DNA of 64,000 bases from Deltaproteobacteria bacterium (GCA_029777945.1 JAKORG010000049.1:1-64000), one strand, 5' to 3'; shown: positions 1 through 64,000, numbered from the stretch's first letter. Notes: generated from the sequence alone by a model not told the origin. Made by a program: numbers and translations.

Positions 1-147
1 CTTTTGGTTCAAAAATGTAGACAATGCATTTATGATTATTGACTTACCTGCACCTGTTTCGCCTGTTATAACATTAAAACCATTTTCAAAGTCGACCTCC
101 ATTTCATCTATTATGGCAAAATCCTTAACCTTTAAAAAGGTCAACAT
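1..147 (-). CDS. recN: DNA repair protein RecN, N-terminal fragment (cut by window edge)
   Basis: Forty-nine residues are visible, running off the left edge of the window. They begin MLTFLKVKDFAIIDEME and contain a Walker A motif GETGAGKS preceded by GFNVIT, the standard N-terminus of the SMC-like ATPase RecN, which acts in recombinational double-strand break repair. The ATG lies 3 bp after the stop of nadK on the same strand, and nadK-recN is a common bacterial gene pair. Only the N-terminal part of the ATPase head can be judged; the coiled coil and Walker B lie outside the window. Confidence 0.85.
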   Translation of the reverse strand, partial: MLTFLKVKDFAIIDEMEVDFENGFNVITGETGAGKSIIINALSTFLNQK

Positions 148-150
148 CTA

Positions 151-1002
151 TTATCTTTCACCCCATTTGAGCTTTTCCCTTAGAATTTCAAAATATCCTC
201 GGGAAAAAGACTTAATAAGATTTACAGAATAAGATGATTTTTTTGCAATCACTTCATCTTTGTATTCAAGGGGAAAGCCAATCTGTCCGTCAATGGTTAA
301 AACAACCCTCTCGTTTTGTGATTTTAAGACTGCCTTCATCACAACATCTTCTGAAAGTATAAGAGGTCTGTTTGTAAGCATATGGGGACATATGGGGGTG
401 ATTATTACATTTTTCAGGGAAGGATAGAGTATGGGGCCTCCAGCAGAAAGGGAATATCCTGTGGAGCCAGTGGGTGTGGAAAATATCAATCCATCGGCTT
501 TATACGTTGTTAGATACACATTATTCACATATACTTCTATATCTATGATCCTTGCAAGGGCATCCTTTGTTATGACTGCATCGTTTAAAACAGGTAGATT
601 AAATATCATATTTCCATCTCTTATAACCCCTACATCGAGCATCATCCTCCTTGAGGTTTTATAATTGCCTGAAAGTATACTTTTTAGCATCGATGGCAAT
701 TCTTCCACAGAAATTTCTGTTAAAAAACCGAGTCCCCCTAAATTTACCCCTAATATGGGAACCTCCTTGCCTTTTAATTGCCTTGCCACTGCAAGAAGCG
801 TTCCATCACCACCTAAGACAATAATCAACTCTGCCTCTTCTCCCACATGTTCGAGTTCTAAGGTTTTTGGATAATTTAATTGCCTTGCAGACTCTTCATC
901 GAGAAATATATCCACTTCATTACTGTATAAATGTATTATGTCTTCAGCAATCTTTATGGCATCATCCTTTTTTCTCTTACAAACAATATGGACTTTTTTC
1001 AT
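151..1002 (-). CDS. nadK: NAD kinase
   Basis: This 283-residue protein phosphorylates NAD to NADP in the cytoplasm. The GGDGT motif is at residues 64-68, the substrate-binding LNDAV segment near 139-143, and the second conserved block with STPTGSTGYSLSAGGP at about 175-190; all are diagnostic of the ATP-NAD kinase family and the length is normal. It sits between sucD and recN on the minus strand. The 66-bp gap to sucD and the 3-bp gap to recN suggest cotranscription with at least recN. Confidence 0.95.
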   Translation of the reverse strand: MKKVHIVCKRKKDDAIKIAEDIIHLYSNEVDIFLDEESARQLNYPKTLELEHVGEEAELIIVLGGDGTLLAVARQLKGKEVPILGVNLGGLGFLTEISVEELPSMLKSILSGNYKTSRRMMLDVGVIRDGNMIFNLPVLNDAVITKDALARIIDIEVYVNNVYLTTYKADGLIFSTPTGSTGYSLSAGGPILYPSLKNVIITPICPHMLTNRPLILSEDVVMKAVLKSQNERVVLTIDGQIGFPLEYKDEVIAKKSSYSVNLIKSFSRGYFEILREKLKWGER

Positions 1003-1068
1003 CCCCTTAACCTTTCGTAAATGTTTTCTCCATTAAAAGTGTCAAAAAGAATATTTTTAAGGCTGGCA

Positions 1069-1947
1069 TCAGTATTTTTTATATTTTGCGTCCATAACAG
1101 CCTGCCATATCTCAGCAGGATTTTTTACAACAGTTATCCCTGCCTCTTCAAGGGTTTTTATTTTGGTGGTTGCGTCCCCCTTGCCCCCTGTTATAATTGC
1201 GCCAGCATGACCCATGCGTCTGCCAGAAGGAGCGGTAACACCTGCAATGAATGCTACAACAGGCTTTTTTTTATTTTTTTTATAATAATAGGCAGCCTCT
1301 TCTTCTGCGGTACCTCCGATCTCTCCTATTATAACAACAAGTTCTGTATCATCATCCTTTTCGAACATCTTTAATAAATCCACATATTTTAATCCTACAA
1401 TGGGATCACCACCAATCCCTATGCACGTTGATTGACCTATACCTCTTATTGAAAGCTGATATACTACCTCGTAAGTTAATGTCCCGCTTCTTGAAATAAT
1501 GCCAATAGAACCCTCTTTATGTATATATCCTGCCATGACACCTATTTTACACTTTCCAGGTGAGATGATACCAGGTGTGTTAGGTCCAATTAAAACCGCA
1601 TCTTTTGATTTTACATAATGAAACACTGTAAGCATATCAAGGGTCGGGATACCCTCTGTGAGGCATACGATTATCTTTATACCCGATTCTACTGCCTCTA
1701 ATATAGCATCTGCTGCAAAAGGAGGTGGGACAAAAATTGCAGTGGCATCTATCTCCATCCTTTTTTTTGCCTCAGAAACCGTATTAAAAATAGGTATACC
1801 CTCAAAAAAACCCCCTCCCTTACCAGGGGTAACCCCGGCCACAATGTTTGTTCCATACTCTATCATCTGCCTTGTATGAAATGCACCTTCGTTTCCTGTT
1901 ATACCCTGAACAAGAACCCTTGTATTCTTATCCACCAATATGCTCAT
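1069..1947 (-). CDS. sucD: Succinyl-CoA synthetase (ADP-forming) alpha subunit
   Basis: The 292-residue alpha subunit catalyses, with SucC, the reversible reaction succinyl-CoA + ADP (or GDP) + Pi to succinate + CoA + ATP (or GTP). It has the N-terminal CoA-binding Rossmann segment ([11 protein letters not shown], residues 11-21), [11 protein letters not shown] at 121-131, and the phosphohistidine loop [10 protein letters not shown] with the active-site His at about 246. Full length. It lies 38 bp downstream of sucC, the usual beta-alpha order. Confidence 0.95.
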
Positions 1948-1985
1948 ATGCTCACATATAAATTACATTTTAATTTATAACGAAA

Positions 1986-3155
1986 TCATGATGTTAAACC
2001 CAAAGCCCCTGCTACCTTAAGTGCAGCCTCACCCATGTCTTTTGCAGTTATTAAACTAAGGCCAGATTCAGTTAAAATCCTTTTTCCTTCTTCCACATTT
2101 GTTCCTTCGAGTCTTATCACAATTGGCAGTTCTACTTGGAGTTCATAAGCCGCCTCTACTATTCCTCGGGCAAGGGTATCACATCTTAAAATACCACCGA
2201 ATATGTTTATAAAAATAACCTTAACATCTTTATCTAATAACAGTATTTTAAAACCCTCTTTTACCATCTGAGATGTGGCACCATCGCCTACATCTAAAAA
2301 ATTTGCCGGCTCTGCCCCTACAAGTTTTATAAGGTCCATTGTAGCCATTGCAAGCCCTGCGCCGTTTACCATACAACCTACATTTCCCTTGAGTTTTATA
2401 TAATTTAGATTGTATTTTGCTGCTTCAACCTCAAGATGATTTTCCTGGGTGTAATCGCGGAGGGAAAGAATCTCGGGATGTCTGAAAAGGGCATTATCGT
2501 CAAAATTTATCTTGGCGTCAACGGCCACAATTTCATCATCTTCAGTAATTACAAGGGGATTTATCTCTGCAAGGGAGCAATCCTTTTCTATAAAAAGTCT
2601 GTATAAGGATTTTGAAATTGAACTGAGCTTTCTCAGATATTTAGAATCAATATTTGTTAAAAGAAGGGCTCTTGTAATCTGAAAATCCCTTAACCCCAAT
2701 AACGGTTCTATATGCTCTATCATCACCTTTTCCGGTGATTGGCTTGCAATCTTTTCAATCTCAACACCACCTTCAGAGCTTACAAGCATAGTAATACAGG
2801 CTCTGGCCCTGTCTATTGTGAATCCGAGATATAACTCTTTTTTAAATTTAAGTGCCTCTTCCACCAGCACACATTCAACGGGCATTCCATCTTTACCAGT
2901 CTGCTCTGTATAGAGGACAGTGCCTATAAGGGTTGACACATAATCTACAAGCTCTTCCTTTGTATTGACAATCTTTACACCACCCGCCTTTCCTCTGCCC
3001 CCTGAGTGAATCTGGGCCTTTACAACAAGGGGAATACCCTTCATATCTTCCCAAATACTTATGGCATCTTTTTTATTTTTTACTATCGTTCCTTTTGGAA
3101 TCGGGATGCTGTATGATTTCAGGAGATTTTTTGCCTGATATTCATGTATCTTCAT
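1986..3155 (-). CDS. sucC: Succinyl-CoA synthetase beta subunit
   Basis: The beta subunit of about 389 residues has an N-terminal ATP-grasp nucleotide-binding domain (MKIHEYQAKNLL start, then VVKAQIHSGGRGKAGGVK) and a C-terminal ligase/CoA domain with the glycine-rich GNVGCMVNGAGLAM segment and INIFGGI. I chose the ATG at 3155, the normal SucC N-terminus; a GTG four codons upstream (3167) is also in frame. The gene overlaps the end of korC by about 14 bp, indicating tight coupling to the 2-oxoacid oxidoreductase genes and supporting 2-oxoglutarate as that enzyme's substrate. Confidence 0.95.
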   Translation of the reverse strand: MKIHEYQAKNLLKSYSIPIPKGTIVKNKKDAISIWEDMKGIPLVVKAQIHSGGRGKAGGVKIVNTKEELVDYVSTLIGTVLYTEQTGKDGMPVECVLVEEALKFKKELYLGFTIDRARACITMLVSSEGGVEIEKIASQSPEKVMIEHIEPLLGLRDFQITRALLLTNIDSKYLRKLSSISKSLYRLFIEKDCSLAEINPLVITEDDEIVAVDAKINFDDNALFRHPEILSLRDYTQENHLEVEAAKYNLNYIKLKGNVGCMVNGAGLAMATMDLIKLVGAEPANFLDVGDGATSQMVKEGFKILLLDKDVKVIFINIFGGILRCDTLARGIVEAAYELQVELPIVIRLEGTNVEEGKRILTESGLSLITAKDMGEAALKVAGALGLTS

Positions 3156-3744
3156 CTTCCCGCTCACTTCTCATAAACGGTAAGATATTTTTTTTTGCCT
3201 TAATTGCCTCGGCCATTCCAACATTCAGTGCCTCACGGTTTAATTTTTCCGTTCCCTTTGGCACCCTTGCAAAAACAGCCTTTTCCATTGATTTTGGTGA
3301 AACAATATCTGTTAGTTTTGTAATGGCACCGAGGGCAATGATGTTTGCTACCATTTCTTTACCGAATCTTTCCCTGGCGATTCTCGTGAAAGGTATTTGA
3401 TAAACTCTGGCTACTGGTAACTGTTTTACAAAGGTTGAATCGACTATTAAAATACCCTCAGGCTTTAAATCCATATAATAGTCATCGCAGGACTTTTGAT
3501 TCATGGCTAATAGCATGTCAAGTTTTATTGCCTTTGGATAATCTATTTCTGTATCACTTATAACAATCTCTGCTTTACTCGAACCACCCCTTGCCTCAGG
3601 CCCATAGCTCTGGGTTTGGGATACATATCTTCCTTCATAAATACCCACTGCCTCGGCAAGAATAATACCCATTAATATTATGCCCTGACCACCTGAACCA
3701 CTTAATCTTATATCATATCTAAAACCCATATCAATCTTTTCCAT
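3142..3744 (-). CDS. korC: 2-oxoacid:ferredoxin oxidoreductase gamma subunit (probably 2-oxoglutarate)
   Basis: This 200-residue protein belongs to the gamma domain family of pyruvate/2-ketoisovalerate/2-oxoglutarate:ferredoxin oxidoreductases. The N-terminal GSGGQGIILMG (about residues 16-26) and the SYGPEARGGSSKAEIVIS segment are diagnostic. It completes a four-subunit KorABCD set encoded in the order korD-A-B-C and runs into sucC. Assignment to 2-oxoglutarate rather than another 2-oxoacid is inferred from the sucCD neighbours. Confidence 0.88.
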   Translation of the reverse strand: MEKIDMGFRYDIRLSGSGGQGIILMGIILAEAVGIYEGRYVSQTQSYGPEARGGSSKAEIVISDTEIDYPKAIKLDMLLAMNQKSCDDYYMDLKPEGILIVDSTFVKQLPVARVYQIPFTRIARERFGKEMVANIIALGAITKLTDIVSPKSMEKAVFARVPKGTEKLNREALNVGMAEAIKAKKNILPFMRSEREDEDT

Positions 3745-3760
3745 GTATTGTTATTTTAAA

Positions 3761-4594
3761 CTATTTATTCTTTGTCTTAGCCATTTCCCTTATCTTTTCA
3801 TATTCGTCGAGATAAATGGGTAGGTCCTTATCAATAAGGACGCCTATCTTAAACTTATTTTTCAATTCCTCTTCTGTCATATTTGCAGCCTTTTCAACGG
3901 TTACAGCGTGGTCTCTCTGCCATTGCATCATCTCCACAGCGCTGCCCATCTTATTTAACTTTCCGAACTGCGTATGACAGTGTGATATCACCTCAACTAC
4001 AGCAAACCCCTTCTTCATAAATGCCTTTTCCATAAGGCTATCTAAAAGTTTTGCATGGTAAACCGTTCCTCTTCCCACAAAAGGTGCACCTGCTGTGACT
4101 GCAAGTTCTGATATACTAAAGGCCTGTTCAATATGTGTATACGACGATGTAGTTGTTTTCATTCCATAAGGGGTTGTAGGAGAATATTGACCGCCTGTCA
4201 TGCCATAAATGCTGTTGTTTACAATTATTGCAGTGAGGTCAATGTTTCTTCTTGCAGCGTGTATAAAGTGATTTCCGCCAATGGCAACGGCATCCCCGTC
4301 ACCCATAACGACAATTACCTTTAGCTTTGGATTTGCAAGTTTGACCCCTGTTGCAAAGGCAAGAGCCCTTCCATGGGTAGTATGTAATGTGTTAAAATCA
4401 ACATATACAGGCAATCTGCCTGTGCAACCAATACCTGAAACGAGGACTATCTCATCTTTTGTAAAACCGCATCTGTCTATAGCCCTTATTAGTGCACCGA
4501 GCATAATGCCTATACCACAACCAGGACACCACACATGGGGAAATTTTTTATCATGTCTTAGATATTTGTGGATCAACTTGGTTATTTCAGGCAT
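3761..4594 (-). CDS. korB: 2-oxoacid:ferredoxin oxidoreductase beta subunit (TPP-binding)
   Basis: This 277-residue beta subunit carries thiamine diphosphate. CPGCG is at residues 23-27 and the TPP/Mg motif MGDGDAVAIGGNHFIHAARR starts at about 97. With KorA it decarboxylates the 2-oxoacid to the acyl-CoA and passes electrons through KorD to ferredoxin. The start codon overlaps the korA stop. Such oxygen-sensitive enzymes indicate an anaerobic metabolism and can run in either direction (oxidative or reductive TCA); the sequence does not say which. Confidence 0.9.
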   Translation of the reverse strand: MPEITKLIHKYLRHDKKFPHVWCPGCGIGIMLGALIRAIDRCGFTKDEIVLVSGIGCTGRLPVYVDFNTLHTTHGRALAFATGVKLANPKLKVIVVMGDGDAVAIGGNHFIHAARRNIDLTAIIVNNSIYGMTGGQYSPTTPYGMKTTTSSYTHIEQAFSISELAVTAGAPFVGRGTVYHAKLLDSLMEKAFMKKGFAVVEVISHCHTQFGKLNKMGSAVEMMQWQRDHAVTVEKAANMTEEELKNKFKIGVLIDKDLPIYLDEYEKIREMAKTKNK

Positions 4595-5745
4595 TAAGCC
4601 ACCTCCTTGATCCGTGCCTGGATCTCCTGTGGGGTTATGATAATTCCATCTACCTTGTTTATTGTAAATACCTTTGAAGAACCTTTGTTTACCCTTTTAA
4701 CCTCCCTTGAAATCTGACCCATATTCATTTCAGGCACAATTATTATCTTTGAGGTATTCAAAACCCTTTCCACGGCAGTTCTCATAAAAGGCCATAATGT
4801 ATTAAGTTTAAGAAGTCCAACCTTTAGACCTTTTTGCCTTGCATCGATTACTGCCCTTTTAGCAGACCTTGCTACACAACCATAGGCAATTATTGTAATA
4901 TCAGCATCATCTGTCTCATAAAAATCACCGAACTGTAACTCTGAAAAATGCTGACTGATTTTTCTGAACAACCTTCTGATAAAAGGGTCTATCTCATCAG
5001 GTCTTGAGGTAGGGAAACCCCTTATGTCGTGTGTGAGTCCTGTTACATGATACCTGTAACCCTCTCCAAAATTTGCCATCAGTGGCACACCGCTTGGCGT
5101 ATCCACATAAGGTATATACCATTCTGGCGGCATATTGGGTTTTATCCTGTTGAATATCTCAACCTCTTCATCATCATAAAATGTAATCTTTTCTCTCATA
5201 TGAGCAACCACCTCATCTACGAGAAGGATTACAGGATTTCTGAATTTCTCTGACAGGTTAAATGCCTTAATAGTTAAGTCATAACATTCTCTTACAGTAG
5301 ATGGACACAGGACAATAATTGGATGGTCACCGTGGGTACCCCATCTTGCCTGCATAACATCACTTTGAGATGGTGAAGTTGGTAGACCTGTGCTTGGTCC
5401 CCCCCTCATTGCATCCACGATTACACATGGCACCTCTGCCATTATTGCAAATCCTATATTTTCCTGCATGAGGGAGAACCCCGGGCCACTGGTTGCTGTC
5501 ATGGATTTTACCCCTGCAAGGGACGCACCTATTACAGCGGCAATACTGGCAATTTCATCTTCCATCTGTATAAAAGTGCCGTCTACCTGTGGAAGTTTTA
5601 CAGACATTGCCTCGGAAATTTCCGTGGCAGGGGTTATGGGGTAACCTGCAAAAAATCGACAGCCAGCCTTTATGGCACCTTCTACAATTGCCTCGTTTCC
5701 CTGAAGCAGAAACTCCCTATACGGTCTATTTTTTTTGTTCTTCAT
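4594..5745 (-). CDS. korA: 2-oxoacid:ferredoxin oxidoreductase alpha subunit
   Basis: The 383-residue alpha subunit begins with the pyrimidine-binding domain of the POR/KOR family: LLQGNEAIVEGAIKAGCRFFAGYPITPATEIS, then MEDEIASIAAVIGASLAG and ATSGPGFSLMQENIG. It contains the GGPSTGLPTSPSQSDVMQAR segment typical of KorA. Length and layout match KorA without a fused gamma domain. It overlaps korD by 20 bp and korB by 1 bp, so the four subunits should be translated in a coupled way. Confidence 0.92.
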   Translation of the reverse strand: MKNKKNRPYREFLLQGNEAIVEGAIKAGCRFFAGYPITPATEISEAMSVKLPQVDGTFIQMEDEIASIAAVIGASLAGVKSMTATSGPGFSLMQENIGFAIMAEVPCVIVDAMRGGPSTGLPTSPSQSDVMQARWGTHGDHPIIVLCPSTVRECYDLTIKAFNLSEKFRNPVILLVDEVVAHMREKITFYDDEEVEIFNRIKPNMPPEWYIPYVDTPSGVPLMANFGEGYRYHVTGLTHDIRGFPTSRPDEIDPFIRRLFRKISQHFSELQFGDFYETDDADITIIAYGCVARSAKRAVIDARQKGLKVGLLKLNTLWPFMRTAVERVLNTSKIIIVPEMNMGQISREVKRVNKGSSKVFTINKVDGIIITPQEIQARIKEVA

Positions 5746-5971
5746 CTATCTCTTTAAGACCCTTATCTTTTTTGTATACGGTTATTGCAAAATCAGGACA
5801 TCTGAGTTCACACCATCCACAATTTATGCATTTTTCAGGGAATTTTACATATGGATATCCAGCTTCATCTCTTGCAAGAACTTCAGCAGGGCAAAAGGCC
5901 ACACAGATTCCACAGGCCTTACACCATGCCTTGTATATGTCGATTTTTGTCTTTTTTTCTTTTGTGCCCAA
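5726..5971 (-). CDS. korD: 2-oxoacid:ferredoxin oxidoreductase delta subunit, 2x[4Fe-4S] ferredoxin
   Basis: This 81-residue ferredoxin-like subunit has two complete CxxCxxCxxxC clusters, at Cys 17/20/23/27 and Cys 48/51/54/58, so it should carry two [4Fe-4S] centres. It is the first gene of the korDABC-sucCD run. The start is TTG with AAGG a few bases upstream; a TTGACA promoter lies further upstream. Confidence 0.92.
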   Translation of the reverse strand: MGTKEKKTKIDIYKAWCKACGICVAFCPAEVLARDEAGYPYVKFPEKCINCGWCELRCPDFAITVYKKDKGLKEIDEEQKK

Positions 5972-5996
5972 TGGATACCTTTTTATTATGATTTTA

Positions 5997-6026
5997 AAAA
6001 TAAAACTTTTGATGAATGATTGTCAA
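5997..6026 (-). promoter_or_regulatory. Putative sigma-70-type promoter for korDABC-sucCD
   Basis: On the minus strand a perfect -35 TTGACA (6026-6021) is followed after 18 bp by TATTTT (6002-5997). The distance to the korD TTG start is about 26 bp. No other promoter candidate of similar quality lies between korD and the preceding gene. The match is by eye only. Confidence 0.45.
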
Positions 6027-6033
6027 GTTTTTA

Positions 6034-6360
6034 TCATTCATTATCCTTTGTTTGCTTAAAAATTGTATAAACACTATCTGCAAACTTTTCTCTATAGAAT
6101 TTACCATTTTCCTTATCGTGAAAATTTTGCTCGTCATATTTTTCTATTGTTTCTTTCAGCACCTTTTGGGTTTTTGCCCATGTATACAGTCTCATAAAAT
6201 CTTCTTCTTGAGAGAAATCGTTGTTTCCCAGGATAAAACCCTTACATTTTTTGCAGATATATGCCTCAAGGGAATAGGTATTTATAGGTTTATCCTTATC
6301 ATAGTCATGCCAGCATTGATTCATTAACTCTGTAAGAAATTTATCCCTTTCTTCGTTCAT
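6034..6360 (-). CDS. Small protein with a CxH...CxxC putative metal site, unknown function
   Basis: I do not recognise a characterised family. From the ATG at 6360, which has AGGAGG seven bases upstream, the product is 108 residues, acidic and lysine-rich. The N-terminal half contains QCWHDYD (Cys16, His18) and ICKKC (Cys36, Cys39), a spacing that could hold a zinc ion and that recalls small phage-type 'ABA sandwich' proteins, a weak resemblance only. It has its own promoter with an operator-like palindrome and is separate from the kor operon downstream and comEC upstream. Confidence 0.6.
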   Translation of the reverse strand: MNEERDKFLTELMNQCWHDYDKDKPINTYSLEAYICKKCKGFILGNNDFSQEEDFMRLYTWAKTQKVLKETIEKYDEQNFHDKENGKFYREKFADSVYTIFKQTKDNE

Positions 6361-6378
6361 TGTATACCTCCTAACCAT

Positions 6379-6407
6379 ATTTTAACACCATGTTAATACA
6401 CTATCAA
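6379..6407 (-). promoter_or_regulatory. Promoter with operator-like palindrome upstream of the small CxH/CxxC protein
   Basis: On the minus strand: -35 TTGATA (6407-6402), 17-bp spacer, -10 TAAAAT (6384-6379). A perfect inverted repeat TTAACA-N3-TGTTAA (6382-6396) fills the spacer and overlaps the -10, the position where a repressor would block RNA polymerase. The predicted start site leaves a leader of only about 12 nt, just enough for the AGGAGG ribosome site. Confidence 0.45.
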
Positions 6408-6432
6408 TAGATAACGGGAAGATATATTCCTA

Positions 6433-8703
6433 TCACTTTGTTTGATAAGGCTTAATGGATAATCTTGTGCCCTCTGTGCACACTGAGATATAACCATTTT
6501 TTAATGTGGAAAAAACAGGGATAGATAAGTTTTTATATCTATTCAATGTTTCTTTACCTGGTAGACCTTTAATACCTTTACCGGCGCTCAAAACTGCAAT
6601 CTCAGGTCTTATGGCCATAAGGAAGGCCATGCTACTTGCATTATTACTCCCATGATGTGGGATTTTTAAGACATGGGCCAATAAAGGCATGTTATTCAAA
6701 ATCAGCCTTTCTTCTATTTCTCTTTCTATATCCCCTGTTAGTAAAATTGATTTTTTGCGGTATGTTATTTTTAAGACAAGGGAGGCATTATTAAGATTGT
6801 CTGCATAGTAATCTCTATCAGGGTTTAAAACTGCTATATGGAAATCTTTTTCTAAAAAAATCTCACTCCCTGTATGCCAGATTTCTATATTAATCCCTTT
6901 ATTTCTACATCTACTGATTGTTTCTAAAAACAGGGGTTCTTTTAAAAAAAAGCCTCCTGTTACAAACCTTTTTACATTAAAATGTTCGAGTATGTATATT
7001 AGCCCGCCTAAATGGTCACCGTGGGGATGAGTATTTATTACGTAATCAATGGTCAATATCTTTTTTGAAAGCAAGATAGGGGTAATGACATTCTTCCCAG
7101 TATCGAAACCTCCTTTAAATCTCTGGCCTCCATCTACTAAAATCCGTTTACCTTTAGGTGCTTCAATAAGAATAGCATCGCCCATTCCTACATCGATAAA
7201 ATTGATACACAGTTCATTGTTAAATCTTCTGTTTATTTCAGAGATGGAATGGACTACAGCTAAAGGCAAAACAATAAAACATAAAATCGACCTTACAATT
7301 TTTCTGTTTGCAAACAAAATGCAGATAATTATTGCATAGAATAGCATTGATTCATAAAGACCCGGTCTAATCAAAGGGAAAATATATCCAAAATCGAGTG
7401 TCTTTAAGATATAAATGTTCAGATTTATCAATTCTCCAGCAAAAGCAATTAAATACCCGCCATAAGGTAGAATAATTCCGACTAAAATCAAAGGTAAAGA
7501 AATAAAGCATATTAAGGGGATTGAAATGAGGTTATGTATAAAGGACAAAAGGTTTATCCCGTAAAAGTTGTATAATACAACAGGTAAGGTGCCTACCATT
7601 GCAGAAAAGGTCGTGATGAGGGTCATTAAAAGCCATTTTATAGGCCTGGAATTGACCTTTATCAAAGGATATAGCCGATGGGTTATAAGAATAATAAAAA
7701 GAACACTTAAAAACGATAACTGAAAGGACGGCATAAAAAGTGAATGGGGATAAACTAAAAGAATAAAAAGGGCTGCAAGGAAAACAGTGTTTAATAGGTC
7801 CCTTTGTTTTTCAAAAAATATTGCCAGTAAAAAGATACTGACCATAAAAGTTGCCCTTATAGTGGATATGTTTGATCCTGAAAAGACCATAAAAAGAACT
7901 GGAAAGATTATAGTTATAATAGCCGCATATCTTTTATCCCTTCCAGAAAGTGCCAATGATTTTATTCTTCTGAGAATCCACTTTATTATAAAAAAGAAAA
8001 AACCCGTTATGATGCCTATGTGCAGACCCGATATGGCTAGTATATGGGATGTGCCTGTCCTTTGAAACACTGTTCTTGTTTCTTCAACTATAGATGTCCT
8101 ATCTCCTAAAATCAGTGCCTTTATGATACCAATATGCTTTGCCCCTGATTCTTCAATCTTAACCTTTATAAACCTTCTGATTTTATCTATAGAATTTTCT
8201 CCTTTCTTTATGTCTAAAATATTACCTTTGAGCTCGAAATTTATGCATTCAAGGTGTTTTAGCCATTTCCAGGAGATTATATAGGGATTTTTATATGTTT
8301 CAGAAAGTGCCTTTAATTCACCATAGATTACTATTTTGTCGCCAATGTCCAAATCCCTTTCTGTTCTTAATATTACATGGGTCGATTTATAGACATGGGG
8401 TTGTAATATCTTTAGCACCTTAATTGTTTTGTTTGATTCTATTAGTACGGTCTCAAAAAGATAAGATTCACCATCAGGTTCATAGGAATCAAAGGTATTT
8501 ATAATTAATCCTATCCTTAACGCGCCTGCAAGGAAAAAGGAAAAAAATAAAATAATCGCACATATGCGTCTGTATTTGTTAATAAAATAGGGAATAATAA
8601 AAAATAAAGGCAATAAAAGGAAAAAAATATATTTAATCGATAGGTTGTATAATGTTTCGAAATATATCCCTGCAACAAAAGAAAGGACAGAAACTATGAA
8701 CAA
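6433..8703 (-). CDS. comEC: ComEC/Rec2-family DNA uptake channel with metallo-beta-lactamase domain
   Basis: This 756-residue polytopic membrane protein has an N-terminal DUF4131-like region, a central competence domain containing SHILAISGLHIGIITG, many hydrophobic helices, and a C-terminal metallo-beta-lactamase domain (FIDVGMGDAILIEAP, then THPHGDHLGG with the HxHxDH metal motif, and later ILLTGDIE and KIPHHGS). ComEC moves single-stranded DNA across the inner membrane in natural transformation. The start is TTG at 8703, overlapping the preceding hydrolase gene by 10 bp. The type IV pilus genes and comF in this window would be compatible with transformation. Confidence 0.92.
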   Translation of the reverse strand: MFIVSVLSFVAGIYFETLYNLSIKYIFFLLLPLFFIIPYFINKYRRICAIILFFSFFLAGALRIGLIINTFDSYEPDGESYLFETVLIESNKTIKVLKILQPHVYKSTHVILRTERDLDIGDKIVIYGELKALSETYKNPYIISWKWLKHLECINFELKGNILDIKKGENSIDKIRRFIKVKIEESGAKHIGIIKALILGDRTSIVEETRTVFQRTGTSHILAISGLHIGIITGFFFFIIKWILRRIKSLALSGRDKRYAAIITIIFPVLFMVFSGSNISTIRATFMVSIFLLAIFFEKQRDLLNTVFLAALFILLVYPHSLFMPSFQLSFLSVLFIILITHRLYPLIKVNSRPIKWLLMTLITTFSAMVGTLPVVLYNFYGINLLSFIHNLISIPLICFISLPLILVGIILPYGGYLIAFAGELINLNIYILKTLDFGYIFPLIRPGLYESMLFYAIIICILFANRKIVRSILCFIVLPLAVVHSISEINRRFNNELCINFIDVGMGDAILIEAPKGKRILVDGGQRFKGGFDTGKNVITPILLSKKILTIDYVINTHPHGDHLGGLIYILEHFNVKRFVTGGFFLKEPLFLETISRCRNKGINIEIWHTGSEIFLEKDFHIAVLNPDRDYYADNLNNASLVLKITYRKKSILLTGDIEREIEERLILNNMPLLAHVLKIPHHGSNNASSMAFLMAIRPEIAVLSAGKGIKGLPGKETLNRYKNLSIPVFSTLKNGYISVCTEGTRLSIKPYQTK

Positions 8704-9446
8704 GCTTCCATTATGCCTTCTAAAAATGCCCGAACATTTAAGCCAAGATCAGGTATATAGTATCCACCTTCTAAGATGGAAAATAAATTAGGATTAGATG
8801 AGGCAAATAGATACCCTATGGTTTTAAAGTCTTCTGTTGTAAGAAGGGCGCCCCAGTCTTTTATATATGTATCAAAGCCTGCTGAACAACCAACAATATC
8901 GAAATCTGCAGCTTCCTCGAGGGCATCTCTCAAATCCCTCATAAAATTGCCCCTGGGATAGGCATCGATATTTTTGAATCTTATCCTTTCATCATTTTTT
9001 ACAATATCATATGTGCCATTTCCATAGTGGAGGTCTATATCAACAATTAAGGCAGAATTTATTTTTCCTTCTTTCAGGAGTTTTTTTATGGCTATGGCCA
9101 TGTTGTTGAAAAAACAAAATCCTCCATTAAAATTATACCCTGCATGATGTCCAGGGGGTCTAATTAGGGCAAAGGAAGGTCTTTCAAGGGCTATTTGGGC
9201 TGCCTTTATGGCACCACCTGCAGATTTTTTTGCCACATAATAGAGTTCATCCTTTTTTTTGACAGAATCAATGAGCTCATCGCTATGGCATAGTTTTAAA
9301 TCTTCAATGGTGCATAGATCGGGTTCAATAATCTCTGCTATGTCTACAATCTTAAAATATATGGAGGATATTCTGTCAGGACTCTCACAATCTACAGTAT
9401 CGTAATCTGTGTAAAAATCTTCACTATAAACCACTGGTATTTTCAT
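8694..9446 (-). CDS. Compact histone-deacetylase-like amidohydrolase
   Basis: This 250-residue protein is in the HDAC/AcuC/APAH superfamily. It has RPPGHHA at 96-102, GFCFFNN at 109-115, the zinc ligands in DIDLHYGNGT (Asp138, His140), SAGFDTY (Asp202) and the catalytic LEGGYY near the C-terminus. It is 60-100 residues shorter than usual family members; the shortening is largely between DIDLHYGNGT and SAGFD, where substrate loops normally lie. The substrate (acetyl-lysine, acetylpolyamine or other) cannot be predicted. It overlaps comEC translationally. Confidence 0.85.
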   Translation of the reverse strand: MKIPVVYSEDFYTDYDTVDCESPDRISSIYFKIVDIAEIIEPDLCTIEDLKLCHSDELIDSVKKKDELYYVAKKSAGGAIKAAQIALERPSFALIRPPGHHAGYNFNGGFCFFNNMAIAIKKLLKEGKINSALIVDIDLHYGNGTYDIVKNDERIRFKNIDAYPRGNFMRDLRDALEEAADFDIVGCSAGFDTYIKDWGALLTTEDFKTIGYLFASSNPNLFSILEGGYYIPDLGLNVRAFLEGIMEACS

Positions 9447-9491
9447 ATTTATTTTTTAAAATATTTGGCTTTTATTAGTCAACATTTTAAA

Positions 9492-9707
9492 TCATTTTTT
9501 GAATATTGAAAACAATAACGTCAGGATAATGCTTATTATGATGCTCGTTGTTATAGGGAAATAAAAGCTGAAGTTTTCTTTTTTAATGTGAATATCACCG
9601 GGAAGTCTACCAATAAAGGGAATCTTATCGCTCAATATAAAGGCAAGTCCTATAATTATGAACAATATACCTATTATGATAAACATCTTGCCAAACCCTG
9701 GTATCAT
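9492..9707 (-). CDS. DUF2905 small membrane protein
   Basis: A 71-residue protein with two hydrophobic segments (about 8-25 and 48-67) joined by the conserved cytoplasmic-type loop IPFIGRLPGDIHIKKENFSF, which is the signature of DUF2905. The function of the family is unknown. Its ATG overlaps the queH stop by 4 bp, so it is probably translated from the ligA-queH message. Confidence 0.85.
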   Translation of the reverse strand: MIPGFGKMFIIIGILFIIIGLAFILSDKIPFIGRLPGDIHIKKENFSFYFPITTSIIISIILTLLFSIFKK

Positions 9708-10240
9708 TTTACCTCCCCTTTATATCTTTCGTATTCACTGAATATACACCCGCAATAGTTCTGCCTGTACATATTGAGTTTTTTTGATGCCTCTATGCCC
9801 TCCTTCCAGCCAATCCTGAAATCTTTATAAATAAAAGGAATAGCATATATATCAGATAATTGAGAACCTATATTTTTTATCTCTTCATGGCGCTGGTATT
9901 TACTGTATAAAAGGGTTGTTGAAACTGCATCGAATTTTTCATCTAATGCTTTAATAAATGTCCTTTCCAGTCTTATTTTATAGCAAAAAATACACCTATC
10001 CTTTCCGTATTCTATAGCCCCTTTTAAAAAACTGGTCAAATTATACCCTTTGTCAACAATCAAGGGCATTAAAGATAGCCTTGCATAATTTTCAAGGGTC
10101 AAAAGCCTTTTTAAAAACTCAGAGTACGGGTGTATGTTGGGATTATAAAAGTAACCTGTCACATCCATACCTTCATCCCTTAGGGTTTTTAAAGAATAGA
10201 TGGTGCAAGGGGCACAACAGATATGTAAAAGCACCTTCAA
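9704..10240 (-). CDS. queH: Epoxyqueuosine reductase QueH
   Basis: The 178-residue protein matches QueH (DUF208), the cobalamin-independent enzyme that reduces epoxyqueuosine to queuosine in tRNA. All the cysteines expected for its metal/FeS sites are present: CCAPC at 8-12, RCIFCYKIRLE with Cys83 and Cys86, and YCGC with Cys163 and Cys165. It lies 1 bp after the ligA stop. QueH rather than QueG fits an anaerobe. Confidence 0.9.
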   Translation of the reverse strand: MKVLLHICCAPCTIYSLKTLRDEGMDVTGYFYNPNIHPYSEFLKRLLTLENYARLSLMPLIVDKGYNLTSFLKGAIEYGKDRCIFCYKIRLERTFIKALDEKFDAVSTTLLYSKYQRHEEIKNIGSQLSDIYAIPFIYKDFRIGWKEGIEASKKLNMYRQNYCGCIFSEYERYKGEVK

Positions 10241-10241
10241 C

Positions 10242-12254
<2,013 letters not shown>

Positions 12255-12301
12255 TCACCAGACTTTTGTTTATATTTTTTTAAAGAGGCATCTACTTTTT
12301 A

Positions 12302-12330
12302 ATTTTAAATCTCCTTTGTTGTTTCTTCAA
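12302..12330 (-). promoter_or_regulatory. Putative promoter for ligA-queH-DUF2905
   Basis: Minus strand: -35 TTGAAG (12330-12325), 17-bp spacer, -10 TAAAAT (12307-12302). It lies about 50 bp upstream of the ligA GTG. It is a good sigma-70 match by eye, with no experimental support. Confidence 0.42.
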
Positions 12331-12408
12331 TATTTTTAAAATAAACCTTGCAATAAATAGCAGATAAATTTTATCAAAAATGCGATTACATTACTAGATT
12401 AATTTAAA

Positions 12409-12426
12409 ATACAGTTCATGCTGTAT
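12409..12426. repeat. Inverted repeat ATACAG-N6-CTGTAT in the ligA / FeS-protein intergenic region
   Basis: Six-base arms are separated by six bases, in the roughly 300-bp divergent gap between ligA and the iron-sulfur protein gene. It lies about 65 bp upstream of the plus-strand -35, so it could be an activator or repressor site. Apart from this repeat and the two promoters, I see nothing in this gap. Confidence 0.3.
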
Positions 12427-12492
12427 GAGAATTTAGAAGATATACAAAAGAAATGGCGGGCATACTATTTTAAATTACCATTTTATTTCTCC

Positions 12493-12521
12493 ATGACAAA
12501 ATTGATTTAAAAAACTATAAT
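12493..12521 (+). promoter_or_regulatory. Putative promoter for the FeS protein / cytochrome b / cyclophilin-like operon
   Basis: -35 ATGACA (12493-12498), 17-bp spacer and a perfect -10 TATAAT (12516-12521). It is 30 bp upstream of the ATG at 12551, which has a GGGGG ribosome site. Confidence 0.5.
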
Positions 12522-12550
12522 ATGAAGAATACTTATTGGGGGTTTTTATT

Positions 12551-13528
12551 ATGAAGTTAACGAGAAGAGGTTTTTTTGTTTTATCTTCAGCAATTTTGTC
12601 ATCCATAATTTTAAAAGATAAAAGCTATGCAACCAGTGGAAAATATGCAACGCTAATAGATATTACAAGATGTGATGGTTGTAGCAATGAGCCTTTACCT
12701 AAATGTGTCTTGGCCTGTAGAGTCCAAAATAAGGTAAGATTTCCTGAACCAAAAAAACCCATTATTCCATATTGGCCGAGAAAAACCTATGAAGACTGGT
12801 CTGACAAAAAAGAAAAAATAGATACCCTTACCCCCTATAACTGGATATTCGTTCAGAAGTTGCAGATAAAGGGAAAAGAGATCTTTATTCCGAGAAGGTG
12901 CATGCATTGCGATAACCCTCCCTGTGTTAGGGGCTGTCCTTTCGGCGCTTTAACAAAAAGACCTGCTGGAAATTCTGTTATCAACGAAAAGATATGTTTT
13001 GGTGGAGCAAAATGCAGGGATGTATGTCCCTGGTTTATACCTCAAAGACAGGCCGGAGTTGGTATCTATCTTCATCTTCTTCCGAAATTTGCCGGAGGCG
13101 GGGTTATGTATAAATGTGACCTTTGTAAAGATAAGATAGAAAAGGGTGAGGAACCTGCATGTGTTGTGGCCTGTAAAGATAGGTTAAAAGAAAAATCCGT
13201 TTTTTTATTCGGTGAAAGAAAAACCATATATGAACTGGCACGTCAAAGGGCAAAAGATGAAGGACTTTTTATATACGGAGATAAACAGAACGGGGGCACA
13301 TCCACCCTTTATCTTTCAAAGGTCTCCTTTGATGATATAAATAAAGCGCTCATTGAAAAAAGAGAAAGGTTTAAAATGCCCGTTGAGGTAAAAAATAAAA
13401 TACAAACGACCTTCAATCCAATTGGGAAGGTGGTAATTTCTTCTGGTTTTTTATCAATAATAGGGGCTGTGGTGGCTGCAATTATTTCTAAACATAAAGA
13501 AAAAGGGGGCGATGAAAATGGCAGGTAA
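12551..13528 (+). CDS. Tat-exported 4Fe-4S ferredoxin-type electron transfer subunit with C-terminal membrane anchor
   Basis: About 325 residues from the ATG at 12551. It begins MKLTRRGFFVLSSAIL, a twin-arginine signal of the type found on HybA/FdnH-like subunits, so it should act on the outer face of the inner membrane. Cysteine groups for four [4Fe-4S] clusters are visible: CDGCS...KC..AC, CMHCDNPPCVRGC, CFGGAKCRDVC and CDLC...CVVAC. A hydrophobic helix near residues 290-312 is the C-terminal anchor. It overlaps the cytochrome b gene. No molybdopterin or hydrogenase catalytic subunit is adjacent, so the redox partner is unknown. Confidence 0.85.
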   Translation: MKLTRRGFFVLSSAILSSIILKDKSYATSGKYATLIDITRCDGCSNEPLPKCVLACRVQNKVRFPEPKKPIIPYWPRKTYEDWSDKKEKIDTLTPYNWIFVQKLQIKGKEIFIPRRCMHCDNPPCVRGCPFGALTKRPAGNSVINEKICFGGAKCRDVCPWFIPQRQAGVGIYLHLLPKFAGGGVMYKCDLCKDKIEKGEEPACVVACKDRLKEKSVFLFGERKTIYELARQRAKDEGLFIYGDKQNGGTSTLYLSKVSFDDINKALIEKRERFKMPVEVKNKIQTTFNPIGKVVISSGFLSIIGAVVAAIISKHKEKGGDENGR

Positions 13529-14192
13529 AATTAAAAGGCACAGTATTATCGAAATCCTTGAACATTGGATACTGGCCATATCAGGTATTATTCTAATTTT
13601 TACAGGACTTGGTTGTCTGCCCCTTTTTAAGAGATATTATATTGCTGAAATACCAGGGCTTGCATGGACAGGAGATTTTAATACAGTTACCACAGTTCAT
13701 TATATTGCATCCATTTTTTTTGTTATGGCCGTGTCTTTCCATATATTCTATCATGGCATAAGGGGAGAATTCGGGCTACTGCCAAAAAGAGGTGATTTTG
13801 GACAGAGCATAAAGGTTTTGTCTGCCATGTTTGGCATAGGTGAAGAACCACCGTCAGATAAATATCTGCCCGAGCAGAGGCTTGCATACGTGGGGATGGG
13901 GATAGTAATAGTGGTCATTACTTTAACGGGGATAATCAAGGTTTTAAAAAATCTTGAATGGATTGTGTTGTCCCCTAATGTTGAATCTATAAATACTGTA
14001 ATACATACCTTATCAGGTTTTGTGTTTATGATTGCTTTTGTTATACATGTGGGGATCGTGATCTGTTTTAAATCCAACTGGCCACTTTTAAAAAGTATGT
14101 TTACTGGATGGATAGATGAAGATTATGTAAAACAGAGACATTCCTTATGGTATAAAAAGATAAAAAATGAAATAAGTGAAATGGAAAAATGA
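13518..14192 (+). CDS. Cytochrome b subunit (FdnI/HybB-like quinone-reactive membrane protein)
   Basis: About 224 residues with four predicted membrane helices (near 18-36, 58-80, 125-147 and 165-190) and histidines placed for diheme binding: EHWILAISG, VHYIAS, SFHIFYHG, VIHTLSG and FVIHVG. This is the layout of formate-dehydrogenase gamma or Ni/Fe-hydrogenase cytochrome b subunits, which pass electrons between a periplasmic FeS subunit and quinone. The ATG at 13518 is favoured because GGGGG lies eight bases upstream; an ATG two codons earlier is also in frame. It overlaps the FeS gene and is followed by the cyclophilin-like gene. Confidence 0.85.
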   Translation: MAGKIKRHSIIEILEHWILAISGIILIFTGLGCLPLFKRYYIAEIPGLAWTGDFNTVTTVHYIASIFFVMAVSFHIFYHGIRGEFGLLPKRGDFGQSIKVLSAMFGIGEEPPSDKYLPEQRLAYVGMGIVIVVITLTGIIKVLKNLEWIVLSPNVESINTVIHTLSGFVFMIAFVIHVGIVICFKSNWPLLKSMFTGWIDEDYVKQRHSLWYKKIKNEISEMEK

Positions 14193-14230
14193 CCTTTACG
14201 CTAATAATACTGTAATAATTAGGAGGAAAA

Positions 14231-14611
14231 ATGCCTACACATATTAAGATTTCAATAGACGGGATTACAATTGACGCTGAATTTTTTGATACTGTATGTG
14301 CAGGAAAAATCATCGATGCATTACCTATAGAAGGAACACTTAATGAATGGGGTGATGAATTCTATTTCACTATTCCCGTAGAGTTTAGCCTTGATGAGAC
14401 AGCAACAGTAGATGTAAATGTGGGTGATATAGGATACTGGCCGCCAGGGTCTGCCCTTGCAATATTCTTTGGTCCAACACCGTTGAGCACCGGAAGCAAA
14501 CCCGTGCCGGCAGGTAAGGTTAATATAGTAGGTAAAATTATAGATGACCCTGAAATATTAATTCAAGCAAAGGGTGCAGAGAGGATAATGTTAACAAAAA
14601 AGAAAGGTTAA
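14231..14611 (+). CDS. Cyclophilin-like fold protein (TM1367 family)
   Basis: The 126-residue protein matches the cyclophilin-like (TM1367) family: WGDEFYFTIPVEF near residue 38, VGDIGYWPPGSALAIFFGPT at about 72-91, and PVPAGKVNIVGKI. The fold resembles cyclophilin but prolyl-isomerase activity is not established for the family. A strong AGGAGG precedes the ATG by 5 bases. It is the third gene of the FeS/cytochrome b operon and has no signal peptide, so it is probably cytoplasmic; a role in maturation or regulation is only a guess. Confidence 0.75.
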   Translation: MPTHIKISIDGITIDAEFFDTVCAGKIIDALPIEGTLNEWGDEFYFTIPVEFSLDETATVDVNVGDIGYWPPGSALAIFFGPTPLSTGSKPVPAGKVNIVGKIIDDPEILIQAKGAERIMLTKKKG

Positions 14612-14894
14612 ATGGGTAAACTTATGATTAAAGCAGAAAAAATCATTGGTTTTTACATTTATTTTTTTATTCATTTTAAAGATTTATGATAAAAACTTGC
14701 ATTATCATATGGGAATTAAAGATAATTTTAAAACCAACTCAGTTATCAAGGATTTTTTAAATTTATAAAATTTGAGTTTATGAAAGGTTAAAGGCATTAG
14801 AACAAAAAATCTTATAAAGGCAATAAATTTTGATAGCCTCTTTACACCTATTGTTTTTTTTCTCATCCCTTTTCTCGGCGGGAATCATCTTGCT

Positions 14895-16856
14895 TTGTTT
14901 TACGTAACTATTGATAAGTTCTGGATAGAGACAACCTTTATTCTTTTTGTGCTTTTTTCCATTTTTACAGAATACAGAAAAAAGAGGGAAAGAGCTTATT
15001 TTGAAGAAAATGACAAAAATTCAGGGGATTTTTTTATATTCTTTATACCTTTCTTCTTACTAAATGCCTTAAGTATTATATGGAGCTGGAATACCTTAAG
15101 CACCTTAAATGAATTAAATGTTTTGGTATGGTCTTTGGCTGCTGTCTATCTTTTTTCTATAAGTGATAGAAAAGAAACTGCCTTAAAGGCCATTGTTTTA
15201 GGTGGAGCAGTGCTTGGAATATGTGCAATCGTCCAGTCAAAGGTACTTTTTCCAAAATTGATAGAGGTATATAAAGGCAGAAGATATGCTGAAATCGTAA
15301 GTACGCAGCCTATTCCTTTTGCATCCTTTCTTTATCATAATATCTTTGGTGGCTATATGAGTTTTATCCTGCCTTTGGCCTTATATTTTGGTATTTATAA
15401 AAAGAAAGCATTATTTGAAATTGCAACAGTATTCATATTAGCTGCCACAATACTTTCCACATCCCGCATTGCAATGGGTATATCTTCTCTTTTTCTAATG
15501 GGCCTTATATTTTTTCTGATTAAGGAGAAAAAAATAAAAAGCGCATTGCATCTATTAGCAACTATTGTTATTGCCATTACATTGGTGTTTATTTTATTAA
15601 AAGCAGGAAGGGAAGGGGAAGCTGGGGGATTGACAAATGAGCTTGGTAAAAAGGCCCAAATAACAAAGTCTGAGATTAAAACTTTAAATACAAGAACCGA
15701 AATATGGAAAAATGCGTTTAGGGCATTTATTGCCCATCCTTTAACCGGGGTCGGGTCAGGTGCAACAGAGTTTGGATATAGAAAATATTTTAACGGTGGG
15801 ATTTACACACGATATACCCACAGCCTACCCCTTAAAATTTTAGTTGAACTTGGTTTAATGGGACTTGCAAGTTTTTTAATCTATCTAGTAGGTTATTTTT
15901 ATTTTTCAAAAGAGAGATTAAATGATTATCAATATCGATTTATCTTTTCATCTGTGTTATGTGGCATTGTTTTTGGTTTACTGGATTTTTCCTTTGATAT
16001 GCCTGCCCATACAATAACCTTTTTTGTTCTCTCATCTATGGCATTTACAGGAAAAAATGAACTGAAAAACAGGCAAGTAAAGCCTGAAAGACTAACTATA
16101 ATTCATAGTTTTTTAAAAAACATCCCTGTAATATTAATAACTATAATTGTTTTAGCCTCTTTTATGTTTACTGCAAAGGTATGTCTTGCAAGAAAGTCAA
16201 TAGAAATTGCCAATGTCCTTGAAGAAAACGGTTTTATTGAAGATGCATATCATATGCATAATGAGGCAATAAAAGAGATGCCATTGGACAACGAAGGATA
16301 TATCAAATCCGTTTCAATTTTAAAAAGGCTTTACGAAATTGAACCTGATGCTAAAAAAAAGAAAATATTAAAGGATGCCCTTTTATTAATGTTAAATAAG
16401 ATGGAAAGGATAAAAGATACTGATTCCCAGGTTTATTTTACTTTAGGATTATGCTATGAAACCTTAGAAAAAGAAAAAGAGGCTGAATACTATCTTTTAA
16501 AGGCAATAACGTATTATCCATCTTCAGCATATTATATGAGTGAGTTAATAAGGTTTTATCTTGTAAGAGGGGAGATTGAAAGGGCTAATATGTGGGTGCA
16601 GGCTGCAAAGCCATATTTTGATATATACAGGTCCTCAAAAAACCCCGTAGGATTTTTTGTATGTAAGATTATAGATATGGAGGCGGAGATAGAATTCATA
16701 AAAGGTAATAAAATTAAAGCATTATCTATTTCAACTGATAATTTACTTGATGTTATTAATGATAAATATATAATTTCTAATGTAAAAACAGGATTAATTA
16801 TACCAAAGGACCGCCTTGTTGCATATCTGAAGCATAGGGTGGACAGATTTAAATGA
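14895..16856 (+). CDS. O-antigen ligase/polymerase family membrane protein with C-terminal TPR region
   Basis: An integral membrane protein of at least 653 residues with about ten helices and the Wzy_C/O-antigen ligase block RTEIWKNAFRAFIAHPLTGVGSG followed by YTRYTHSLPLKILVELGLMG. The region after about residue 420 is soluble and TPR-like. 14895 is a TTG and is the first conventional start, but the same frame stays open back to 14784 and encodes another membrane segment (SLFTPIVFFLIPFLGGNHLA), so the true protein probably begins near 14796. The likely role is polymerising or attaching O-polysaccharide at the periplasmic face; neighbours are the exporter and glycosyltransferases. Confidence 0.8.
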   Translation: MFYVTIDKFWIETTFILFVLFSIFTEYRKKRERAYFEENDKNSGDFFIFFIPFFLLNALSIIWSWNTLSTLNELNVLVWSLAAVYLFSISDRKETALKAIVLGGAVLGICAIVQSKVLFPKLIEVYKGRRYAEIVSTQPIPFASFLYHNIFGGYMSFILPLALYFGIYKKKALFEIATVFILAATILSTSRIAMGISSLFLMGLIFFLIKEKKIKSALHLLATIVIAITLVFILLKAGREGEAGGLTNELGKKAQITKSEIKTLNTRTEIWKNAFRAFIAHPLTGVGSGATEFGYRKYFNGGIYTRYTHSLPLKILVELGLMGLASFLIYLVGYFYFSKERLNDYQYRFIFSSVLCGIVFGLLDFSFDMPAHTITFFVLSSMAFTGKNELKNRQVKPERLTIIHSFLKNIPVILITIIVLASFMFTAKVCLARKSIEIANVLEENGFIEDAYHMHNEAIKEMPLDNEGYIKSVSILKRLYEIEPDAKKKKILKDALLLMLNKMERIKDTDSQVYFTLGLCYETLEKEKEAEYYLLKAITYYPSSAYYMSELIRFYLVRGEIERANMWVQAAKPYFDIYRSSKNPVGFFVCKIIDMEAEIEFIKGNKIKALSISTDNLLDVINDKYIISNVKTGLIIPKDRLVAYLKHRVDRFK

Positions 16857-17084
16857 TAAATAAATATCTCTATGATAACTGGACACGGCAATGTCATAAA
16901 GGTTATACTTTTTTAGGGGTTAAATAAGAGAAGGCAGTAGCCTGCTATATAAGGAGACAAAGGTCAGTATGAATATGCATTTTAGATAAAATAAGATGAT
17001 AGCTAATTTGGATAGAGAAAAATTATAATTGGGTTTTATGTGTGCCCAGATCAAATGAGCCATACTATAATTTGTTTAAATTAA

Positions 17085-17870
17085 ATGAAAAAAATGAGAA
17101 ATAAACATCGTTTAATACATCATTACATAGATTTAATAACAGTATTAACCCAAAAAGACTTAAAGGTTAGATATAAAAATAGTTTTTTGGGCTATCTGTG
17201 GTCAATAGCCCATCCCCTTGCCTTTGCACTCGTATTTTTTATAGCATTTAAGGTCGTTGTAAAGATAAGGGTTGAAAATTATACACTATTTCTTATTTCC
17301 GGACTTTTTCCCTGGCAGTGGTTTGCAAATTCTGTCAACGGGGCACCTATGATATTTATTAATAATGCCTCAATAATTAAGAAGGTAAATTTTCCAAAAA
17401 ATGTGCTTGTCCTTACCCATGTTTTACAAGATATGATCCATTTTCTATTGGCAATTCCTGTTATTGCACTGTTTTTGATCATCTATGGCAAAGCACCATC
17501 TGTTTCATGGTGTTATGGTATTCCCATACTGCTTTTTATTCAGTTTTTTATAACCTATGGACTTTCAATTATTGTAGCTTCTACAAATCTATTTTTCAGG
17601 GATCTCGAAAGGCTGACTATGCTTTTTACAACACTACTTTTTTATTTTACTCCCATTATCTATCCCGAGCATATGATACCGAATCATTATAAACCTTTAA
17701 TACACCTTAACCCTATGGCATCATTGATGGTAAGCTGGAGAAATCTTTTTATGGTAGGGGTTTTAGATATTTTTGAAATATGTTTAGCCCTCGTCTATGC
17801 CATAATAATCTTTTTTCTTGGACATGTAATCTATAAAAGTCTGTCATGGAGATTTGCTGAAATTTTATGA
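17085..17870 (+). CDS. wzm: Polysaccharide ABC exporter permease (Wzm-like, ABC-2 family)
   Basis: The 261-residue protein has an N-terminal cytoplasmic helix and the family signature KDLKVRYKNSFLGYLWSIAHP, then six hydrophobic helices. It should form the membrane channel that moves undecaprenyl-linked polysaccharide across the inner membrane. Its stop overlaps the start of the ATPase gene (ATGA). The 227-bp gap before it holds no gene that I can recognise. Confidence 0.9.
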   Translation: MKKMRNKHRLIHHYIDLITVLTQKDLKVRYKNSFLGYLWSIAHPLAFALVFFIAFKVVVKIRVENYTLFLISGLFPWQWFANSVNGAPMIFINNASIIKKVNFPKNVLVLTHVLQDMIHFLLAIPVIALFLIIYGKAPSVSWCYGIPILLFIQFFITYGLSIIVASTNLFFRDLERLTMLFTTLLFYFTPIIYPEHMIPNHYKPLIHLNPMASLMVSWRNLFMVGVLDIFEICLALVYAIIIFFLGHVIYKSLSWRFAEIL

Positions 17871-18604
17871 ATAGAAGGGTTGTTGTTCTTAAGAATGTAA
17901 GTAAAAGTTATCCACTATATCATCAAATGATGGGGATTAAAAATTTTCTTTTTAATCTCCCAAAGGGCATACGTTCAATGAAAAATTCGCGCATTGAAGT
18001 GTTAAAAGATATATCTTTCGAAATTGAAAAAGGTGAATCCCTTGGAATTATAGGAAAAAACGGTGCTGGTAAAAGCACTATTCTTGGTTTGATTGCAGGG
18101 GTATTAAAACCAACTAAGGGTACTGTTTTTGTAGAAGGGAGGGTATCACCGTTACTTGAGCTTGGAGCTGGTTTCCATCCTGACCTTACAGGACGAGAAA
18201 ATATTTTACTTAATGGTATACTTATGGGGTATTCGAAGGCAGAGATATTAAAAAAAATGGATAACATAATTGCTTTTACTGAGATTAGAGAATTTATCGA
18301 CCAACCGGTAAGGGTATATTCGAGTGGTATGCTGGCAAGGCTTGGTTTTTCAGTGGTTGCAAACCTTGATCCAGAAATCCTTTTGATTGATGAGGTGCTT
18401 GCAGTAGGTGATATGGATTTCCAGAAAAAGTGCATTGATAAAATGGAAGAATTCAAAAGAAATGGCGTGACAATAGTCTTTGTTTCCCACTCCATGGACA
18501 ATGTGAAAAGAATTTGCGACAGGGTTATATGGATCGAAGATCATTCAATTAAAATGAACAATGATGTCAACACCGTTATTAGCAATTATACACGTATGAG
18601 GTAA
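17867..18604 (+). CDS. wzt: Polysaccharide ABC exporter ATPase (Wzt-like, short form)
   Basis: The 245-residue nucleotide-binding subunit has Walker A GKNGAGKST, the family-specific signature YSSGMLARLGFSV, Walker B ILLIDEVLAVGD and the H-loop FVSHS. The C-terminal carbohydrate-binding domain of long Wzt proteins is absent, so export probably does not depend on recognising a modified non-reducing end. It is coupled translationally to wzm. Confidence 0.92.
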   Translation: MNRRVVVLKNVSKSYPLYHQMMGIKNFLFNLPKGIRSMKNSRIEVLKDISFEIEKGESLGIIGKNGAGKSTILGLIAGVLKPTKGTVFVEGRVSPLLELGAGFHPDLTGRENILLNGILMGYSKAEILKKMDNIIAFTEIREFIDQPVRVYSSGMLARLGFSVVANLDPEILLIDEVLAVGDMDFQKKCIDKMEEFKRNGVTIVFVSHSMDNVKRICDRVIWIEDHSIKMNNDVNTVISNYTRMR

Positions 18605-18664
18605 TGGATGTGACAAAGTTAAAAAAAGAAAATTGTATGCTTTCAAAAACAGACATCATTGGGA

Positions 18665-18826
18665 ATGAAATTATTAAAACGCTATTACTTGTGGAAAAAG
18701 GATTATGACAAAATACTTAAGATAACGAAAGTATTTAAAATTCAGAATGATATAGTGATAGTATGCAGAAGGGTGAAAGAATACGATTTTCGTGAGGCAA
18801 TAAATTGTGAGGCATACTTTAATTAA
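18665..18826 (+). other. Possible 53-codon ORF or gene remnant between wzt and a glycosyltransferase
   Basis: In the 246-bp gap after wzt one frame is open from ATG 18665 to TAA 18824-18826 and encodes a basic, tyrosine-rich 53-residue peptide (MKLLKRYYLWKKDYDKI at its start). A second frame is open from ATG 18604 for 34 codons. Neither has a clear ribosome site or a recognisable family. They may be the remains of a decayed transferase gene or chance. Confidence 0.2.
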
Positions 18827-18850
18827 GACAACGATCAAATAAATTATAAA

Positions 18851-19987
18851 ATGAAGATTCTAATTAATTGCATCCCACTCTTAAAAAGGCTAACAGGGGT
18901 AGGGGTATATACCTTTGAATTGGCTAAAGAACTATTGCATTTAAAAGATAAACAAGATGTCTATCTTTTTTATTATGGTTATCTATCACGTAAGCTATTT
19001 TGCATGTCCGATAGAAAAGGAAGTGATGTAATACAAATAACAAAAAAAGTTATCAAGAATATACCGTGCGGAAGAAGAGTAATAAAAAAAATTTTAAATT
19101 TTTTCAAGTTAAGAGATGTTGACCTTTATTTTGAACCAAATTTTATCCCCGATATAAAATTAAAGACAAAGGCTACGGTAACAACAGTCCATGATTTTTC
19201 TTTCACCAAACGAGAGTGGACGCCAAAGGATAGGTATGAATTCTTCAATCAAAATTTTATTTCACATATATATCAATCCAGTGTAATCATCACCCCTTCT
19301 GAATATATAAAGAAGGAGTTACTTAATACAATTGCCTTTTCAGAAGATAGGGTGGTAGCAATACATCATGGCATAGATCACAATGTTTTCAATACAAATC
19401 ATGCAAATAACAATGAAAAAGGTATAGTGGTTGAAACAATAAAAAAATATGGGCACTATATACTGTATGTCGGTGCCATACAGCCAAGAAAAAACATTAA
19501 AGGATTGATTAAGGCATACAGTATTTTACCACAATCATTTCAAAAAGAATTGCCATTATTTATTGTTGGTTACGAAGGGTGGAATAATAAAGTAGTAGAT
19601 GAGATGATTAAAAAAAACAAGAATATCCTCATTCTTGATTCTGTCAGTAACAACAATGAGTTAGCAGAATTATACAAAAACGCATCTGTTTTTGTTTTTC
19701 CTTCCTTTTATGAAGGTTTTGGATTCCCTCCCCTTGAGGCCATGGCATGCGGGTGCCCTGTAGTTGTTTCAAATACCTCAAGCCTGCCTGAGGTATGTGG
19801 TGATGCTGCCTATTATGTTGACCCTCATAATACAGAGAGCATTGCTAAAGGGATAATTAGTGTTGTAGAAGATACTGATTTAAGAAAAAATATGATACAA
19901 AAAGGATTAGAGAGGGTAAAATTGTTTACATGGAAAAAATCTGCTCATAAACATCAAGAGGTTTTTAAAAAGGCACTGGAAAGTTAA
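18851..19987 (+). CDS. GT4-family glycosyltransferase
   Basis: A 378-residue group 1 glycosyltransferase with the GT-B fold. The N-terminal domain begins with PLLKRLTGVGVYTFELAKEL (acceptor loop). The C-terminal donor domain has YVGAIQPRKNIKGLI and the EGFGFPPLEAMACGCPVVVS E-x7-E motif that binds the nucleotide sugar. It probably adds a sugar during O-antigen or exopolysaccharide assembly on the cytoplasmic side; the sugar is unknown. It is followed after 7 bp by a second GT4 gene. Confidence 0.9.
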   Translation: MKILINCIPLLKRLTGVGVYTFELAKELLHLKDKQDVYLFYYGYLSRKLFCMSDRKGSDVIQITKKVIKNIPCGRRVIKKILNFFKLRDVDLYFEPNFIPDIKLKTKATVTTVHDFSFTKREWTPKDRYEFFNQNFISHIYQSSVIITPSEYIKKELLNTIAFSEDRVVAIHHGIDHNVFNTNHANNNEKGIVVETIKKYGHYILYVGAIQPRKNIKGLIKAYSILPQSFQKELPLFIVGYEGWNNKVVDEMIKKNKNILILDSVSNNNELAELYKNASVFVFPSFYEGFGFPPLEAMACGCPVVVSNTSSLPEVCGDAAYYVDPHNTESIAKGIISVVEDTDLRKNMIQKGLERVKLFTWKKSAHKHQEVFKKALES

Positions 19988-19994
19988 TATAGCC

Positions 19995-21068
19995 ATGAAA
20001 AGTGCAATAATCCATGATAAGATTTCCGAATTTGCTGGTTCTGAAATTGTTTTAGAATCAATTTATGAAATCATGCCTTCTCCAGTTTTTACACTTTTTT
20101 ATGTCCCAAAGGCATTAAAAGGAACCAAGCTTGAACAGGCAAAAATTCATTCAACCTTTGTTCAACACATACCATTCATCCAGAAGATATTCAGAAATTT
20201 CTTACCCCTTTTTATATTTACTATTGAAACAATAAATTTAAGAGAATACGACCTTATAATAACGAGCTCTCATTCTGTTGCAAAAAATGTTATTACCTTT
20301 CCCCATCAATTTCATGTCTGTTACTGTCATACGCCTATGCGTTATGCATGGGACCTCTATTTCGAATATATGAAGAATATGGGTTATAAAAGATTTATCT
20401 TTGCCCCTATTATGAATTATATCCGTCTATGGGATAAGGCAGGTTCTGACAGGGTTGACCTTTTTATTGCTAACTCACAGCATACGCAGAAAAGGATAAA
20501 AAAATATTATGGAAAAGATTCAATTGTGCTCTACCCTCCAGTTAAGATGCCTGTTATTCCCTCTGTAAAAAAAGAAGATTATTATGTTACAATTGCCCGT
20601 TTTGTTCCATATAAAAGGTTAGACATTATTATAAAAGCATTTGCACTTATGACTGATAAAAAATTAATTGTTATAGGAGATGGGCCTGAGAAAAAAAAGT
20701 TAAAAAAAATGGCAAAGGACAATATTTTTTTTACTGGTTATCTTGATAGAGATCATTTAATAAAGGTCCTTGCTAAGGCAAAGGGTTTTGTTTTTGCTGC
20801 TGAAGAGGATTTTGGTATAGCTCCAGTAGAAGCCCAGGCGTGTGGTGTGCCTGTAATCGCCTTTGGAAAAGGCGGGGTATTGGAGACTGTTATAGACAAT
20901 AAAACAGGTCTTTATTTTTATGAACAGACAGAAAATGCCATAATAGAAGCCATTGAAAAATTTGAAAAGGAAAAATTCGATACATCTTATATAAAAGAAC
21001 ATGCACAAAAATTTTCACGGGAAAATTTTATAAATAAATTTAAAGACATTATTCAAAATATTAAATGA
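19995..21068 (+). CDS. GT4-family glycosyltransferase (WbaZ/mannosyltransferase-like)
   Basis: A 357-residue GT-B enzyme. The HTPMRYAWDLYFEYM segment and SSHSVAKNV are typical of WbaZ/WbdB-type O-antigen mannosyltransferases. The donor domain has VTIARFVPYKRLDIIIKAF and EEDFGIAPVEAQACGVPVIA. It overlaps the sugar-transferase gene by 4 bp. Mannose as donor is inferred only from that family resemblance. Confidence 0.88.
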   Translation: MKSAIIHDKISEFAGSEIVLESIYEIMPSPVFTLFYVPKALKGTKLEQAKIHSTFVQHIPFIQKIFRNFLPLFIFTIETINLREYDLIITSSHSVAKNVITFPHQFHVCYCHTPMRYAWDLYFEYMKNMGYKRFIFAPIMNYIRLWDKAGSDRVDLFIANSQHTQKRIKKYYGKDSIVLYPPVKMPVIPSVKKEDYYVTIARFVPYKRLDIIIKAFALMTDKKLIVIGDGPEKKKLKKMAKDNIFFTGYLDRDHLIKVLAKAKGFVFAAEEDFGIAPVEAQACGVPVIAFGKGGVLETVIDNKTGLYFYEQTENAIIEAIEKFEKEKFDTSYIKEHAQKFSRENFINKFKDIIQNIK

Positions 21069-22423
21069 TTTCTTCGGTTGTTAAAAAAACCTTTCAAAAA
21101 ACCCTTATTATATTAGCAGATGTTATTGCAATATATCTATCATTAATCATTGCATTTTATACAAGGGCATCTCTTGAAGGATGGCTCACACTTACGCCCC
21201 TTGGTCATGGGCTCTCGTTCTATATTATGAAGTGGTGGATTGTTGCAGTGATTTTGATGTTAATTGGTTATAATGGTGGTTATGAGAATTTTTTTGATTT
21301 CTGGGATGAACTCCTTATTTTGTTTAAAAGCATATTTGTTTCTTTTCTTGTTTTATGGGTTATCCTGTCCCTTCAAAAAGAAGCAGAAACTGTTTCGAGA
21401 ATCATCATTACATCGATGTTTATATATATTTTAATTGTTGTTCCGAGCCTCAGATTTATTCTAAAAACCATAATTTTTAAGATTTTTGACCTCCGAGAGC
21501 ATGCCTGTCTTTTGGGATCGAATGAACATAAGGATCTTGAATTCTTAAAGATTTTTAATAGCAACTGGTATTCTGGGTATAGAATTATGAAGATAATAAA
21601 ACCAGATTATATTGTAGAAGGTTATAACACATGTTTTATACCTTTCCGTTGTGCCAATGAAGAATTAATAAAAAATATTAAAACTAAATTTAAAAGATTG
21701 ATTATGGTTTCAGAGCTTGCAGGGTTTTCTTTTATGAATACACAGATAAAAACGTTTTTAAGTAAAAATATCATGTTAATTACAACAGATAGCGGTCTTC
21801 TCTCTCCACAGAAGATGATTTTTAAAAGGTGTTTAGATGTTTTGTTTTCATGCTGTTTATTATTACTTTTTCTTCCCCTATTCGTTTTAATATCTATTAT
21901 TATAAAGATTGATTCGCAGGGTCCTATTTTCTTTAGACACAAGAGGGTTGGTAAGGATTTTAAAGAGTTTATCATGCTTAAGTTTAGAACAATGTATGTG
22001 AATCACGAACCTGCATTAAAAGAGTATTTAAAAAAACATCCCGAGGCCATAGAGGACCTTGAAAAACGTAACAAAATAAAAGATGATCCAAGGATTACTC
22101 GGTTTGGGAAATTTTTAAGAAGGTCCTCCCTTGATGAACTGCCACAATTATTAAATGTGTTAAAGGGGGATATGTCAATTATAGGCCCGCGTCCTGATTC
22201 TATGGATGCTGTTAAAAATTTTTTAGATGAATATAAAGATGTCTATTCTATGGTGAGGCCAGGTATGACAGGTCTATGGCAGGTAAGCGGAAGAAGCGAA
22301 TTAACATACGATATAAGGGTAAAACTTGATCAACTATACATATTAAACTGGTCTCTCTGGCTTGATTTTGTAATAATAATCAAGACCTTCAAGGCATTAT
22401 TTACTGGAAGGGGTGCGTATTAA
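21065..22423 (+). CDS. Undecaprenyl-phosphate sugar phosphotransferase (WbaP/PglC superfamily)
   Basis: This 452-residue enzyme has four N-terminal membrane helices (within residues 1-150), a degenerate CoA-binding-like central domain, and a C-terminal phosphoglycosyl transferase domain: KRCLDVLFSCCLLLLFLPLF re-entrant helix, GPIFFRHKRVGK, KFRTM, RRSSLDELPQLLNVLKGDMS, IGPRPD and RPGMTGLWQVSGRS. It transfers a sugar phosphate to undecaprenyl phosphate, starting repeat-unit synthesis. It is the last gene of the polysaccharide cluster. Confidence 0.92.
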   Translation: MISSVVKKTFQKTLIILADVIAIYLSLIIAFYTRASLEGWLTLTPLGHGLSFYIMKWWIVAVILMLIGYNGGYENFFDFWDELLILFKSIFVSFLVLWVILSLQKEAETVSRIIITSMFIYILIVVPSLRFILKTIIFKIFDLREHACLLGSNEHKDLEFLKIFNSNWYSGYRIMKIIKPDYIVEGYNTCFIPFRCANEELIKNIKTKFKRLIMVSELAGFSFMNTQIKTFLSKNIMLITTDSGLLSPQKMIFKRCLDVLFSCCLLLLFLPLFVLISIIIKIDSQGPIFFRHKRVGKDFKEFIMLKFRTMYVNHEPALKEYLKKHPEAIEDLEKRNKIKDDPRITRFGKFLRRSSLDELPQLLNVLKGDMSIIGPRPDSMDAVKNFLDEYKDVYSMVRPGMTGLWQVSGRSELTYDIRVKLDQLYILNWSLWLDFVIIIKTFKALFTGRGAY

Positions 22424-22535
22424 ATAAATTTTGAATAAAACAAAAAATTTTATTTTTTATATAAAAAACTTGTTTTTTATAAAAAGAAAATGTATCAATT
22501 AATAAAAAGGGGCTGTTTAACGGATATTATTTATT

Positions 22536-23786
22536 ATGATTTTAGACAAAATCAAGTCAATCAAATTGGGCTTTAAATCAAAGGAGACAAAAACTCATCT
22601 CGATATATCACAACAAGCAGGTAGTCTTAATATTAATGATAACCCAAAGAAAAAACAAAAAAAAGAAGAAAAACGCCACCATCTCCCTTCAAAGATTGAT
22701 ATCTTAAGCAAGATTGGATTAAGTAGAACAAGTGAATTAATAGGAGTTGACATAGGGACTTATTCTATAAAGATATGCACCCTAAAAAAGACCAAAACCG
22801 GTTTTGATTTATTGAATGTAGCAAGAAAAACATACAACACTAACCTTTTAACTGAAGGGCACATTGTTGATCAGGATTTTTTGGCATATGAAATTAAAAA
22901 CTTGATCTCAAAAAATAAGATAAAAAGCACAATCGCCGCTTCAGCCCTTTCAAGCTATGGAGCAATAACCAAAAAAATAAGAATACCCCTTACAGAAGAT
23001 ATGGATATAGAAAAGATTAAAAAAAGTGGGTCTATACTTGATGATGCAAGTCTGATAGAGGTGGAGATAGAAAATTCAATCCCTTTTCAATTAAAAGATG
23101 TCTATTATAGTTATTATGTTTTAGGATTAGACCCTGAAGACGAAAATTTTATAAACATATTGTTTACAGTATCAAAAAAAGAGATAGTAGACGGTTTTAT
23201 AAACACATTTAAGATGGCAGGGTTAAAACTCGTATTACTGGATTTAGATTTAATATGCCTTGTAAATATAGTCGAGCAGATATTCGGTTTGCAGGGCCCT
23301 CCCAAATTGATTGTTGATTTAGGTGCTTCAATTATGAATATGGCCATAGTGAAGGGTGAGGATATAGAACTTACAAGAGAAATAATGCTTGGCGGCAGCT
23401 ACCTCACAGAACAAATCCAGAAGGCATTGAAGATAAGTTATGAAGAGGCAGAAGAAAAGAAAATAAAGGCAGATCCTGAGGTAACCTATCTTTTTGAGGA
23501 TTTTATTTTTAATGTATCTGCTGAAATCAATAAAACCATCAACTTCTACCTTTCAACAAAACCAAATGAAAGAATTAGCAAGATATATATAACAGGCGGA
23601 ACTTCACTCATTGAGGGCATAAAGGATAAAATATATAATGATACGAATATAGATATTGAAGTGATTGACCCCTTTTTACTTGTTGGCGGTGAAGGTGTTG
23701 TAAAACCAAATTTATATAAAGAACTAAAAGATGTATGCTCTGTGGCAATGCATTTATCTACAAGGATTGATGACATAGCAAGATGA
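22536..23786 (+). CDS. pilM: Type IV pilus assembly protein PilM
   Basis: The 416-residue actin-like ATPase begins its fold at ELIGVDIGTYSIKIC after an unusual lysine-rich N-terminal extension of about 65 residues. DLGASIMNMAIVKG and YITGGTSLIEGI are the other phosphate/nucleotide loops. PilM binds the cytoplasmic N-terminus of PilN and forms the inner ring of the pilus alignment complex. It starts the overlapping pilMNOPQ set; pilin, PilB, PilC and PilT are not in the window. Confidence 0.92.
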   Translation: MILDKIKSIKLGFKSKETKTHLDISQQAGSLNINDNPKKKQKKEEKRHHLPSKIDILSKIGLSRTSELIGVDIGTYSIKICTLKKTKTGFDLLNVARKTYNTNLLTEGHIVDQDFLAYEIKNLISKNKIKSTIAASALSSYGAITKKIRIPLTEDMDIEKIKKSGSILDDASLIEVEIENSIPFQLKDVYYSYYVLGLDPEDENFINILFTVSKKEIVDGFINTFKMAGLKLVLLDLDLICLVNIVEQIFGLQGPPKLIVDLGASIMNMAIVKGEDIELTREIMLGGSYLTEQIQKALKISYEEAEEKKIKADPEVTYLFEDFIFNVSAEINKTINFYLSTKPNERISKIYITGGTSLIEGIKDKIYNDTNIDIEVIDPFLLVGGEGVVKPNLYKELKDVCSVAMHLSTRIDDIAR

Positions 23787-24322
23787 TTAAGATAAACCTG
23801 ATACCAACCCAAGAAGAAAAAAAATTGTTTAAGGAAGATATCTATCTTTTTATCTTTTTTGTTTTTTTAAATGCCATAGCAGTATGTGGTTTTTATTACA
23901 AAAACCATTTAGACATTATTGAACAAAAGAAAATAATTGATAATACAAAAAAGGAGATAGCAAGCCTGCAAAGTATCTATAAAGAATACCTCGCAATGGA
24001 GCAACAAAAAAAAGAGATAGAAAGGAGAATGAAGGCAATCGATGGTTTAAAAGAGGGCAGGGCGCTTACTGCCAGAATATTATATGACTTGACAAATATA
24101 ATAAAAGAGAACGTATGGTTGAGAAGCCTAAAAAAGGCAGATAACAAACTAAATATAGAAGGTGTATCCATTGAAAACGAATCGATTTCTGATTTAATGG
24201 AAAAACTTGTAAAGATTCCTTATATAAAAAACGTTGAATTAGTAAATATTACAGATGAATTGGACAAAGAGACAAATGTAACAGTTAAAAAATTTATTAT
24301 ACAAGGTGATGTTTCGTTTTGA
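23783..24322 (+). CDS. pilN: Type IV pilus assembly protein PilN
   Basis: The 179-residue bitopic protein starts MIKINLIPTQEEKKLF, carrying the conserved INLIP motif that binds PilM, followed by one membrane helix (about 24-42), a coiled coil (about 45-85) and a periplasmic ferredoxin-like domain. Its ATG overlaps the pilM stop by 4 bp. Confidence 0.9.
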   Translation: MIKINLIPTQEEKKLFKEDIYLFIFFVFLNAIAVCGFYYKNHLDIIEQKKIIDNTKKEIASLQSIYKEYLAMEQQKKEIERRMKAIDGLKEGRALTARILYDLTNIIKENVWLRSLKKADNKLNIEGVSIENESISDLMEKLVKIPYIKNVELVNITDELDKETNVTVKKFIIQGDVSF

Positions 24323-24951
24323 AAGGATTAGAGATTAATTTTAAAACCATAGAAAAGAAGATTGTTAAGATTCCCAAGATCTATAAATTTTTATTTTCCC
24401 TTGTGTTTAATATAGGAGTATTTGTTTTATGTTTTTTCCTGATTATAAGCCCACAGCTCGATGAAAAGAACAGATTGAAAAAGGAATACGATGAACTTAA
24501 AAACGAACTTGCTAAGTTGACGACAATAAAAAACAATATGAATAAATATAGAGAAGAGTTTGGACGCCTATATGCACTCTATCAGGAATTGTTAAAACAA
24601 TTGCCGGAGCATAAAGATATCCCTAATCTTTTAAGAAATGTATCTAATCTTGGAACAGAAACGCGTGTAAAAATAACATACTTTGAGCCAAAATCAGTTC
24701 AGAATAAAGAATTTTATGCAGAATTGCCTTTTGTGTTGAAATATAATGCTCCGTTTCATAATGTGGCATATTTTTTTGACAGTATAAGGAGGCTTGAAAG
24801 AATTGTAACAATAACAAGCTTTACAATGGCACCGGATCCAAAAAGTATTCCAGACAGATTGACCATAAGCGGTGAATGTTTAGGTAAAACATATGTATAT
24901 CTAAAAGAGCAGCCGAAAAAAGAAGAAAAGAAACCAAAGGGAAAGCCATAA
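24319..24951 (+). CDS. pilO: Type IV pilus assembly protein PilO
   Basis: A 210-residue protein with one N-terminal membrane helix (about 22-44), a coiled coil (about 48-90; LKKEYDELKNELAKLTTIK) and a periplasmic domain containing QLPEHKDIPNLLRNVSNLG, typical of PilO. The start is TTG overlapping the pilN stop (TTGA). PilN and PilO form a heterodimer that links PilM to PilP and the secretin. Confidence 0.92.
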   Translation: MKGLEINFKTIEKKIVKIPKIYKFLFSLVFNIGVFVLCFFLIISPQLDEKNRLKKEYDELKNELAKLTTIKNNMNKYREEFGRLYALYQELLKQLPEHKDIPNLLRNVSNLGTETRVKITYFEPKSVQNKEFYAELPFVLKYNAPFHNVAYFFDSIRRLERIVTITSFTMAPDPKSIPDRLTISGECLGKTYVYLKEQPKKEEKKPKGKP

Positions 24952-24968
24952 CCATATGAAGGAACAAA

Positions 24969-25469
24969 ATGTTAATTATTGATAAGGTTATGAAAAAAAA
25001 GTGTTTTTTACAATTTATTATTCTTCTGTTTTTTATGTTTTCCACTTTTGCTTATAGCAATGAACCAAAACCACAATCTAAACCAGAGCAGAAAAAGCCT
25101 GAAGAAACATTATCAAAATTTAATATAGGTGATTTTACTTATTCTGCTAAAGACAGAAGGGATCCATTCGAATCTATGTTCCATGCAAAGATTCTTAAAT
25201 CAAAAAATGCAAAGGCACTTAAAACAATAAAAGAGGGTTATGAGCTGGAAGAACTTAAACTTGTAGGAATTTTAAAGTCAGGAGATAATCGGATTGCAAT
25301 GATGGAAGATATGCAGGGTAGGGGGATTTTATTCAAAAAGGGTGACTATATCAATAGAAATCTATGGGTTGTAGACATTGTAGATGGACAGATAATTTTG
25401 GGTTACAGGTTAAAAGGAGAAATAAGAACCTTTACCTTAGATATCCCAAGAAAGAAGGAAGGGATGTAA
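24969..25469 (+). CDS. pilP: Type IV pilus lipoprotein-like assembly protein PilP
   Basis: This 166-residue protein has an N-terminal hydrophobic export signal (from about residue 9, after a basic MKKK), a proline/glutamate-rich linker, then the PilP beta domain: KDRRDPFES, YELEELKLVGILKSGDN and GRGILFKKGDYINRNLWVV. No obvious lipobox is visible. An ATG at 24990 is an alternative start giving a shorter n-region. PilP connects PilN/O to the secretin PilQ encoded next. Confidence 0.9.
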   Translation: MLIIDKVMKKKCFLQFIILLFFMFSTFAYSNEPKPQSKPEQKKPEETLSKFNIGDFTYSAKDRRDPFESMFHAKILKSKNAKALKTIKEGYELEELKLVGILKSGDNRIAMMEDMQGRGILFKKGDYINRNLWVVDIVDGQIILGYRLKGEIRTFTLDIPRKKEGM

Positions 25470-25471
25470 TT

Positions 25472-25987
25472 ATGAGAAAAGCCAGTTTAACAATATTTTT
25501 GGTAATTTTATTAATATGTCCGATTGTTTCCATGGGCCAGTCCACTTTAAAAAAACATCAAAAGATGTCTTTTGATTTTGTAGATGCTGATGTAAGAAAT
25601 GTTTTGAGGGGACTGGCTGATGTAATGGGTAAAAATATTATAATAGGCGACGATGTAAAAGAATTGAAGGATAAAACTATCACGATGAAGCTCGATAATG
25701 TTTCTATGGAAGAGGCGCTGGAGGTAATAGTTAAAAATAAGGAATTAGTAAAATTTGAAGAGGGTAATGTTATAAGAATTATTACTTTAAAAAAATCACT
25801 TGAAGAAAAAAAACGAGATGCAGAGGATAGGGCAATCATTCAAAAGGAAAGACTGGAAAAATTGAAACAAGGGGAAGAGTTTGTCACTGAAACAATCTTT
25901 TTAAATTACACAACAGCAGCCGATGCGGTAAAGGTTATAAGGGGCGAGCTAACAGGGGCTGCAGCCGGTGTGGCAAGCCAGATTTAA
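25472..25987 (+). CDS. PilQ N-terminal fragment (signal peptide, N0, partial N1)
   Basis: The translated product up to the premature TAA has 171 residues: an export signal (ending near VSMGQ), the N0/STN segment FDFVDADVRNVLRGLADVMG, a charged linker and the first part of N1 (ETIFLNYTTAADAVKVIRGE). It lacks the secretin barrel and could not form a pore by itself. See the pilQ pseudogene entry. Confidence 0.6.
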   Translation: MRKASLTIFLVILLICPIVSMGQSTLKKHQKMSFDFVDADVRNVLRGLADVMGKNIIIGDDVKELKDKTITMKLDNVSMEEALEVIVKNKELVKFEEGNVIRIITLKKSLEEKKRDAEDRAIIQKERLEKLKQGEEFVTETIFLNYTTAADAVKVIRGELTGAAAGVASQI

Positions 25988-26077
25988 CAAAAAGGCCTTC
26001 TTTCAGAATACGGCACAATTACACCTGTCCCATGGAGTAATGCAATAATAGTTAAAGATACAAAAGAGAATGTAGAA

Positions 26078-26926
26078 TTGATTAAAAGGATGATAAAGGA
26101 ACATGATTTTCCACCACCCCAGGTCCAGATAGAGGCAAGAATTGTCCAGGCCTATTCAGATTTTTCAAAGGAGCTTGGCGTTCAATGGGGGGCTTCATAT
26201 AAATGGACAAGCAGTGAATTAGGGAATAAACATGTTGAAATAGGTGCAAGCAAAAATTACGGGGCCTCATCTTCAGCAACCTCTTATACTTCACCCACTG
26301 GTATTGTTGGTGTAAGGCCTGGAGGTGATAGTTTTCCGTATAATGTAAATCTCCCTGCTGCAGTAGGTGTGGGCTCAGGTGGAACTTTTGGTATATTCAT
26401 CGGTTCTGTTGCAGATTCCTTCAAACTTGATGTGCAGCTATCTGCCCTTGAAACTTTAGGGAAGGGTAAAGTAATATCCAATCCAAAAATTATTACATCA
26501 GATAATAAGCCGGCTATTATTAAACAGGGTCAACAAATACCGTATCAAACTGTATCGCAGCAGGGCACACAAACAGAATTAAAGGATGCGGTGTTGTCCC
26601 TTGAAGTTACACCTCAGGTAACAAAAGACAACAACATAAAACTAAAGATAAAAGCCACGAAAGACAGACCCCTTGCAGCGGTTGCAGCAGGCATACCTAT
26701 AGACAAAAAGGAGGCATCCACCGAATTGATAGTAAAAGACGGTGAGACTGCAGTGTTGGGCGGAATATATGAAATAGAAGACGGTGATTCTGAATCAGGG
26801 GTACCATTTTTTAGTAAAATCCCTCTTTTTGGATGGTTATTTAAAAAGGAAGCAAAAACAGATAATAGAACTGAATTATTGATCTTTGTTACCCCAAAGA
26901 TAATTAAAAATTTTTATAACAAATAG
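26078..26926 (+). CDS. PilQ C-terminal fragment (secretin domain)
   Basis: This is the part of the secretin frame downstream of the premature stop that begins at a TTG codon; the open frame actually extends back to 25988. It contains PQVQIEARIV, KGKVISNPKIITSDNKPA, VTPQVTKDNNIKLKI and SKIPLFGWLFK, the conserved secretin blocks. There is no ribosome site or signal peptide in front of the TTG, so independent export is unlikely. Confidence 0.6.
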   Translation: MIKRMIKEHDFPPPQVQIEARIVQAYSDFSKELGVQWGASYKWTSSELGNKHVEIGASKNYGASSSATSYTSPTGIVGVRPGGDSFPYNVNLPAAVGVGSGGTFGIFIGSVADSFKLDVQLSALETLGKGKVISNPKIITSDNKPAIIKQGQQIPYQTVSQQGTQTELKDAVLSLEVTPQVTKDNNIKLKIKATKDRPLAAVAAGIPIDKKEASTELIVKDGETAVLGGIYEIEDGDSESGVPFFSKIPLFGWLFKKEAKTDNRTELLIFVTPKIIKNFYNK

Positions 26927-26935
26927 GGGGTAAAT

Positions 26936-28267
26936 GTGAAAAAAAATATTATGTTACGCATAATCATTTTATTGTTCTTTACAATATTTTTTGCCTCAGA
27001 CTCATTTTGTCAGGTGATAAAAACAAAGATTATAGGCACGAGTGAAGATAAACTCTATGTTGCCACTGATGAAAATATAGTTATAAATGGTGGTAAAAAT
27101 TTTGGCATTATTAAAGGAGATATCCTTTCAATATTCAAAAAAGATGCTAAACCACCAATGGACGATGAAATAGGAAGGTGTGTTGTTGTTAAAAATGAAA
27201 AGAATACAAGTATCTGTAACATAATAAAATCGAAAATCGAGATAGGTAAAGGTGATTTTGTAATCTTAAAAAAATTAAAATATTCTGATCCTAAATTGTA
27301 TCCTTTAATTTATGCAGCATTGAATGAAATCGTTGAACCATACGAAAATCACAGACATATAAGAGTTTACATCCACAATATTTACGATGAAAAAAATAAT
27401 ATTACAGAATTTTCCCAGATGATAAAAGAACAGATTTTGGATATTTTCAGTAAAAAGGAAAGGCTACTTTTAGATACCTCTATTTTGAATGAATATATGG
27501 GTTATCAGGACGATTATTTTTATTCTGATATTGATAGCTCAAAACAGGGGTGCATTTTTAACCTTAAGAAAAAAATGGAACAGTTCAAAATCGATGTTGT
27601 GATAACAGGCTATTATACTGTAAAAAATGACGTTTTAATGGTAAAGCTCTTCATAGTTGACAAAAACTGGGAAGACAAATCTGTAAAAGACTTTTTGTCA
27701 GCCAAAGATTATTACGAAAAGATTTCAAAAATAATAATACCCTACAAACCTTTCAAAGAAAAGGAGTTTGTGAATTATAAATTTATTTTAAACATTAAAG
27801 ACTACTTACCTGATTTAGATGAACAGAGGGAGATTATAAAGCTCGAATCTGAGAAAGAGATGAATTTCAGATTTAAGTTTATAAACAGCAAATTAAAATT
27901 TAATAGAATAAGCCCCAGCGATATCAACGTAAAGGTAAATAACGAACTAATAACTGAAATCCATAGGGGAGATGTCTATGAAAAATCATTTGAAAAAGGT
28001 TTAAAGAGGATACTCGTTTCTTTTATACCTACCCTTTATGATAATGAACTGGAAATAATTTCTTTAAAAAAGGAGATAAAAAAAGAAATCCTCGTTGATT
28101 TAAAGGACGAAAACGATATATACGTAGAGATTTTTCTTGATTCCACTTATGGTAAGGAATCTGCGGATATAAAAGTCATTAGAAAAAAGATTGATGAAAA
28201 GATAAAATTGAGTCCAGTTAAAACTGTAAAAGAAAAATTACCTACAATAGAACTTTATAGAGATTAA
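26936..28267 (+). CDS. Exported protein of unknown function, FlgT/CsgG-like features
   Basis: The 443-residue protein begins with a signal peptide (MKKNIMLRIIILLFFTIFFA, cleavage after about 26). Residues 28-65 (TKIIGTSEDKLYVATDENI then GGKNFGIIKGDILSIF) resemble the small beta-barrel repeat at the C-terminus of FlgT-like flagellar proteins. A middle region (about 120-235; KIDVVITGYYTVKNDVLMVKL) resembles the nucleotide-free fold of CsgG/TolB-N proteins. The C-terminal third has no recognisable domain. The start is GTG. It follows pilQ by 9 bp and precedes another exported protein, so a link with the pilus or outer membrane is plausible but unproven. Confidence 0.6.
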   Translation: MKKNIMLRIIILLFFTIFFASDSFCQVIKTKIIGTSEDKLYVATDENIVINGGKNFGIIKGDILSIFKKDAKPPMDDEIGRCVVVKNEKNTSICNIIKSKIEIGKGDFVILKKLKYSDPKLYPLIYAALNEIVEPYENHRHIRVYIHNIYDEKNNITEFSQMIKEQILDIFSKKERLLLDTSILNEYMGYQDDYFYSDIDSSKQGCIFNLKKKMEQFKIDVVITGYYTVKNDVLMVKLFIVDKNWEDKSVKDFLSAKDYYEKISKIIIPYKPFKEKEFVNYKFILNIKDYLPDLDEQREIIKLESEKEMNFRFKFINSKLKFNRISPSDINVKVNNELITEIHRGDVYEKSFEKGLKRILVSFIPTLYDNELEIISLKKEIKKEILVDLKDENDIYVEIFLDSTYGKESADIKVIRKKIDEKIKLSPVKTVKEKLPTIELYRD

Positions 28268-28277
28268 GGGGGTAAAA

Positions 28278-28697
28278 ATGAGATTTTTATATTTATTTAT
28301 TTTGTTTTTAATGGTTTTACCCTTTCCTTTAATGGGTGAAGAAAAAATAATTGATGTAAAGATGGACGATGGTTATTATTTAAATGACTTCGAGTCAAAG
28401 GAATACAAAAAATTCTTAGAAGAAATGAGAAAAACGGATTTAAAAAGGGTTTTTGTAGACTATAAAGAGGATAGAGATACACGGTACAGAAAATTAAGGG
28501 AAAGCATTATTTTTGAATCTCAAAAGGCAGCATTATTTAGTAACATATTATGGGAACAAAGACATGCTGATAGATGGGATAGGCAACAGCAATTAATTGA
28601 AAAGGTATATTCGGGAAGTAGTTTTGAATCTGACAGAGCCACAAGGGCTCTAATGTTTGGCTATCCATCTGGAAGGCGAGGAAGGGCTTCATATTAA
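28278..28697 (+). CDS. Small exported protein of unknown function
   Basis: A 139-residue product with a signal peptide (MRFLYLFILFLMVLPFPLMG), no cysteines, and a mature part rich in Arg, Asp and Glu (FVDYKEDRDTRYRKLRES; EQRHADRWDRQQQ), probably helical. GGGGGT lies six bases before the ATG. It is 10 bp behind the previous exported protein, so it is probably part of the same transcript as pilMNOPQ. I recognise no family. Confidence 0.55.
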   Translation: MRFLYLFILFLMVLPFPLMGEEKIIDVKMDDGYYLNDFESKEYKKFLEEMRKTDLKRVFVDYKEDRDTRYRKLRESIIFESQKAALFSNILWEQRHADRWDRQQQLIEKVYSGSSFESDRATRALMFGYPSGRRGRASY

Positions 28698-28715
28698 AAA
28701 CAAAGATAATGATAG

Positions 28716-29009
28716 ATGATGGAACTTTTTTCAACCTTTAATTCTTTTTTCAATAATTGCCGTAAAACACTAAATGAATTTTTTTACGGCATGACCGTAT
28801 TCGAATTACACAAAGAATTAATGAAAGAAAAAGGAAATCTAAATAATTTTCTCCTTTTAATTGTTTTTGGAGATTTGATAGGCTTGCCCATATTCCCACC
28901 GTTTTATGCGATGAGGATCTTTCCATATACAATACCACAATTAGAGAAATGGAAAAGACAGTTGTTAAGGGAAAAAGACCTCACAGATATCATATCCAGC
29001 GATATTTAG
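28716..29009 (+). CDS. Small ArsA-partner protein, paralogue of the gene at 31036-31308
   Basis: The 97-residue protein has one hydrophobic stretch and the core FGDLIGLPIFPPFYAMRIFP, TIPQLEKWKRQLLREKDLTD. The same core occurs in the small protein encoded next to the other ArsA-like ATPase (GDMLGVPILPPYYSLRLLPY, WKRRMLREKDLTD). It is convergent with arsA-1, whose stop lies 1 bp away. I recall database families of such small proteins beside ArsA ATPases and CstA (named 'cory-CC-star'), but this copy lacks the C-terminal Cys-Cys. Function unknown; a membrane-associated docking partner is a guess. Confidence 0.65.
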   Translation: MMELFSTFNSFFNNCRKTLNEFFYGMTVFELHKELMKEKGNLNNFLLLIVFGDLIGLPIFPPFYAMRIFPYTIPQLEKWKRQLLREKDLTDIISSDI

Positions 29010-29010
29010 A

Positions 29011-29994
29011 TTAAACAAAGAGATAATCAACGAGCCTGTTTAGCATTTTTGCACCCTTAACCTCTGTTTCAAAAAGGGGGATAATTGCCCTCACATTGTT
29101 GCCAAATATTTTCCATATTTCTTCCATGTGTTCTTCCTGCATAGCTACTCTATTTAGCACGAATTCAGGGGCATTTTCCGCAACCTGATTTTTTTGGATT
29201 ATGCCATTCACCACAACACCACCAACAGGTATCCCGAAATCATAAAACCAGTTAATAAACCGCGTAATAACGGCTATGGGAAGACTTTCAGGCAGTGTTA
29301 CGAAAAAGAATGCCGTCAATTCATTATTTGTTAACAAGCCCTGTGCCTTTGACATTCTATCTTTAAAATTCAAAAGGTAGTCCATAAGGGGATCGGCTTC
29401 TTTCTTTTTTGTGTATGAAAGCAACTCTCTTAATGATTTTGCCTCTTCCCTGCTTTTTAACATCTTTTCTACCCAGAGAGAATAGACCTTAGACATACCA
29501 AGAAGTCTTCTTGCATTTGCCGTAGGTGCAGTATCAAAGACATAAAAGTCATACTCATCTTTAAACATGAGATCTATCATGTTTTCGAACATGGCTGATT
29601 CTTCAAAGGCAGGGTTCATCGTTGCAGATTCTACAAAATCATCGGCCTTTGTTGTTAAGTCAGCAAATTTTAAAAACCAGTTTATCTTTTCTTTTATCTC
29701 CAGTTTAGACCTTTCTATGGTGTCTTTTGTATCTATCTCAAAGGCATAGCACAGCTTTTCATTACACACAACCACAGGTTTACCGAATACATTCTGTTCA
29801 AAGAGATTTGAAAGACTATGCACTGGATTTGTGGATGCAAGGAGGGTTTTTTTACCCTGTTTTGCAGCCCACAGTGCAGCAGCTCCTGCCATCACTGTTT
29901 TTCCTACACCGCCTTTGCCTCCGAAAAAGATATACTTTAGATTCGGATGGTTATTCATAAATTGGGTCATACTTTCAGTGATCTGATTCATCAT
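29011..29994 (-). CDS. ArsA/Get3-like ATPase 1, altered Switch I (Asp to Asn)
   Basis: A 327-residue member of the ArsA/Get3 branch of SIMIBI P-loop ATPases. The deviant Walker A GGKGGVGKT is at 25-33 with the signature lysine. Switch I reads STNPVHSLSN (54-63): the position that is the catalytic Asp in STDPAHSLSD-type motifs is Asn56. Switch II keeps DTAPT (154-158) but lacks the following Gly-His. The fold otherwise looks intact, including NPAFEESAMF. It lies 31 bp downstream of the second ArsA gene and probably forms a heterodimer with it. There are no arsenite-binding cysteine clusters, so arsenic transport is unlikely. Confidence 0.85.
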   Translation of the reverse strand: MMNQITESMTQFMNNHPNLKYIFFGGKGGVGKTVMAGAAALWAAKQGKKTLLASTNPVHSLSNLFEQNVFGKPVVVCNEKLCYAFEIDTKDTIERSKLEIKEKINWFLKFADLTTKADDFVESATMNPAFEESAMFENMIDLMFKDEYDFYVFDTAPTANARRLLGMSKVYSLWVEKMLKSREEAKSLRELLSYTKKKEADPLMDYLLNFKDRMSKAQGLLTNNELTAFFFVTLPESLPIAVITRFINWFYDFGIPVGGVVVNGIIQKNQVAENAPEFVLNRVAMQEEHMEEIWKIFGNNVRAIIPLFETEVKGAKMLNRLVDYLFV

Positions 29995-30025
29995 TGAACT
30001 CCCTTATTCTTACTTATTAATAAAA

Positions 30026-31006
30026 CTATGTAAACATCTTTTGGGCTAACTTTTCTATCATTTCAAGACCTGTAACATCTCGTTCCATCTCTGGAACATA
30101 TGCATGAATCTGGTCTTTGAATGTATCTTTTATGACCTTGAGATATTTCTCCTGCATTTCAAGCCTATGTTTTAAATATTCAGGGATGTTTTGTCCTTTT
30201 AACTCATCTGACAATACCCTATTTACTATGTAACCGCTTAGGGGGACATCAAATTTTGCAAAGAGTTCTGCTGCCTTAACTGTATCATTGATAACCATTT
30301 CCTCAGCGGTTACAACAAAGAAAAACGCAGTCTTTTCTTTGTCTGTTAGTATGCTTGAAGATTTATTTATCCTGTCTTTTATATACAAAAGCTCGTTTAA
30401 TATCTCGTCCTCTTCCAGGTCTTTTTCTCGTTTTATAACTGCTGCCACCTGGTCATATTCTCTTATCTGTTTTCTCAAATTTGTGATTTTATCTATCCAT
30501 TCATCATAGACTGATACCATACTCAGGTAATATAAGGCATGGCCTAAGGGAACAAGGTCATATATATAATAATCATAACCGCCTTTTACGACAATATCCA
30601 CAACCTCATCGAATATTGCACTTTCTTCCATGGCAGGCTCGGCTGCTGCTGCCTGTATATAACTTTCTATTTCATCGGGAATCTTTTCCATGCCATACAT
30701 ATCAAGGATCTTTTTTCTTATCTCCTCTTGATATTCTTTTACCCTACGGTCTGCATCTATCTCTTGTGCATAAAGGTTTGGCATTATTTCTGTAGGTCCT
30801 TTACCAAATATATCCATTTTAAATATATCGCTTAGAGATGCTTGTGGATCTACAGAAAATACAAGTACTTTTTTACCTTGTTTTGCCAGATAATACGCTG
30901 TAGCCGCAGAGAATGTCGTTTTTCCAAGACCACCTTTCCCGCCGAACATTATATAACGTCTATCAGGATATTGTTCAAAAATTTTTTTAAGAGAAATAGT
31001 AACCAC
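30026..31006 (-). CDS. ArsA/Get3-like ATPase 2, canonical Switch I
   Basis: A 326-residue ATPase with deviant Walker A GGKGGLGKT (22-30), Switch I SVDPQASLSD with the Asp53 retained, and an unusual Switch II DLVPLGHALYYL (150-161) in place of DTAPTGH. It is about 40% similar by eye to the neighbouring ATPase and shares the PAMEESAIF block. The first conventional start (GTG 31006) overlaps the AGGAGG ribosome site; an ATT at 30997 lies eight bases after that site and may be the real start. The genes before and behind it on the strand are the small partner protein and ArsA-1. Confidence 0.85.
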   Translation of the reverse strand: MVTISLKKIFEQYPDRRYIMFGGKGGLGKTTFSAATAYYLAKQGKKVLVFSVDPQASLSDIFKMDIFGKGPTEIMPNLYAQEIDADRRVKEYQEEIRKKILDMYGMEKIPDEIESYIQAAAAEPAMEESAIFDEVVDIVVKGGYDYYIYDLVPLGHALYYLSMVSVYDEWIDKITNLRKQIREYDQVAAVIKREKDLEEDEILNELLYIKDRINKSSSILTDKEKTAFFFVVTAEEMVINDTVKAAELFAKFDVPLSGYIVNRVLSDELKGQNIPEYLKHRLEMQEKYLKVIKDTFKDQIHAYVPEMERDVTGLEMIEKLAQKMFT

Positions 31007-31035
31007 CTCCTTATTTAAATTAAAAAATCTGCTCT

Positions 31036-31308
31036 TTATGCAAGGGCATCTGTTAAATCTTTTTCTCTAAGCATCCTCCTCTTCCAGGTTGAAATTTGTG
31101 GAACCACATAGGGAAGAAGCCTTAATGAATAATAGGGAGGCAATATAGGAACCCCAAGCATATCACCCATTGTGATGAGGATAAATAGATGCTCCATGCT
31201 TGCCCTTGTCTTCATGGCAAATCTTGCCGAATCGTGTGCTGCCACTCCATAGACGAATTCTTTTACAGCACTAAAAAAACCACCTTTCTTTTTTTCTTTT
31301 TCTGACAT
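31036..31308 (-). CDS. Small ArsA-partner protein next to cstA
   Basis: From the ATG at 31308 (AAGGAG eight bases upstream; the GTG at 31317 overlaps that site) the protein has 90 residues. It has a lysine-rich N-terminus, a hydrophobic segment (about 41-56) and the conserved core MGDMLGVPILPPYYSLRLLP and WKRRMLREKDLTDALA shared with the small protein at 28716. It lies between cstA and arsA-2, with gaps of 36 and 29 bp, implying one transcript cstA-small-arsA2-arsA1. Confidence 0.7.
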   Translation of the reverse strand: MSEKEKKKGGFFSAVKEFVYGVAAHDSARFAMKTRASMEHLFILITMGDMLGVPILPPYYSLRLLPYVVPQISTWKRRMLREKDLTDALA

Positions 31309-31344
31309 AGATGCCACTCCTTAAAATAGTTGTTTTTTAAGCAC

Positions 31345-33030
31345 CTAAGCTTTGGCCGGTGCTGTCTGTATCCTTAATGCTCTATATCTATTGAATGCCT
31401 TTATGCCTTCCATGGCAAGGATAAGGGCAGCAATTACGAGAAATATTCCCACCACACCCATAAGTGCATTTCCGATTAATGCCTCGCCCTTTACGGCACC
31501 ACTAATTACCTTGTTTAAAAGATTATAAGATGTATATAAAAGTGCGGCAATAGTTGTGACAAACATGAAGATCATAGGATAAAATGCATATGCCACTGGC
31601 TTACCTTCTGACATGAGGTATGCTGTTACAAGCATCAATGCCAGAGATGCCATGAGTTGATTTGCACCGCCGAATAAAACCCACAGATATTGCCACCAAC
31701 CTGTAACCACAAGGAGTATACCGAGAAGACTCGCAATTATTGTGCCCACATGGGCATTTTTAAATACAGGACTTATATCACCTAATAGTTCAGATGTGGC
31801 TATCCTCATAAAACGGATAACAAGCTGCATGATGGTTATAGCAAGGACGATCATCATAACACTACCATATGCACGACCCGTATTTGCCGGTAGGCCCAAT
31901 GCACCTAAAAATTTTGAAACACCTGCTGCAAAAACACCACCCGGTCCTTTTACAATGGCTGCACCGTATTCTGCAGAAGAGGCGTATATTGTGCCTGCAA
32001 TAACCAATGCAAATACGGCAAGCATCATTTCCACAAACATTACCCCTGCACCAACGGGTCTTGCATCGAGCTCGTTTTCAAGTTGCCTTGCAGTGCCCGA
32101 TGATGAAACAAGGCTGTGCCATCCTGAAATAGCACCACATGCAATGGTAACAAACATAATAGGCCAGATAGGGCCTATCTTTATAGTAAAACCAGTGTAT
32201 GCAGGTAAGGTTATATTGGGATGGAGGATAAAAATACCTATTATCCCAAAAAATAATCCCAGAAATACGATATATGAGGCCACGTAATTTATAGGCAGGG
32301 CAAATCTCCAGATAGGCAACACTGCTGCAAAATAGCAGAAAAGAAAAGCGAGAATCGTCCATAACCATCTGCTGTTAGCCAAAGTGTCACCGATAATCCT
32401 GTCTGAGGGTAAAACAGAACCTAACCATATGCCGAATAAGGCAATAACCACTGTAATTACAGTGGTTAATATTATGTCTTTTCTCCATCTGTATATCATC
32501 TGTCCTGCAAGGATACCGCCAATTGTCATAAAAAGCCATGCCATTGGCGCTGACTTTAAGCCAGTAGCAGTGCTTACAACAACGTTTCCAAAGGCACCGG
32601 CAATGAGCAAAAGATAAAAATATAAGAAGGCAAGAAGGATTATCCTTGCCCTCGGTGAAATAAGTTTGTGGCTTAAACCACCTAAAGATGCCCCATCTTT
32701 ACGCATGGCAATCATAGCACTTGAATAATCCTGGACCCATCCTATAAAAAATGTGCCTGCAAGGATCCATATAAGGGCAGGTAGCCAACCCCACTGGATA
32801 GCAATAATGGGACCTATCACAGGTGCTGCACCTGCTATGGATTTGAACTGATAACCAAAGAGGATATTTTTACTCGTAGGCATAAACTCAACACCATCCA
32901 TATACATCTTTGCTGGTGTAACCCTTTTTGGGTCTGATTTCATGATCTTTGTATCAACATATTTTGCGTATAGACGGTAACCTAAAAAGGCCACGGCAAA
33001 ACCCAAAATTAATACAATCACCGAATTCAT
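31345..33030 (-). CDS. cstA: CstA-family carbon starvation / pyruvate-type transporter
   Basis: The 561-residue polytopic protein has about 16 hydrophobic helices and CstA signatures: VTPAKMYMDGVEFMPTSKNI, FGYQFKSIAGAAPVIGPIIA, LIWILAGTFFIGWVQDYSSA and SSGTARQLENELDARPVGAG. Characterised homologues import peptides or pyruvate. It leads an operon with the small protein and two ArsA-like ATPases; that ordering is seen in related bacteria to my recollection. A TTGACA promoter lies about 80 bp upstream. Confidence 0.92.
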   Translation of the reverse strand: MNSVIVLILGFAVAFLGYRLYAKYVDTKIMKSDPKRVTPAKMYMDGVEFMPTSKNILFGYQFKSIAGAAPVIGPIIAIQWGWLPALIWILAGTFFIGWVQDYSSAMIAMRKDGASLGGLSHKLISPRARIILLAFLYFYLLLIAGAFGNVVVSTATGLKSAPMAWLFMTIGGILAGQMIYRWRKDIILTTVITVVIALFGIWLGSVLPSDRIIGDTLANSRWLWTILAFLFCYFAAVLPIWRFALPINYVASYIVFLGLFFGIIGIFILHPNITLPAYTGFTIKIGPIWPIMFVTIACGAISGWHSLVSSSGTARQLENELDARPVGAGVMFVEMMLAVFALVIAGTIYASSAEYGAAIVKGPGGVFAAGVSKFLGALGLPANTGRAYGSVMMIVLAITIMQLVIRFMRIATSELLGDISPVFKNAHVGTIIASLLGILLVVTGWWQYLWVLFGGANQLMASLALMLVTAYLMSEGKPVAYAFYPMIFMFVTTIAALLYTSYNLLNKVISGAVKGEALIGNALMGVVGIFLVIAALILAMEGIKAFNRYRALRIQTAPAKA

Positions 33031-33107
33031 AAGCTCCCCCTTAAAATTAAAAATTTTATGGACGAGATTTTCTGTATTTAGTTATGCGTGCATTAAAATT
33101 GTTAAAC

Positions 33108-33135
33108 CATATAATTTTGAAAGTTTTTTTGTCAA
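33108..33135 (-). promoter_or_regulatory. Putative promoter for the cstA-arsA operon
   Basis: Minus strand: perfect -35 TTGACA (33135-33130), 16-bp spacer, -10 TATATG (33113-33108), giving a leader of about 70 nt before the cstA ATG. The remainder of the 273-bp divergent gap to the chemoreceptor gene is AT-rich with no gene. Confidence 0.45.
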
Positions 33136-33303
33136 GTTAAATTTATAACATTTTAAATACATTTAATTGAGTAAAATTTATCTTTTGCTTAATTTTGCGA
33201 AAAATGCTTTATTATATTTATCTTATAACAAAAACTTAAGGAAACAAAAAAAGAGTCGATAAAAATTAAGTATGATAATATCTAATAAGAAGGAGACCCG
33301 ATA

Positions 33304-34923
33304 ATGAGATTTAAAGTTTTCAATCAAAAACTAAAAGTTAAAATGATAATGCCTGTATTAATATCCATTGGGTTTATGATACTCATTAGTGCCTACACTA
33401 TTTATGAAACATTAACGAGAAAGGGTATGATGGATGAAATCACAAATATCGGAAAGGAATCGGAGCTGGTGGTAGGGCTAATAGATAGATTGGATGTAAT
33501 AAATATATATTTAAACAACCTGGAATCTACAACAAATATTTCGGATTATAAAAATAATACAGGGCATGTTAAAAAAGCATTTAATGAGCTTATAAAAGAT
33601 ATTAAAAGTTTTACTGCCAACATGAAGCAGGGAAATGAAAAGACAAGACTGGAAGACATAGCAGGAAGCTTGGAAGAACTGAGTAAGATCCTTGAAATGG
33701 ATATACAGGATGAAAGTCAAATTGGCCAAACCGTATCTTTAGTTAGCCAGAACATCAGAGGCCAGCTTGGTAAATATAAAAGTGATTTTGCAGGGCTACT
33801 TAAGGACAGAAGCAAAAGGTTTACCCAGTTTGTGCCAATAATCTCTAAAAGCACAAGAAATGCTTTAATCGCATATTTTGTAGTTATCCCCATCGCAATC
33901 ATCATTTCTATAGGCATAGGCCTTTTTTTCAGTGCTAAAACCTATAAAGGTATAAACGACTCATTAACGGGAATTGAAAAAATTTCAATGGGGAATATAT
34001 CCGAGAGACTTAATATAGGTACCGAAGATGAGATAGGTGAAATTTCTAAGAGATTGAATCAATTTGCAGAAAAATTGGAACATATAATACGTAATATCAA
34101 AAACGGCAATATGGAGATTATAAGCGTTGTCAATATGTTGAGAGAACTTGAAAAAGAGATGACAAATACAGTTGATAATACCACAGAAAAAATAAGTTCC
34201 GTTGCAATTGCCCATGAAGAGCTTGCTCAAACTGCGGGTGAGATAGCCCAGAACTGCTTTAAGGTTGTAAAAAGCGCTGAAAATTCAAAGGATATTGCAA
34301 AAAAAGGTTTTGACATAATGAACAATATTGCAGAATCCATGGAGAATACAAAAAATGTTGCAAACGATACCGTTGATGTTATGAAAAATCTTTCCAATAG
34401 CTCCATGTTTATAGAAAATATAGTTACACTAATTGAAGATATTGCGGATCAGACAAACCTCCTTGCATTAAATGCTGCAATTGAAGCGGCAAGGGCCGGT
34501 GAATATGGCAGAGGGTTTGCCGTTGTGGCAGATGAGGTAAGGTCTCTTGCAGAGAGAACTATAAAGGCAACAAAGGATATTACCGAATCCATAAAGAATA
34601 TTAAGAAAGAGATGGTTAATGCTTCTAATTTAATAGATATGAACGTGACCTCTGTTAATGAATCATTCTCAGTTGTGAATGATGCAAAACAAACCCTTCA
34701 GGAGATATTGAGCGAATCTGAAAATGTGCTTACCCAGATAAACCAGATAGCAGTAGCATCGGAAGAACAATCTGCAACAGTTAACGAGATAACAAAATCT
34801 ATAAATGATATACATAATATGATAAACAATACAGGCGAGTCCTTTAAGAACAGCTACAAAAATGTAGAAAAGCTCGTTAATCTCTCAGAAGTGCTGGAAA
34901 AGGAATTAAAGTTCTTCAGCTGA
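33304..34923 (+). CDS. Methyl-accepting chemotaxis protein
   Basis: A 539-residue transmembrane chemoreceptor: helix 1 (about 17-36), a mainly helical periplasmic sensor of about 150 residues, helix 2 (about 192-213), HAMP domain (to about 265), and the cytoplasmic signalling coiled coil with the hairpin tip [20 protein letters not shown] followed by [20 protein letters not shown]. It will bind CheW/CheA. The ligand is unknown. It could act on swimming or on pilus-based motility; no che or flagellar genes are in the window. Confidence 0.95.
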
Positions 34924-34956
34924 TAGTTAAAAGGTTTAAAAAAAACTTGAAATTTG

Positions 34957-34995
34957 ACAACACCTTACACAAAAGTGAGGTGTTGTTTTATTTTG
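34957..34995. terminator. Bidirectional rho-independent terminator
   Basis: ACAACACCT (34957-34965) pairs with AGGTGTTGT (34978-34986), extended by CAC/GTG around an AAAA loop after a 2-nt bulge. T-rich runs follow on both strands (TTTTATTTT on plus; eight T on minus). It ends both the chemoreceptor transcript and the convergent UPF0182 transcript. Confidence 0.75.
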
Positions 34996-37669
34996 TCGTC
35001 ATCTCTTTTAAAATTGTTTCCAATCTTTTCAGCTCTTCACCGTAACCTGCCCAGTTTCCCTGTTTTTGAAATTCCTTTGCCCTTTCAAAAACCTTCATTG
35101 CCTCTTTTGAAAGTTCTTTTATATCTTTTATTACCGGCATAGGTTTTTTCTCTGTTGTTAAGATATGTCTTCTTCCACTAAAGAGTCTGTTGAGGCAGGC
35201 CTCTAAATCTTCTTCCATTACAACCTCATTTTCGTATGCCATAATAACCCTTCTTAATTCAGGTAATCCACCCTTATCCTCTGTGGCAAGATACAGTGGC
35301 TGAATGTATAAAAGTGATTTTTCTACAGGTATTATGATAAGCCTTCCCCTTATTACCTGTGAGCCTCTCTGTCCCCATAAGGTTAGTTGCTGGGAAATAT
35401 AAGAATCCTGGTCTATCCTCGCATCGATCTGTCTCGGACCGAAAACAAGTCTGTCCCTTGGAAAGGTATATACCATAAGTTTCCCGTAGTTATTACCATC
35501 ACACCTTGCCGCAAACCATGCAGCAAGATTATCCCTCTTTGCAGGCGTATAAGGTAAAAGCAATACATATTCTTCCTTTATTTCATCAGGAAATTTCATA
35601 ATTAAATAGTAGGGTTCTATTTTTTTCTCTCCATGAATAGGTATTTCCCAGAGATCCTCTTTGTTGTAAAATGTTTTAGGGTCTTCCATATGATAAATGC
35701 CAAACATGGAAGACTGAACCTTAAAAAAATCCTTGGGATAACGGATATGCTCTTTCAAATCAGAAGACATGGAGTTTGTATCTTTAAATAAAGAGGGAAA
35801 AATCTTCTTATAAACAGATATGACAGGGTCTTTCAAATCCGTTAAATATATATCTATTGTTCCATTATAAGCATCCACCACAATTTTTGCAGGATTTCTC
35901 ATATAGTTTATTCTATTTTTTAGGGGTTTTGAATAGGGCATCATCTCGGAAACTGTATAGGCATCTATAATCCAGAACAGTTTACCTTCCTTTGATATAA
36001 CAATGTAAGGGTCTGAATCGAGCATAAGAAAGGGGGCAATCTTTTGAATTCGCGTTATAACGTTTCTGTTGTAAATGATCCTGCTGTCATCAGTTATTTC
36101 TGTTGAAAGCACTATTTTTGCAGATTTGAAGAACATGGAAAAAAGAATTCTTTTAAAAAAAGAATCGAGTTTAACACCCCCTGTGCCTTTATATGATATG
36201 TATTTGTTTCCTTCAGCAGTAGGGTAGTTAAATTCCGGTATTTTGGTATTTACGATAACGTAGTCATCGGGCATCTCGCCGTAATAGATTTCCGGTTGAG
36301 TTATCCTTATATCTGTAGACGATACAGGGGGTATATCTTTTATTATAAATTCAGGAAGACCTTCTTTTGTAATACTATTTACATAGCTCATTGCAACACC
36401 ATTGCCGTGGGTAAATACGAGTTTTTCGTTTATCCATGATCTACTTGGCAGATCTCCATATGAAAGTTCCCTTGCAGCAAGCATTACCTGCCTATATTTA
36501 CCGTTTATTGTGTATCTATCATTATCGATACCATTAAATTTATAGTAGGTCCTTATCTGTTGAAGCTGTGCAAATGTTTTATAAAGGGGTGTCTCATCCC
36601 ATAATCTTATATTGTTTATCGTTGCCTGATTTTTTTGTATATCCCTTAAGGTAAGGTTATAAGAGACATCAAAAGGCCTTACCATAACCCCTGTAAGATC
36701 ATATCCGAACCTTGTGAATTTTATATGGTGTTCGATAAAAGGTCTTTCCATGGCGAGCTCATTTGGCGTAACCCTTAAATTTTGTAGCAAAGAAGGATAT
36801 ATAACAACACCTAATAAATAAAATCCTAAAATCCCCCCTACGACATAGAGAACCAAGATATTTCTACCAGTGATTATGGCTATGGCAAAAACAATTGCAG
36901 AAATAACGGTGATAAATACTAATATTCTTAAGGCAATCAATTTTCCATAGACATCGGCATAGCCTGCACCAAAAACAACGCCTTGAGGAGAATATAGTAT
37001 ATCAAAGGTATCGAGATAAAACCCCAAAGCCAGTTTAAATATAAATAACATACCCAATATAGACAGGTGTTTTTTTGCATAGTCAACAACAAAAACCCTT
37101 GTATTCTTTAATAATACAGAACCTCTTATTATATAAAGGACAATTACAGTGCATAATGTAGTAAATATTATAAAACCTGCGAAATTGTTCAATATTTTTA
37201 AAAATGGGAGTTTGAAGAGATAAAAACCTATATCATTGTAGAAAATCGGATCTATTGTATTTGTGTTTATTGCATTTATAAATATAAGGGCCTGGTTCCA
37301 TACATTTGAACCCCATGTGATAGAAAACAAACCAATTAACAGGGAAAAGATTAAACCCAATATTTTTAAAAAACGGGTTAATCCTTTGAAATCTATAGTA
37401 AATCTTGCTACGCCGAAAAACATTATATCAACAGGCGGTATAGGTAATCTAAAGGTTATCATTATATTAATAAATACAAATAAAAAACCTATCAAACCAA
37501 ATAGGGCACCGGTTATAAGTTGAGATATTAAGGTTTTATTAAAGACATCCATAAACATCACTTCGTTGAAAAAAAGCCAATCAACATATAACCCTGTAAT
37601 CTTTGAGAAGAAAATCATAAAAATTATTATCAATGCTATAACTGCAAAGTTGGTATATTTTTTTATCAT
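34988..37669 (-). CDS. UPF0182 family large membrane protein
   Basis: An 893-residue protein with about seven N-terminal hydrophobic helices (first 310 residues) and a long extracytoplasmic region. It has the UPF0182 features: DWLFFNEV near the N-terminus, NELAMERPFIEHHIKFTRFG, RLWDETPLYKTFAQLQQIRT, YKFNGIDNDRY, and a C-terminal HILTTEKK plus helical tail. Function is unknown across the family, which is best known in Actinobacteria and Cyanobacteria. Its start overlaps the DUF2569 gene stop by 4 bp. Confidence 0.9.
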   Translation of the reverse strand: MIKKYTNFAVIALIIIFMIFFSKITGLYVDWLFFNEVMFMDVFNKTLISQLITGALFGLIGFLFVFINIMITFRLPIPPVDIMFFGVARFTIDFKGLTRFLKILGLIFSLLIGLFSITWGSNVWNQALIFINAINTNTIDPIFYNDIGFYLFKLPFLKILNNFAGFIIFTTLCTVIVLYIIRGSVLLKNTRVFVVDYAKKHLSILGMLFIFKLALGFYLDTFDILYSPQGVVFGAGYADVYGKLIALRILVFITVISAIVFAIAIITGRNILVLYVVGGILGFYLLGVVIYPSLLQNLRVTPNELAMERPFIEHHIKFTRFGYDLTGVMVRPFDVSYNLTLRDIQKNQATINNIRLWDETPLYKTFAQLQQIRTYYKFNGIDNDRYTINGKYRQVMLAARELSYGDLPSRSWINEKLVFTHGNGVAMSYVNSITKEGLPEFIIKDIPPVSSTDIRITQPEIYYGEMPDDYVIVNTKIPEFNYPTAEGNKYISYKGTGGVKLDSFFKRILFSMFFKSAKIVLSTEITDDSRIIYNRNVITRIQKIAPFLMLDSDPYIVISKEGKLFWIIDAYTVSEMMPYSKPLKNRINYMRNPAKIVVDAYNGTIDIYLTDLKDPVISVYKKIFPSLFKDTNSMSSDLKEHIRYPKDFFKVQSSMFGIYHMEDPKTFYNKEDLWEIPIHGEKKIEPYYLIMKFPDEIKEEYVLLLPYTPAKRDNLAAWFAARCDGNNYGKLMVYTFPRDRLVFGPRQIDARIDQDSYISQQLTLWGQRGSQVIRGRLIIIPVEKSLLYIQPLYLATEDKGGLPELRRVIMAYENEVVMEEDLEACLNRLFSGRRHILTTEKKPMPVIKDIKELSKEAMKVFERAKEFQKQGNWAGYGEELKRLETILKEMTTK

Positions 37670-38115
37670 TGAGATACCTCGTATGTATTTTTTACCCTTT
37701 TTGATACGCTTAAATAAACGTACCAGATTATTGCATAGCCCATGTTCAATATTGTATTAAAAATATTTTTTTTGAAAGGGGTCTTATAAACACCAAAGAA
37801 ATATGGAAGAAAAGCGCCAATCAATGAATAGAAAAACAAAAAGATGAAATATTTTTTAGCAATGCTTACTGCACCCTTATATTGTTTCCAAAGACAGATT
37901 CCTGCATAGATACTGTATGTAATAAGTGCTATGTTGAAGATGCCGTTTATTAAAATGAGATAAAAAAGATTTTTGTATGTGCTAAAGTATGGCTTGGTAA
38001 GGCTACTTACAAGCAATGTATAAATAAACATGGATATGGGATCAAATATTGTAAGGCTCAAACAAAGAAGTAAAAGCCAGCCCTTTATACCTATGTATTG
38101 ATTACTATTTTTCAT
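37666..38115 (-). CDS. DUF2569-like small membrane protein
   Basis: A 149-residue protein with four hydrophobic helices. The N-terminal IGIKGWLLLLCLSLTIFDPI and the central tyrosine-rich loops match DUF2569. It is translationally coupled to the UPF0182 gene and probably functions with it in the membrane; no biochemical role is known. Confidence 0.7.
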   Translation of the reverse strand: MKNSNQYIGIKGWLLLLCLSLTIFDPISMFIYTLLVSSLTKPYFSTYKNLFYLILINGIFNIALITYSIYAGICLWKQYKGAVSIAKKYFIFLFFYSLIGAFLPYFFGVYKTPFKKNIFNTILNMGYAIIWYVYLSVSKRVKNTYEVSQ

Positions 38116-38154
38116 TTTTTACAATCCCTGCAATCTTTTCTTGCATTTTTAAGG

Positions 38155-38182
38155 GTAATATCAGTTGACTGTTTTTTGTAAA
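38155..38182 (-). promoter_or_regulatory. Putative promoter for DUF2569-UPF0182
   Basis: Minus strand: -35 TTTACA (38182-38177), 16-bp spacer, -10 TATTAC (38160-38155), about 40 bp upstream of the DUF2569 ATG. It is a moderate match. The rest of this 230-bp divergent gap shows nothing recognisable. Confidence 0.32.
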
Positions 38183-38345
38183 AGACATTAAACGAGTTTA
38201 TAATAATATAATTTTAGATCTTTTAAAAGGTTTAAATACGTATATTTATTTTATAGCATTTTTTACAGTTTTAAATATCTCTAAAAAACCGATGTTTTAA
38301 AAATTTTTCTTTCTAAACATACATCTATTATGTTTTTATATAATA

Positions 38346-38558
38346 ATGTTCAAGTGGTGGCTCACAAAACACGAAAAATTTCTTATCACAAGTTATGCTT
38401 TTAGATACTTTGCCTTAGAGGGGCTTGAAATTAAAAGTGCAATTAAAAAGGCAGTTAAGGAGGTGAGACCTGATAAGGTAAGAAAAGATGGAACCCTTAA
38501 ATTATCAAAAAAAACATATCGTGAATTAAGCCTCAGGGTTAAGGGGTTTTATAAATAG
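38346..38558 (+). CDS. Small basic protein of unknown function
   Basis: A 70-residue lysine/arginine-rich product (KFLITSYAFRYFALEGLEIK; KAVKEVRPDKVRKDG), probably helical. No family recognised. It has no clear ribosome site, and its 3' end overlaps the convergent NTPase-CYTH gene by 33 bp. Its composition looks like real protein, but the gene remains uncertain. Confidence 0.4.
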   Translation: MFKWWLTKHEKFLITSYAFRYFALEGLEIKSAIKKAVKEVRPDKVRKDGTLKLSKKTYRELSLRVKGFYK

Positions 38559-39689
38559 CTTTTTTCTGCTTTTATTTAAGGCCAAATTATCTTCGTCGAA
38601 CTCAGGCATTCCAGTGATTTTTTTATAAGCTCTTATAAACGGAGGAACCTCCACATCATTATCGTTTGAAATCCCATACAATGGCTCTAATGTAAGGATC
38701 GAAATGCCTTTTTCACCTTTATATACATCGAGTTCACAGTATTGGTTATTCCAGAAAAAACATTTCCTTTCTTTTATAAGTATATGAGTTTTTGGATCCA
38801 TGAGCCTTTTCAGTGTTAAATACTCATGTTCAGTTAATATTTCATCTTCCACTGTTATACCTTTTCTTGATAAGAAATAAAGATACCTGTTATTTTGTCC
38901 TCTTTTTTTAATTATTATTTTTTCTCTTTCATCTTTATTTTTTGATTTCAGGTATATTTTTTCAATATGTATGGTTTGATGGGCAGGCAACATATCTTCT
39001 TCAAAGGATTCAACGAGAAATTTTTCTGTAATAGGAAGCGGAGAAGGGATTCCCAAGATATTTGCTATGGCAGTAAATGTTCTGTTTAATTTTTCTTCGA
39101 AGTCAGTAGAATTATCTATTATCTTTAGCCTTGGGTGTCCTAACCAGCATTCCCTTATCTTTTTATCGATTTCTATTGCCTCTTCAGGTGTTTCTATCCT
39201 GGCAGGATTATTTTGATTTGTGTAATATCTTTTTGCACCATCTGCTGCTGTTATTAAATGGATGACACTGCTGTATCTATCTCTTAACTCTATCTCTGTA
39301 ATTTTTTTTCTTTTCAAAATGTCTGAAAAATCTTTTTCAGGCATAAATGCCTTTATATCCATAATACCTCTATCGAGCAATACCACCTTTTTTTTATCGG
39401 GGAATACCTTCATCACAGATTCTTTATATATATCTTCAAAGGCAATCTGCATATCAAAAATCGCTTCTTCATAGGCAGATACTTGTTTTGATCTTTCCAT
39501 CTTTCTTCTGTCTATACCGCTGTTTGTGATGAGTGTTGCTGTCTCAGGGATAATAAATACCATAAACCCATGGTCTGAGAGTTTTTCTGTTAGATAGGCT
39601 AAAGATGAACTTTTTCCAGAGCATGGTCCTCCTGTAAGAACGATCATATAAACAGGTTCTATTAATCTCGTTTTTAGACCAATGTTCAT
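38526..39689 (-). CDS. NadR/Ttd14-like P-loop NTPase fused to a CYTH-type (triphosphate tunnel) domain
   Basis: A 387-residue two-domain protein. Residues 13-205 form an AAA_28-type NTPase: Walker A TGGPCSGKSS (19-28), Walker B VVLLDRG with Asp106, and a lid RYYTNQNNPARIETPEEA. Residues about 219-345 resemble a CYTH/triphosphate-tunnel barrel: IEKIYLKSK, REKIIIKKRGQ, EDEILTEHEYLTL and CELDVYKG. This combination is that of eukaryotic Ttd14, which binds GTP and phosphatidic acid. It is the last gene of the thyX operon. Its substrate in bacteria is unknown. Confidence 0.75.
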   Translation of the reverse strand: MNIGLKTRLIEPVYMIVLTGGPCSGKSSSLAYLTEKLSDHGFMVFIIPETATLITNSGIDRRKMERSKQVSAYEEAIFDMQIAFEDIYKESVMKVFPDKKKVVLLDRGIMDIKAFMPEKDFSDILKRKKITEIELRDRYSSVIHLITAADGAKRYYTNQNNPARIETPEEAIEIDKKIRECWLGHPRLKIIDNSTDFEEKLNRTFTAIANILGIPSPLPITEKFLVESFEEDMLPAHQTIHIEKIYLKSKNKDEREKIIIKKRGQNNRYLYFLSRKGITVEDEILTEHEYLTLKRLMDPKTHILIKERKCFFWNNQYCELDVYKGEKGISILTLEPLYGISNDNDVEVPPFIRAYKKITGMPEFDEDNLALNKSRKKLFIKPLNPEA

Positions 39690-39730
39690 AATAAGTCGAG
39701 TTTATTTTTATTAAAGTTGAGGGTTTAATA

Positions 39731-40168
39731 CTACATCGCCACGCCCCAGCTGTCTTCAATTCCTACCCAATCTCTGTATTTCTCCTCACCACCGCGGACA
39801 CCCCAGTCCGAATCAATGGTAAGCTTTGAACTTATCCCGCCTCTCGGGTTGCAAATCATGACAATTCTGATCCTGTCTGGTTCATAAACTTCTTTTAAAT
39901 GGTCATACATGATATTTATCAATCTTTCGTATGAAACCACCACATCTCTAAGCTGATATACGTATTCCTTTAAAGATTTAAGTTCTATGAGCTTTTTTTT
40001 GGGATAAAATGTGATATACACCACGGCAAAGTCGGGTTGTTTATTGACCCCTAAGAATGTAAATTCTGGTATCTTTATTTTAATTTCATATCCTTCGGTG
40101 GTAGGGTTAGGTATTGCCCTTAGAATTGATTTATCTATATCTTTATAAGTTTTAATGTGCTCACCCAT
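39731..40168 (-). CDS. QueF-fold (T-fold) protein lacking the catalytic cysteine
   Basis: The 145-residue protein aligns to type I QueF, the NADPH-dependent preQ0 reductase: IPEFTFLG...QPDFAVVYITFYP (33-56), LIELKSLKEYVYQLRD (60-75), SYERLINIMYDHL and CNPRGGIS. The active-site Cys of the SLCPxTGQPDF motif is replaced by Gly40 and one residue is deleted, and the His of HE is Tyr80. Asp46 and Glu81 remain. The only cysteine, Cys106, is in a different strand. It therefore cannot form the QueF thioimide intermediate and probably has another function. It lies 23 bp after thyX. Confidence 0.75.
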   Translation of the reverse strand: MGEHIKTYKDIDKSILRAIPNPTTEGYEIKIKIPEFTFLGVNKQPDFAVVYITFYPKKKLIELKSLKEYVYQLRDVVVSYERLINIMYDHLKEVYEPDRIRIVMICNPRGGISSKLTIDSDWGVRGGEEKYRDWVGIEDSWGVAM

Positions 40169-40191
40169 TAATGTTTCCTCCTCTTTAGTTT

Positions 40192-40938
40192 TTAAAGATT
40201 TTTGAAAAAATTACGGACCTCTTCGGTCTTACCACATGAATATTTTCCCTCAGGGCACCTGCCCTTCAGACATGCAGGGCCTGCATTGGCAAATATGATG
40301 GGTGATACTTTTTTTACGGCCTTTAACATCTCTAAGGCCATTTTTCTAATCTCCCACTGGGCTCTTAAACACAGACGCTGTGTGAAAAAATGGAGTAGCT
40401 CCCTTGCATTCATTGTTAATATTATCTTTGTTTCAGTAGCATTGGGAAGCACAAATCTTGCATCCTCGTATGCTGATTCACCTGTCTTACCCTTTCTTAT
40501 AAAGTTTTCGACAAGGTCATTATAGAATCGCTGAACCTCCTCCATAAAAGAAATATATTTACTTTTTAACTCAGGGTCTTCTTCTATTGAAGGAGGGATT
40601 ATATAATTAAAACCTTTATCCATGCCCACATATCTCTGAGACTGTTGACTGTAGGAGGCAAGCCTATGTCTTACGAGTTGGTGAGAACATGCACGGGAAA
40701 TGCCTTCAATGGCAAAAGTAAAACTTGCATGTTCCACAGGACTTAAATGACCCATCTGTATGATCTTTTTGATAAAATTTTCAATCTCTATTTTAGATAT
40801 TTTTTTCTTTATATTTTCCACATTAGTAGAACTATAACAGAGTTTTGCCGCCATTGCCACGGTCTCATCGGGATTTGGGATAAAATTTATCAGTAATACC
40901 TTTAGTGTTGTTTCCAAGGCAAGCCCCTTAAACTTCAA
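40192..40938 (-). CDS. thyX: Flavin-dependent thymidylate synthase
   Basis: A 248-residue FAD-dependent enzyme that makes dTMP from dUMP with methylene-tetrahydrofolate and NADPH. It has the ThyX motif RHRLASYSQQSQRY (about 92-105), the HLSPVEHASFTF segment and a C-terminal region with LHFFTQRLCLRAQWEIR. The ATG overlaps the preceding gene by 11 bp. ThyX rather than ThyA fits many anaerobes and thermophiles. Confidence 0.95.
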   Translation of the reverse strand: MKFKGLALETTLKVLLINFIPNPDETVAMAAKLCYSSTNVENIKKKISKIEIENFIKKIIQMGHLSPVEHASFTFAIEGISRACSHQLVRHRLASYSQQSQRYVGMDKGFNYIIPPSIEEDPELKSKYISFMEEVQRFYNDLVENFIRKGKTGESAYEDARFVLPNATETKIILTMNARELLHFFTQRLCLRAQWEIRKMALEMLKAVKKVSPIIFANAGPACLKGRCPEGKYSCGKTEEVRNFFKNL

Positions 40939-41296
40939 TACCTTTTCTTCTTAATTCTTCTGCCTTCTTTTTTGAACAATCCTCGCATCTGAATTCAGGT
41001 TCTTTATCGCGGGTTTTATCGTAACCCTTTGTCTTAACGAGCCTATATCCCCTTGCTACCCTTCCACAATCCACACATATAACCTCATCTTTTACTTCCC
41101 ACTGAGCAGACAGCAATTCAGATGTAAAGATGAATTTATCTACCCAGAAGAATATGAGGCCGCCTATAAGGTTTGCAATAATCGTTGCCAAAAGCTTATC
41201 CATAGAAGACAGTACATATAATACGCCAGCAAGGATTGGTGTTGATAATTGCCATCTTATCAAATAAAATCCATATCTTTTATAATTTACCTCCAT
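40928..41296 (-). CDS. Membrane protein with two helices and a C-terminal zinc ribbon
   Basis: A 122-residue protein with two hydrophobic helices (about 16-32 and 37-55; FWVDKFIF closes the second), then a cytosolic-type zinc ribbon with Cys74/Cys77 (CVDC) and Cys104/Cys107 (CEDC) and a basic C-terminus. I do not recognise the family. It is the first gene of the unit containing thyX, with which it overlaps. Confidence 0.65.
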   Translation of the reverse strand: MEVNYKRYGFYLIRWQLSTPILAGVLYVLSSMDKLLATIIANLIGGLIFFWVDKFIFTSELLSAQWEVKDEVICVDCGRVARGYRLVKTKGYDKTRDKEPEFRCEDCSKKKAEELRRKGIEV

Positions 41297-41437
41297 TTTT
41301 GACCTCCCTTTTTACTGTGTAATTTTATAACCCTTTATTCTTTTTTGCAATAGACGACGGGTTTAAAAAAATCAACGAGAGGTTGAATACACTAAAGAAA
41401 ATTAACAAATAAAGTCTAATATGAAAAGATAAATCTG

Positions 41438-42463
41438 ATGAACCCATTCCCCAAGAGACTCCAGCAGATACTTATTGCAATTTTTTTAATCATAATAGTG
41501 GGCACGATTGGATTTAAATTAACGGGTAGTGAAAAAACTACGATTCTCGATGCCCTTTTTATGACCGCAATCACGATCTCTACTGTTGGTTATAGTGACT
41601 ATGTGGGTATCGAATCAAGCTCGGCAGGTAAAATATTTACTATTATCTTTATATTTCTCGGTGCCGGTGTTATAGTATATCTTTTTACCTCCCTTGCTGC
41701 CTATATAGTTGAAGGAGAATTAAAGGAGGTATTTAGGAGGAGAAATATGGAAAAAAGGATCGAGAAAATGAAAGACCATTATATCGTATGTGGTATAGGC
41801 ATGGTCGGCCTTTATATCGTAAATGAACTCTATCAAACAAGGAGACCTTTGGTTGCCATTGATCTTCATGAAAATAAACTTGATGTCCTCCAGTTACATA
41901 ATCTAAATGTTGATCTTATTGTAGGTGATTCTACAGAAAACGAAATTCTGGAAAAGGCAATGATACAAAAGGCAAGAGGACTTTTTGCAACCACTAATTC
42001 GGATAATGACAATATTGTTATTGTGCTTACAGCAAGGCAATTGAATCCATCGTTGAAGATTGTATCAAGATGCAACGATACAAAAAATTTAGATAAAATA
42101 AAGATGGCCGGAGCTGATGCAGTAGTTGCCCTTAATTATATAGGTGGTTTAAGAATGGCATCGGAGATGATAAGGCCTCATGTAACAAGCTTTCTCGACA
42201 AAATGCTTCGAGACCAGGAATCACATTTAAGGGTCGATGAGGTCCAGATACCCCCTGAATCACCATTTGTGGGGAAAAAGGTATCGGATATTGATTTTAG
42301 AAGTTTGGGAAATGCCCTTCTTATAGCACTGAGAAAATCAAATGGAGACTGGATTTATAATCCATTGCCCGATACAACCCTTGAGGAAAATACGAGTATG
42401 ATACTCCTTGCAACTGTGGAAGAGCGGGAGATTTTAGAGAGACTCGTTAAACCAAAACTATGA
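41438..42463 (+). CDS. Two-helix potassium channel with RCK (TrkA-N/TrkA-C) regulatory domains
   Basis: A 341-residue channel: helix 1 (about 9-28), pore loop with the filter ISTVGYSDY, helix 2 (about 64-90), then an RCK NAD-binding domain (YIVCGIGMVGLYIVNEL, VDLIVGDSTENEILEKA) and a C-terminal TrkA-C domain (about 265-341). The layout matches MthK-like channels. The filter has Ser where Gly is usual (TVGYGD), which is also known among such channels. It is a single-gene unit upstream of rplU. Confidence 0.9.
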   Translation: MNPFPKRLQQILIAIFLIIIVGTIGFKLTGSEKTTILDALFMTAITISTVGYSDYVGIESSSAGKIFTIIFIFLGAGVIVYLFTSLAAYIVEGELKEVFRRRNMEKRIEKMKDHYIVCGIGMVGLYIVNELYQTRRPLVAIDLHENKLDVLQLHNLNVDLIVGDSTENEILEKAMIQKARGLFATTNSDNDNIVIVLTARQLNPSLKIVSRCNDTKNLDKIKMAGADAVVALNYIGGLRMASEMIRPHVTSFLDKMLRDQESHLRVDEVQIPPESPFVGKKVSDIDFRSLGNALLIALRKSNGDWIYNPLPDTTLEENTSMILLATVEEREILERLVKPKL

Positions 42464-42491
42464 CCTATCAGTTTTAATTGGGTTTTTCCCA

Positions 42492-42521
42492 TTGACTTTT
42501 AATCGAATTTTATCATATTAT
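42492..42521 (+). promoter_or_regulatory. Putative promoter for rplU-rpmA-obgE
   Basis: -35 TTGACT (42492-42497), 18-bp spacer, -10 TATTAT (42516-42521), about 40 bp upstream of the rplU ATG and downstream of the channel gene stop. Confidence 0.45.
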
Positions 42522-42562
42522 AAGTAGTTTTTTTCAAAACCAATCTTAAAAGAGGGTAGACT

Positions 42563-42892
42563 ATGTATGCAATTATAGAAAAAGGTGGTAAACAATACAA
42601 GATTACTGAAGGTGAAAGGATAAAACTTGAAAAGCTCGATGTCCCTGAAGGTAATGATGTTCAGATAAAAGAGGTTTTGGCTGTAAATGATGGGGCAAAA
42701 ACAGTTATAGGTAATCCATATGTTGAAGGTGTATACGTCAGCGGTAAAGTTATAGGACATGGAAGGCACAAAAAGGTTATTGTGTTTAAATATAAAAGAA
42801 GAAAGGACTATAAGAAAAAAATCGGACACAGACAGCACTATACAGAACTTTTAGTCGAAAAGATTTATACGGAGGCACAAGATGGCGCATAA
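42563..42892 (+). CDS. rplU: 50S ribosomal protein L21
   Basis: A 109-residue L21 with the standard start [20 protein letters not shown], the central [20 protein letters not shown] and the C-terminal [14 protein letters not shown]. It binds 23S rRNA. The stop overlaps the rpmA start, giving the very common rplU-rpmA-obgE order. Confidence 0.97.
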
Positions 42893-43136
42893 AAAAGCAG
42901 GCGGTAGCTCAAGGAACGGAAGAGATAGCCAGGGTCAGAGGTTAGGTGTAAAATTATACGGTGGCCAATTTGCCCATGCAGGCAGTATTATTGTAAGGCA
43001 ACACGGAACAAGAATTCACCCGGGTATGAATGTGGGTATTGGAAAAGATTATACACTTTTTGCGATGAAAGACGGCATAGTAAAGTTTGAAGATAAAGCT
43101 GGAAGAAAGAGGGTGAGTATATACCCTGTTGAATGA
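42882..43136 (+). CDS. rpmA: 50S ribosomal protein L27
   Basis: An 84-residue L27 beginning [20 protein letters not shown]. The N-terminal tail, which reaches the peptidyl-transferase centre, is in the unextended proteobacterial form without the cleavable leader seen in Firmicutes. It overlaps rplU by 11 bp and obgE by 4 bp. Confidence 0.97.
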
Positions 43137-44119
43137 AGTTTGTTGATGAAGCTAAAATATATGTAAAAGCAGGTGATGGCGGCAAGGGCTGCGTAAGCTT
43201 TAGAAGAGAAAAATATGTTCCAAAGGGAGGGCCTGACGGAGGAGATGGTGGTAAGGGAGGAGATGTTGTAGTAGTTGGAAAAAAAGACATTTCAACCCTT
43301 GCAGATTTCAAATACAGGCGTCATTACAAGGCAGAGAATGGAAGACCTGGAAGCAATAGAAATAAAAAAGGTAGAGATGGTAAAGACATTTTCATTAACC
43401 TTCCTCTTGGTACATTAATTTACGATACAAGATTTGATGAACCCATTTATGATCTCATAAAAGATGGTGATACATTTATCGTTGCAAAAGGTGGAAAGGG
43501 AGGAAGGGGAAATGCCCGTTTTGTAACACCTGTTCACAGGGCACCCCTTGAATATGAGGAAGGGGAAAAGGGTGAGGAAAAGGTCCTGTTTTTAAACCTA
43601 AAGCTTATATCAGATATAGGAATTATAGGTTTACCTAATGCTGGTAAATCAACATTAATATCCCGTTTAACAAATGCAAAACCAAAAATCGGCAATTATC
43701 CATTTACAACCTTAACACCCACTCTTGGTGTTTTAAACGAAGAAGACTTAAATATTGTAATCTCAGATATACCTGGTATAGTGGAGGGTGCGTCACAAGG
43801 CACAGGCCTTGGGTTAACATTTCTAAAACACATTGAAAGAAGCCATTCATTAATCATTTTAATGGATATTACTTCACCAACTCTTTATAATGATTATCTA
43901 ATGCTTATAAATGAACTTAAAGCCTTTAATGAAGACATATTAAATAAAAAAAAGACCGTTGTGTTTAACAAGATTGACCTTGTGGATGATGAAACTTGTA
44001 AAAAGTGGACCCAAGTTTTTTCAGAAAAGGATATTTATACCCTCAAGGTCAGTGCCTTAAAAGGTGAAGGCATTGAGCCCTTAAAGAGATGTTTGAAGGA
44101 TATGGCAAGGTTTAATTAA
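43133..44119 (+). CDS. obgE: GTPase ObgE/CgtA
   Basis: A 328-residue Obg GTPase: glycine-rich Obg domain (first about 155 residues, with [18 protein letters not shown]), then the G domain with GLPNAGKST, the Switch I region [23 protein letters not shown] and NKID. There is no C-terminal OCT domain, as in many Proteobacteria. It acts in 50S ribosome maturation and stress control. Confidence 0.96.
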
Positions 44120-44137
44120 AAATCAGGGACATATTTT

Positions 44138-45271
44138 ATGAAAACAAAAAAAGAGGCAAAAGACAAAATAAAGGTGCTAAAAAGGGTTGTGGTAAAAATA
44201 GGTACATCTGTTCTTCTGGACAGCAGTAAAAAAATAAGTATTAATATGATAGAAAACATTGCAGAACAGATAAGGATCGTTCAGGAAAAAGGTATTAAGC
44301 CCATAATAGTTACAAGCGGTGCAATTGCTTGTGGAATGGAACTGATGGGCATTACAAAAAAACCTAAAGAAATAGAAAAAAGACAGGCCCTTGCCTCAAT
44401 AGGGCAGGTCCTACTAATGAAAATGTATATGGAGGTGTTTAGTAGAAAGGGCATTAAGGTAGGACAAATTTTACTAACCCACGAGGATATTGCAAGTAAA
44501 GAAAAGTGTTTGAATGTGATGAACACATTGAGTGCCCTTATAAATTTAAATATTGTGCCAGTTATAAACGAAAATGACACCATTTCTTTTAAAGAGATAA
44601 GATTTGGTGACAACGATAATCTATCTGCCCTTATTGCACAGATTGTAAATGCTGATTTGCTTTTGCTCTTATCAGACGTAGATGGACTTTATGAAAAGGA
44701 CCCTAAGAAATATCCCAATGCAAAGATAATAAAGGTTGTGGAAAAGATAGATAAAGATATAGAAAAGACTGCCAGTGGAACGAGAAGCGAAAAGAGCATA
44801 GGCGGTATGGTGAGTAAAATTGAGGCAGCTAAAAAGGCCGGATACTACGGAATACCCACAAGGGTGGTAAGAGGGGATATAAAAGATATAATATTAAGGG
44901 TAATAAACAGTGAAGAGATAGGCACCCTTTTTCTTCCCAAGGGAAAGATTAGAAGAAATAAATGGTGGACCGCTTTTGCATATAAAATAAAAGGCGACAT
45001 AGAAATTGATGAAGGAGCTTTGCAGGCCATATTGTATAGAGGCAAAAGCCTTCTTCCTTCAGGTATAGTAAATATTTCAGGGGATTTTTCAAGGGGAGAT
45101 TGCGTAAACTTAAAAAGCTTAACGGGAAAGGTAATTGCAAGGGGTATTATAAACTATTCTGCCTCGGATATTGAAAAAATTAAAGGAATAAAAACTATTG
45201 ATATAGAGAAAAAACTTGGCTATAAATACACGGATGAAATAATTCATAGGGACAATATGGTGATATTATGA
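44138..45271 (+). CDS. proB: Glutamate 5-kinase
   Basis: The 377-residue kinase catalyses the first step of proline synthesis. The amino-acid kinase domain includes VVKIGTSVLLD, TSGAIACGMELMG, NENDTISF, FGDNDNLSALIA and LLLLSDVDGLY; the C-terminal PUA domain is at about 285-370 (EIDEGALQAILYRGKSLLPSGI). Usually feedback-inhibited by proline. Its stop overlaps proA. Confidence 0.95.
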   Translation: MKTKKEAKDKIKVLKRVVVKIGTSVLLDSSKKISINMIENIAEQIRIVQEKGIKPIIVTSGAIACGMELMGITKKPKEIEKRQALASIGQVLLMKMYMEVFSRKGIKVGQILLTHEDIASKEKCLNVMNTLSALINLNIVPVINENDTISFKEIRFGDNDNLSALIAQIVNADLLLLLSDVDGLYEKDPKKYPNAKIIKVVEKIDKDIEKTASGTRSEKSIGGMVSKIEAAKKAGYYGIPTRVVRGDIKDIILRVINSEEIGTLFLPKGKIRRNKWWTAFAYKIKGDIEIDEGALQAILYRGKSLLPSGIVNISGDFSRGDCVNLKSLTGKVIARGIINYSASDIEKIKGIKTIDIEKKLGYKYTDEIIHRDNMVIL

Positions 45272-46512
45272 AACCACAAGATTTGGCTAAAGAAACAAAA
45301 ATAGCATCCCAGATATATGCCCATTTAGAAACAGAGAAAAAAAACAAAATATTGATGAGGCTTGAGGCCCTTCTTTCTGAAAAAAAGGATTACATTATTG
45401 AAGAAAACAAAAAAGATTTGGACTTAGCCCTTAAAAACGGGCTACAAAAAAGTATTATAGACAGGTTAAAGGTGGATGATAAAGTTGTAAAAGAAATGCA
45501 GACAAGCATAAGGGATGTGGTTAATCTGCCAGACCCTGTGGGTGAAATAGTAAAGACCTGGAAGAGACCTAATGGTTTGCTTGTGGGAAAAATGAGAATA
45601 CCCATTGGGGTAATATTTGTCATATACGAATCAAGACCAAATGTAACCATAGAGGCATTTTCTCTGTGTCTCAAGAGTGGAAATGCCGTTATTTTAAAAG
45701 GAGGTTCAGAGGCCATATATTCAAACATTGCCTTATATAATCTGATACAGGAGGCACTAAAGAGCGAAATGGTTTCTGAAAAAGGCGTGAGGTTGATCGA
45801 AACAGCCAATCGAGATTATATATACAGCCTTCTCGAACAGGATGAATATATTGACCTTGTCATACCAAGGGGTGGTGAATCTTTAATAAGAAATGTAGTT
45901 GCCCATTCAAGTATCCCGGTTTTAAAACACTATAAAGGCGTCTGCCATATATTTGTAGATGAATCAGCGGATTTTGATTTAGCATACAAGGTGTGTCTTA
46001 ATGCTAAGGTTCAAAAACCTGCCACATGCAATGCCATGGAAACTCTTCTTGTTCATAAAAATATTGCAAAGGAATTTTTACCTGAAATGATAAGACTTTT
46101 TAAAGAAAACAAAGTAATAGTAAAAGGATGCGAGAAAACAATGGCAATTGTGAAAGATATAGAAAGGGCAGAAGAGCACGATTGGTATGAAGAATACCTT
46201 GACTACATAATCTCCATAAAAGTGGTTGATGACATAGATGACGCCATAGGGCATATAAGAAAATACGGCTCAGAACATACAGAGGCTATAATTACAAGGG
46301 ACTACAATAATGCCTGGAGATTTATAAAAGAAATAAATTCTTCTTTGGTTCTTGTGAATGCATCTACAAGATTAAACGATGGATTTCAACTCGGCCTTGG
46401 GGCAGAGATGGGTATAAGCACTACAAAACTCCATGCATTTGGTCCCATGGGATTGGAGGAACTCACAGTGACAAAATTTATAGCATTCGGTGACGGTCAA
46501 TTGAGGGAATAA
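45268..46512 (+). CDS. proA: Gamma-glutamyl phosphate reductase
   Basis: The 414-residue NADPH-dependent dehydrogenase reduces glutamyl phosphate to the semialdehyde. It has RIPIGVIFVIYESRPNVT, LKGGSEAIYSN, the catalytic cysteine in VQKPATCNAMETLLV and the C-terminal GAEMGISTTKLHAFGPMGLE. The order obgE-proB-proA-nadD-rsfS is widely conserved in Deltaproteobacteria-type genomes. Confidence 0.96.
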   Translation: MKPQDLAKETKIASQIYAHLETEKKNKILMRLEALLSEKKDYIIEENKKDLDLALKNGLQKSIIDRLKVDDKVVKEMQTSIRDVVNLPDPVGEIVKTWKRPNGLLVGKMRIPIGVIFVIYESRPNVTIEAFSLCLKSGNAVILKGGSEAIYSNIALYNLIQEALKSEMVSEKGVRLIETANRDYIYSLLEQDEYIDLVIPRGGESLIRNVVAHSSIPVLKHYKGVCHIFVDESADFDLAYKVCLNAKVQKPATCNAMETLLVHKNIAKEFLPEMIRLFKENKVIVKGCEKTMAIVKDIERAEEHDWYEEYLDYIISIKVVDDIDDAIGHIRKYGSEHTEAIITRDYNNAWRFIKEINSSLVLVNASTRLNDGFQLGLGAEMGISTTKLHAFGPMGLEELTVTKFIAFGDGQLRE

Positions 46513-47147
46513 TGAAAATTGGTTTATTCGGTGGAACCTTTGACCCCATACATATCGGCCATTTGAGGGCAGCAGAAGAGATAAGGGAGATGTTTTTACT
46601 CGATGTTGTATATTTTATACCTGTTAATATACCGCCTCATAAGAGGGAAAAGAAGATTGCCGATTACGAAGACAGGGCAAATATGATAAGGCTTTCAATA
46701 AGAGGAAATAGATTTATGAAACTTTCTGACATTGAAATAAAAAGGGGCGGTGTATCTTATTCCTATGATACAATACGTTATTTTGAGGATAAATTCAAAG
46801 ATATATATTTTATAATCGGCATAGATGCCTTTTCAGAAATACATACATGGTATAGATATAAGGACCTTTTCTATCATACGAATTTTATTGTAATGGTGAG
46901 GCCTTCACATTTAAGACATTCTGGTCTTGAGATATTTCCCGATGAAATAAGAAGCCATATAGAAATACAAGAAAACGGCGTATTCAAACATGCATCGGGT
47001 AAAAAGATTTATTTTAAAGACATTACCCAGCTCGACATTTCATCAACAAGGATAAGACACCTTGTAGAAAACAACAAATCGATTAAATACCTTGTGCCTT
47101 ATAAAGTTGATTTATTTATAGAAAAAAGGGGGCTATATAAAAAATAA
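46512..47147 (+). CDS. nadD: Nicotinate-mononucleotide adenylyltransferase
   Basis: A 211-residue enzyme with the nucleotidyltransferase motif GGTFDPIHIGHLRAAEE at the N-terminus, PVNIPPHKREK, FIIGIDAFSEIHTW and the C-terminal DISSTRIR. It makes nicotinic acid adenine dinucleotide in NAD synthesis. It overlaps proA by 1 bp and is followed immediately by rsfS. Confidence 0.95.
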   Translation: MKIGLFGGTFDPIHIGHLRAAEEIREMFLLDVVYFIPVNIPPHKREKKIADYEDRANMIRLSIRGNRFMKLSDIEIKRGGVSYSYDTIRYFEDKFKDIYFIIGIDAFSEIHTWYRYKDLFYHTNFIVMVRPSHLRHSGLEIFPDEIRSHIEIQENGVFKHASGKKIYFKDITQLDISSTRIRHLVENNKSIKYLVPYKVDLFIEKRGLYKK

Positions 47148-47492
47148 GTGGAACCATTAGATAAGGTAAAATTATGCGGTCGTTATGCTGGGGAAAAAAA
47201 GGCAAAGGATATCTTAATCTTGGAGCTTAAAGGATTAACGGATATAGCAGATTATTTTTTGCTGGCAAGTGGGACAAGTGAAAGACATGTGAGGACTATT
47301 GCAGAATACATTGAAACATCCATGAAGAATGAAGGTATAAAACATTTATATACAGAAAGCTATAAAGAGGGTAGATGGGTAATAATAGATTATAATGATT
47401 TTGTAGTCCATATATTCCTTGAAGAATTAAGAGAACTTTATGATTTAGAAAGCCTGTGGATTGAGGCAAAACAGATAAAAATAGAGGCATAA
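47148..47492 (+). CDS. rsfS: Ribosome silencing factor RsfS
   Basis: A 114-residue RsfS/Iojap protein with KDILILELKGL, DYFLLASGTSERHVRTIAE and RWVIIDYNDFVVHIF. It binds L14 on the 50S subunit and blocks subunit joining under starvation. The start is GTG directly after the nadD stop. Confidence 0.94.
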   Translation: MEPLDKVKLCGRYAGEKKAKDILILELKGLTDIADYFLLASGTSERHVRTIAEYIETSMKNEGIKHLYTESYKEGRWVIIDYNDFVVHIFLEELRELYDLESLWIEAKQIKIEA

Positions 47493-47514
47493 AAATTATT
47501 TAAAGAGGTGTTTG

Positions 47515-47868
47515 ATGGAAAAAGAGAAATTAGAGTTTTACAAAAAAAGACTTCTTGAAATGAGAAAGGATATCTTAAAAAAGGCAAAAAAACTCAAGGA
47601 AGATTCATATTCCCTTGGGACCGATGGTATCCAGGACATGGCAGATGCGGCAAGCAATACTTATAATGTAGATATTCTTATGAGCATAAGCGATAACGAC
47701 ATAAAGATGCTAAAAGAGATAGACAGTGCCATCGACAAGATAAATAATGGTACATACGGCATCTGTGAGGAATGTGAAGAAAAGATAAATGAAAAAAGAC
47801 TTGAAGCAAATCCAACGGCAAGGTATTGTATAAATTGTAAGAGGTTAATGGAACAAAAAGGTATATAA
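47515..47868 (+). CDS. DksA/TraR-family zinc-finger transcription factor
   Basis: A 117-residue protein (ATG 47515, AGAGG upstream) with a helical hairpin and the DxxDxA tip (QDMADAASN at about 40-48) and a C4 zinc finger (CEEC...CINC, 17 residues apart). DksA-type proteins insert into the RNA polymerase secondary channel and work with ppGpp. It may correspond to DksA itself, but shorter paralogues are common in these bacteria, so no symbol is given. Confidence 0.88.
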   Translation: MEKEKLEFYKKRLLEMRKDILKKAKKLKEDSYSLGTDGIQDMADAASNTYNVDILMSISDNDIKMLKEIDSAIDKINNGTYGICEECEEKINEKRLEANPTARYCINCKRLMEQKGI

Positions 47869-47873
47869 AAAAT

Positions 47874-49265
47874 ATGAAATATAAAATTTTAACCATTATT
47901 CTTTTTGTCTTTATCATCCTATACATCTACCTTGATAATCTCAATCCCCAGAATGTGAGATTATATATAGGATACGGTAAGTTTTATGAGACAAGTGTCT
48001 CAAGCTTTGTTGTAATCGCATTTATATTGGGCATCATCGTTTCTGCATTAGCAGGTTTGATAATAGATTTAAAAAATTTTCTTACCAATTGGAAAAAGGG
48101 CAGAAAAGAAAGAAAAATTAAAGAATTTAAGGAGAGTTTTGAAAAGGCAAAATCATACGTATTAAAAGGCGATAAAGAAAAGGCAATTGAAAGTTTGAAT
48201 AGAATAACAAGAAGATATCCGGATATGGAAAGTCCATATATCTATCTTGCAAATCTTTATATTTCTTCAAAAGAATTAGAAAGGGCTTTAGATGTTCTAA
48301 ACCAGGCAGAACAAACCATCGGTAAAAAAGAAAGGATACTCTTAAAAAAGGCGGTGGTTAATAAATCTCTGAATAACACGAATGAAGCAGAAAATAGTTT
48401 ATTGGAAACCATTAAAATAAACGAAGCAAACATTTCGGCACTAACACTCCTCAGGGATATATATGTAGAAAAGAAAGACTGGGATAGTGCCTATAACATC
48501 CAAAAAAGGATAAAAAGATTAGTAAAGGACGAACAGGAGCAAAGAAGATTCATAGGTATTAAGTATGAACTAATATGCGAGTCATACAGTAAAAAAAATG
48601 AATTAAACGAAGATAAGATTATAAAAGAATTAAAAGAGATAATAAACGAAGATAAGAGATTTATTCCAGCATATTTATTTTTAGCAGATATTTATAAAAA
48701 AATAGGTAGACTAAACGAGTCGGGAAGGGTTTATGGTAGAGGATATACAAAGACCGGTCATATAATCTTTCTTTTAAAAATGGAAGATCTATACATTGAA
48801 AGGGGAGATCCGGGAGTTATTTTGAAGATATACAGAAGGATCATGGACATATCCCCGAATAATCGTTTGATAATCTTTTTATATGCAAGGTTGTGTTTAA
48901 GGCTCGAGATGATTGATGAGGCAATAGACATGTTAAATAATCTCCTTGCAGAAGGTGTAGATTTTAAAGGCCTCCACAGAGCAATGGCCGAGGCCTATAT
49001 CCATAGAGGAGAAATGAAGAAGGCATTAGATGAATTCAGGCGTACCTTCCCTATCGAAAAGGTATATATACCCTTTGCATGCAATGTATGTAATTCTCAA
49101 AAAGAAGAATGGGAAGATTTTTGTTCCAATTGTTTTAGTTGGAATACAATAAATGTAAGAACAGGTGAATTTTTAAAGATTAATGTAAAGGATACAATAG
49201 ATATAAAGGCATTCTACGAAATGAGTGAATGGTATAGAGAAGAGCCGGAAGAAGAAGCCAAGTGA
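47874..49265 (+). CDS. LapA-LapB fusion: two-helix LapA domain plus TPR/rubredoxin-like LapB
   Basis: A 463-residue membrane protein. Residues 1-72 match LapA (DUF1049): helix 1 (about 4-21), the loop NPQNVRLYIGYGKFYETSVS and helix 2 (about 44-67). Residues about 85-395 form TPR repeats as in LapB/YciM, and the C-terminus has a rubredoxin-like metal site, Cys403/406 and Cys417/420 (CNVC...CSNC). In enterobacteria separate LapA and LapB control LPS synthesis by directing FtsH to LpxC. Here the two are one polypeptide. Confidence 0.82.
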   Translation: MKYKILTIILFVFIILYIYLDNLNPQNVRLYIGYGKFYETSVSSFVVIAFILGIIVSALAGLIIDLKNFLTNWKKGRKERKIKEFKESFEKAKSYVLKGDKEKAIESLNRITRRYPDMESPYIYLANLYISSKELERALDVLNQAEQTIGKKERILLKKAVVNKSLNNTNEAENSLLETIKINEANISALTLLRDIYVEKKDWDSAYNIQKRIKRLVKDEQEQRRFIGIKYELICESYSKKNELNEDKIIKELKEIINEDKRFIPAYLFLADIYKKIGRLNESGRVYGRGYTKTGHIIFLLKMEDLYIERGDPGVILKIYRRIMDISPNNRLIIFLYARLCLRLEMIDEAIDMLNNLLAEGVDFKGLHRAMAEAYIHRGEMKKALDEFRRTFPIEKVYIPFACNVCNSQKEEWEDFCSNCFSWNTINVRTGEFLKINVKDTIDIKAFYEMSEWYREEPEEEAK

Positions 49266-49304
49266 TTCCTGCTGAGTTGCATTGATACATATGTTTTATC
49301 CTTC

Positions 49305-49322
49305 TTAAAGGATATCCTTTAA
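49305..49322. repeat. Perfect 18-bp palindrome between lapAB and comF
   Basis: TTAAAGGATATCCTTTAA is its own reverse complement and lies 8 bp upstream of the comF ATG, in a 64-bp gap. This is the size and symmetry of a dimeric regulator site. A TTGATA 17 bp upstream could be a weak -35. No matching site was noticed elsewhere in the window. Confidence 0.4.
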
Positions 49323-49329
49323 TAAATCA

Positions 49330-50034
49330 ATGCCATCACTAATAAATAACCTTGTAAAAAATATCCTCCATATAGTATATCATCATACATGTGCATCTTG
49401 CGGAGAAAAAGGCGATATAATATGCAAGGCATGTAAAGATTCATTTTTGTTTATTGATTATAATAACATATGTCCATTATGCGGTAGGCATGTGGGAAAA
49501 AGGATTTTGTGCGGTGAATGCATGCTAACAAAAAGATATTTTTCAGAAGGATATTTTGGTTTTGTTTATGAAAATAGATTAAAGGAGGCCATTCATACCT
49601 TTAAATTTAAAGGTAGACCAGAGGTAGGAAGGTATCTCGTTTCACTTATTAAACATATTGTATCCCCTCTTGCCGATAAAATAGATTTAATAGTTCCTAT
49701 GCCCATAACAGAAAAAAGGCTGAAAGAAAGGGGATTCAATCAATCGTATATAATCTCTGAAGAAATCTCAAAAATTATTAATAAACCCGTTATTGATGCT
49801 GCCCTTATCAAGTCAAGGGAAACAAAAGACCAGTATTCACTTTCAAGGGAGGATAGAAAAAAAAATATAAAAGGTGCATTTACACTAAAGAGGCCTGATA
49901 TTATTAAAGACAAGAATATACTCCTCGTTGATGATTTATACACAACAGGATTTACTGCAAATGAGGCATCATATATAATAAACAAGGCAAAGCCCACCTC
50001 CATAATATTTTTTGCCCTTGCAAGGACGCTGTAA
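49330..50034 (+). CDS. ComF-family phosphoribosyltransferase-like protein
   Basis: A 234-residue ComF homologue: N-terminal zinc-finger cysteines (CASC, CKAC, CPLC, CGEC within residues 17-60), then a PRTase-like domain with VPMPITEKRLKERGFNQ and the PRPP-type loop NILLVDDLYTTGFTANEAS. ComF is needed for DNA uptake in transformable bacteria and may act on ssDNA in the cytoplasm. The presence of comEC in the same window fits that role. Confidence 0.88.
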   Translation: MPSLINNLVKNILHIVYHHTCASCGEKGDIICKACKDSFLFIDYNNICPLCGRHVGKRILCGECMLTKRYFSEGYFGFVYENRLKEAIHTFKFKGRPEVGRYLVSLIKHIVSPLADKIDLIVPMPITEKRLKERGFNQSYIISEEISKIINKPVIDAALIKSRETKDQYSLSREDRKKNIKGAFTLKRPDIIKDKNILLVDDLYTTGFTANEASYIINKAKPTSIIFFALARTL

Positions 50035-53000
50035 TGAAAAAGATATGTTATATCCTCTTAATCTTTTTTTTATTTTTTTTTGGTATTGCCATTGCATGTT
50101 ATTTTACACTTCCCAAAACAATTGGTTATTTTGCAGGTAAGGCGATAAACGGAAGTATCACTATAGAGGATATAAAAATCGGTTATAACAGGGCCTTAAT
50201 CTTTGATATAAAATCTATTGAATTTAAAGGTGATGTAAAAGGTTTTATAAAGTCGGTTTATATTTCCTTCAGCTTAAAAAGAAAACTGTTTTTTGATAAC
50301 ATTATTATATCTGACTTTGAAATAGATATAAAACCTACAAAAAAACAAAAACCACAGTTTATAAAAATACCTTCAGAACATATTGTTTTAAAAAACGGTA
50401 TAGTAAAATACGAAAACTATGCATTTACGATTCATAATGGGAAATTAGATTACAATAAAAACAAAAGGCTTTTTAACTTTTCAGTAGATATAGGGAACAA
50501 CACATTTTTTAAATCTTTTAAAGCAGAAGGCACAGCCGTTTACAGCAAAAGGAAATTCGAAATAAAAGGAAAGACAGATATATTTGGTATAAATGTCGGG
50601 CAAATTTCAAATGATTTGAAAGGTAAGGCTGATTTAAGTTGTAATTTTTTCTATGATAAAAAAGAACTAAAGTTAGAAGGCCCTTTTAATATAGCCGATT
50701 TTTATCTAAAATTGAATTTTTTCTCAATGCCTATTCAGTTAAAAAATGTTGGTGGTAAGATGTCTTTGGCATATTCTAAAAACATGGTAGATATAAAAAT
50801 TAATGGGATTAAATTTAAAACAACCCTCATTGAGATAAATTTGAGACTTGATTCAGAAGGACTTAAAACACTTGTGATTAATTCTGACTACATTGATATA
50901 AAGGATATTAAAAAATACATCTTATTTGGTTATTTTTCAAAAGATGTGGGTAGATATATAGGTTTTATAAAAGATGGTAAAGTGAAGATAAAAAGATTGA
51001 CATATAACAACAAAAATGCCCTTTTTTTATGCGATCTCAGTATAAAAGATATGGGATTGGTCTATGAAGGTTTTGAATTCACACAGATGCAAGGTAATAT
51101 AGTATTTGATAACAATAAGGCAAAGATAAATAGATTTGAGGGTAGATATAAAAACAGTGCAATTAAAGACATATCCGGTGAGGTTAGCTATAAAAGAGGT
51201 TATTATGCGAAATTAAAAGGTAGTTATTTTGTGGACCTTATGGATCTTCCATCAAAATTTGACCTTGATGGCATTCGTTTTAAAAACGGAACATCTGAAG
51301 GCATAGTTGAGTTTGAATACACAGGAGAAGATTACAGTGTTTCAGGAAAGGGCATTTTAAACAACAGTGAAGTATTGTACAAAAACATTTCTATGATAGC
51401 CAATGGTAACTATAATTTCAAAAAGGATGAAGTAGAGTTTGATCCCCTTATATTATCAAAGCATGATACTAATTTAAGATTTAAGGGTAAATGGCGTAAA
51501 AATTTTTTAGATTTAAAAATATTAGGGGTTTTGGATGTAGAGATCATAAAAAAATTCGTAAAGATTCCATTTCATATTGAAGGAATGGCAGATATTGATG
51601 CAGATATAATCCAAAGTGAAGACACACTGCAATTATCATGTAATGTTAATTTAGATGAGTTAAGCTATACAATTGAGCATTATTTAAAAAAAGAAAAGGG
51701 GATAAAAAATAGTTTTTTGTTAAATGCCTTAAAAAAGGATGAATTTATAGAAATTGAGGATTTTAATTTTGAGCTTGAAGATTTAAATCTAATCCTTTCA
51801 GGAACCCTTTCAAAAAAAGGGGCAAAAAATGTAAAATTAAAATTACTCGTGCCAGAATTAAAAAATAAGGATTATATAACATTTCTTAATGGAAGCAAGG
51901 CAGAGGGATATGTTTTCGTTAATTTAAATGTAAAAGAGATTTTATTTCCCTTAAAAAATATTCCGTCCATATACGGTAGGTTAGAGATAAAAAACGGTTA
52001 TGTAAAAGTACCGGACATACCATCACCTATAAAAAATTTGGATGTAATGGCATACTTTGAAGGAGATAGATTAGATTTAAAAATTAATAATATAAAAAGT
52101 GAAAACAGTTTAATAAAATCAATGGAATTTAATTCCCAGGGCATTGAAAAGCCAGAATTTAAACTATCTTTAGATATAGAAAAATTAGATTTTAAAGATT
52201 TTGAAACAAAAGGGGAAAAGAAAATAAAATTTTATTCCTTAGAACCTGATTCTATATTGGCATATGCAAAAGGTGACATAACATTAAAGGCTAAGGAAAT
52301 AAAAGCGATGAATAGTGTTGGCAACGATATAATCTTAAGGGTAACTTACGATAATAGAATGTTTAATATTTTAGAATTGAAAGGAAATGCCTTAGATGGA
52401 TTTATAGATGCTTATGGATATTTAGATCTTTCAAAAACAATCCCCTATATAAGTCTAACAGGCAGGATGAACAATATATCAAGTGGAGATTTTTTAAGAA
52501 TGCTCGGTGCAACGACACAAATAATAGAATCAAAAGAATTTATATTTTTTGATGTTAATTTTCATGGTAATGATATAGATAGATTTAAAAGGACCTTATC
52601 TGGTAAAACAACTATATACAGTGAGGATGGGGTTATTAAAAGGATGAATCTTTTATCAAAAATACTTGGTCTTTTAAATGTTTATGACTTATTGAGAGGG
52701 AAAGTAGATTTAATGTCAACGGGGTTCAATTATAAGAAAAACAGTGCCACCTTTATTATTAATAATGGGGTATTTACAACGGATAACTACTTATTAGAAA
52801 GTCCCGCCATGATTATCACAGGACAGGGAAGTTTGAATTTAATAGACGAAACAATGGAAGGGGTTGTTACAGTATTTCCATTTGTTACCCTTGATAAAAT
52901 AATAAGTAATATACCCTTTCTCAAAAATATATTAAAAGATAAGAAAAAGGGGGTCGTAACTGCGGTATTTAACGTAAAAGGGCCCATTGAAGACCCAGAT

Positions 53001-53111
53001 GTAAATTTAGCATACATGCAAACATTTAGTAGTTTCCTTATAAATATTTTGAGAGGGATAAAGGAGATGCCGGAAAGTATAATCATGTTTCCTAAGGAGT
53101 TGTCTAAATAA
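50034..53111 (+). CDS. AsmA/YhdP-like large periplasmic beta-rich protein
   Basis: A 1025-residue protein with an N-terminal membrane anchor (about 5-27) and then a long lysine- and asparagine-rich beta-repeat region with the AsmA-like C-terminal domain (GIEKPEFKLSLDIEKLDF; GDFLRMLGATTQIIESKEF; SGKTTIYSEDGVIKRMNLLS; ITGQGSLNLIDETMEGVV). AsmA-family proteins bridge the envelope and are linked to phospholipid transport to the outer membrane. The start overlaps the comF stop by 1 bp. The exact subfamily (AsmA, YhdP, TamB-like) is uncertain. Confidence 0.8.
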   Translation: MKKICYILLIFFLFFFGIAIACYFTLPKTIGYFAGKAINGSITIEDIKIGYNRALIFDIKSIEFKGDVKGFIKSVYISFSLKRKLFFDNIIISDFEIDIKPTKKQKPQFIKIPSEHIVLKNGIVKYENYAFTIHNGKLDYNKNKRLFNFSVDIGNNTFFKSFKAEGTAVYSKRKFEIKGKTDIFGINVGQISNDLKGKADLSCNFFYDKKELKLEGPFNIADFYLKLNFFSMPIQLKNVGGKMSLAYSKNMVDIKINGIKFKTTLIEINLRLDSEGLKTLVINSDYIDIKDIKKYILFGYFSKDVGRYIGFIKDGKVKIKRLTYNNKNALFLCDLSIKDMGLVYEGFEFTQMQGNIVFDNNKAKINRFEGRYKNSAIKDISGEVSYKRGYYAKLKGSYFVDLMDLPSKFDLDGIRFKNGTSEGIVEFEYTGEDYSVSGKGILNNSEVLYKNISMIANGNYNFKKDEVEFDPLILSKHDTNLRFKGKWRKNFLDLKILGVLDVEIIKKFVKIPFHIEGMADIDADIIQSEDTLQLSCNVNLDELSYTIEHYLKKEKGIKNSFLLNALKKDEFIEIEDFNFELEDLNLILSGTLSKKGAKNVKLKLLVPELKNKDYITFLNGSKAEGYVFVNLNVKEILFPLKNIPSIYGRLEIKNGYVKVPDIPSPIKNLDVMAYFEGDRLDLKINNIKSENSLIKSMEFNSQGIEKPEFKLSLDIEKLDFKDFETKGEKKIKFYSLEPDSILAYAKGDITLKAKEIKAMNSVGNDIILRVTYDNRMFNILELKGNALDGFIDAYGYLDLSKTIPYISLTGRMNNISSGDFLRMLGATTQIIESKEFIFFDVNFHGNDIDRFKRTLSGKTTIYSEDGVIKRMNLLSKILGLLNVYDLLRGKVDLMSTGFNYKKNSATFIINNGVFTTDNYLLESPAMIITGQGSLNLIDETMEGVVTVFPFVTLDKIISNIPFLKNILKDKKKGVVTAVFNVKGPIEDPDVNLAYMQTFSSFLINILRGIKEMPESIIMFPKELSK

Positions 53112-53126
53112 AAAAATTGGAAAACA

Positions 53127-54005
53127 ATGATGGATAGAAAAATAAAAATTGGGATAATAGGTGCAGGCAAGGTTGGTGTTTCGCTGAGTTTTGTTATGTT
53201 AAAAAAGGGATTTAATGTGGTAGCCATATCGGATAATGAGCAAGACGCATTGAACAATGCCCATAGATATCTCGGTAGCAAAGGAAATATAATATTTACA
53301 AAAGATAACTTTTATGTATTAAAACTCTCTGATGTAATAATCCTTGCTATACAGGATAGATTAATAAAAGATGTGGCAGGCGAATTATATTCAAAAGCTG
53401 AAAAACTAATCGATAAGGTGATTGTCCATACATGTGGTTCATTGGCATCTGATGTTTTAAAACCCCTTGATGAAAAAGGTGCAATGCTTGGGGTTATACA
53501 TCCATTACAGACATTTCCTGATATAGAAAGTGCCATAAAGGTCATACCAGAGACGTATTTTTTTATAGAGGCTTCGGGTAAGGCAAAAGATATATTAGGA
53601 TTTATAGGAAAAAAGATAGGCAAGGAGACGGTATTTATAAAGGGTCAACACATGGTTTTATATCATCTTTCAGCTGTTTTTGTATGTAATCTTCTATGTG
53701 CCCTATTGTATTTAGGTGAAAGTATTATGAAAAATATAGACATAGAATTAGCCCCCTTTTTTCCCATAATAAAAGCAACACTTAATAATATTGAAAAAAA
53801 AGGGCCTCTATATTCCCTTACAGGTCCTATTGTAAGGGGTGATGTAGAAACCGTTCTCTCTCACCTTAAGGCTATTGAAGATGAAAAGCTTATAAAATTG
53901 GTATATAAAGACTTATCCATGATTGCGGCCCGGATGGCAAAAGAGCGAAAGGCAATAGATGAAAAAACATACAAAAAGATAGAAGAAATACTAAGGAAGG
54001 ATTGA
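53127..54005 (+). CDS. Rossmann-fold DUF2520 protein (predicted NAD(P)-binding)
   Basis: A 292-residue protein with an N-terminal NAD(P)-binding motif IGIIGAGKVGVSLS, a Rossmann region typical of 6-phosphogluconate dehydrogenase-like enzymes (VIHTCGSLASDVLKPL, MLGVIHPLQTFPD), and a C-terminal helical DUF2520 domain (LYSLTGPIVRGDVETVLSHL). The substrate is unknown. It is followed by the sirtuin gene, whose ATG is 2 bp after the stop. Confidence 0.85.
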   Translation: MMDRKIKIGIIGAGKVGVSLSFVMLKKGFNVVAISDNEQDALNNAHRYLGSKGNIIFTKDNFYVLKLSDVIILAIQDRLIKDVAGELYSKAEKLIDKVIVHTCGSLASDVLKPLDEKGAMLGVIHPLQTFPDIESAIKVIPETYFFIEASGKAKDILGFIGKKIGKETVFIKGQHMVLYHLSAVFVCNLLCALLYLGESIMKNIDIELAPFFPIIKATLNNIEKKGPLYSLTGPIVRGDVETVLSHLKAIEDEKLIKLVYKDLSMIAARMAKERKAIDEKTYKKIEEILRKD

Positions 54006-54007
54006 AT

Positions 54008-54733
54008 ATGATAGAAAAGGTCATTGAAAGATTGAAAAACACAAAATCATTACTTGTAATAACAGGTGCAGGTATTTCAGCAGAAAGTGGAATACCCACA
54101 TTCAGAGGCGCAGATGGGTTGTGGCAGAATTACCGGGCAGAAGAACTTGCAACTCCCTGGGCATTTGAGAGGGACCCTGTTACTGTATGGAAGTGGTATG
54201 ACTGGAGAAGAGGGATCATATCAAAGGCAGAACCAAACAAAGGCCATATTGCCATAAAGGGCTTTGAGGAAAGGTTTGAAAATTTTTTTCTCATAACACA
54301 AAATGTAGATGGCCTTCATGCAAGAACAGGAATAAAAAACATGGTAGAGATACATGGAAACCTTTGGAGGGTCAGATGTTCAAAAGAGAACAAAACCTTT
54401 ATGTTATTGGATCATCCTCTAAGGGAAATTCCCCCTCTATGTGATTGCGGAAACATTTTAAGGCCCGATGTTGTATGGTTTGGTGAATCCATTCCTTATG
54501 AATATTTGGAAAAGGCTTACTCGGCAATAAATAGTTGTGATACCTTGATTGTTGCCGGGACCTCCGGTGTTGTATATCCCGTTGCCTCCTTTCCTCAAAT
54601 GGTTAAAGATAATGGAGGATTTGTAATTGAAGTAAACATAGAGGCAACACCCATAAGCCAGATAGCAGATATCTCTTTATTCGGCGCTTCAGGAGATATC
54701 TTGCCTTCCCTTTTGAAAGGTTTGGCGGGTTAA
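54008..54733 (+). CDS. cobB: NAD-dependent protein deacylase, sirtuin class III type
   Basis: About 241 residues from ATG 54008 (AAGGAAGG eight bases upstream). Motifs: GAGISAESGIPTFRG (about 20-34), TQNVDGLH (97-104), catalytic His116 in EIHGN, RPDVVWFGE (152-160). The Y64-x-x-R67 pair in WYDWRRG is the signature of class III sirtuins that remove succinyl and malonyl groups. The zinc site is incomplete: Cys124, Cys145 and Cys147 are present but the second residue of the first CxxC pair is Glu127. Symbol by family resemblance. Confidence 0.88.
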   Translation: MIEKVIERLKNTKSLLVITGAGISAESGIPTFRGADGLWQNYRAEELATPWAFERDPVTVWKWYDWRRGIISKAEPNKGHIAIKGFEERFENFFLITQNVDGLHARTGIKNMVEIHGNLWRVRCSKENKTFMLLDHPLREIPPLCDCGNILRPDVVWFGESIPYEYLEKAYSAINSCDTLIVAGTSGVVYPVASFPQMVKDNGGFVIEVNIEATPISQIADISLFGASGDILPSLLKGLAG

Positions 54734-54774
54734 TTTTCTTGATTATTTGTTTAAAAAGTCTATAGAATAATAGC

Positions 54775-55662
54775 ATGAATACAAAACAGCTAAAGGGAAT
54801 AATGGAAGAATTTATCAGATACCTTCAAGTAGAAAAGGGTGCGATGGCAAATACAAAAAGGGCATATAAATCTGATATTAAAGGCTTTATAAAATTTATT
54901 GAAAAAAGTGGGTATCATGAAATTGACCATCATACAATAAGATCATACATTGTAAGCATATACAAGGATATTAAAAAATCATCACTCTCAAGAAAGATTT
55001 CTTCTATAAAGGTCTTTTTCCGGTTTCTAAAAAAGAAAGGCTATATAGTGGACAATACGGCATTAATTATAAAAAATCCAAAAGCAGAAAAGCACCTCCC
55101 TAAATTTTATACAATCGATGAAATGTTTCGATTTTTAGATTATCTACCTACTGAAAAGTGGAATCATTTAAGAAACAAGGCAATATTCGAACTTATGTAT
55201 TCCACTGGAATCAGGTCTCAAGAGGCCCTTGACATAAATGTTGAAGATATACATATCCAGGGGATGTGGATAAGGGTAAAAGGTAAAGGCGGTAAAGAGA
55301 GGGTTCTGCCTTTTGGAGAAAAGGCAAAAAAGGCACTGGAATCGTATATAGAATGGCTTAAAGCAAATAAGTTATACAGCCCTGAAAGACCTTTATTTGT
55401 AAATTTTAAAGGCGAAAGATTATCTTACAGAAGCCTGCTTCGGATAATGAAAAAGTATCAATTAAAAACTGGTTTGTTTAAAAACCTTACTTTACATAGT
55501 ATCAGACATTCCTTTGCAACGCATATGCTGGACAGTGGAGCAGATTTAAGAAGTATTCAAGAATTGTTGGGACATTCAAGACTCTCAACAACACAGAAAT
55601 ACACCCATGTCTCCATGGATAAACTAATGGAGACATATGATAAATCCCATCCAAGAAGGTAA
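54775..55662 (+). CDS. xerC: Tyrosine recombinase XerC
   Basis: A 295-residue XerC/D-type recombinase: N-terminal SAM-like domain (MEEFIRYLQVEKGAMANTKR), catalytic domain with Arg in STGIRSQEALDI, HSIRHSFATH, LGHSRLSTTQ and the nucleophile Tyr in QKYTHV. An alternative start is ATG 54802 (AAAGGGA close upstream). The order xerC-hslV-hslU is a conserved housekeeping arrangement, so this is chromosome-dimer resolution rather than a mobile integrase. Confidence 0.92.
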   Translation: MNTKQLKGIMEEFIRYLQVEKGAMANTKRAYKSDIKGFIKFIEKSGYHEIDHHTIRSYIVSIYKDIKKSSLSRKISSIKVFFRFLKKKGYIVDNTALIIKNPKAEKHLPKFYTIDEMFRFLDYLPTEKWNHLRNKAIFELMYSTGIRSQEALDINVEDIHIQGMWIRVKGKGGKERVLPFGEKAKKALESYIEWLKANKLYSPERPLFVNFKGERLSYRSLLRIMKKYQLKTGLFKNLTLHSIRHSFATHMLDSGADLRSIQELLGHSRLSTTQKYTHVSMDKLMETYDKSHPRR

Positions 55663-55665
55663 GAT

Positions 55666-56190
55666 ATGAAATCTACAACAGTGATATGTGTAAGACATGG
55701 GGGTAATGTTTCAATCGGCGGCGATGGACAGGTGACCTTTAATACCACAGTTATGAAACATACGGCAAAAAAAATAAGAAAATTATACAAGGATAAATGC
55801 CTTGCAGGATTTGCCGGTGCCACTGCCGATGCATTTACCCTATTTGAGAGGTTTGAAAAAAAACTCGAAGAATACAACGGTAATATAATCAGGGCATCTG
55901 TTGAGCTTGCAAAGGACTGGAGAACGGACAGATTGCTACGAAGGCTTGAGGCGCTACTTATCGTTGCAGATAGAGAACATACCCTTATCCTTTCCGGAAA
56001 TGGTGATGTGATAGAGCCGGATGACGGTATAGCTGCCATAGGTTCAGGTGGACCATACGCTCAAGCAGCAGCAAAGGCATTAATAAAACATACAGATTTG
56101 ACTGCCACTGAAATCGTAAAGGAATCCATGCGGATTGCCTCAGAAATCTGTATTTACACAAACGACAACATAACCATAGAGGAATTGTAG
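55666..56190 (+). CDS. hslV: ATP-dependent protease proteolytic subunit HslV
   Basis: A 174-residue HslV (ClpQ) with the N-terminal nucleophile threonine exposed after processing ([20 protein letters not shown]), [20 protein letters not shown] and [20 protein letters not shown]. It forms the double hexamer cut by HslU-driven unfolding. Note Arg-His rather than the more common Arg-Lys near the N-terminus. Confidence 0.95.
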
Positions 56191-57522
56191 ATGAAGACAC
56201 TAAAACCAAGGGAAATTACAGAAGAATTAAATAGATTTATAATTGGTCAAAATAAGGCAAAAAGGGCAGTTTCTATAGCATTAAGAAATAGATGGCGCAG
56301 ACAGATGATTCCAGAGGAATTAAGGGACGAAATAGCACCAAAAAATATTATCATGATAGGACCCACTGGTGTTGGAAAAACAGAAATTGCAAGAAGGCTT
56401 GCAAAATTAGCAAACGCACCGTTTTTGAAGATAGAGGCAACAAAGTTTACAGAGGTTGGTTATGTAGGAAGAGATGTAGAATCTATGATAAGGGATCTTA
56501 CAGAGCTTGCTGTGAACATGGTAAAAAAAGAAGAGCAAGAGGCAGTAATGGAGAAGGCAAAGGTTCTTGCTGAAGAGAGGATGCTCGATATACTTCTGCC
56601 CACCCAAAAGAAAAAAACTATTGGAAATGAGATAGAACAGGAAGATTCTTCAAGGGAAAAACTTAGGGCCTTATTTAAGGCAGGAAAACTTGATGAAAAG
56701 ATGGTTGAGGTAGAGATGCCCGATAGGGTCCTACCCATAATCGAAATATTTTCTGCCTCAGGTATGGAAGAGATGGATATGCAGATAAGGGATATATTCG
56801 GAAATATTTTACCAAAAAAGACAAAGAGGAGAAAATTAAAGGTCAAAGAGGCTTATGAATATTTGATTCAGGAAGAATCGAAAAAACTCATTGATATGGA
56901 TAAGGTCGTAAAAGATGCTATAGAAAGGGTTGAGCAGTCGGGTATAATATTTCTCGATGAAATAGATAAGATTGCCAGCAGGGACAGAACCCATGGACCC
57001 GATGTATCAAGGGAGGGTGTCCAGAGAGATATACTACCCATTGTAGAAGGGACAACGGTTACAACAAAATATGGCATGGTAAAGACAGACCATATATTGT
57101 TTATTGCAGCAGGGGCATTTCATATGTCAAAGCCGTCGGATTTGATACCCGAGCTCCAAGGCAGGTTTCCCATAAGGGTTGAACTTGATCCCCTAACCAA
57201 AGAAGATTTTTACAGGATACTAACAGAGCCCGATAATGCCCTTATAAAACAGTATAAGGCACTTCTTGCCACAGAAGATATTGCCCTTGACTTTGAAAAA
57301 GAGGCAATTGAGGAGATTGCCGAGATAGCGCAGAAGATAAACGAGATGACGGAAAATATAGGAGCAAGAAGGCTTTATACCGTTATGGAAAAGTTATTGG
57401 ATGATATATCCTATTCTGCCCCTGACATGGAAGAGAAAAAGATTATTATAACAAGGGAATATGTGAGAGAAAAATTAGGAGAGTTTTTAGAAAGGGAGGA
57501 TTTAAGTAGATATATATTATAG
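56191..57522 (+). CDS. hslU: ATP-dependent protease ATPase subunit HslU
   Basis: A 443-residue AAA+ unfoldase: Walker [36 protein letters not shown], an I-domain (about 110-235), Walker [14 protein letters not shown], sensor and [18 protein letters not shown], and the C-terminal tail [10 protein letters not shown] that docks into HslV. It starts 1 bp after hslV. Confidence 0.97.
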
Positions 57523-57546
57523 AAATTTTTAATAACAGGAGCTTTT

Positions 57547-58392
57547 ATGAGCGAAAAGATAAAGACACTCCTTGAGGCACTGCCTTATATAAAAAAATTT
57601 TTTGGTTCAACCTTTGTAATAAAATATGGCGGTGCTGCCATGGAAGAAGAATCTCTGAAAAAAGAATTTGCACGAGACGTAGCCCTTCTCAAATATGTAG
57701 GGATTAATCCCGTTATTGTTCACGGTGGTGGTCCAATGATAGGTAGATTATTAAAAGACCTCCAGATACCTACAAAATTTGTAGACGGATTGCGGGTCAC
57801 TGACGAGAAGACCCTCGAGGTAGTGGAGATGGTATTGTCAGGGCTCATAAATAAAGAGATTGTTAAAAATATAAACGATATGGGGGGTAGGGCTATAGGA
57901 TTATCCGGAAAGGATGGAAGGCTTCTTATAGCCAAAAGGGTTGAAGATAAAGATATCGGGCTTGTAGGTGATATAGTAAAGGTAAATGTAGATATTATAA
58001 AAGATATAAATAAACATGGCTATATCCCTGTTATAGCCCCTCTTGCAGATGGTGCAGATGGATTTGCATATAATGTCAACGCAGATACAGCTGCAGGAAG
58101 AATTGCAGAGGCATTACTTGCAGAAAAACTTATTCTCCTTACAGATGTGGACGGTGTGCTCGGAAATGACGGAAACCTTATATCCATTCTAACCAAAGAA
58201 GAAGTTAACATACTTTTAGATAAAAAGACCATATCTGGTGGTATGATACCAAAAGTTACCTGCTGTTTGGATGCCCTTGCTGCAGGTGTTAAGGAAACCC
58301 ATATTATCAACGGAAAGATTCCCCATGCAATACTTCTTGAGATCTTTACTGATTCAGGCATTGGCACAAAAATTTCCGGAGGAAGGCAATAA
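57547..58392 (+). CDS. argB: Acetylglutamate kinase
   Basis: A 281-residue kinase for the second step of arginine synthesis: FVIKYGGAAM, VIVHGGGPMIGRLL, LLTDVDGVLGNDGNL and GGMIPKV. The N-terminal helix before KYGG (TLLEALPYIKKFFGST) is the feature of hexameric, arginine-inhibited enzymes, so feedback inhibition by arginine is likely. First gene of argBDFG. Confidence 0.95.
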   Translation: MSEKIKTLLEALPYIKKFFGSTFVIKYGGAAMEEESLKKEFARDVALLKYVGINPVIVHGGGPMIGRLLKDLQIPTKFVDGLRVTDEKTLEVVEMVLSGLINKEIVKNINDMGGRAIGLSGKDGRLLIAKRVEDKDIGLVGDIVKVNVDIIKDINKHGYIPVIAPLADGADGFAYNVNADTAAGRIAEALLAEKLILLTDVDGVLGNDGNLISILTKEEVNILLDKKTISGGMIPKVTCCLDALAAGVKETHIINGKIPHAILLEIFTDSGIGTKISGGRQ

Positions 58393-59588
58393 TGCAGGAA
58401 GAGCTCATAAAAAAGGGAATGCAATACATTGCAAATACTTATAATAGATTTCCCATTGCTGTAATAAAGGGAGAAGGCTGCTGGATATGGGATTTAAACA
58501 GCAGACGCTATCTTGATTTTTTATCTGGTATTGCAGTGTGCAATCTTGGTCATGCCCATAAGAATATAATAGAAGGCATAACACAACAGGCACAGAGATT
58601 ATTTCACATATCAAATCTTTTTTATATTGAACCACAGGTTAAGGCTGCAGAACTTTTGTGTAAATACTCATTTGGAGATAGAGTATTTTTCTGTAATAGC
58701 GGCGCAGAGGCAAACGAGGCTGCCATAAAACTTGCCAGACGTTATTCATGGAAAAAATACGGCGAGGGTAGGTTTGAAATCATAGTTATGGAAAATTCTT
58801 TTCACGGTAGGACAATAGCAACTTTATCTGCCACAGGCCAGCCAAAATTCCACGAAGGGTTCCATCCCCTCCTTGAGGGTTTTAAATACTGTAAATTTAA
58901 TGATATAGATGCGGTAAAAGAAAATATTAACAGAAAAACCTGTGCAATAATGCTTGAGCCCATACAATCAGAGGGTGGTGTCTATGTTGCAGACAAAGGA
59001 TATATTAAAGAGTTGAGAGAGATTGCCTATGAAAATGATCTTCTTTTAATCTTCGATGAGATACAGACCGGTATGGGCAGAACAGGTAAATTTTTCTGTT
59101 ATGAACACTTTGATGTGGAACCTGATATAATGACCCTTGCAAAGGCATTGGGAAATGGATTTCCTGTAGGTGCCATGGTTGCAAAGAAAGAAATAATGGA
59201 TGCCTTCGTTCCAGGAACCCATGCCTCCACATTTGGCGGAAATCCCCTTGCCACAAGCGCAGTTGTGGCTACCATAAACACAATAGTAGACGAGGGTATA
59301 ATAAAACATTGCGAAAGTATGGGTAAATATTTAAGGGAAGGGCTTACAAGACTAAAAGAAAGGTTCTCTTTTATATTAGATATAAGGGGCATGGGTCTAA
59401 TTATAGGTATTGAGCTTGCTACCAGCGGCGATGAAATCTTAAAGGAATTTATAAATGAAGGTGTTATAGTAAACTGTACAAAAGGCAATATTTTGAGGTT
59501 GTTGCCGCCTTTGATTATTACAGAGGAAGAAATAGACATCTTTCTTGAGGTAGCAGAAAGGGTTTTTGAAAAGTTTAAAAAAAGATAA
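58392..59588 (+). CDS. argD: Acetylornithine aminotransferase
   Basis: A 398-residue PLP enzyme with GCWIWDLNSRRYLDFLSGIA, FFCNSGAEANEAAIKLARR, SFHGRTIATLSATGQ, LLIFDEIQTGMGRTG and the PLP lysine in TLAKALGNGFPVGA, then HASTFGGNPLA. It starts 1 bp into the end of argB and is cotranscribed. Confidence 0.94.
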   Translation: MQEELIKKGMQYIANTYNRFPIAVIKGEGCWIWDLNSRRYLDFLSGIAVCNLGHAHKNIIEGITQQAQRLFHISNLFYIEPQVKAAELLCKYSFGDRVFFCNSGAEANEAAIKLARRYSWKKYGEGRFEIIVMENSFHGRTIATLSATGQPKFHEGFHPLLEGFKYCKFNDIDAVKENINRKTCAIMLEPIQSEGGVYVADKGYIKELREIAYENDLLLIFDEIQTGMGRTGKFFCYEHFDVEPDIMTLAKALGNGFPVGAMVAKKEIMDAFVPGTHASTFGGNPLATSAVVATINTIVDEGIIKHCESMGKYLREGLTRLKERFSFILDIRGMGLIIGIELATSGDEILKEFINEGVIVNCTKGNILRLLPPLIITEEEIDIFLEVAERVFEKFKKR

Positions 59589-59604
59589 TTTTTAGGGAGA
59601 AAAG

Positions 59605-60531
59605 GTGAAAAGGGATTTTACGAAATTACTCGATATTAGTAAAGAAGAATGCCTTTATCTGATTGATAGGTCAAAAGAACTAAAGGAATTAAAAAAGCAG
59701 GGTAGGGAATACAGACCTTTAAGAGACAGATACCTTGCCATGATATTTGAAAAGGCATCCACGAGAACGAGAATCTCCTTTGAAGTAGGGATAAGGGATT
59801 TAGGAGGAACACCAATCGTTTTAACCAAAGGGGATACTCAGATGGGGAGGGGAGAGCCTATTGAAGATATGGCAAGGGTGTTGAGCAAATATGTAGATGC
59901 AATAATGATAAGGACATATGGTCAGGATGTTGTAGAGAGACTTGCAAAGTGGTCAACTGTTCCTGTAATAAACGGCTTAACCGATGAGTACCATCCCTGT
60001 CAGGTTTTATCAGATCTATTTACCATATGGGAAATAAAGAAAGATTTTAAAGATTTAAAAATTGTATATATCGGTGACGGCAATAATATGGCGAATTCAT
60101 GGATAGAGGCGGCTATACTTTTGAATTTGAATTTTACTATAGCTACACCAGAAGGATATGAGCCTATTTCCCATCTTATGGAACGAGCCAAAAGAAATCA
60201 TAATTTTCAATTTTTTAATGACCCTTTTGAAGCTGCTAAAGATGCAGATGTGATAAATACAGATGTATGGGTAAGTATGGGTCAGGAAGAGGAACAGGCC
60301 AAAAGGAAAAGGGTCTTTAAATCTTACAGGATAGATGAAAAACTATTAAATGTGGCAAAAAAAGATGTTATAGTCATGCACTGTCTTCCTGCACACAGAG
60401 GTGAGGAGATAGAGGGGGATGTATTTGAAAGGTTTTCCCATGTTATTTTCACTCAGGCAGAAAACAGATTGCATGTCCAGAAGGCAATTCTTGAATGGTT
60501 GATGCTCGGTAGGGCCAATAGAACCATTTAA
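59605..60531 (+). CDS. argF: Ornithine carbamoyltransferase
   Basis: A 308-residue enzyme with carbamoyl phosphate motif [37 protein letters not shown], the ornithine-loop DVWVSMGQE and [11 protein letters not shown]. It makes citrulline. The start is GTG with GGGAGAAAAG upstream. Confidence 0.95.
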
Positions 60532-60559
60532 TTATTTGAAATTAACATGGAGGCATAAA

Positions 60560-61759
60560 ATGTCAGAGATTAAAAAAGTTGTTCTTGCCTATTCAGGCGG
60601 GCTGGATACATCAATCATAGTGAAATGGTTAAAGGAAAAATACGATTGTGAAGTAATAGCCTATGCCGCTGATGTCGGTCAGGAAGAGGAACTTAAAGGT
60701 TTAAAACAAAAGGCATTGAATACAGGGGCATCAAAGGTCTATATTGAAGATTTAAAAGAGGAATTTGCAAGGGATTTCATTTTCTTTGCCATAAAGGCAA
60801 ATGCCGTATATGAAGGTAGCTATTTAATGGGCACATCAATCGCAAGACCTCTTATTGCAAAAAGGCAAATCGAGATAGCAAGAATGGAAAAGGCCGATGC
60901 TGTATCTCATGGTGCAACAGGTAAGGGTAATGACCAGGTAAGGTTCGAATTAACATATTATGCCCTCGAGCCCAATATAAAGGTTATAGCACCATGGAGA
61001 GAATGGGAGTTTACATCGAGGGAAGAGTTAATTGATTATGCAAAAAAGCACAAAATACCTGTCCCGGTCACAAAGAAAAAACCATATAGCATGGATAGAA
61101 ATCTTATGCATATAAGTTATGAAGGTGGTATACTTGAAGATCCATGGAGAGAACCGGATGAGAAGATATTCTTAACCACTGTATCACCTGAAAAAGCACC
61201 TGACAAGCCTAAATATATTGAGATTGATTTTGTAGATGGAATACCTGTTAAGATAGATGGGAAAAAGATGACCCCATACAAGCTAATAGCCACTTTAAAT
61301 AAAGTAGGTGGTGAGAACGGTATAGGCAGGGTAGACATTGTAGAAAACAGGTTTGTAGGTATGAAATCACGGGGTGTCTATGAGACGCCTGGTTGCACAA
61401 TACTCCACATTGCCCACAGGGCAATGGAATCTATAACTATGGATAGAGAGGTCATGCATTTGAGGGATGGCCTCATACCAAAAGTGTCGGAATTGATATA
61501 TTATGGCTTCTGGTATTCTCCGGAAATGGAGGTAATCAAGGCATTTATAGATGAATCACAGAAAGGTGTTACAGGGACTGTTAGGTTAAAACTCTACAAA
61601 GGTAATTGTATAGTTGTTGGAAGAAAATCGGAAAACTCTCTTTACTCAAAGGATTTTGCCACATTCGATAGGGATTCTGTATATAGACAGGCAGATGCAG
61701 GAGGATTTATAAGATTAAATGCATTGAGGCTCAGGATTAGGGCTATGTTAAATAAATAA
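60560..61759 (+). CDS. argG: Argininosuccinate synthase
   Basis: About 399 residues from ATG 60560 (GGAGG seven bases upstream; a TTG at 60536 is less likely). It has the ATP PP-motif [49 protein letters not shown] and [14 protein letters not shown]. It joins citrulline and aspartate. argH is not adjacent; leuS follows. Confidence 0.96.
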
Positions 61760-61776
61760 TTTTCGGAGATGTGACG

Positions 61777-64000
61777 ATGAAGCAATACGAACACCATGCC
61801 ATAGAAGAAAAAAGACAGGCTATATGGGAAAGGGACGACCTTTTCAGGGTAACAGAAATAAAAGGCAAAAAAAAGTATTATCTCCTTGAGATGTTTCCTT
61901 ATCCTTCAGGAAAGATACATATGGGTCATGTTAGAAATTATTCTATTGGAGATGTGATAGCAAGATATAAAAAGATGAGGGGTTATAATGTATTACATCC
62001 AATGGGCTGGGATGCCTTTGGCATGCCTGCTGAAAATGCCGCTATGGAAAGGGGTATTCACCCTGCAAAGTGGACATATGATAATATTGATTATATGAAA
62101 AAACAGTTAAAGCGATTAGGGTTTAGCTATGACTGGGCAAGAGAGATTGCTACCTGTGATGTGGAATATTATAAATGGGAACAGTGGTTCTTTCTTAAGA
62201 TGTTTGAAAAGGGCCTTGTTTATAGAAAAAGTGCCCCTGTAAACTATTGCGTGCACTGCCAGACTGTTTTGGCAAATGAGCAGGTTGTAGACGGTAATTG
62301 TTGGAGATGCAATCAGGGGGTAATACAAAAAGAACTCACCCAGTGGTTTTTTGCAATAACAAAATATGCAGATGAGCTTTACGAATACTGTGATAAGTTA
62401 ACAGGATGGCCTGAACGTGTATTGAACATGCAAAAAAATTGGATTGGTAAGAGTTATGGAGTGGAAGTTGATTTTAGACTTGAAAATAGTGGAATTTTAA
62501 CGATATTCACAACAAGACCTGATACATTATACGGCGTTACCTTCATGGCCCTTGCACCAGAGCATCCTTTAGCAATAACCCTTGCAGAAGGAACTGTATA
62601 CGAAAAAAAGGTAAAGGCATTTGTTGAAAAGGCAAAGATGCAAGATAGAAGCTTCAGGGCAGAATTAAAAGGTAATAAAGAAGGGATATTCACAGGAAGA
62701 TATGCTATAAATCCATTAAACAGGCATAAAATACCCATATATATAGGAAACTTTGTCCTTATGGAATACGGTACAGGGGCTATCATGTCTGTTCCTGCCC
62801 ATGACCAGAGGGATTTCGAATTTGCCAAAGCATACGGGCTTCCCATAATAATCACCATTATGCCTAAAGATAGAACACTAAACCCAGATACATTGGAAGA
62901 AGCCTATGAAGGTGATGGATACCTTGTTAATTCTGGTGAATTTAACGGATTAAATAATAGAGAGGCCATAGGAAAGATTATAGATTATCTCGAGGCAAAG
63001 GGTCTGGGAAGGAGAAAGATAAACTTCAGGTTAAGGGATTGGGGTATATCAAGGCAGAGATACTGGGGTGCACCCATTCCCATAATTTATTGTGATGATT
63101 GCGGTATCGTGCCTGTGCCATATGAAGACCTACCTGTTGTACTACCCCTTGACTTAGAGGTAAAAGTGGTAGGCAGGTCACCGCTTTTAGATTGTGAAGA
63201 ATTTATAAAAGTTAAATGCCCTAAGTGCGGTGGACCTGCAAAAAGGGAGACTGATACCATGGATACATTCGTTGAATCATCATGGTACTTTTTAAAATAT
63301 ACATGTCCTAATTACAAAGAAGGACCCCTTGACAAAGACAGGGTAGATTATTGGATGCCTGTGGATCAATATATAGGTGGTGTTGAACATGCAGTGCTCC
63401 ATCTTCTCTATTCGAGGTTTTTTAACAGGGTGTTAAATGAGTTGGGTTTTGTTGATGTAAGGGAACCCTTTAAAAATCTCTTAACGCAGGGAATGGTGAT
63501 AAAAGATGGGGCAAAGATGAGTAAATCAAAGGGAAATGTTGTAGACCCTGATTATCTTATTGAAAAATACGGGGCAGATACAACAAGACTTTGCTGTCTA
63601 TTTGCAGCACCCCCTGAAAAAGATTTGGATTGGAGCGATAAGGGTGTAGAGGGATGCTATAGATTTCTACAAAGAATCTGGAGACTTGCAACAGAGAAAC
63701 TTCACGATATTAAACACCTCGAATCAACATATACATTGGTAGATCATGGGGAAGATTGCCGATTATTGACGATAAAGCTTCATAAAACAATAAAAAAGGT
63801 TACAGAAGATATAGAAAGGTTTCATTTAAATACAGCTATAGCGAGTATCATGGAACTTGTAAATGCTGTATATAAATTTCAGGAAAAACCCAGGACAAAT
63901 GAAAAAGAACTTGGTCTTTTAAAAGGCTCTATTGAGGTCATCTTAAAACTTCTTTTTCCATTTGTTCCTCACATTACAGAAGAATTGTGGGAAATCTTAG
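61777..64000 (+). CDS. leuS: Leucyl-tRNA synthetase, C-terminally cut by window edge
   Basis: 741 residues are visible from ATG 61777 and the frame runs off the end. Class I signatures: [16 protein letters not shown] (HIGH-type), a Zn-containing segment (CVHC...CWRC), the CP1 editing domain (about 220-410; [39 protein letters not shown]), and [13 protein letters not shown]. Only the end of the anticodon-binding and C-terminal domains lies outside. Confidence 0.96.

Follow-up and report, generated by a model that had tools for sequence, protein, structure and literature searches.

A CstA-CstX-ArsA gene cluster with paired ATPases of fixed Asp/Asn asymmetry and a duplicated CstX

Introduction

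What do two ATPases of the ArsA/Get3 family and two small related proteins do beside a CstA-family membrane carrier? The question is raised by five neighbouring genes in a 64,000-nucleotide stretch of DNA (the window) from a Deltaproteobacteria bacterium (GCA_029777945.1, JAKORG010000049.1:1-64000). The genome carrying the window is 2.4 Mb, and its close relatives that have named records are Syntrophorhabdaceae/"Deltaproteobacteria" MAGs. A first-pass annotation proposed a nucleotide-driven ATPase heterodimer that inserts, regulates or couples to the carrier through small docking proteins.

The core of that model had already been published, since Castillo & Saier described CstA-CstX-ArsA clusters in 2010 (PMC2963123). 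In 26 clusters they found cstA together with an arsA homologue; 24 of these also encode a protein of about 90 residues, named CstX, which they proposed to couple ATP hydrolysis by ArsA to CstA. Two organisms had adjacent ArsA pairs, and two had paralogous CstX. Of the switch-I aspartate the paper says that D "can be substituted only by N", and nothing further (PMC2963123). A literature search for bacterial CstX returned no paper beyond this one. A haloarchaeal family of low variability "linked to ArsA", arCOG03655 (PMC9425974), may be CstX.

The window locus belongs to the published kind of gene cluster and is not a new system. It shares with that set the genes and their partner order, a CstX of about 90 residues and single-domain ArsA proteins of about 330 residues; the adjacent ArsA pair and the paralogous CstX also occur in some published clusters, and the coupling proposal is the same. 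Its architecture is a variant, in which the paired ArsA have a fixed Asp/Asn asymmetry and CstX is duplicated. The added value lies in these two features: the published set (PMC2963123) has no partner-specific Asp/Asn rule, no CstX2 orthology and no association of a second CstX with paired ArsA, and the literature search found no description of the Asp/Asn pair rule or of a second CstX tracking ArsA pairs.

The locus

Open reading frames placed all five genes where the first-pass annotation had them (Table 1), and Pfam matches identified CstA and the two ATPases. The single base pair between the convergent stops was confirmed from their coordinates, the cstX2 TAG ending at 29009 and the arsA1 stop starting at 29011. 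cstX2 stands 18 bp behind a run of plus-strand genes and may be regulated independently of the operon. The ATPases are single-domain proteins of 326 and 327 residues, and there is no arsR or arsB among the ORFs at 26-36 kb of the window, as in the published clusters. CstX1 has 93 residues from a GTG start or 90 from an in-frame ATG. It lies between CstA and ArsA, and is likened to the published CstX by position, size and the same order in relatives, not by sequence.

Table 1. Features of the cstA-cstX-arsA locus in the window
Feature	Coordinates	Strand	Description
cstX2	28716..29009	+	97 aa CstX paralogue, convergent with arsA1
arsA1	29011..29994	-	ArsA/Get3-family ATPase; P-loop GKGGVGKT; switch-I Asn N56 (STNPVHS); PF02374 217 bits; predicted hydrolysis-deficient
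arsA2	30026..31006	-	ArsA/Get3-family ATPase; P-loop GKGGLGKT; switch-I catalytic Asp D53 (SVDPQAS); PF02374 253 bits
cstX1	31036..31317	-	Predicted two-helix protein with G-x-P-x-x-P-P turn
cstA	31345..33030	-	561 aa divergent CstA-family membrane carrier, CstX/ArsA-linked subfamily; PF02554 466 bits (cut-off 27)
Candidate sigma-70-type promoter upstream of cstA	33106..33135	-	TTGACA-18-TATGGT; by pattern scan alone, promoter-like sites in total not above shuffles

The two small proteins had been described as related through a G-D-x-x-G-x-P-x-x-P-P-(Y/F)-Y core and a W-K-R-x-x-L-R-E-K-D-L-T-D tail. Both elements are common to CstX1 and CstX2, and the resemblance is not due to chance because the two find each other with E 2.4e-22 over the genome. 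By sequence, they are true paralogues of one family.

A conserved unit of four genes

A scan of public genome contigs found 80 loci with the unit cstA-cstX1-arsA2-arsA1, mostly in Desulfobacterota but also in Chloroflexota, Bacillota, Spirochaetes and Latescibacterota bins. With genomes added from three phyla, the set grew to 109 non-redundant ArsA pairs. CstX lies directly upstream of ArsA2 in 104 of the 109; all loci were found via CstX, so that its presence follows from the sampling, whereas the ArsA pair and CstA were free to be absent, and ArsA pairs without CstX lie outside the sample. CstA is encoded within the fetched stretch in 97 of the 109 pairs; most of the others seem to be truncated at the end of the contig or of the stretch. 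Within the family, the four genes keep their order almost without exception, and among 60 relatives a divergent CstA is present in every genome that bears CstX. Unlike canonical CstA, the window CstA and all CstX-linked CstA of the family match PF02554 in two pieces.

The pairwise distances of CstA, CstX1, ArsA2 and ArsA1 are correlated, most strongly between ArsA1 and ArsA2 (r = 0.97), and the observed values were reached in none of 300 permutations; shared ancestry or joint transfer would also be compatible with such correlation. CstX1 is the slowest-evolving member, with a median identity of 85% versus 74% for ArsA2, 69% for ArsA1 and 51% for CstA, which is what would be expected if it contacted partners on several of its faces. 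Systems with a single ArsA, found in Desulfobacterota and some Bacillota, keep the order CstA-CstX-ArsA. In some Bacillota CstX and ArsA are together and CstA is elsewhere in the genome.

The conserved co-occurrence expected of the neighbourhood thus holds for CstX-ArsA2-ArsA1, nearly always with CstA, in several phyla and with correlated distances. It fails for the adjacency of cstX2, which is unlinked in nearly every relative and in a few assemblies is found without the ATPase pair. The conserved unit is therefore not the physical cluster of five genes.

The ArsA pair has one switch-I aspartate

Both ATPases pass the cut-off of 135 for TIGR00345, the GET3/ArsA/TRC40 subfamily (ArsA1 206.6, ArsA2 242.4 bits). 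The arsenical pump-driving ATPase model TIGR04291 has two fused domains and a cut-off of 650; the window proteins, as single domains, reach 101 and 106 bits. Membership of the arsenite pump is ruled out by score and architecture. The E. coli ArsAB pump is alike in that two ArsA domains act together on a membrane carrier. It differs in that its ArsA halves are fused and both have the Asp, whereas here there are two separate genes and one Asn, and in that its carrier is ArsB rather than CstA. E. coli ArsA has arsenite-binding cysteines.

The two partners differ at one switch-I position. Aligned to the window, this residue is Asn in 68 of 68 ArsA1 orthologues (N56) and Asp in 73 of 73 ArsA2 orthologues (D53). 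The rule extends to all 137 ArsA pairs read (some redundancy; 109 non-redundant), with Asp in the first gene (ArsA2) and Asn in the second (ArsA1). Across the same 137 pairs the P-loop reads GKGGLGKT in ArsA2 and GKGGVGKT/S in ArsA1. In single-ArsA systems the residue is Asp in 21 of 21 distinct proteins, most of which have a standard DTxPTG switch II. Archaeal Get3 also has Asp at the aligned position, as do the two halves of E. coli ArsA.

The equivalent residue of yeast Get3 is D57, and the D57N mutant binds ATP without hydrolysis (PMC12506534). Because ArsA1 has Asn at the D57 equivalent and the Asp/Asn pairing is invariant, ArsA1 is predicted to be the hydrolysis-deficient partner and the pair to be an obligate heterodimer with one engine. 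Such a pair would be a natural parallel, among unrelated ATPases, to those ABC transporters in which one site is degenerate. Two different ArsA-family subunits are also found in Mycobacterium Rv3679-Rv3680 (BagA/BagB), solved together (6bs3); ArsA1, however, scores just 43 and 38 bits against the cut-offs of 400 and 521 for these.

Get3/TRC40 shares the fold, P-loop and switch regions with the window proteins, and archaeal Get3 is the closest solved structure. It differs in being a homodimer with Asp in both subunits, usually with a CxxC zinc site and a hydrophobic insert for clients; the Asp in both subunits and the CxxC site are absent here, ArsA1 having Asn in every case. The fold family and the PDB matches raise the alternative that the pair is a Get3-like targeting factor, which would shield the hydrophobic hairpin of CstX, and perhaps segments of CstA, in the cytosol and deliver it to the membrane, transport itself not being coupled to ATP. 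Some Get3 proteins do work without CxxC (PMC10248533), and in CstX a short polar tail comes after a hydrophobic segment. Against this, the C-terminal part lacks CxxC in all 68 ArsA1 and all 73 ArsA2 orthologues. The segment that matches the TRC40 insert is charged and less hydrophobic, with a mean hydropathy of -0.8 and -1.3 versus about -0.4 in archaeal Get3 (a short stretch, roughly aligned). The structure predicted for CstX, a hairpin that turns at a proline-rich segment, differs from a simple tail anchor, and it would be unusual for one small client to have an ATPase pair of its own. The missing CxxC and the more polar segment, both read from sequence, make a delivery role less likely. Targeting is thus considered an unlikely function of the pair, and the suggestion that the ATPases insert the transporter is weakened, to the extent that a short, rough alignment of the insert allows.

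CstX, a predicted two-helix hairpin

Neither window CstX matches a Pfam family, nor does any of the 72 CstX members scanned. Both window proteins match the core of the NCBIfam model NF041419 (cory-CC-star), and Bacillota CstX end in Cys-Cys; the window proteins, however, lie far under the cut-off of 80 (CstX1 36.8, CstX2 26.8 bits) and end in ALA and SDI, with no Cys-Cys tail. A sequence-profile search of the PDB with CstX gave no relative (the best hit, Mdm2 at E 0.6, is a chance match), and a PDB fold search gave no match with E below 7. CstX is thereby marked out as a small, highly conserved protein that lacks both a Pfam family and a solved structure.

For CstX1, AlphaFold2 predicts two long helices with the G-x-P-x-x-P-P turn between them (pLDDT 84.7, pTM 0.57), and for CstX2 the same helix-turn-helix form (pLDDT 86.3, pTM 0.46). 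The hydrophobic part of CstX is the segment around the turn, which is followed by a short polar tail. From the two-helix prediction together with the hydrophobic turn segment, CstX is probably a membrane-associated hairpin.

The second CstX

The place of cstX2 beside arsA1 in the window could be an accident. CstX2 would then stand outside the machine, serving another ATPase or a metal/cofactor pathway. Its gene is indeed unlinked to the operon in 19 other genomes of the family, where the neighbours vary: a Mo/W-type ABC transporter with DUF364; Mrp and MinD-type ATPases with a NifX-like domain; and NifU, gamma-carbonic-anhydrase-like and radical SAM genes. A CstX2-type gene is also present in six assemblies without an ArsA pair, which could reflect assembly gaps or an independent role of CstX2. 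The neighbours, however, recur in subclades and none is kept across families, so that neither the Mo/W ABC transporter nor the Mrp/MinD-type ATPases nor NifU qualifies as a conserved partner.

In a tree of 69 CstX proteins the window CstX2 groups with Chloroflexota CstX2 (support 99/97), whose genes lie within the operon, between those for CstA and CstX1; in most Desulfobacterota the orthologues are unlinked. This position of its orthologues argues that CstX2 belongs to the system, and weakens its reading as an unrelated neighbour. cstX2 is also convergent to or near arsA1 in four other loci (L108, L116, L119 and L126). The place given to CstX2 by the first-pass annotation is thus borne out by orthology, not by adjacency, and a function outside the machine appears rather improbable.

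A second CstX was counted in 60 of 80 genomes with an ArsA pair (Desulfobacterota 20/36, Chloroflexota 34/37, Bacillota 6/7), a count for which not every Desulfobacterota or Chloroflexota match was read for ArsA genes and in which a few genomes carry only a CstX2-type gene. The corresponding figure for single-ArsA genomes is 0 of 22 (Fisher p 4e-11, the related genomes not being independent). A strict stoichiometry of two ArsA and two CstX is ruled out by the 20 of 80 pair genomes that have one CstX.

Proposed mechanism

In the model put forward, the ArsA proteins form an asymmetric heterodimer in which one site works; CstX hairpins dock it, and it energises or gates CstA. This model is given about an even chance of being right. 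CstA would be the membrane transporter of an ATP-coupled carrier operon, and ArsA2 and ArsA1 would pair as an ArsA/Get3-type heterodimer. ATP would be hydrolysed solely at the site holding the switch-I Asp of ArsA2, and the ArsA1 site, with its Asn, would bind ATP without hydrolysis and mainly keep the dimer closed. CstX1, together with CstX2 where present, would dock the ATPase on CstA as a two-helix membrane-associated hairpin. It would relay to the carrier how the ATPase opens and closes with ATP, and ATP would in this way drive or gate the uptake of an organic acid or peptide. As a guess by analogy with E. coli CstA, the substrate may be pyruvate, another carboxylate or a small peptide. 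A broader version is more tentative, falling somewhat short of an even chance. It holds that the widespread asymmetric ArsA/Get3 heterodimer, with a hydrolysis-blocking Asn in one subunit, replaced an ancestral single-ArsA homodimer and, with duplicated CstX hairpins, makes CstA ATP-driven or ATP-gated.

Several observations count against the model. The CstA proteins known so far are described as symporters working without an ATPase, some Bacillota have CstA apart from CstX and ArsA, CstX2 is found without the ArsA pair in the six assemblies, and about a quarter of the pair genomes have one CstX. The action of CstX and ArsA on CstA is suggested by analogy with ArsA-ArsB and with E. coli CstA, whose pyruvate uptake requires the small partner YbdD (PMC5847655). 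The E. coli system is alike in having a CstA carrier with a small partner encoded next door; it differs in having no ATPase, and YbdD probably belongs to a different small family.

The pair could instead be a nucleotide-dependent regulator and not an energy source, opening and closing CstA by its ATP state via CstX, with slow hydrolysis as a timer. One predicted dead site fits a switch better than a pump, and the proton gradient already powers related carriers of the CstA family (PMC7730263). These data do not separate gating from driving; the analogy with E. coli ArsA favours driving, and a purely regulatory pair is regarded as fairly unlikely.

That ArsA-family ATPases drive carriers outside arsenic resistance has been an open proposal since 2010. 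With an Asp/Asn rule that holds over more than 100 loci, it becomes testable with two point mutations, ArsA1 N56D and ArsA2 D53N. If one site is the working engine and the other a clamp, these would have opposite, predictable effects.

Genes around and within the operon

Upstream of cstX2, the convergent CstX gene, lies a run of genes on the same strand. Its products include a secretin-like protein, one of 443 aa that weakly resembles FlgT/FlgO and one of 139 aa with no family match. cstX2 may be co-transcribed with this run. On the other side, a chemotaxis gene diverges from cstA.

Many of the Chloroflexota systems, and some of those in Desulfobacterota, have a small thioredoxin-like gene next to cstA; the window's operon lacks this gene. 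Desulfobacca-like genomes (L120-L129) carry toxin-antitoxin-like and nucleotidyltransferase/HEPN-like small genes between cstX1 and arsA2, which leave the unit intact.

Features outside the core system
Feature	Location	Strand	Remarks
Gene run upstream of cstX2	window 26078-28697	+	
Methyl-accepting chemotaxis protein gene	window 33304-34923		divergent from cstA
Small thioredoxin-like gene	L142:9274-9660; L263:3615-4160; L143:13330-13617; L147:12994-13293		YPTFIV motif; weak Thioredoxin_3 match
Third, single ArsA/Get3-family gene	window's own genome (G000), contig C48:4600-5502		away from operon

Related genes away from the operon

The third ArsA/Get3-family gene has counterparts in relatives without a CstA-CstX-ArsA operon. 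Several Bacillota (L274-L281, L293-L300) have a CstX gene followed by one standard ArsA gene, with CstA genes elsewhere in the genome. Their CstX ends in Asp-Trp-Cys-Cys, a tail reminiscent of the name of cory-CC-star (NF041419), the family that the window's CstX proteins match below its cut-off.

At some loci with an unlinked cstX2, this gene closes an operon for a Mo/W-type ABC transporter that also contains a DUF364 putative metal-chelation gene (L033, L034, L041, L042, L046); at others it adjoins a cluster of Mrp/NifX and paired MinD-ferredoxin ATPase genes (L039, L040, L043, L044).
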